Shown: positions 1-20,946 of the stretch, one piece after another
How the letters are laid out: each line of letters opens with the position of its first letter
How positions within the stretch are numbered: the stretch's first letter is position 1
Notes under the pieces: model-generated
What the model was told of the DNA's origin: nothing
Seen by the model: only the letters and a program-made list of their open reading frames with translations
Databases searched by the model: none
Made by a program: the position numbers and the translations under genes
IMG/VR virus record: IMGVR_UViG_3300042731_006779
Coordinates: 1-20,946 of that record
DNA length: 20,946 bases
From: a virus
Strand: one strand, 5' to 3'

Positions 1-30
1 AAAAAAAAATAAAAAAAGTTATAAAAATAG

Positions 31-58
31 TTGACAAAAAGATTATCTTCTATATATT
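31..58 (+). promoter_or_regulatory. sigma70-type promoter
   Basis: TTGACA at 31-36 is followed after 16 nt by TATATT at 53-58 (or after 18 nt by TATTAT at 55-60). A good SD (AAGGAG) and ATG follow at 90. It probably starts the transcript for the recombination block. Four other promoters in the window use the same two hexamers with a 17-nt spacer. Confidence 0.75.
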
Positions 59-89
59 ATAAATAAATTTAAAAAAAAGGAGTTGTGAG

Positions 90-284
90 ATGAAATGTAT
101 ATGGTCTAGATCTTTTGATGAACATTTTGTGGTGAGTTGTAATAATATAACAAGAGCCAGCAGGGAATTTAAACCCTGTGAAAAAATTAAAAATACAAAA
201 TGGGATTTTATTTTCTGTCCTTTCTGCGGACAAAAAATAAAAATAATAGATATGTATAAAAATGGAGAAAAAAATGAATTTTGA
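90..284 (+). CDS. small zinc-ribbon protein
   Basis: This 64-residue protein is the first gene after the promoter at 31-58, with an AAGGAG ribosome site about 8 nt before its ATG. Near residues 49-54 it carries CPFCGQ, half of a typical treble-clef or zinc-ribbon knuckle. Earlier cysteines near residues 4, 17 and 30 could supply the other ligands. Small phage zinc-ribbon proteins of this look are often annotated as Lar-like or simply zinc-finger proteins; no specific function is visible. The 3' end overlaps the likely start of the next gene by 11 bases, suggesting translational coupling. I am confident it is a gene and unsure of its role. Confidence 0.65.
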   Translation: MKCIWSRSFDEHFVVSCNNITRASREFKPCEKIKNTKWDFIFCPFCGQKIKIIDMYKNGEKNEF

Positions 285-1338
285 ATTTTTTGAACATCTA
301 CAGATTGAATATCTGAATGATGATTATTTAGTTGAACCGGAACATTATAACATAAGAATAGACAATTCCGGCCGCCGGTTCTACGCAAGAGTCTACAAAG
401 CAGGCGAGAAAGTTTATGTCAAGACTGCTCCGTCCGTGACAACGATCTTGGCAGAATTAAAACCAGGTTTCGGCTTAATGGAATTTTACAAAAAAAATGA
501 CGTGGAAAAAATAAAATTTATCTCGCATTACTCAGCATTGTACGGAACAATTTTCCACATTCTTGCAGGAAAATTGCTCAGAGGCGAAAAAATATCTTGT
601 TCTAAGGGTAAAGTTTACGAAATGATGCAAGAACACTGTACAGAGCATTTAGAACAGTCTGAGAGGCTGTTTGAATATATGCGAGAAGCAAAAAGAGACA
701 TAATCAAAGATTTGTTTGCTTTTCAGCAATGGATCAAAGATTTTGACGTTAAGCCGATTGCAATTGAATATCCTGTTATGTGCAATGAATACGCCGGAAC
801 GATTGACCTGGTTGCTGAGATAAGCATAAAAAAGAAATACACAAAATCTGAATTGATCGAAATAGCATTAAAAAAAACAAAGCACAAAAAAACGCATTTG
901 AACAAGATGAAAAAAGAAGAACTGGAAATAATTTTAAAGCTGAATAAGCAAGAAAGAAAGCTGGTTCTGATCGATCTAAAATCCGGTCTTAACGGTTTCT
1001 TTCGTCCGCATATCATGCAGTTACACGCATACCGGACAGCCTGGAATGAAGAACACAGTGACTTGCTGATTGATGCGATTTTCAACTGGGGATGCAAGAA
1101 TTATCGCTATCCAGCTGTAAAGTATAACTTTACAGATCAGAGTGACAACCCGGTTATCTTTGCAGAGTTCGAAGCGTTCGTTAAATATTATTACTGCGAT
1201 CCTGAACGCAGCAAGATCAGACCGGTTTACGCTATGAGTGAAGATAAAACGTTCAACGAAGATGAACACGACACACTTATAGAGTTAGTCGATCCGGTAG
1301 AAGAATTGCGGGAATACTATGCAATGGAGGTTTTTTAA
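274..1338 (+). CDS. Cas4/RecB-like PD-(D/E)XK nuclease
   Basis: This 354-residue protein belongs to the PD-(D/E)XK superfamily as found in RecB, AddB and Cas4 exonucleases. Motifs appear in the expected order: GTIFH with H95 (RecB-type helix motif), E165 before a hydrophobic strand, AGTIDL with D178, LIDLKSG with D234 and K236 (metal-binding D and catalytic K), and QLHAY with Q249 and Y253 (the QxxxY helix). A lysine-rich insert of about 40 residues separates the D178 and D234 strands. The iron-sulfur cysteine cluster of true Cas4 is not evident. The likely role is resection of duplex ends for phage recombination, fitting its neighbour the gp3-like protein. I prefer the ATG at 274 because GGAG sits 7 nt before it; an ATG at 262 is in frame but has no SD. 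The gene ends in EVF, whose codons provide the SD of the next gene, and stop and start overlap (TAATG). Confidence 0.85.
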   Translation: MNFEFFEHLQIEYLNDDYLVEPEHYNIRIDNSGRRFYARVYKAGEKVYVKTAPSVTTILAELKPGFGLMEFYKKNDVEKIKFISHYSALYGTIFHILAGKLLRGEKISCSKGKVYEMMQEHCTEHLEQSERLFEYMREAKRDIIKDLFAFQQWIKDFDVKPIAIEYPVMCNEYAGTIDLVAEISIKKKYTKSELIEIALKKTKHKKTHLNKMKKEELEIILKLNKQERKLVLIDLKSGLNGFFRPHIMQLHAYRTAWNEEHSDLLIDAIFNWGCKNYRYPAVKYNFTDQSDNPVIFAEFEAFVKYYYCDPERSKIRPVYAMSEDKTFNEDEHDTLIELVDPVEELREYYAMEVF

Positions 1339-2003
1339 TGCGAATTGTAAGAAAAAATAAAGAACGTCGAATGTCGTCGTTTATTGGTAAAATTAAAATT
1401 GGCGAAAAAAACGAAAATGGTTATCCTGTTAGTTTAGATTATTTTCGAGCAAGTTGTAAAAATGTTGAAAATATTCAACGTTTTGTGCAAATTTTCGGTA
1501 AAAAACCAACAGCGCTAAAAATTCGTATTCCCGATGTTGAGAACTGTCTTGATGTTCGGTACGAATTGCGCAAGGGAACAAAATTGGTTGCAATCTCAGA
1601 CGGAGAACAGGTGTGGACTTATGATAAACAGAAAGGCGAAAAAGTCTTGCATGAAAAAACATTCGATCAGGTGCATGATAGCTTCGAAAAAAAAGCCTGT
1701 AACGCCTGGGCGGAAATATTAAGGCTTGCTTTTATTTTACCAGATACCCAGTTAATGGGCATTTGGCTTTTCGAGACGAAAGGAGCAAAGTCAACTATTA
1801 AGAATATAGAAAATTATTTCGATACGTTGCAGAAACAAAATTTGCCGTTAAACAAACTAACGTACATACTAACGGTAGAAAAAGTTAAAAGTCAAATTTT
1901 GGAAAAGGCTGTTTTTCCGGTCGTGAATATCGTAGCAGATCTACAAGAGAACGCCCAGTTTATCGGGAATGATAATAAAAATTTAATAGATAACGAGGTA
2001 TAA
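1338..2003 (+). CDS. gp3-like (recombination directionality factor-like) phage protein
   Basis: This 221-residue protein has the pattern I associate with phage proteins annotated as gp3-like recombination directionality factors: an N-terminal IGKIKIGEKNENGYP segment, then FGKKPTALKIRIP around residues 53-65, a YELRKGTKLVAISDGE stretch, and a later GIWLFETKGAKSTIKNI segment where relatives have a G-[IV]-[WFY]-x-[LF]-x-[ST] strand followed by an SI-N-I helix. Despite the name, many homologues sit beside Cas4-like exonucleases in phage replication or recombination clusters, as here, so a general DNA-metabolism role is more likely than excision control; no integrase is in the window. Start and stop of the preceding gene overlap (TAATG) with GGAGG seven bases upstream. 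It ends DNEV, encoded by the GAGGTATAA that serves as the next ribosome site. The family call rests on recalled pattern, not on a search. Confidence 0.55.
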   Translation: MRIVRKNKERRMSSFIGKIKIGEKNENGYPVSLDYFRASCKNVENIQRFVQIFGKKPTALKIRIPDVENCLDVRYELRKGTKLVAISDGEQVWTYDKQKGEKVLHEKTFDQVHDSFEKKACNAWAEILRLAFILPDTQLMGIWLFETKGAKSTIKNIENYFDTLQKQNLPLNKLTYILTVEKVKSQILEKAVFPVVNIVADLQENAQFIGNDNKNLIDNEV

Positions 2004-2006
2004 TAT

Positions 2007-2357
2007 ATGAACAAAAACAGCAAAGAATATTTAAACTTTAAAAACAAAATATTAAAAAAACTTGAGGCGTACAGCCACACGCAATTATATAAGATGAAAG
2101 CATACGGGATGTACTACAATCGGGCTATTAACCCGAGTTGGAAAAAACTACATCAGATTGCTGAAGCAATCGAACAAACAAAGCCCCAAAAGCCGAGGCG
2201 AGGTCGCATCAGACAGCACGATCAGGCAACGATTGATAAAATATTAAAGATGCGCAGCCAGGGACGTACACATAAGTACATTGCGGAACAGTTAGATATG
2301 ACTAACCAGCAAGTCGGTCTAATTTATAATTATTATAAAAAAAAGGATAATGATTAA
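2007..2357 (+). CDS. helix-turn-helix DNA-binding protein
   Basis: This 116-residue basic protein has a C-terminal helix-turn-helix at about residues 73-108: TIDKILKMRSQGRTHKYIAEQLDMTNQQVGLIYNYY. The spacing matches the resolvase/Hin-like or sigma70 region 4-like HTH found in small phage regulators. The N-terminal half may hold a second helical domain; a linker rich in K, P and R (QKPRRGRIRQ) joins them. It starts 3 bases after the previous gene in the GAGGTATAATATATG arrangement and its stop overlaps the next ATG (TAATG). The codons for the recognition region (AEQLDMTNQQV) lie in a 32-bp stretch that is repeated exactly at the end of the next gene. Targets are unknown; a transcription regulator of the early operon is the simplest reading. 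Confidence 0.6.
   Translation: MNKNSKEYLNFKNKILKKLEAYSHTQLYKMKAYGMYYNRAINPSWKKLHQIAEAIEQTKPQKPRRGRIRQHDQATIDKILKMRSQGRTHKYIAEQLDMTNQQVGLIYNYYKKKDND
2283..2314 (+). repeat. 32-bp direct repeat, copy 1
   Basis: This copy lies inside the HTH gene and encodes AEQLDMTNQQV. It is identical at every base to 2816-2847. The pair brackets the 3' end of the HTH gene and nearly the entire MmcB-like nuclease gene. Confidence 0.95.
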
Positions 2358-2860
2358 TGACTACAATAGAAATGGAAATTTATTTATCTAAGTTTTTTAA
2401 TTTCAGAAAAAATATAATAGTTCCTAATGTGAGTTGGGGACTTAATATTCACGAATGTGATTTATTTATAATTTCAAAATCAGGCTATGTTACAGAAATT
2501 GAAATAAAAATATCAAAATCTGATTTAATAAAAGATAAGGATAAAAAACATAGTCATGAATCAAATAGAATTAAAAATTTGTATTTTGCGTTCCCTGATA
2601 ATATAGATATAGAATTTATTAAAGAACACATTCCTCGAAGAGCTGGTATTATAATTGTTAAAAATAATGGTATTTGTCATATTTATAGAGGTTCTGAGAT
2701 AAATAAAAAAGCTGTTAAATTAAAAGAAAAAGAGATTTATCAAGTAGCTAGATTAGGAGCTATGAGAATTTGGAGTTTGAAAAATAAAATAGTAAAGGAA
2801 AAGAAAAAATTATTAGCGGAACAGTTAGATATGACTAACCAGCAAGTTTTAAAAAATTAA
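2357..2860 (+). CDS. MmcB-like PD-(D/E)XK nuclease with captured C-terminal tail
   Basis: This 167-residue protein resembles phage and bacterial MmcB-type putative DNA-repair nucleases. The N-terminal half has IVPNVSWGLNIHECDLFI, then EIEIKISKSDL and a charged DKDKKHSHES segment, giving a PD-(D/E)XK site with D35, E47/E49 and K51. The next part (YFAFPDNI, then IPRRAGIIIV) matches the usual continuation of the family. The ATG overlaps the previous stop (TAATG) with AAGGA upstream. The last 15 residues are foreign: 11 of them, AEQLDMTNQQV, are the HTH recognition segment of the upstream gene, read from an exact 32-bp repeat, followed by LKN and stop. The natural C-terminus was therefore probably lost or replaced by a recombination event. 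The function is likely DNA cleavage or repair; the activity of this copy is unproven. Confidence 0.7.
   Translation: MTTIEMEIYLSKFFNFRKNIIVPNVSWGLNIHECDLFIISKSGYVTEIEIKISKSDLIKDKDKKHSHESNRIKNLYFAFPDNIDIEFIKEHIPRRAGIIIVKNNGICHIYRGSEINKKAVKLKEKEIYQVARLGAMRIWSLKNKIVKEKKKLLAEQLDMTNQQVLKN
2816..2847 (+). repeat. 32-bp direct repeat, copy 2
   Basis: This is an exact copy of 2283-2314, 533 bases downstream and in the same reading phase, so it appends the HTH peptide AEQLDMTNQQV to the C-terminus of the nuclease. Sequence similarity stops abruptly at both edges. Confidence 0.95.
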
Positions 2861-2901
2861 AGCAAGATTTCAATATTACAATATTACAATTGAGGGAAAA
2901 A

Positions 2902-3168
2902 ATGGACAGATTTAAATTTATAGAAAACAGAAATATAAACGGCCCGGTTATTTGTGTAAACAAAGATTTAATCGAGATAAAAAATAGAGCTGAAAAGTTT
3001 TTTAGTCTGCCCAAATTGGCCAGGAAGATTTTTAAAATAAAAAAAAGAAAAATAGATCCTAGAAAAAATTGGGAAGCCATAAGTGAAGCCGAAAAAAATT
3101 TACAGATGGCTGGGTTGAGTACAAGTCGGTCGATAAATTGTAGATGTGCGCATATTATTTTAAAATAA
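2902..3168 (+). CDS. small cassette protein, paralogue 1, with MuF-like C-terminal tail
   Basis: This 88-residue basic protein is not recognised as a known family. Its first 17 residues (MDRFKFIENRNINGPVI) are identical to those of the gene at 3519, and similarity continues for about 50 residues (DLIEIK, ARKIFK). The C-termini then diverge completely. Here the end reads MAGLSTSRSINCRCAH, which resembles MPGLSASQAINCRCYA near the end of the MuF-like head protein at 19947-20927. At DNA level 3112-3147 matches 20748-20783 at 32 of 36 bases. The gene is thus a mosaic of the cassette protein and a head-morphogenesis gene end. I start it at the ATG at 2902, which has GAGGG 5-9 nt upstream, not at the in-frame TTG at 2890. 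A promoter and structured RNA follow directly, as they do after the paralogue. Confidence 0.6.
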   Translation: MDRFKFIENRNINGPVICVNKDLIEIKNRAEKFFSLPKLARKIFKIKKRKIDPRKNWEAISEAEKNLQMAGLSTSRSINCRCAHIILK

Positions 3169-3216
3169 TATATCCATTTTTGCTCTGACTACTTAAGTTC
3201 AGGAGAAAATTAATTA

Positions 3217-3245
3217 TTGACACCAGAATTATATTTTTTTATATT
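3217..3245 (+). promoter_or_regulatory. promoter of structured RNA copy 1
   Basis: TTGACA at 3217-3222, exact 17-nt spacer, TATATT at 3240-3245. Predicted transcription start is near 3252. It lies in the gap after the first cassette protein and points into the structured RNA, not at a nearby start codon. Confidence 0.8.
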
Positions 3246-3251
3246 ATACAA

Positions 3252-3359
3252 AGACAAGACTTCTTATAAACCTCTACTGTAACAAGTTTTGTAAAAAACT
3301 GAAAGCTCGTTGATCTCCCGTAGAGGACCTGAGAAGGTGGGAGATTAGCGGGCTTTTTT
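3252..3359 (+). ncRNA. pseudoknotted small RNA, copy 1
   Basis: This RNA of about 108 nt runs from a strong promoter to an intrinsic terminator and has no ORF. Elements in order: stem P1, CTTCTTATA (3260-3268) with TGTAACAAG (3278-3286), one C-C mismatch and one wobble; its loop holds segment A, CCTCTAC (3271-3277); a small hairpin AGTTTT-GTAA-AAAACT (3285-3300, sharing two bases with P1); linker GAAA; helix strand B (3305-3319); segment A' GTAGAGG (3320-3326), exactly complementary to A; mini-hairpin ACCT-GAGA-AGGT (3327-3338) with a GNRA loop; B' (3339-3353); then six T. Thus A/B/A'/B' interlace as a pseudoknot. A second copy at 3823-3991 keeps every helix despite sequence changes. The order of helices resembles a pistol ribozyme, but the pistol core bases are not evident. 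Function is unknown: an independent sRNA or a cis-acting attenuator of the gene at 3375. Confidence 0.75.
3305..3359 (+). terminator. intrinsic terminator of RNA copy 1
   Basis: A 15-bp helix, GCTCGTTGATCTCCC with GGGAGATTAGCGGGC, including three G-U wobbles, is followed by T6 at 3354-3359. Its 19-nt loop contains pseudoknot strand A' and a GNRA-capped mini-hairpin, so pairing of A with A' could alter termination into the gene at 3375. Confidence 0.8.
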
Positions 3360-3374
3360 ATTTTGAGGTATAAA

Positions 3375-3518
3375 ATGAATTTAAAAACATGGGAAGAATT
3401 AAAACAAAGAATAAACGACATGATAGAAACAGACGAACCAGGCTCAGAGAGTCAGCGCGCCTGGCATGTAGTTTTAATGACAATGAATGAAATAGAAAAA
3501 GAAGGGGAAGAGGTTTAA
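3375..3518 (+). CDS. small acidic protein of unknown function
   Basis: This 47-residue ORF begins 15 bases after the terminator of RNA copy 1 with the recurring GAGGTATAAAATG ribosome-site arrangement. The protein (start MNLKTWEELKQRINDMIE) is helical and acidic with no recognised domain. It ends EGEEV, where the codons GAG GTT TAA supply the SD and stop directly before the ATG of the second cassette protein at 3519. Its position suggests that either read-through of the terminator or the upstream operon expresses it. Coding support comes from the strong SD, in-frame spacing and neighbour coupling. Confidence 0.6.
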   Translation: MNLKTWEELKQRINDMIETDEPGSESQRAWHVVLMTMNEIEKEGEEV

Positions 3519-3791
3519 ATGGACAGATTTAAATTTATAGAAAACAGGAATATAAACGGACCAGTCATCTACAATAACAATGATTTAATTGAGATAAAAA
3601 GCAGAGCTGGAAAGTTTTTAAGCATGCCGGGAATGGCGCGGAAGATTTTTAAGTTTAAAAAGAAAATAAAAATGATATATGGAAATGAATTTCATTTTTT
3701 CGAAATAGATGAAGCGGCAGGAGTAAGCGACGAAACAGAGGACAGCGTTTCGAAAAAAATTTTACAGATAATTGCAAAATATAATTATTGA
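3519..3791 (+). CDS. small cassette protein, paralogue 2
   Basis: This 90-residue protein shares MDRFKFIENRNINGPVI exactly, and about 50 N-terminal residues by similarity, with the gene at 2902, then ends in an unrelated acidic tail (EFHFFEIDEAAGVSDETED) instead of the MuF-like tail. The common half is basic (RKIFKFKKKIK) and might bind nucleic acid, which is inference from composition only. Its stop codon overlaps the -35 box of the next RNA promoter: the TTGACA at 3788-3793 includes the TGA stop. The unit of gene, promoter, structured RNA and small following gene is thus duplicated with a period of about 620-630 bases. The protein may act with the RNA that always follows it, but no direct evidence exists. 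Confidence 0.65.
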   Translation: MDRFKFIENRNINGPVIYNNNDLIEIKSRAGKFLSMPGMARKIFKFKKKIKMIYGNEFHFFEIDEAAGVSDETEDSVSKKILQIIAKYNY

Positions 3792-3816
3792 CATCAGGGC
3801 TATCTTTTTGTATATT
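3788..3816 (+). promoter_or_regulatory. promoter of structured RNA copy 2
   Basis: TTGACA at 3788-3793, 17-nt spacer, TATATT at 3811-3816. The -35 box overlaps the stop codon of the preceding gene. Predicted start is near 3823. Confidence 0.8.
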
Positions 3817-3856
3817 GAATAGTGATTTGTAACATACCTCAGTCGCTTATTGAGGT

Positions 3857-3889
3857 GCAATAGAACAGACGTTATGTCTGTTCTATTGC
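3857..3889 (+). repeat. perfect 14-bp inverted repeat with 5-nt loop
   Basis: GCAATAGAACAGAC (3857-3870), loop GTTAT, then the exact reverse complement (3876-3889). It is present in RNA copy 2 only, upstream of the shared pseudoknot module, and no T-tract follows. Confidence 0.9.
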
Positions 3890-3938
3890 AAGACTTATTG
3901 GAACTCTCCGCTTCAGTAAGTTTTGAATAAAACTGAAA

Positions 3939-3991
3939 GCTCGTTAATCTTCCGCGGAGACCCGAAAGGGGGGAGATTGACGGGCTTTTTT
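3939..3991 (+). terminator. intrinsic terminator of RNA copy 2
   Basis: GCTCGTTAATCTTCC pairs over 15 bp with GGGAGATTGACGGGC and is followed by T6 at 3986-3991. The loop again carries A' and a GNRA mini-hairpin. The next gene starts 15 bases later. Confidence 0.8.
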
Positions 3992-4005
3992 ATTTGGAGG
4001 AAAAA

Positions 4006-4200
4006 ATGTATTGGAACGATGTAAAATGTCCAAGTTGTGGAATAGAAGAATATTTTATTGATGACATTTCTGATTATGCTTTTAGTATTTTAGTTGAAGA
4101 GAGGTTTATTATTGAGTGTTATAATTGCAAGAAAAAAATAATAATTAGACTTGAAGATTGTCAAGTTAATGCCGAGGTTAAAAATGATACAAAATATTGA
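4006..4200 (+). CDS. zinc-ribbon protein
   Basis: This 64-residue protein has CPSC at about residues 7-10 and CYNC at about 35-38, the two knuckles of a zinc ribbon, separated by a short acidic and hydrophobic stretch. I start it at 4006 because GGAGG lies 7 nt upstream; the in-frame TTG at 3994 is part of that ribosome site region. The gene sits just after the second structured RNA terminator. It overlaps the start of the initiator-like gene by 17 bases, so the two are probably translationally coupled. No enzymatic domain is visible; a DNA- or RNA-binding accessory is a reasonable guess only. Confidence 0.65.
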   Translation: MYWNDVKCPSCGIEEYFIDDISDYAFSILVEERFIIECYNCKKKIIIRLEDCQVNAEVKNDTKY

Positions 4201-5011
4201 GAAAGTAAAAAATATAAAAACAGAGTGTGACGGCGATTTAATTTTTGTGACAGTTGCAAAATATAAACTGTTTTTGAGTTACGGTAAAATAGGAATAGAT
4301 GCTTATGTTTTATATTCGCATTTAATGTTTACGGCAAGATTGCAGGGAACCAACCAGGTCAAAGCAAAAGATATTTATTTACGCGCTGGCCTGGAATGGG
4401 GAGAAAAAAGAGTAAAAAGAGCCAAAAGATTATTATATGATTTAAATTTGATAGAACTAATAAGGGTAAGAGATAATAAAGGTATATTTACAGATTCTTA
4501 TTTGCGAGTAGAGACCAGGACAACTCCTTTTGAGATAAAAAGTGTTGAAAATCAATCCACAGGGTCAGTTGCCACCCCGGTGGATAGCCACCCCGGTGGC
4601 AATGAAGAACAAATGCTTAAACGAAAAAGTAAATGCTTAAACGAAAAAGTAAATACATATACTAATTTCTACGAAACAATTTTTAATAAATGGATTTTTT
4701 ATAAAGACTTAATGCAACATAAATCCATAAATACTTTCAAAAAGCAGATAAGCAAAAACAAAGTAAAAGATATACTTGAAGAATACTCTTTAACAGAAGT
4801 AACTAACTCTATAGACAATTATAATTTTGTTTTAACTAATAGTGAATATACTTTTACATATAGATGGCCATTGTGGGATTTTTTAAATCGGGGATTACAC
4901 AAATTCGTGGATCTGGCAAACCCCCTTACTAACTACAAAAAAAGAAACTATAACCAGGAGAGCCAATCTAATACAGTAAACAGACGTATAGTAAATGCCT
5001 CTGATTTATAA
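4184..5011 (+). CDS. probable replication initiator / replisome organizer-like protein
   Basis: This 275-residue protein has an N-terminal part (about 20-105) resembling a winged-helix domain of phage replication proteins: YGKIGIDAYVLYSHLMF, then KAKDIYLRAGLEWGEKRVKRAKRLLYDLNLIELIR. A low-complexity linker around residues 125-155 is followed by a C-terminal helical part ending in YRWPLWDFLNRGLHKF. This layout is common for DnaD- or O-like initiators that recruit helicase. Two sets of direct repeats (4571-4654) lie in the linker-coding region, as origins lie within lambda O. The DnaB helicase is encoded 3.5 kb downstream. I chose the ATG at 4184 with GAGGT 8-12 nt upstream; the longer frame to 4151 lacks a good SD. 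The assignment is by architecture, without a clear family signature. Confidence 0.55.
   Translation: MIQNIEKVKNIKTECDGDLIFVTVAKYKLFLSYGKIGIDAYVLYSHLMFTARLQGTNQVKAKDIYLRAGLEWGEKRVKRAKRLLYDLNLIELIRVRDNKGIFTDSYLRVETRTTPFEIKSVENQSTGSVATPVDSHPGGNEEQMLKRKSKCLNEKVNTYTNFYETIFNKWIFYKDLMQHKSINTFKKQISKNKVKDILEEYSLTEVTNSIDNYNFVLTNSEYTFTYRWPLWDFLNRGLHKFVDLANPLTNYKKRNYNQESQSNTVNRRIVNASDL
4571..4654 (+). repeat. iteron-like repeats inside the initiator gene (candidate origin)
   Basis: Set 1: GCCACCCCGGTGG at 4571-4583 and 4587-4599, period 16. Each copy is nearly palindromic and much more G+C-rich than its surroundings. Set 2: aaatgcttaaacgaaaaagt at 4611-4630 and again at 4631-4650, followed by AAAT (4651-4654). 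Neither period is a multiple of three, so the copies are read in different frames (VATPVD then SHPGG; MLKRKSK then CLNEKVN). Conservation is therefore at DNA level, as expected of protein-binding iterons or of recent duplication. Confidence 0.6.
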
Positions 5012-5039
5012 CTTTTTTGGAAAAAAATAAAAAAAAAGC

Positions 5040-5068
5040 TTGACAAAAGATAACCTTGTTGCTATATT
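5040..5068 (+). promoter_or_regulatory. sigma70-type promoter
   Basis: TTGACA at 5040-5045, 17-nt spacer, TATATT at 5063-5068. It lies in the gap after the initiator-like gene and 37 bases before the next ATG. It would drive the gene at 5105 and the hammerhead that follows. Confidence 0.8.
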
Positions 5069-5104
5069 TAATTTAAGATTATTACAGAATAAAGGGGATT
5101 TAAA

Positions 5105-5392
5105 ATGAAAAATTTAAAAAAAGTTAAGTTAACAACAAATGTAAGAAGAAATACACATTTGGCAGGAACTCAGCATGAATACAAGAGAGGACAAGAGTTA
5201 GATTTATATTTTGAAACTTTCATAGAAATTTATAATAAGAAAGGTGATTATATAATGACTGTTGATTCTGATTATCCGTTTGGTTATAATAGCTGGTATT
5301 ATTCAAAAGATGAATGTGCAACAAAAGAATTTGTTGCACCTGTTCTTGATAATATAAGATTAAGTTCAAATGAGTATGAAATAATATTTTAA
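5105..5392 (+). CDS. protein of unknown function
   Basis: This 95-residue protein starts at an ATG with AAAGGGG upstream and is the first gene after the promoter at 5040-5068. I do not recognise it. The N-terminus is basic (MKNLKKVKLTTNVRRN); the middle has alternating hydrophobic and aromatic residues (LDLYFETFIEIYNKK, YPFGYNSWYYSKDE) suggesting a small beta-rich fold. It contains one cysteine and no signal peptide or membrane segment. Its stop codon directly abuts the 5' strand of the hammerhead ribozyme, so cleavage would leave this message with a defined 3' end 35 bases after the stop. Confidence 0.6.
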   Translation: MKNLKKVKLTTNVRRNTHLAGTQHEYKRGQELDLYFETFIEIYNKKGDYIMTVDSDYPFGYNSWYYSKDECATKEFVAPVLDNIRLSSNEYEIIF

Positions 5393-5462
5393 TTTTCGAA
5401 ACGCTCCGGCAGGAAGGACGGGGCGTCCGTCGGAAGGTGGTTGACCGGCGCTGATGAGAAAG
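5393..5462 (+). ncRNA. type II hammerhead self-cleaving ribozyme
   Basis: All core elements are present in the permuted type II order. Stem II 5' strand TTTTC (5393-5397); GAAA (5398-5401); stem III CGCTCC (5402-5407) with GGGGCG (5420-5425), one G-U, 12-nt loop; cleavage triplet GTC (5425-5427); stem I CGTCGG (5428-5433) with CCGGCG (5445-5450), one G-U, 11-nt loop; CTGATGA (5451-5457); stem II 3' strand GAAAG (5458-5462). The last A of GAAA pairs with T5426 as in known hammerheads. Predicted cleavage is after C5427. The gene at 5105 ends just upstream and the STAS gene starts 65 bases downstream, so the ribozyme would split their shared transcript. Stem II is short and A/U-rich, which could make activity conditional. 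Confidence 0.85.
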
Positions 5463-5467
5463 ACCAA

Positions 5468-5511
5468 TTCCCTTTAGCCCCCTTAGCGGGGGGCAATTTA
5501 AAAAAAGGGAA
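5468..5511 (+). repeat. GC-rich hairpin in leader of STAS gene
   Basis: The outer arms TTCCCTTT (5468-5475) and AAAGGGAA (5504-5511) enclose an inner stem GCCCCC (5477-5482) with GGGGGC (5489-5494). It lies between the ribozyme and the ribosome site of the STAS gene; no T-tract follows. It may protect the cleaved 5' end or affect translation. Confidence 0.7.
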
Positions 5512-5526
5512 AAAAGGGGATTAAAA

Positions 5527-5829
5527 ATGAAAAATCAGGAAATAATTTTAATACAAAAACATGGGAAAAAACAAGTAATTTTTACAGAAGAAATTAGGTT
5601 TGAGAGAATTAAAAAACTACAATGGCAGCTTGACAGAATAGAAAATTATAGTCATCTGGAATTAGATTTCAGGCTAACAGAAGACGCGCACGTATCGTTA
5701 GTCGGGTTATTGTTAGATCTTAAAAGCCGCCTTGAAAAAGCAGGGAAGACATTTGTAATAAAAGTTTCGGAACAAATTAAGAAGATACTTCGAAATTTAA
5801 AGATGCTTGAATATTTTAAATTAGCATAA
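5527..5829 (+). CDS. STAS-domain protein
   Basis: This 100-residue protein matches the STAS (anti-sigma factor antagonist, SpoIIAA-like) pattern: an N-terminal beta part, then LELDFRLTEDAHVSLVGLLLDLKSRLEKAGKTFVIKVSEQIKKILRNLKMLEYFKL, i.e. strand, the D-x-S turn region (DAHVS near residues 53-57), helix, strand, helix and the final GL-x-x-x-F-like end. STAS proteins bind anti-sigma kinases or act as small signalling or scaffold modules, and the serine is the usual phosphorylation site. A solo STAS gene in a phage is unusual. It is preceded by AAGGGG and ATG, and by the hammerhead and GC-rich hairpin in its leader. Its TAA overlaps the ATG of the next gene. The length fits a minimal STAS domain. 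Confidence 0.6.
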   Translation: MKNQEIILIQKHGKKQVIFTEEIRFERIKKLQWQLDRIENYSHLELDFRLTEDAHVSLVGLLLDLKSRLEKAGKTFVIKVSEQIKKILRNLKMLEYFKLA

Positions 5830-6146
5830 TGGACATAATGGATGGGATAATTCGAATGAACAAAAGAATTAAAAAAAATATAAATGTTGTAGCAGAACAA
5901 CTCGGGGGAAGCTACAACGAGATAAAAAATTTAGCTTTTCAGGTCGTTGAAGAGCTAAGAAGAATGAAAGTTGACTATGCAACTCTTAGTCAACAAACTG
6001 ATAAAATGAAAAGTGATTTGATTGAATGTGCTTTAATCGAATCCAAAAAAAATTTTGATAAGTTTACTTCAAAATTTTTGACTAACCCTGAGTTTGCAAG
6101 ACTTTTTAAAATAAAAATATTTAATGAATTACAAAATTTCAATTAG
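5829..6146 (+). CDS. protein of unknown function, helical
   Basis: This 105-residue protein is mostly predicted helix with heptad-like hydrophobic spacing (LGGSYNEIKNLAFQVVEELRRM, YATLSQQTDKMKSDLIE). I recognise no domain. The TAATG overlap with the STAS gene implies coupled translation, and ATG codons at 5838 and 5856 are alternatives because no clear SD precedes 5829. Being cotranslated with the STAS protein, it could be its partner, but that is inference from position only. Confidence 0.55.
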   Translation: MDIMDGIIRMNKRIKKNINVVAEQLGGSYNEIKNLAFQVVEELRRMKVDYATLSQQTDKMKSDLIECALIESKKNFDKFTSKFLTNPEFARLFKIKIFNELQNFN

Positions 6147-6244
6147 AATTTTTGTTTTTTTCTTGTAATTTGAAACAGAAAAAACTAAAAATATAGTCTA
6201 GCTTTGGCGGGTTTAAGCTGACAGTCGGGAAAGACCGACGTTAA
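6147..6244 (+). other. structured leader upstream of the first tRNA-like element
   Basis: No ORF is visible. After a T-rich stretch the sequence has a hairpin AGCTT/AAGCT, then a GTCGG-GAAAGA-CCGAC hairpin ending at 6239. GACGTTAA occurs at 6237-6244, immediately before the tRNA-like acceptor strand, and again at 6266-6273 inside it. The segment could be a 5' leader or a remnant of a rearranged tRNA gene. Confidence 0.4.
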
Positions 6245-6353
6245 GGCAAAGTGGCGGAATTGGTAGACGTTAAAGTACAACGGGATAAGATTAACGGCGG
6301 CCCTAAGACACCCGGTAACGTTAATCATGAGGGTTCGAGTCCCTCCTTTGCCA
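6245..6353 (+). tRNA. tRNA-Leu-like element 1, non-canonical centre
   Basis: The outer parts are textbook: acceptor GGCAAAG (6245-6251) pairs perfectly with CTTTGCC (6346-6352) plus discriminator A; the D arm GGCGGAATTGGTAGACG has leucine-tRNA identity-like sequence; T arm GAGGG-TTCGAGT-CCCTC (6329-6345) is perfect. No CCA is encoded. Between D and T arms lie 58 nt (6271-6328), where about 31-34 are expected for a class II tRNA. No 5-bp/7-nt anticodon arm is evident there. Instead GATTAACG (6289-6296) is complementary to CGTTAATC (6319-6326), and TTAACG can also pair with CGTTAA at 6268-6273. I could not assign an anticodon. It may hold an intron-like insert, be a tRNA mimic, or be a decayed gene. 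Confidence 0.6.
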
Positions 6354-6374
6354 AATAATTAAAGGAGATTATAT

Positions 6375-6779
6375 ATGCGAACACAAGAGGAAATATTGAA
6401 TAGAATAAAAGAAAGGAAAAGTGTAGATTTTTTAGGATTCGAGGTATATGAATATATACTATATTTAACTTTTGAGAATGCTAAGCCATTTTTGAAAGAT
6501 GAAGTTAAAAAAAAGGATTGGGAACAAGAACAAAAAAAAGGAGTAGAAAAAATTAAAGCCTACATGAGTTTTGCATTTGAAAAAGCTTATAATCAACGTG
6601 GTATATCTTCCAATAGGAGCATAATTCACATACTTGCGTGGCTATGGCTGGATGATCACCCAATATATCCAAAAGTGGCGTATATGTATCAGCACGAATA
6701 CACGAATTATGGTTTAAATATTTTGAAATATATAAGTAAAGAATTAGGGATAAAAAATCAATATAATAAAATAGATTAA
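6375..6779 (+). CDS. conserved phage protein of unknown function
   Basis: This 134-residue protein has the look of a widespread phage family I recall without a known function: MRTQEEILNRIKERK at the start, DFLGFEVYEYILYL, AKPFLKDEV, KIKAYMSFAFEKA, RGISSNRSIIHILAWLWL. The invariant-looking parts are the AKPFLKD segment and the RGISSxRSIxHxxAWLWL segment near residues 75-92. It is probably soluble and helical. AAAGGAG precedes the ATG. It is enclosed by the two tRNA-like elements, so all three probably share one transcript. Confidence 0.7.
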   Translation: MRTQEEILNRIKERKSVDFLGFEVYEYILYLTFENAKPFLKDEVKKKDWEQEQKKGVEKIKAYMSFAFEKAYNQRGISSNRSIIHILAWLWLDDHPIYPKVAYMYQHEYTNYGLNILKYISKELGIKNQYNKID

Positions 6780-6783
6780 AAAA

Positions 6784-6922
6784 GACACGGTGGCGGAATT
6801 GGTAGACGCTAGCAAGTGAGTAGAATTGGCCGGACGTATCAATCACTATATTAACAATATATATTGAGCCGGAAGCTAAAACACTAAAAAACTAATTGCA
6901 GGTTCGAATCCTGCCCGTGTCA
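6784..6922 (+). tRNA. tRNA-Leu-like element 2, long central insertion
   Basis: Acceptor GACACGG (6784-6790) pairs perfectly with CCGTGTC (6915-6921), discriminator A6922; D arm GGCGGAATTGGTAGACGC is identical to element 1 except the last base; T arm GCAGG-TTCGAAT-CCTGC (6898-6914) is perfect. The space between D and T arms is 88 nt (6810-6897), over 50 more than a class II tRNA needs. Within it TAGC (6810-6813) can pair with GCTA (6875-6878), enclosing a long A/T-rich hairpin whose base is CCGG/CCGG and whose inner stems are TCAAT/ATTGA and TATATT/AATATA. No normal anticodon arm is visible. If TAGC/GCTA is part of the anticodon stem, the hairpin sits in the anticodon loop like an intron. Confidence 0.6.
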
Positions 6923-6944
6923 ATTTCGTAAAGGAGTAAATAAA

Positions 6945-7202
6945 ATGGAAAATTTAAAAGAATGTTATTTTTTAGTTTTAGAAGAAAATGAAATGTCACA
7001 CGACCTGGAATTTTCGTCAGGTCATAACGCAGAAGATGCGGAGAAAAAATATAGAAAACTTTACGAAATTGACGAAGAAGTAGATTTAATACTTTATAAT
7101 TTAAGCCAGAGCCAATATAATATTCTCAGCAAGACAGAAGATGATAACGGTTATAACGAAGACGTTTTTTTTGAGACTTTAGAGCAGGTAATGGAAAAAT
7201 AA
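6945..7202 (+). CDS. small acidic protein of unknown function
   Basis: This 85-residue acidic protein (many E and D, few K) begins after AAAGGAG with normal spacing. It has no recognised domain; the segment SGHNAEDAEKKYRKLYEIDEEVDLILYNL suggests a small alpha/beta fold. An acidic DNA-mimic-like composition is notable but not diagnostic. It is followed one base after its stop by the membrane protein gene. Confidence 0.55.
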   Translation: MENLKECYFLVLEENEMSHDLEFSSGHNAEDAEKKYRKLYEIDEEVDLILYNLSQSQYNILSKTEDDNGYNEDVFFETLEQVMEK

Positions 7203-7203
7203 T

Positions 7204-7386
7204 ATGGAAATAATTTTAAAAATTAGCGTAATATGTTTTATTATAAGTCTTTTATCTTTTTTTATAAGTTTAATCGTTGTCATATGGACAGAGATGGAAA
7301 ATTATGTTGCTATAAAAACGATGCTTACATCCTTAATTTTACTTTTCTTTTTTGCAATAACAGTTTCCATTTTGGGTGATTTATAA
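7204..7386 (+). CDS. two-span small membrane protein
   Basis: This 60-residue protein has two predicted transmembrane helices (about 4-27 and 39-57) with a short charged loop TEMENYVAIK between. It begins immediately after the stop of the preceding gene. No lysis (holin) neighbours are present, so a holin role is not supported; phage inner-membrane accessory proteins of this size are common and uncharacterised. Confidence 0.5.
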   Translation: MEIILKISVICFIISLLSFFISLIVVIWTEMENYVAIKTMLTSLILLFFFAITVSILGDL

Positions 7387-7387
7387 A

Positions 7388-8308
7388 ATGAAAATTAAAA
7401 ATCTTTTTATAAATAAAGTCAAGATAACGGCGGAAATGGTCGGGCAGGATTGCATAATAACAAACGATTCTGACACGCTGCGCAGGATGGAATATAATAA
7501 TCAGTATTGCGCAGAAGTTGGAATTGATGTAAAGCAAAGATCGGTTGTTCAGCTTCGTTATTTGTTTGCAGCTTTTCGACTAATAAAAGAAAATATGGGA
7601 GACGATCCGAATTTTAACACAATTGAAAAAGTTAAAGAGCAAGTAAAATTAGCAGCCCGGTTTGTTGATTCTTACTTTTATTATGACAATCAGGTTGTGA
7701 GAGAAAAATTTTTAATATTAAACGATAAATTTTTATTTATGCGGGATTACGGGTTGATAAACAAAAAACAATGTGATTCTTTAATAAATGATTTAAATCA
7801 AATAATTAAAAATGGTAAAACACTTAATATAAAAACAAAATCTTTGTCTTTTAAATATTTAGAGCATTACGAAGCTTGCAAGATTATTGATAGTATGCTT
7901 GAAGTTTGCTGCGAATTTTTACAATGCACACGGGAAGAGCTGGAAGAGACAATTAAACAAAGAGAAAAGAACCGGGATGTTTGTACAATCTGTGGAAAGA
8001 AAGCAACACAAAAACATCATAAGTTTTCACAGATGAAAGATAACATCGCGAAATACAGTAAAAAAGTTATAGATATGAATTTTAATCTTTTGCCCGTTTG
8101 CCATGATTGTCATAGCAGCCATGCAAGTCCGGAGTTATGCGCTCAATATATTTTAAAAGAAAGTGATTTTGATGAATTGATATTGCAGCAAGAAAATGCA
8201 TTAGAGATTATCAATTTTATAAAATCAGAAGACAAAAAAGAAAAATTATTGTCCAGGTTAAAAATAGGTAATGTAACAAAAATGTTTGATGGTGAGGTTC
8301 TAAAATGA
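7388..8308 (+). CDS. HNH-like zinc protein of phage replication region
   Basis: This 306-residue protein has a C-terminal zinc/HNH-like module: C199-x2-C202, QKHHKF (H210, H211), then an MNFNLLPVCHDCHSSH segment with a second CxxC and histidines. The HH, N and H residues match the beta-beta-alpha metal nuclease pattern, though this may be only a DNA-binding version. The N-terminal half (residues 1-70: ITNDSDTLRRMEYNNQY, KQRSVVQLRYLFAAFRLIKENMGDDPN) resembles proteins from phage recombination regions; I do not recall its name with confidence. I start it at ATG 7388, since GGGTGA is 8-14 nt upstream and the in-frame GTG at 7376 lies in the previous gene. It ends GEVLK and overlaps the next ORF by ATGA. 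Confidence 0.6.
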   Translation: MKIKNLFINKVKITAEMVGQDCIITNDSDTLRRMEYNNQYCAEVGIDVKQRSVVQLRYLFAAFRLIKENMGDDPNFNTIEKVKEQVKLAARFVDSYFYYDNQVVREKFLILNDKFLFMRDYGLINKKQCDSLINDLNQIIKNGKTLNIKTKSLSFKYLEHYEACKIIDSMLEVCCEFLQCTREELEETIKQREKNRDVCTICGKKATQKHHKFSQMKDNIAKYSKKVIDMNFNLLPVCHDCHSSHASPELCAQYILKESDFDELILQQENALEIINFIKSEDKKEKLLSRLKIGNVTKMFDGEVLK

Positions 8309-8382
8309 CAAATATTAGTTTTATAATTTTTTATTGCATATTTGTTTTTTTTATTATGTTTTTATTTTTTTTAAAAAAATGA
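8305..8382 (+). CDS. 25-residue single-span membrane peptide
   Basis: The ORF begins in an ATGA overlap with the previous stop, preceded by GAGGTT. The peptide is almost entirely one hydrophobic helix ending FLKK. It is followed by GAGGTATAAAAATG, the ribosome site of the next membrane peptide. Coding is supported by these junctions only. Confidence 0.4.
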   Translation: MTNISFIIFYCIFVFFIMFLFFLKK

Positions 8383-8391
8383 GGTATAAAA

Positions 8392-8565
8392 ATGAATAAA
8401 ATTAACTTTTTATTAAATTTTTTGTTAATTAAAATGTTTGCAATTTGTATTTTTGCAATATATTTTTACAGCAATAAAAATATATTTTTGTTTTTCATTA
8501 CTATTGCTATTTTTTTTATTGTATATTTTTTATGGTTATTTATAATTTTTAAATTTGATATGTGA
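8392..8565 (+). CDS. 57-residue two-span membrane protein
   Basis: This ORF starts at an ATG with the recurring GAGGTATAAAA ribosome site. It encodes two hydrophobic segments (about 5-26 and 31-53) separated by SNKN, with few charged residues. It ends 8 bases before the helicase ATG, and its final codons overlap the helicase ribosome site. It may be a phage membrane accessory; no family is recognised. Confidence 0.55.
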   Translation: MNKINFLLNFLLIKMFAICIFAIYFYSNKNIFLFFITIAIFFIVYFLWLFIIFKFDM

Positions 8566-8573
8566 GAGGGAAA

Positions 8574-9848
8574 ATGAATAATATTGAACCAGTTATATTG
8601 TCGCATATTCTACAGAACTGGCGGAAAAATATTGATAATATAATTTCGCTTAAACCAGAATATTTTTCAAAATGGGAAAACAAAATAATCCTGTTAGGAC
8701 TTAAAAAAATTATGGAAGAAAATCTGACATTCGATTTGCCAACTTTGCATTTAATTTGCTCCCAGATTAGCGATAAACTTGACGTTAAAGTAATTGCTAA
8801 TCTGTTCAAACCTGGAATTTCTTTTTCTATAAAAAAACATTTGTTTGAACTTAAAGAAAAATACAATAAAGAACAAATAAAATTAAACGCTCTTGATTTT
8901 GCAACATTGGCGGGGAGCGATGAACTTAAGAGCGTCGAGATTTTAAAGCTTATAGAAAACAAAGTGTTTGATTTAAGTAATCTAACTGAAGAAAAAGACG
9001 AAACTTTTGATTTAGAAAAAAGTTTCAATGATAAATTACATGCGTATGAAACTTGCATTCCAGATTTGAATAAAATGTCAAAAGGCGGATTTTTTAAAAA
9101 TGATTATAATATAATCGCAGCACGGCCGGGAATGGGAAAAACAACTTTTGCGTTGAACTGTTTGTTATTGAATGCCCGCAAGAATATTTTTTCTTTATTG
9201 TTAACAGCAGAGATGTCAGAGGAGCTGATATTATATAAGTTGTTTAACATAATAACCGGTATTGATTTTGATAAAATAAGAACTAAAAATTTAAATGAAA
9301 AAGAAAAGAACGAAATAAGAAAAGCGTATAACGAAATAAAAGAACTACCTTTAAAAATTAAGTATGCGACAACATTGTCCGAGGTTAAGAACACAATAAT
9401 TAAATATAATTATTCGTATAACGACGGGTTATGTTTTATCGATTATTTTCAACTCCTTAAAAATGACTTAATTAAAACTTATGATAAGTTGGAAAGATTC
9501 GAAGATATGAGCGGGCAATTATTAAAACTTGCAAATACAACAAATTTCAGTGTTAACGTGCTTGCACAATTATCACGGAAAATTGAAGAGAGAATTGATA
9601 AAACGCCGTTGATGTCCGACTTAAAACAGTGCGGCAAACTCGAACAGGATGCCGTCAATATATATGCGTTATATGCAGAGCAAGAAAAAATCTATTGTGG
9701 AGTTGAGGAGCGCAATTATGTCTTAGGGCTAAAACAACGCTTTGGGCAGCAATACGTAAAAGGGGAATTTATATTTAATAAGCCAGCTGGTTTAATATAC
9801 GGTATTGAAACCGGATCAAGAAAATTTAATGAGTGCAAAGAGGTATAA
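8574..9848 (+). CDS. dnaB: replicative DnaB-type DNA helicase
   Basis: This 424-residue protein is a hexameric RecA-fold helicase that unwinds DNA at the phage fork. Residues 1-100 are the helical N-terminal domain (EPVILSHILQNW at the start resembles the DnaB opening). The C-terminal domain shows Walker A ARPGMGKTT (183-191), the AEMSEE motif after the next strand, Walker B LCFIDYFQLL with D290, the LAQLSRKIE motif with the downstream DLKQCGKLEQDA that matches the DLR-SG-IEQDAD region, and the final GLKQRFGQ strand with the arginine finger-like R. I use ATG 8574 with GAGAGGG upstream rather than GTG 8562. The last codons KEV plus TAA form the ribosome site of the following gene. No separate DnaC-type loader is recognisable; the initiator-like protein may load it. 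Confidence 0.95.
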   Translation: MNNIEPVILSHILQNWRKNIDNIISLKPEYFSKWENKIILLGLKKIMEENLTFDLPTLHLICSQISDKLDVKVIANLFKPGISFSIKKHLFELKEKYNKEQIKLNALDFATLAGSDELKSVEILKLIENKVFDLSNLTEEKDETFDLEKSFNDKLHAYETCIPDLNKMSKGGFFKNDYNIIAARPGMGKTTFALNCLLLNARKNIFSLLLTAEMSEELILYKLFNIITGIDFDKIRTKNLNEKEKNEIRKAYNEIKELPLKIKYATTLSEVKNTIIKYNYSYNDGLCFIDYFQLLKNDLIKTYDKLERFEDMSGQLLKLANTTNFSVNVLAQLSRKIEERIDKTPLMSDLKQCGKLEQDAVNIYALYAEQEKIYCGVEERNYVLGLKQRFGQQYVKGEFIFNKPAGLIYGIETGSRKFNECKEV

Positions 9849-9849
9849 A

Positions 9850-10173
9850 ATGTTTTTAATAAAAATTGTTGTTAACGAGAAAAAAGCTTTTTTTGATGTT
9901 AAAAAATGTACAGACATCCAGGAGAGAGAAAAAGAATATGTAGTAAAAGTGGAAGGTTTCACAAAGAAGATTCCGTTAAACGGTATAAACAAAGTTAAAA
10001 CTAACAGTGTTTATACTTATCGTAACGTAGAAAATTTCGAAAATTTTGTTTTCTCAAAAACAGAAGAACAAGGAAAGAAAATATTAATAGATGCGTACTT
10101 TGCGCATTGCGATAAATATCGAAAAGCTTTTATGCAATTTAACAGATTGGTAAACGAATATGAAGAAAATTAA
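9850..10173 (+). CDS. protein of unknown function
   Basis: This 107-residue protein starts one base after the helicase stop, in the GAGGTATAAAATG arrangement, so it is translationally coupled to dnaB. The N-terminal 50 residues alternate strands (FLIKIVVNEKKAFFDVKK, EYVVKVEGFTKKIPL), the rest is helical. I do not recognise a family. Its coupling to the helicase suggests a replication accessory, by context only. The 3' end overlaps the next gene by 14 bases. Confidence 0.6.
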   Translation: MFLIKIVVNEKKAFFDVKKCTDIQEREKEYVVKVEGFTKKIPLNGINKVKTNSVYTYRNVENFENFVFSKTEEQGKKILIDAYFAHCDKYRKAFMQFNRLVNEYEEN

Positions 10174-10558
10174 AAAAATATTACAGAAAATGAAGGAAAA
10201 AAAATATATAAAAAATTTGGATAAAATTAAAGAAGACACTGCAAAACAGGTAAAAAAACAGCTTGAAAAAGAGTTCAAAGCGGAAAAAAAACGGATCGAA
10301 GAAATAAACAATACAAAAATAGCAGAGATGCAAGCAGAAGTAAATTTTTTGAATAAAGAAAATAGCAGACTGAATAAAAAATTAAACGAAATAAAAAATA
10401 TGAAAGTGTTTTATAGAAATAAAGCGCTTGAAATAAGAATGATGTTTAATAAAATAAAATACTGGGTGACTGAGCAACAGATGAACAAAACAGATTCTTT
10501 CCAATTTGCTTTGTCGCTTACAGACGATCTGCAAAAAATTGAAAAGGGGGAAAAATGA
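10160..10558 (+). CDS. coiled-coil protein of unknown function
   Basis: This 132-residue protein is highly charged (K and E rich). Residues 1-90 have heptad spacing over a long stretch (KKQLEKEFKAEKKRIEE, then IAEMQAEVNFLNKENSRL) consistent with a coiled coil. It overlaps both neighbours, by 14 bases upstream and 4 bases (ATGA) downstream, so it belongs to the same translational chain. No enzymatic motif is visible. Confidence 0.6.
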   Translation: MKKIKKILQKMKEKKYIKNLDKIKEDTAKQVKKQLEKEFKAEKKRIEEINNTKIAEMQAEVNFLNKENSRLNKKLNEIKNMKVFYRNKALEIRMMFNKIKYWVTEQQMNKTDSFQFALSLTDDLQKIEKGEK

Positions 10559-11172
10559 ACAAAAATGAATTAAATTTATTGTTAGAACATCACACTGAAT
10601 GGTTAGATGATGAAGGTGGGGAACGAGCTGACTTGTCCGGAGCAGACTTGTATAAAGCAGATTTGAGTGGGGTAAATTTGGGAATAGCTAACTTGGTCGG
10701 AGCTAACTTGAGTAAAGCTAACTTAGAACGAGCTAACTTAAGAGGAACTAACTTGAGTGGAGCTGACTTGGTCGAAGCTAACTTGAGTGAAGCTGACTTA
10801 GAACGAGCTAACTTGTCCGGAGCTAACTTGAGTGAAGCTGACTTGAGTGAAGCTGACTTGAGTGGAGCAGATTTGTTTGGAGCTAACTTGTCCGGAGCAG
10901 ACTTGAGTGGAGCTGAAATAACAGCACAACAACTGTTTTATGCAATTACTAATAAAACAAAATTGGATCATATTTTGCTAAAAGTAGAAGGTTCAAATTG
11001 TTTGTTTTGTGCGTATAATTTAGGGATAAAAATAGGATGTGTTTACGCAACGTTAGATTACTGGAAAAAAAATTATAAAGAAATTGCGGAAAAGAAAAAC
11101 ATTGGAAATAAAGGAATAAAGGAATATTTAAATTACATAAAAATATATGAACAATTGTTAAAAAAAGGATAG
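10555..11172 (+). CDS. pentapeptide-repeat protein
   Basis: This 205-residue protein contains about 20 consecutive A-[DN]-L-x-x repeats (residues about 23-123; for example GADLYKADLSGVNL, RANLRGTNLSGADL), the signature of the right-handed quadrilateral beta-helix. The N-terminal HHTEWLDDEGGERADL cap matches many phage pentapeptide proteins. After the repeats comes a unique C-terminal domain of about 80 residues with four cysteines (including LFCAYNLGIKIGC). Some family members mimic DNA and bind gyrase, but most have unknown roles, and nothing here shows a gyrase link. The repeat-coding DNA is itself repetitive (AGCTAACTTGAGTG-like units), so copy number may vary by slippage. ATGA overlap with the previous gene, SD AAGGGGG. 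Confidence 0.9.
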   Translation: MNKNELNLLLEHHTEWLDDEGGERADLSGADLYKADLSGVNLGIANLVGANLSKANLERANLRGTNLSGADLVEANLSEADLERANLSGANLSEADLSEADLSGADLFGANLSGADLSGAEITAQQLFYAITNKTKLDHILLKVEGSNCLFCAYNLGIKIGCVYATLDYWKKNYKEIAEKKNIGNKGIKEYLNYIKIYEQLLKKG

Positions 11173-11176
11173 CGGA

Positions 11177-11911
11177 ATGGAAGAAAAAAAGTATAAAATA
11201 TTAGGCGGAAAAGCGTACGGTAGTATCCCCCATCTAAGCGGAAGCCGTTTAGGTACAGCCGACAAAAAAGTAAATCCAGGACAAGAAAAAATTGCAACAG
11301 TAAAAACAAGAGATAAAAAAGACGTCGTAATTGTACAAGAAAAGTTAGATGGCTGTTGTTGCGCAGTTGTAAAACATCAGGGTGAATTGTGGGCTCTGAC
11401 CCGTTCCGGATATAATTGCATTGATTCTCTATATCCGCAACATCAATGGTTTGTTTCTTTTTTTTTAATGAATAAACATAGATTTGATTCATTGCTACAA
11501 GAGGGTGAAAGGGCTGTCGGAGAAAATTTATCAGTTGCGCATGGTACGCGTTATGCTTTACATCATGAACCTTTTGTGTTATTCGACATTGTAAAAGGAG
11601 TTGGAAAAGCCAGTCGGAGAATGCCGTTGCATTATTTGATTCGACGAAATAATGCAACGGCCGGGTTTATTCTGCCAAAAATTTTACATTACGCAAGGAG
11701 TGCCGTAGATGTAGAAACAATAAAAAATATTATTGATAAAGAAGGGTCCGGGCATGGAGCAATTGACCCAGTCGAGGGAGCAGTTTGGCGAGTTGAAAGG
11801 GAGCGCCAGGTTGATTTTTTATGTAAATATGTCAGATACGAAAAAATTGACGGGTTTTATTTACCCCAAAAAACTGGTGATTTGCCTGTTTGGAATAATA
11901 TGAAAAGATAA
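11177..11911 (+). CDS. RNA ligase (nucleotidyltransferase superfamily)
   Basis: This 244-residue protein has the ordered motifs of ATP-dependent RNA ligases: motif I EKLDG with the adenylated K56, an RSGYN segment, motif III GERAVGE, motif IIIa FVLFDI, motif IV EGAVWRVE with E200, and motif V FLCKYVR with K217. It lacks an OB domain; the short C-terminus ends soon after motif V, as in many phage RNA ligases. The expected reaction is ATP-dependent sealing of 3'-OH and 5'-phosphate RNA ends via lysyl-AMP. Phage RNA ligases classically repair host-cleaved tRNAs; a kinase/phosphatase partner is not seen here. The presence of a hammerhead and two odd tRNA-like genes in the same window makes RNA processing or repair a tempting theme, but hammerhead ends (2',3'-cyclic phosphate and 5'-OH) are not direct substrates. 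Confidence 0.85.
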   Translation: MEEKKYKILGGKAYGSIPHLSGSRLGTADKKVNPGQEKIATVKTRDKKDVVIVQEKLDGCCCAVVKHQGELWALTRSGYNCIDSLYPQHQWFVSFFLMNKHRFDSLLQEGERAVGENLSVAHGTRYALHHEPFVLFDIVKGVGKASRRMPLHYLIRRNNATAGFILPKILHYARSAVDVETIKNIIDKEGSGHGAIDPVEGAVWRVERERQVDFLCKYVRYEKIDGFYLPQKTGDLPVWNNMKR

Positions 11912-11930
11912 ATAAAAGAGGTGTTGGAAA

Positions 11931-12254
11931 ATGATTGAAGAAATTAAAAAATATCTATTTGAACAACAAAAAAAGAATGAAGAACTATTAAAAAAAGTAA
12001 AAAAAGAAGATGAAAAAGAAAATCAGCTGTTGATCGGTGCAATTATTGCAACTAATAAAATTATTATAGATATATGTGATATAATTGAGTGTTATTTATT
12101 TGGATCGTCAGGTGATCCGATTCAAATCGAAAGAACAAAAAACATAAAAAAAATGAAGTTTAAACTTAAAAAAGATATAGATAAAAAAAATAAGTCTATC
12201 AAAAAGATAAAAAAAAGACATAAAAAAATTAGAGAATATTTAGGAATGTCGTAA
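11931..12254 (+). CDS. lysine-rich coiled-coil protein
   Basis: This 107-residue protein begins with SD AGAGGTG. It has a charged N-terminal helix (KKNEELLKKVKKEDEKEN), a hydrophobic central segment (LLIGAIIATNKIIIDICDIIE) too polar for a sure membrane helix, and a very basic C-terminal helix (KKNKSIKKIKKRHKKIRE) that could bind nucleic acid. No family is recognised. The next gene begins one base after its stop. Confidence 0.55.
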   Translation: MIEEIKKYLFEQQKKNEELLKKVKKEDEKENQLLIGAIIATNKIIIDICDIIECYLFGSSGDPIQIERTKNIKKMKFKLKKDIDKKNKSIKKIKKRHKKIREYLGMS

Positions 12255-12255
12255 A

Positions 12256-12429
12256 ATGAATAAAAAAGAAATACCCGTAGAATGTTATTCAAGAGTAGTT
12301 GGATACTTCAGGCCGGTTAAACAATGGAATAATGGAAAACAGGAAGAGTTTTCACAAAGAAAAATTTTAAAACCAAAGCCAATATATAAAAAAAATATTG
12401 ACAAAAAAAATGAAAAATATAGTATGTAG
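12256..12429 (+). CDS. glycyl-radical-like peptide resembling the NrdD C-terminus
   Basis: This 57-residue ORF begins MNKKEIPVECYSRVVGYF and continues RPVKQWNNGKQEEFSQRK. This closely matches the C-terminal end of class III (anaerobic) ribonucleotide reductases, where the sequence CxxYSRVxGYxRPVxxWNxGKxxEFxxR carries the radical glycine, here G16. No NrdD catalytic domain is nearby, so this is either a stand-alone radical-domain peptide, comparable in idea to YfiD for pyruvate formate-lyase, or a remnant. The C-terminal tail is lysine-rich. The ATG follows the previous stop by one base with GTC GTAAAA before it, so no strong SD is visible; coupling to the upstream gene is likely. The last 30 bases overlap a possible promoter. 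Confidence 0.6.
   Translation: MNKKEIPVECYSRVVGYFRPVKQWNNGKQEEFSQRKILKPKPIYKKNIDKKNEKYSM
12398..12425 (+). promoter_or_regulatory. possible weak promoter
   Basis: A perfect TTGACA (12398-12403) lies within the end of the small NrdD-like gene, but the best -10 is only TAGTAT at 12420-12425 (four of six, 16-nt spacer). It could drive the regulatory genes from 12527 onward. Confidence 0.3.
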
Positions 12430-12450
12430 ATACTTTCACAATTCCCTTTT

Positions 12451-12499
12451 AAAAAAAAGAGAGGCGCGCCCCCAACAATTTCCCAAATCGCGCCTCTCT
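12451..12499 (-). terminator. GC-rich hairpin, terminator in minus orientation
   Basis: AGAGAGGCGCG (12458-12468) and CGCGCCTCTCT (12489-12499) form a perfect 11-bp stem with a 20-nt loop. On the minus strand the stem is followed by T8 (A8 at 12451-12458, one base shared with the stem), the form of an intrinsic terminator. On the plus strand no T-tract follows, so there it is only a leader hairpin. Confidence 0.55.
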
Positions 12500-12526
12500 A
12501 ATTTAAAATGTAGGAAAAGGTATAAA

Positions 12527-12610
12527 ATGAGTAAAAATACAAAAAAAGAAGAAAAAAAAGAAATATTCTACACAGATGATAACCGGGTTGTTATCATAAA
12601 AAAGGTATAA
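12527..12610 (+). CDS. 27-residue charged peptide
   Basis: The ATG at 12527 has the AAAGGTATAAA ribosome site. The peptide is rich in K and E with a hydrophobic end (NRVVIIKKV). Its last codons, AAG GTA TAA, form the ribosome site for the HTH gene one base later, so a leader or coupling function is possible. A longer frame starting at TTG 12398 runs through the GC hairpin and is not favoured. Confidence 0.4.
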   Translation: MSKNTKKEEKKEIFYTDDNRVVIIKKV

Positions 12611-12611
12611 A

Positions 12612-12902
12612 ATGCGAATCGGAAAACTTTTGAAATATAACAGAGAAAGAGAATACTTGAGTGTAAAAGATTTGGCGAATGTATTCGGAATGTCACCCGG
12701 TCATCTGAATGACATAGAAAATGGAAGAGTTTTAGTGCCGATCAGCGGGAAATATTACAAAAAAATAGCAAGATATCTAAAAATGACGGTAATTCAATAT
12801 TTAAAAATAGCATTTGAAGAAAGATTAAAAAAAAGAATTAGTGAAGAAAAAAAGATAGAATCAACAAAAAATTCAAGGTTTGGCAATGGGAAAAATTTAT
12901 AA
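12612..12902 (+). CDS. Cro/CI-family HTH transcription regulator
   Basis: This 96-residue protein has a lambda-repressor-like HTH at residues 4-60: IGKLLKYNREREYLSVKDLANVFGMSPGHLNDIENGRV, where LSVKDLANVFGMS forms helices 2-3 and PGHLNDIENGR is the typical recognition helix ending. The part after residue 60 is helical and basic, without a protease-like domain, so it resembles Cro or small repressors rather than a full CI. It starts one base after the upstream peptide. Candidate targets are the TTGACA promoters in the window or the palindromic leaders, but no operator repeat was proven. Confidence 0.8.
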   Translation: MRIGKLLKYNREREYLSVKDLANVFGMSPGHLNDIENGRVLVPISGKYYKKIARYLKMTVIQYLKIAFEERLKKRISEEKKIESTKNSRFGNGKNL

Positions 12903-12920
12903 AATTAAAAGGTATAAACA

Positions 12921-13166
12921 GTGTCAAAAAATAAAAAAACAGAGTTCATTTTAGAACTTATCGAAAATGGCGACGAAAGCCTGATAGATAAAGTTGTCGA
13001 AGTTTTAAAACAAATAAGCAAGAAAAACCGTAGATGGAAGCCTAAAGAGGGCGAAAACTATTTTTACATAAATGAATGTAGTGTCGTCGACGAAAATGGT
13101 TTAAAGTTTTTATTTAAGAGGGGATGTGCCATTTTTGAAAACAGAAAAAGAAATAAAAGGAGCTGA
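12921..13166 (+). CDS. conserved phage protein, probably frameshifted at its 3' end
   Basis: This 81-residue ORF starts at GTG 12921 behind AAAAGGTATAAA. The middle segment NRRWKPKEGENYFYIN is typical of a common phage protein of unknown function, whose relatives usually end with a GN-x-F-x-T-x-EEA motif. In the open frame the end reads RGCAIFENRKRNKRS, which does not fit. After the G4 run at about 13119-13122 the +1 frame reads DVPFLKTEKEIKGAE, which does. A one-base insertion in the G run, or programmed slippage, is therefore suspected. The extended frame would overlap the next gene by about 50 bases. Confidence 0.5.
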   Translation: MSKNKKTEFILELIENGDESLIDKVVEVLKQISKKNRRWKPKEGENYFYINECSVVDENGLKFLFKRGCAIFENRKRNKRS

Positions 13167-13168
13167 GA

Positions 13169-13405
13169 GTGAAATCAACAAAAACTTTTTATTATTGTGA
13201 ATACTGCAATGAAGAAATTGAAAAAGGACCATTTTTTGATGAACATTTTAAAAATGGTTTAATTTGCATAAAAGAAGGAAATATGTTATTGACACAAGAG
13301 ATTGTTCAAAGAGACGATTTAGAATGTCCAGTAAAAAATATTGACGGTTATTATTGCAATCTTGAATGTTTGATAAGTCATTTAAAAAAAATATTGTATA
13401 ACTAA
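13169..13405 (+). CDS. zinc-binding protein of unknown function
   Basis: This 78-residue ORF starts with GTG behind AAGGAGCTGAGA. CEYC at residues 10-13 and CNLEC near 66-70 suggest a treble-clef zinc site; two more cysteines lie at about 32 and 53. Spacing resembles small metal-binding phage proteins. Length and neighbours give no specific function. Confidence 0.6.
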   Translation: MKSTKTFYYCEYCNEEIEKGPFFDEHFKNGLICIKEGNMLLTQEIVQRDDLECPVKNIDGYYCNLECLISHLKKILYN

Positions 13406-13434
13406 TAAAATTGAAAATAAAGAAGGTGTGAAAA

Positions 13435-13881
13435 ATGGCAAACGATTTAAATAAAGTTGTTTTGATAGGAAGACTTATCAGGGATCCCGAATTGAGAGTT
13501 ATTCCTAGTGGGACCTCAATTGCTTCTTTTTCAATTGCAAATAGTAAAAATTATTTGCAACAGGGGGAGCGAGTAGATAAAGTTTCTTTTTTCAATTGTA
13601 TTGCATGGGGAAAAACTGGTGAAATAATTGCTCAGTACTGTAAAAAAGGCAAACAGATTGCAATTGAGGGACGTTTACAGTCAGATTCCTGGGAAGATAA
13701 AGAGACCGGGAAAAAACGTACTAAAGTTGAAATTGTTGTAGATAATTTTCAGTTTTTATCAAATGCGCAATCAACTGGTGATACATATAATGCATCAGAG
13801 GCAAAAGGGTCTAACGCTGGTGATTCAGGTTCTGTACCGGATATCAACAAAAATCAATTTGATGAAGATATACCATTTTAG
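13435..13881 (+). CDS. ssb: single-stranded DNA-binding protein
   Basis: This 148-residue protein has a full OB fold at residues 1-110: MANDLNKVVLIGRLIRDPELR, then SFSIANSKNY, VSFFNCIAWGKTGEIIAQYCKKGKQIAIEGRL, ending VEIVVDNFQFL. A disordered linker of about 35 residues leads to the acidic tip DEDIPF, the conserved peptide that binds host repair and replication partners. It coats ssDNA at the fork and during recombination, together with the DnaB helicase, nucleases and resolvase in the window. The SD GAAGGTG precedes the ATG. Size is typical for phage SSB. Confidence 0.95.
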   Translation: MANDLNKVVLIGRLIRDPELRVIPSGTSIASFSIANSKNYLQQGERVDKVSFFNCIAWGKTGEIIAQYCKKGKQIAIEGRLQSDSWEDKETGKKRTKVEIVVDNFQFLSNAQSTGDTYNASEAKGSNAGDSGSVPDINKNQFDEDIPF

Positions 13882-13892
13882 CAGGGGGAAAA

Positions 13893-14117
13893 ATGGCAAT
13901 AATAGTTTTTTTATATATATCTTGTTTTTTTGTTTTCTATAGTTTAGGAAAACAAGTTTTAGAACAACACGGTTTAGAACAAAAAACAAAAAAAGAGCAA
14001 AAGAATCTTAAGTTCTGTAATTTTTTATTATCATTGTTTTTCCCGATAACTGTTTTTATTTTTTGTTTAATGTTTCTATACTTAATTATAGATTTTTTTG
14101 TAAGAAAATTTTTTTAA
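13893..14117 (+). CDS. two-span small membrane protein
   Basis: This 74-residue protein has hydrophobic segments at about 2-19 and 46-68 with a basic loop (LEQKTKKEQKNLK) between. SD GGGGGAAAA precedes the ATG. No family is recognised; it is one of several uncharacterised small membrane proteins in this phage. Confidence 0.5.
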   Translation: MAIIVFLYISCFFVFYSLGKQVLEQHGLEQKTKKEQKNLKFCNFLLSLFFPITVFIFCLMFLYLIIDFFVRKFF

Positions 14118-14144
14118 AAAAATAATAGATTAAGGAAATTAAGA

Positions 14145-14579
14145 ATGAAAGAATCTGATTTTCATAAAGAAGTTGTCAAAAATTTAACAGCTATTGGTGC
14201 ATATTGCAAAAAACTTGATGACAGACCGGGTGGAAATCGATGCAAACAGCCTTTCGATTTGTTCGGATCGTATAACGGTAAATCTTTTGCGATAGAATGC
14301 AAACAGAAAAAGAAATATGGATCATTTTCAAAATCAGATTTGAACGGGGATCAAGAAAAAACTTTAACCGATTATGAAAACCAGGGTGGCGGCAAAGCGT
14401 TTGTTTTTTTAGATATAAGATTAGCAGATGATTACAGCCATATTTTTATTTTTTCATGGAAAAATTTAAAAAAAATATGGGAAAAAGGAAGCATAAAAAA
14501 AGAAGAATTAAAAAAAATGGAGTATATCGAAGGTGTTAAAGGGTATATTCGATTTACAAAATTTATAAAAATGATATAA
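14145..14579 (+). CDS. RecU-like Holliday junction resolvase / PD-(D/E)XK nuclease
   Basis: This 144-residue protein has the RecU/VRR-type nuclease pattern: helix with E9, then a PFDLFGSYNGKSFAIECKQKK core with D38, E51 and K53 as the metal and catalytic residues, and a downstream LNGDQEKTLTDYENQGGGKAFVFLDI segment matching the RecU QI-x-x-L-x-x-x-x-xx-GG-xa-fvlI part. RecU resolves four-way junctions in Firmicutes and their phages. Its neighbour ssb and the upstream nuclease and gp3-like genes fit a recombination function. The ATG at 14145 has a weak AAGGAAATTAAG site. Confidence 0.75.
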   Translation: MKESDFHKEVVKNLTAIGAYCKKLDDRPGGNRCKQPFDLFGSYNGKSFAIECKQKKKYGSFSKSDLNGDQEKTLTDYENQGGGKAFVFLDIRLADDYSHIFIFSWKNLKKIWEKGSIKKEELKKMEYIEGVKGYIRFTKFIKMI

Positions 14580-14590
14580 TAGGTGTAAAA

Positions 14591-14701
14591 ATGTCAAAAC
14601 GATTAAAATTCGAAAATTATAAAAAATATAAAGATAAAAAAATGGGCGATTTTTGGTGTAGTAAAAAAATTATTGAATTTTTAGAAAATTTACATAAGTA
14701 A
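14591..14701 (+). CDS. 36-residue basic peptide
   Basis: The ATG at 14591 follows ATAGGTGTAAAA, a variant of the recurrent ribosome site. The product is basic and helical with one cysteine. It ends just before the structured hicB leader. No homologue is recognised. Confidence 0.4.
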   Translation: MSKRLKFENYKKYKDKKMGDFWCSKKIIEFLENLHK

Positions 14702-14814
14702 CTACCGCGTTATACGCGTTAGAAATAAAGGCTACGGGCAGCCGATTAAAACAGTCCGGGTAAAAAATAGTTGTTTAACAAAAAGTAATTGCCGGGCTAT
14801 GCCCGGTAAGGAGG
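14702..14814 (+). promoter_or_regulatory. structured leader upstream of hicB-like gene
   Basis: No ORF is present. Two short hairpins share a TAT triloop: CGCGT-TAT-ACGCG (14706-14718) and GCCGGGC-TAT-GCCCGGT (14791-14807); the latter directly abuts the ribosome site AAGGAGG (14808-14814). GGCT/AGCC (14730-14743) forms another. Segments CGGGC (14735-14739) and CCGGG (14756-14760) can also pair with 14801-14806, so alternative folds are possible. Confidence 0.5.
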
Positions 14815-14820
14815 ACAAAA

Positions 14821-15003
14821 ATGTTAAAAAATAATGTAGAGACAATAGAATACAATTTTAGTTTCAAAACATACAAAGGTGATAAAGGGTATTGGGCTGA
14901 ATGTGTAGAATTGCCAGGTTGCTTCACGCAAGGCGAAACAAAAAAAGAACTCAGGGCAAATATGTACGAAGCGATAAACTGTCATCTTAGTAGTTTGGAA
15001 TAG
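14821..15003 (+). CDS. hicB: solo HicB-family protein
   Basis: This 60-residue protein has the N-terminal HicB fold: YNFSFKTYKGDKGYWAECVELPGCFTQGETKKELRANMYEAINCHL. The pattern of an aromatic strand, VELPGC-x-TQG and the E-A helix is diagnostic for the HicB/UPF0150 family. Classical HicB antitoxins also carry a C-terminal DNA-binding domain and neighbour hicA, a dsRBD-like mRNA interferase; both are missing here. It may be an orphan antitoxin that counters a host HicA, or have a different job. It has a very strong SD (AAGGAGG) preceded by the structured leader. Confidence 0.8.
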   Translation: MLKNNVETIEYNFSFKTYKGDKGYWAECVELPGCFTQGETKKELRANMYEAINCHLSSLE

Positions 15004-15011
15004 AGTAAGAA

Positions 15012-15506
15012 ATGTATTATTTTTGCGAAAGATGTGGTTCGCTTGAAATTGATTATATTCAATATTTATCAGGAATAAAATTTAAATGTAGAAGTTGTGA
15101 TTATGAATATTATCCAAAATCTAATTTTGATCAAGGGGAAAAAGAGGTAATAAATATGAAAAAAAGTGATCTGAAGACAGGGATGTTGGTTAAAACAAGG
15201 GGCGGGGAGAGACTTATAGTTTTTTTAAATTCATGTGGTGGCGAAGATTATCTAGTTGACAATACTCATGCTTATTTAAATTTGGCTTCTTACTCTGATG
15301 ACCTGATTATTTTTCCAAAAAATGTTTTTTTTGATATCAAAACCATCTATGGTTTCATAGATGGAAATAGGCGTTCTTCTTATTTTTCATTTTCTATCGA
15401 AAAACGCAAAATTCTTTGGGATCGAAAAGAAGAATACTTAGTGACAATGCAGCAAATAGCGGATAAATTTGGTATTAATGTAGAAAATTTAAAGATAAAA
15501 AAATGA
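15012..15506 (+). CDS. zinc ribbon fused to a conserved phage domain, with internal start
   Basis: This 164-residue frame has a zinc ribbon at residues 1-40 (CERC and CRSC) and then, from the in-frame ATG at 15156, MKKSDLKTGMLVKTRGGERLIVFL, which is the usual first segment of an independent phage protein family I recall. The internal ATG has its own GAGGT site 8-12 nt upstream (GAGGTAATAAATATG). Thus the frame may encode both a fused product and a shorter 116-residue one, or two ancestral genes joined by loss of a stop. The C-terminus contains MQQIADKFGINVENLKI, a small HTH-like end. Function is unknown. Confidence 0.6.
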   Translation: MYYFCERCGSLEIDYIQYLSGIKFKCRSCDYEYYPKSNFDQGEKEVINMKKSDLKTGMLVKTRGGERLIVFLNSCGGEDYLVDNTHAYLNLASYSDDLIIFPKNVFFDIKTIYGFIDGNRRSSYFSFSIEKRKILWDRKEEYLVTMQQIADKFGINVENLKIKK

Positions 15507-15787
15507 AAAATTTTTTAATTTTTTTGTGGTATTTGTGGTGTGCATTCTTAGTGTTTTGTTTATTTTTAACGTTAATTGCAAAATGTGATGAAGAAGTAGC
15601 AAAAGAAAAGAGATGTTATGATAAGTATAAATATAGAATTGACAGTGATTACGGGCGGTATTGTACAAATGATTATAAAATAAAACAAGGGCATATCCTA
15701 TTTATAGACGAAATTTCAAAAACTAAAAGAATATTGCAAAGATATGAATTAACTGAGTTTATAGAATATGAAGGAATAAAAAAATGA
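15503..15787 (+). CDS. membrane-anchored small protein
   Basis: This 94-residue protein has an N-terminal hydrophobic segment (residues 3-26: FLIFLWYLWCAFLVFCLFLTLIA), either a signal anchor or a poorly cleavable signal. The rest is polar with three cysteines (KCDEE, RCYD, YCTND) that could be exported. ATGA overlap couples it to the previous gene; its own end overlaps the next ORF. It could act in the envelope, perhaps in superinfection exclusion, but this is unproven. Confidence 0.5.
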   Translation: MKNFLIFLWYLWCAFLVFCLFLTLIAKCDEEVAKEKRCYDKYKYRIDSDYGRYCTNDYKIKQGHILFIDEISKTKRILQRYELTEFIEYEGIKK

Positions 15788-15897
15788 TAATTAAAACAAA
15801 ATATAATTTAAATGAAGAAGTTTGCTATAAAGGTTTTGACCCTATAACTGAAGAAGAAAAAGAAATAAGAAAAGTGAAAAAAAATGGGAAATATTGA
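15784..15897 (+). CDS. 37-residue peptide
   Basis: The ORF begins in an ATGA overlap with the previous gene. The peptide reads MIIKTKYNLNEEVCYKGFDP and then a charged tail. An N-terminal KYNLNEEVCY strand resembles the start of small phage SH3-like or Tudor-like domains, truncated here. The next ORF begins within its last 14 bases. Confidence 0.4.
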   Translation: MIIKTKYNLNEEVCYKGFDPITEEEKEIRKVKKNGKY

Positions 15898-16045
15898 TAA
15901 AAATAATTATTTAGAAGATTTAATTAATGACAAAAGTAATAAAGTTAAACTTTCAAGTGAAAGTGTTTTTTATGTTGAACCTGCGGATATATTAGATAGC
16001 GATTCATTTGAAGAGCAGCTTGAGCAATTGGAACATTTTAAATAA
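15884..16045 (+). CDS. 53-residue acidic peptide
   Basis: The start overlaps the end of the preceding small ORF by 14 bases. The peptide is acidic (LDSDSFEEQLEQLEHFK) with no recognised domain. No clear SD is visible, so translation would depend on coupling. From 16046 to 16113 nothing but an A/T-rich spacer with AAGGGG is seen. Confidence 0.4.
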   Translation: MGNIDKNNYLEDLINDKSNKVKLSSESVFYVEPADILDSDSFEEQLEQLEHFK

Positions 16046-16113
16046 AATAGAACAAGTTTTATTTTTATCAAAAATAGTTGTAAACATTATGCGTCAAGGG
16101 GAAAAATTAAAGA

Positions 16114-16548
16114 ATGAAAAGAATAAATTTAAATAAACCGTTAATAATCTGCGGAACAAAATATAAAGTAATAAAAACTAAATATTTAAGAGACGTTGCG
16201 GAAACTTTAGACAAAATAGGGTCAATAAGTTATCACCGTAAAGAAATAATTCTGTATGATAACATACATAAAGACGAACTATACTGTATTTTTTTGCATG
16301 AGGTAATTCATGGTATTTTTCATGAAACCGGCATAGCGGATTTAATTGGAGACGAAGAAAAATTAGTTGAGATATATTCAAGATATCTCAGCAGAAAACC
16401 TCTTTCCTGGTTTTCTTCGCTGGAAAATCTACAAAACGATTCTGTTTTCAAAAACAGTGGTTTTGTGCATGAAACGTATAACATTATGTTTTTAACTCTA
16501 TTCGCGAAAGCAATAAAGGACATAATAGAACACAACTGTTTGAAATAA
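16114..16548 (+). CDS. ImmA/IrrE-like metallopeptidase
   Basis: This 144-residue protein carries the zinc-protease motif HEVIHGIFHE (H62, E63, H66) preceded by a strand ending IFL and followed by DEEKLVEIYS, where the E would be the third ligand, as in phage versions of the ImmA/IrrE family. ImmA-type peptidases cleave phage or ICE repressors; stand-alone phage copies are widespread and often of unknown target. The N-terminal strand KPLIICGTKYKVIKT is typical. The part after residue 92 (SRKPLSWFSSLENLQ) does not match the short helical end I expect, and its DNA contains two perfect inverted repeats, so the C-terminus may have been replaced. The terminase promoter starts 5 bases after the stop. 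Confidence 0.7.
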   Translation: MKRINLNKPLIICGTKYKVIKTKYLRDVAETLDKIGSISYHRKEIILYDNIHKDELYCIFLHEVIHGIFHETGIADLIGDEEKLVEIYSRYLSRKPLSWFSSLENLQNDSVFKNSGFVHETYNIMFLTLFAKAIKDIIEHNCLK

Positions 16549-16552
16549 AAAC

Positions 16553-16581
16553 TTGACAAAAAATGAATCTATTGTTATATT
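16553..16581 (+). promoter_or_regulatory. promoter of packaging operon
   Basis: TTGACA at 16553-16558, 17-nt spacer, TATATT at 16576-16581; predicted start near 16588. It would transcribe terS, terL, portal and the MuF-like gene. Confidence 0.8.
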
Positions 16582-16599
16582 ATTTACAAATAATATGAT

Positions 16600-16630
16600 A
16601 GGAGTTATACCCGGAGTTCTCCTTTTTTTT
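16600..16630 (+). terminator. possible attenuator in terS leader
   Basis: AGGAG (16600-16604) pairs with CTCCT (16619-16623) across a 14-nt loop and T8 follows (16623-16630). The stem is short, so it is a weak terminator at most. It is mutually exclusive with the 13-bp hairpin at 16604-16670, which uses 16604-16616. Confidence 0.35.
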
Positions 16631-16670
16631 AATGAACAAACATATTAATCGAATCTTCTCCGGGTATAAC
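16604..16670 (+). promoter_or_regulatory. 13-bp hairpin bridging a distant SD to the terS start
   Basis: GTTATACCCGGAG (16604-16616) and CTCCGGGTATAAC (16658-16670) form a perfect stem with a 41-nt loop. The only good SD of this leader, AGGAG at 16600-16604, lies 76 nt before the terS ATG at 16681; no SD lies in the last 20 nt. When the hairpin forms, the SD is next to the stem base and only 10 nt of single strand remain before the ATG. The repeat could also be a pac/cos or operator site. Confidence 0.6.
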
Positions 16671-16680
16671 ATTAAAAAAA

Positions 16681-17136
16681 ATGGCAAAAATAGGAAGACC
16701 ACCTCTTTTTAAAACACCTGAACAGATGCAAAAGAAAATAGATGAGTATTTTGACAAGGTTTGCGGTGTAGAGTTTTTCAAAGATGACGAAACCGGTAAA
16801 ATCCAACTTGATAACAATAAGAAACCAATAATATTAAGTATTAAACCACCTACCGTGACAGGTTTGGCGTTACACCTGGGGTTCAGTGATCGGCAATCCC
16901 TTTATGATTATGAAAAAAGAAAAGATGACAAAGAAGTTTATGCTTGCCTTATTAAAAAAGCAAGAACGCGAGTTGAAAATTATTTAGAAGAGAAAACCAC
17001 AACAGAAGGAAAAGCCGGGCAAATATTTTTAATGAAAAACCACGGCTGGACTGATAAGCAAGAGATAGAGCATTCAGGGAATAAAGAACGACCTCTTACA
17101 ATAAATATCCAAAACGGCGGAAATGGAAGTCAATAG
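16681..17136 (+). CDS. terS: terminase small subunit
   Basis: This 151-residue protein matches phage small terminases of the P22 gp3-like type: GRPPLFKTPEQMQKKIDEYF at the N-terminus, an HTH-like segment PPTVTGLALHLGFSDRQSLYDYE at about 60-82, then KKARTRVENYLEEK and IFLMKNHGWTDKQEIEHSGN. It recognises the packaging site and regulates the large subunit. It is the first gene after the promoter at 16553 and has no nearby SD, depending perhaps on the bridging hairpin. An overlapping ATG in another frame (16632) is not favoured because its nearest SD is too far. Its 3' end overlaps terL by 14 bases. Confidence 0.9.
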   Translation: MAKIGRPPLFKTPEQMQKKIDEYFDKVCGVEFFKDDETGKIQLDNNKKPIILSIKPPTVTGLALHLGFSDRQSLYDYEKRKDDKEVYACLIKKARTRVENYLEEKTTTEGKAGQIFLMKNHGWTDKQEIEHSGNKERPLTINIQNGGNGSQ

Positions 17137-18331
17137 AGCGTACCCCGAAAAGATGCTACCTTTTTTCACATCACGCAAAAGATACAACGTCGCGTGGGGG
17201 GGGAGAGGCGGATCAAAATCATGGACCTTTGCGGACATACTTATTTTACAAGCATATAGAGAAAAGTTATTTATTCCTTGTTTGCGACAATATCAAGTAT
17301 CAATCCGAGATTCAGTACATAGATTACTCGCCAGGAGCATAAAGGAATTTAATCTAAATCAATATTATCAGATACAAGATAACCGTATAACGTGCGATAA
17401 TGGGTCTGAGTTTATTTTCAAAGGGTTAGCGCGAAATTTAAACAATTTAAAATCGCTCGAAGGTGCAGACAGATGCTGGATAGCAGAAGCACAGGACGTC
17501 AGTAAAGAAGCATGGGAAAAACTAATACCGACAATCCGGAAACCAGGTTCACAATTTTGGATTGATTTTAACCCGGATGAAGAGGAAGACCCAACTTACC
17601 AAAGATTTATAAAAAATCCCCCAGATGACATTCTTTCCGTTTTTATAAATTACTATGACAATCCTTTTTTCCCTGATACATTAAGAACAGAAATGGAATA
17701 TGATAAAAAGTACAATCCAGATGATTTTCCTAACATCTGGTTAGGTGAATGTAAGAAAGTAACGGCTGCACAGATTATGCGCGGCAAATGGGAAGTCAAA
17801 GACTTCGATATTCCGAAAGATGCTATTTTTTATCTCGGATCTGACTGGGGTAATACCGGAACAGGAGACCCGGACGCGATAATTAAATGTTATGTGGACG
17901 ATGGCAGTTTGTATATATGTAATGAATCATATGCGCATGTAATGAATATAGAAGATTACCAGCAATTTTACAACTCGATGCCAGGCAGCAAGCAATGGAA
18001 AATAACTTGCGACAACACGATGCAAAAGTTTAGACGTTATTTGAACGACAGGGGATATAATCTTGTAGACGCAAAAAAAGGTCCAGGCAGCGTAGAGGCG
18101 GGTATAAAATTTCTTAGATCTTTCAAGCGTATATATATACACCCGCGTTGCAAGCACACAATATATGAATTTAAAAATTATAAATATAAAGTTGATTCAA
18201 AAACGGGAGAAATTCTAAACATAATAGTTGACAAACATAATCATTTAATAGATTCTTTACGATATGCGACAGAAAAATTGAATATTGTAAGAAAGCATAA
18301 TAATAAAACAGCAAGATCAATGGGGTTCTAA
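17123..18331 (+). CDS. terL: terminase large subunit
   Basis: This 402-residue protein is the packaging motor and nuclease, of the PBSX/SPP1-like Terminase_3 type. The ATPase part shows Walker A GGRGGSKS (26-33), Walker B CWIAEAQ (118-124) with catalytic E122, and the coupling segment FWIDFNPDEEEDP. The RNase H-like nuclease part begins near 236 with YLGSDWGN (metal D about 241), continues through ITCDNT, and ends with DKHNHLIDSLRYA at about 370-382 carrying the last acidic ligand. Length is slightly short but complete. The ATG lies inside the end of terS, and a small gene follows before the portal. Confidence 0.95.
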   Translation: MEVNRAYPEKMLPFFTSRKRYNVAWGGRGGSKSWTFADILILQAYREKLFIPCLRQYQVSIRDSVHRLLARSIKEFNLNQYYQIQDNRITCDNGSEFIFKGLARNLNNLKSLEGADRCWIAEAQDVSKEAWEKLIPTIRKPGSQFWIDFNPDEEEDPTYQRFIKNPPDDILSVFINYYDNPFFPDTLRTEMEYDKKYNPDDFPNIWLGECKKVTAAQIMRGKWEVKDFDIPKDAIFYLGSDWGNTGTGDPDAIIKCYVDDGSLYICNESYAHVMNIEDYQQFYNSMPGSKQWKITCDNTMQKFRRYLNDRGYNLVDAKKGPGSVEAGIKFLRSFKRIYIHPRCKHTIYEFKNYKYKVDSKTGEILNIIVDKHNHLIDSLRYATEKLNIVRKHNNKTARSMGF

Positions 18332-18333
18332 CG

Positions 18334-18501
18334 ATGACAGAAAAAGAGATAATGAGATTTTACAATGACAGAAAGAAATGTTTTCCAAAAGTGAACGTAT
18401 TTATTGACGGGAAAAAATGTGGAGTTGGTAAATGCGGGATTTTAGAATATAACGATATAACCTATGATGACAAGACAGGGGTAAAAAATGTCACAGAATG
18501 A
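18334..18501 (+). CDS. 55-residue protein between terL and portal
   Basis: The ATG lies 2 bases after the terL stop and the ORF overlaps the portal start by 14 bases. The protein (KVNVFIDGKKCGVGKCGILEYNDITYDD) has three cysteines and strand-rich pattern. It is not recognised. Start overlap and codon fit support coding; the AATGGGG before it is a weak SD. Confidence 0.5.
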   Translation: MTEKEIMRFYNDRKKCFPKVNVFIDGKKCGVGKCGILEYNDITYDDKTGVKNVTE

Positions 18502-19975
18502 AAATTTAATCCAAAACGGACAATTTAGCATAGAAATTAAAACAGCAGATGACGGAAGGTTAAACGGACAGCAAGTCGCCTGGCTAGTTAATAAAGCAGA
18601 CAAAGTTTTAAAGCCACAATACTTAAACAATCAGTTATACGTTAGCGGGACACATCCGGAGATAAACAAAGCGCCGGCTAAAGATGATCCCGACAACAGA
18701 TTGTCTATACCAATACCGAGAAAAGCAATAAAGACAATGTCCGGATACCTGGCAAAACCGGGTAACGTTATATATACAACGGAAGACGAGGCATACACGG
18801 AATACCTGACAAAAGTTTTTAAAGAAAATTACGAATCTTTAGAGACAAACAGGGATCTTGAAGAAAGTTTGACAAATGGGCGAGCATTTGAAATACATTA
18901 TTACGTTGACGGAGAATTACCACAATTTAAATTTGTTGATCCGAAAGAAATAATTACTATATACAGTGCAAATATAAAACCAGAATTATTATATTTTATA
19001 CGGTATTGGACAGTCGTAGAACTCGACGCAAAAGGAACAGAGAAAATAGTATATTATGCGGATGTTTATTACCCTGATGTGATCCAATCATGGAAAGTAG
19101 AAGGTGTCGCAGGCATGCGCAGCACAGGCGTAATAAGCGGAGAATATACTTTTTTAGGTGAAGTGGAACACTTTTATGGCGTTCCCCCTTTGGTAGAATA
19201 TAACATATCGTTAGACAAGAGCAATTTTATCGATCACGTTAAGCCGATAAACGATAGTCTTGACAAGCTGTATTCTTATGATGTAGCGAATGAGATTGAA
19301 AAGTTAGCTAATGCTTATTTAGCGCTTGCAGATAAGATAGACGATGTGCGAGAGGACGAAAACGGCGAAACTGCGTTAGATAAGATGAAGCGCACAAAAA
19401 TTATAGAGCTTCAGCCGGGTGAAGGGAAAAGCATCGACGGACTTGTAAAATATATTATCAAGAATATAGATACAAGCTTTCTTGAGTTTAGCGCCAAAAA
19501 TTTAGAGCGTTTAATTTATCAAATGTTAAGCGTAGTAAATTTTGATTCTGAAGATTTTGCAAATGCAGCAAGCGGAATTTCGTTAGCATATAAACTCCTG
19601 GGAATGGAGACGCAAGCAAGCGTTGTTGAAGCTAATTTTCAAGCAGGATTACAACAACGTATAACGTTAATCAACAATATAGCAGAAGTCAAAACCGCCG
19701 GATTTCAGTCATACCCCGTTAACATCACAATGAAACGTAATTTGCCGTTTGACAAAACAGAATCAGCGGAAATAATAGAAAAATTGTGGGGCAAATTAAG
19801 CAAACAAACTTTAATAAAAATGTTTGGCGGGGACCTGGTTGATAGCGTAGAAGAGGAGCTTAAGCGCATAACAGAAGAACAGGACCAGGCATTTGAAAGA
19901 AATTTAGAGTTACAAACAAAAATAGAAGAACCTCGACTGGACGAAGATGACGAAGATGGCGAAAAAGACATATAA
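18488..19975 (+). CDS. portal protein, SPP1 gp6-like
   Basis: This 495-residue protein matches SPP1-type portals: N-terminal arm, then RLSIPIPRKAIKTMSGYLAKPGNVIY, an ENYESLETNRDLEESLTNGRAFEIHYYVDG segment (typical rkgALIaGrAyeyvy-like region), FVDPKEII, and GVPPLVEYNIS. A long helical stem region follows (ANEIEKLANAYLALADKI), then the crown with an acidic tail (EEPRLDEDDEDGEKD). It forms the dodecameric DNA gate of the prohead, joining terminase and the head. The position between terL and the MuF-like gene is standard. The SD GGGG lies 8 nt before the ATG. Confidence 0.9.
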   Translation: MSQNENLIQNGQFSIEIKTADDGRLNGQQVAWLVNKADKVLKPQYLNNQLYVSGTHPEINKAPAKDDPDNRLSIPIPRKAIKTMSGYLAKPGNVIYTTEDEAYTEYLTKVFKENYESLETNRDLEESLTNGRAFEIHYYVDGELPQFKFVDPKEIITIYSANIKPELLYFIRYWTVVELDAKGTEKIVYYADVYYPDVIQSWKVEGVAGMRSTGVISGEYTFLGEVEHFYGVPPLVEYNISLDKSNFIDHVKPINDSLDKLYSYDVANEIEKLANAYLALADKIDDVREDENGETALDKMKRTKIIELQPGEGKSIDGLVKYIIKNIDTSFLEFSAKNLERLIYQMLSVVNFDSEDFANAASGISLAYKLLGMETQASVVEANFQAGLQQRITLINNIAEVKTAGFQSYPVNITMKRNLPFDKTESAEIIEKLWGKLSKQTLIKMFGGDLVDSVEEELKRITEEQDQAFERNLELQTKIEEPRLDEDDEDGEKDI

Positions 19976-20927
19976 TAATCTTGAAAAACAAACATATAAC
20001 GCATCGTTGAAGGAAGTAGAGGAGACAAATAAAAAGCTACTCAAGATATATAAAAAAGCAAATGACAACTTAATGAAACTGATAAACAGCCAGATAGAAA
20101 AAATAATATCAGGGCGAGTGAAAAGTCTTGATAAATTAGCACAGACAGAAATTCTACAAGCTCAAGTTGCGAACCAGATAGAAAAATTAAACAAGCGTGT
20201 AGACAGTGTTATACGATCAGGATATTTGACAAATTACGATAATGTTTATTACAGCACTGCATACAACTTGGAATTTGCAGCAACACAACGTTTCGGTTAT
20301 TCGTTAGAATTTCAAGTGCTTAACACTGAGTTAGCCGCTGCTAGTCTTGATGAACTGGTTGGCGGTGAAACTTTTCGCGGCAGAATGTTAAAACAACGGC
20401 TTAAGCTGCAAAACTTATTACGTGAAAATATAGCAACCGCAACAATCGAGGGCATTTCAACAAAAGAACTTGCAAAAAGATTGCAGGATATGCGCAAAAG
20501 TTTGAAATTGAGTTTAAGCAATGCTACAAGAATAGCAAGAACTGAGTTACTCCGAGCACATTCAATTAGCAATGACAAAGCAATTGAACAGTCTATCGCA
20601 TCAGGGCTCGAAGGCGAAAAAGTCTGGAATGCTACACTTGATAGTCGAACGCGCCCGGATCATGTGACAATGGATCAAAAAAAAGCAGACAAAGACGGAT
20701 ACTTTACATTGCCGAACGGAGATCGGGCAAAAGGGCCACGCATGCCCGGGTTGAGTGCAAGCCAGGCGATAAATTGTAGATGTTATGCGCAGTTTAGACC
20801 GTTTGGAATTGTCCCAACAGGAAAATCGAAAAAAATAGATGATAAATACAAGAAAAGAATAAGCATAAGCGACTTCAGAAAGTTTAAAACCAGCCTAAAA
20901 CGCCAACAAAATCAAACAACTGTGTAA
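19947..20927 (+). CDS. MuF-like minor head protein (SPP1 gp7 type)
   Basis: This 326-residue protein has a helical N-terminal domain followed by the Phage_Mu_F domain at about 180-270: LSNATRIARTELLRAHSISNDKAIEQS, then WNATLDSRTRPDHVTMD, DGYFTLPNGDRAKGPRMPGLSASQAINCRC. The R-T-E helix, the D-x-RTR-x-x-H strand and the final NCRC are the family's signature. In SPP1 the gp7 homologue travels into the head and influences DNA ejection. The start is uncertain: ATG at 19947 and 19956 both lie in the portal 3' end without a clear SD. The NCRC segment has a DNA-level relative at the end of the small gene at 2902. The stop codon lies within a short palindrome. Confidence 0.85.
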   Translation: MTKMAKKTYNNLEKQTYNASLKEVEETNKKLLKIYKKANDNLMKLINSQIEKIISGRVKSLDKLAQTEILQAQVANQIEKLNKRVDSVIRSGYLTNYDNVYYSTAYNLEFAATQRFGYSLEFQVLNTELAAASLDELVGGETFRGRMLKQRLKLQNLLRENIATATIEGISTKELAKRLQDMRKSLKLSLSNATRIARTELLRAHSISNDKAIEQSIASGLEGEKVWNATLDSRTRPDHVTMDQKKADKDGYFTLPNGDRAKGPRMPGLSASQAINCRCYAQFRPFGIVPTGKSKKIDDKYKKRISISDFRKFKTSLKRQQNQTTV

Positions 20928-20937
20928 AAATTACACA
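20921..20937 (+). repeat. short palindrome over the MuF-like stop codon
   Basis: TGTGTAA (20921-20927), loop AAA, TTACACA (20931-20937). It is a perfect 7-bp inverted repeat containing the stop codon, without a T-tract. It may be a small mRNA hairpin or binding site, or chance in A/T-rich DNA. Confidence 0.4.
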
Positions 20938-20946
20938 ATATGGTAA

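Follow-up and report, generated by a model that had tools for sequence, protein, structure and literature searches.

Two paralogous phage loci with the layout of a small structured RNA gene and a covarying loop-loop helix set in the terminator

What are two short blocks, each framed by a promoter and a terminator, doing between the small genes of a tailed phage? The window, that is, the whole stretch of 20,946 bases of phage DNA analysed here, contains two such blocks (3252-3359 and 3823-3991). An earlier note had described them as copies of a duplicated RNA with a pseudoknot built onto its terminator, and both units exist at the coordinates given, each with its promoter, complementary 7-nt strands, 15-bp helix and GNRA mini-hairpin. 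The question is whether the blocks are RNA genes in their own right, leaders of the genes behind them, ribozymes, or only strong terminators. We favour, at about an even chance, the first of these: a pair of paralogous accessory cassettes, each encoding a small non-coding RNA with a defined structure that acts mainly in trans.

Results

The phage and its sister

Profile matches to terminase, DnaB helicase and exonuclease mark the window as tailed-phage DNA, and SSB-, portal- and MuF-like proteins were recognised from the reading of its ORFs. The IMG/VR contig 3300035142_000041 (40,076 bp, with 127-bp terminal repeats) is identical to the window over 12,189 compared bases, the RNA region included. 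In GenBank the best terminase relatives are those of Nitratiruptor phages (43-44%). One sister phage was found (G002, IMG/VR 3300035133_000039, 40,093 bp), with a terminase that is 98% identical and with ~5% difference across most of the parts that the two phages share. Both RNA slots of the sister are occupied by unrelated sequence, so that neither unit is present; it keeps the 47-aa ORF between the two slots, and the exchange junctions coincide with start codons. The RNA cassettes, which sit in the early/replication region, are therefore accessory in the genome.

Layout of the two units

Each of the paralogous units consists of a strong, near-consensus sigma-70-type promoter, an RNA core of ~105 nt and an intrinsic terminator, and in both the order is ORF A, promoter, short RNA, terminator, Shine-Dalgarno sequence and gene (Table 1). 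The Shine-Dalgarno sequence and the start codon of the next gene follow directly after the terminator, and the conserved block extends to that start codon. By inspection ATG is absent within RNA 1, and the two units hold the strongest terminator-like sites of the phage on the forward strand. A similar promoter at window position 5040 opens directly into a gene, with neither RNA nor terminator between them, and the succession of promoter, RNA and terminator is therefore not the general leader design of this phage. A TTGACA-TATATT promoter is contained in a 110-bp inverted dispersed repeat (window 5002-5110, contig 21849-21957, against contig 15182-15291; 97% identity), the other copy of which lies just upstream of the window.

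Table 1 Features of the two units and their flanking genes, in window coordinates
Feature	Position	Strand	Remarks
ORF A1, 88 aa, small basic protein	2902..3168	+	first ~50 codons paralogous to ORF A2
Promoter 1, TTGACA - 17 nt - TATATT	3217..3245	+	11/12 consensus match
RNA 1, predicted transcript of ~108 nt	3252..3359	+	from promoter and terminator positions; fold z-score -5.8
RNA 1 P1 hairpin, 3254-3268/3278-3292	3254..3292	+	loop AA plus kissing strand 3271-3277 (7 nt)
RNA 1 A-rich single-stranded linker	3293..3304	+	AAAACUGAAA conserved in both copies
RNA 1 terminator hairpin	3305..3359	+	helix 3305-3319/3339-3353; U-tract 3354-3359
RNA 1 pseudoknot strand; GNRA mini-hairpin	3320-3326; 3327-3338	+	within terminator hairpin
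47-aa ORF behind RNA 1	3375..3518	+	also in sister phage G002
ORF A2, 90 aa, paralogue of ORF A1	3519..3791	+	stop codon within -35 box of promoter 2
Promoter 2, TTGACA - 17 nt - TATATT	3788..3816	+	
RNA 2, predicted transcript of ~169 nt	3823..3991	+	
5' extension of RNA 2 only, 66 nt	3823..3889	+	two hairpins; fold z-score -6.8
RNA 2 extension hairpins	3836-3843/3849-3856; 3857-3870/3876-3889	+	second one 14 bp, perfect
RNA 2 P1 hairpin, 3888-3902/3912-3926	3888..3926	+	kissing strand 3905-3911
RNA 2 A-rich linker	3927..3938	+	
RNA 2 terminator hairpin	3939..3991	+	helix 3939-3953/3971-3985; U-tract 3986-3991
RNA 2 pseudoknot strand; GNRA mini-hairpin	3954-3960; 3961-3970	+	within terminator hairpin
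64-aa zinc-ribbon-like ORF behind RNA 2	4006..4200	+	

A common fold of the RNA core

The predicted fold shared by the two cores begins with a 15-bp P1, two A/C loop bases and a 7-nt kissing strand abutting the P1 3' strand, and continues with an A-rich linker of 12 nt that leads to the terminator, where a helix of 15 bp encloses the GNRA mini-hairpin and is followed by a U6 tract. The partner kissing strand abuts the 5' strand of the terminator helix in both copies, CCTCTAC pairing with GTAGAGG in copy 1 and TCTCCGC with GCGGAGA in copy 2. In the minimum-energy folds of the two copies P1 runs as a single continuous hairpin; two of its pairs are compensatory, and a C.C mismatch in copy 1 is replaced by A-U in copy 2. 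Because P1 contains AAGUUUUG, it competes with the AGTTTT/AAAACT hairpin of the earlier note, which shares a strand with it and, taken alone, is far weaker (-3.5 and -2.3 kcal/mol versus -9.3 and -13.7 kcal/mol for P1).

The cognate kissing loops (-9.3 and -11.4 kcal/mol) are far stronger than the cross pairs (-4.3 and -3.2 kcal/mol), so that each RNA would lock with its own kind alone, either within one molecule or between two in a dimer. By a rough estimate of the geometry, P1 stacked on the kissing helix makes 22 bp and the terminator helix 15 bp; in a collinear arrangement the ends would be 104 Å apart, more than the 78-85 Å or so that the 12-nt linker can span, which rules this arrangement out. 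On the same rough estimate the arms would have to bend by ~73 degrees or more, for which the mini-hairpin junction leaves room, unless the kiss is intermolecular. As the pseudoknot strand lies within the terminator loop, the pseudoknot can form together with the terminator, and the folds examined showed neither a competing antiterminator nor another pairing that would disrupt the terminator hairpin. The pseudoknot-controlled attenuator that had been considered for this locus thus finds no support in the base pairing.

Divergence and covariation between the copies

The copies differ by 25 substitutions in 100 columns of the core, in an alignment that is gapless except for two bases in the mini-hairpin. 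Despite this 25% divergence there is no indel in P1, the kissing strands, the linker or the terminator helix, and only the mini-hairpin lost one pair; all 39 core pairs are formed in copy 2 and 38 of them in copy 1. In seven pairs both partners differ between the copies: three kissing pairs, one in the mini-hairpin and three in P1, the third of these being the C.C versus A-U position. The three double changes among the seven kissing pairs, already noticed in the first reading, are all Watson-Crick, and the terminator helix has kept 15/15 pairs through four one-sided wobble changes, each a G-U/A-U or G-U/G-C swap that preserves RNA pairing and spoils the DNA palindrome.

Under a random-substitution null, 28.0 pairs and 1.1 double changes were expected; the observed pairing was reached in 0/200,000 and the seven double changes in 2/200,000. 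With the substitution sites fixed and the letters redrawn, the corresponding counts were 56/200,000 and 287/200,000. The three double changes of the kissing pairs alone are less rare (129/200,000 under the first null and 27,164/200,000 with the sites fixed), and the statistical strength therefore comes from the whole structure. Among composition-matched random sequence pairs, a shared 7-bp helix with three double changes was seen in 2/3,000, and when the partners were slid by 1-3 columns, pairing fell from 97.5% to 41-51% and the double changes to 0. Selection on RNA structure, as proposed in the earlier note, is thus borne out by pairing and double changes far above the random-substitution null, and the double changes lie in P1, the kissing pairs and the mini-hairpin. 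Since no homologues were found in the collections searched, this covariation rests on two sequences, both from one phage, which limits the weight of the evidence until more members are found.

The base of P1, the linker and the base of the terminator are nearly fixed between the copies and both kissing loops have changed together, which suggests that selection acts on the shape and on the constant parts, and that the two loops are unlikely to recognise one shared antisense target.

ORF A and the history of the cassettes

The RNA block is duplicated, as had been stated, but it is not the whole of the duplication, which includes the 5' 160 bp of the upstream ORF. The two proteins, ORF A1 and ORF A2, each encoded upstream of its unit's promoter, are 56% identical and lysine/arginine-rich. 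Over the first 49 codons dN is 0.13 and dS 1.12, so that purifying selection acts on the protein and the copies are old. Set against the synonymous divergence of the linked ORF A (~1.1 per site), the RNA, changed at 0.25 of its sites, is conserved beyond neutral drift, if both blocks share their history. As the sister phages differ by only about 5%, the cassettes must have diverged long before the two phages did, possibly after an ancient duplication or through separate acquisitions from an unsampled pool.

No relatives of ORF A were found in IMG/VR or among GenBank phages, and the profile search gave only weak PHROG hits, with no match to a recognised RNA-binding domain or antiterminator family; its structure model is of low confidence (pLDDT 51). 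The C-terminus of ORF A1 (MAGLSTSRSINCRC) resembles part of the MuF-like head gene of this phage, so that the 3' end of the ORF, directly ahead of the RNA promoter, is mosaic, and window 3106-3147 matches 20742-20783 over 42 bp at 86% identity.

Searches for relatives and targets

Neither copy matches any RNA family in Rfam, in line with the first impression of an unrecognised family. The covariance model suggested in the earlier note was built, and its search over the retrieved loci and records returned the phage itself only, as did the RNA and promoter pattern scans of IMG/VR and blastn of GenBank phages with the RNA. About 1,370 sampled genomes in four groups yielded no relatives, nor did the route through neighbouring genes lead to others. 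Several candidates were rejected: 17 further matches to a looser terminator-shaped pattern, none with a matching fold; 37 matches in the pattern scan of genome contigs, near the chance expectation and none convincing by model score; and the covariance-model matches L074 and L081, which match on both strands and appear to be bidirectional terminators of the ordinary kind.

Outside the copies, no stretch of the phage complementary to the RNAs was longer than 11 nt among the best eight matches listed per strand, those of the minus strand being filled by the copies themselves. When the C-rich P1 loops were compared with the start regions of the phage, an anti-Shine-Dalgarno signal was weak for copy 1 (8/300 shuffles) and not found for copy 2 (62/300 shuffles).

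Discussion

With a promoter of its own, a terminator and a non-coding body, each unit reads as a candidate small RNA of an undescribed family, much as the earlier note had proposed. Each RNA would be transcribed from its own strong promoter and end at its own terminator, after which the 7-nt P1 loop would kiss the 7-nt strand in the terminator loop, the A-rich linker joining both hairpins. The outcome would be a compact RNA with two arms, its 3' end presumably protected from exonucleases, that would probably be bound by a host or phage protein, possibly ORF A, as ligand, decoy or co-factor. Selection on the shape and the constant parts would fit such binding by a protein better than an antisense role of the loops. 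If expressed, this would be a phage RNA selected for its loop-loop lock with the terminator and connected as two ribozyme classes are, but without a catalytic core. It would show that such a fold can be put to non-catalytic use, and the linked ORF A offers a directly testable RNA-protein pair.

The main rival reading, possible though one we doubt, is that of a cis-acting leader, in which promoter, structured leader and terminator together control read-through into the next gene. In phage lambda, pR', the 6S leader RNA and tR' are immediately preceded by gene Q, and in HK022 the put RNA itself modifies polymerase. The phage units share with these systems the order of small protein gene, strong promoter, short RNA, terminator and genes; by analogy, ORF A could encode an antiterminator, or the RNA itself could act on polymerase. 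That this order recurs in both copies, that the conserved block stops at the next start codon, and that ORF A, a basic protein held by purifying selection, was duplicated together with the RNA block all speak for a leader. However, ORF A has only 88-90 aa and matches no Q, N or other antiterminator family, the folds examined showed no pairing alternative to the terminator, the genes downstream (the 47-aa ORF and the zinc-ribbon ORF) are unrelated, and G002 has the 47-aa gene without the RNA.

In helix order and pseudoknot topology the fold resembles known ribozymes. In the pistol ribozyme (RF02679) the P1 loop forms a pseudoknot with the left-shoulder junction of two other stems, a linker joins P1 and the second helix, and the GU dinucleotide of the right shoulder, of strictly conserved length, is cleaved (PMC4604425). 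The pseudoknot-containing hammerhead ribozyme has essentially identical connectivity (PMC11300833), and the phage RNA shares it. The earlier note's likeness in helix order to pistol with no apparent pistol core is confirmed. Where pistol has its two-nucleotide right-shoulder junction, both copies have 0 nt between mini-hairpin and terminator helix; where the hammerhead has core nucleotides between helix I, pseudoknot and helix III, there are again 0 nt and the strands abut. The phage RNAs further differ from pistol in their lack of catalytic junction nucleotides, in having P1 and second helix of 15 bp each, and in ending as an intrinsic terminator. The pistol model RF02679 gave no match at E<=10, and no hammerhead was matched in 3150-4050 at E<=5. 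A bolder version, which we consider unlikely, is that of a new phage RNA class in which the pistol or pseudoknot-hammerhead fold, set on the RNA's terminator, serves as a non-catalytic scaffold with ORF A or a host protein as its partner.

It is decidedly unlikely that the blocks are merely unusually strong terminators or act as DNA, for instance as a replication origin, with the kissing complementarity arising by chance. Replication genes are nearby, the region is rich in hairpins, a terminator helix would be conserved in any case, and the kissing pairs alone are less striking once substitution sites are fixed. Yet P1, the kissing pairs and the mini-hairpin jointly covary far more than chance would allow, which termination does not require, the wobble changes point to RNA and not to DNA, and the sister phage shares most of the genome without having the element.

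Counter-defence by an RNA that mimics a host defence RNA, either a CRISPR repeat as in Racr or a type III antitoxin as in pseudo-ToxI, is very unlikely here. Racr are short phage non-coding RNAs, with candidates located behind a predicted promoter (PMC10651486), and pseudo-ToxI is likewise a short phage-encoded non-coding RNA (PMC3475682); the phage RNAs have this genetic style in common with them, but the fold is different. In the Rfam search the one sign of repeat mimicry of the Racr kind was a CRISPR-DR6 match to copy 2, sub-threshold and at noise level (18.3 bits, E 0.82); copy 1 has none. The ToxI units of type III antitoxins are ~36-nt pseudoknots in tandem repeats, found with a toxin gene, whereas each phage transcript has, by inspection, a single unit with no Rfam match at E<=5, and the ORFs behind the RNAs are of 47 and 64 aa.

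A self-cleaving ribozyme of the pistol or pseudoknot-hammerhead type, intact or decayed, is largely refuted in spite of the identical topology and of a hammerhead elsewhere in the same phage, since the position of the pistol cleavage dinucleotide has 0 nt, the kissing strand alone occupies the left shoulder, both copies are without a core, and no ribozyme family is matched at E<=5.

That other hammerhead, of type II, lies at window 5394-5468 between ORFs of 95 and 100 aa; it scores 49.7 bits, above the Rfam gathering score, and is conserved in the sister phage (L054 5603-5677). Two further features of the window were noted. A tRNA-like element at 6245-6353 (Rfam, 36 bits; not detected by ARAGORN) has acceptor, D and T arms in the style of a leucine tRNA and an enlarged middle with a GATTAACG...CGTTAATC hairpin, and positions 10555-11172 encode a pentapeptide-repeat-like protein with ADLSGANLS repeats, the DNA of which is internally repetitive.
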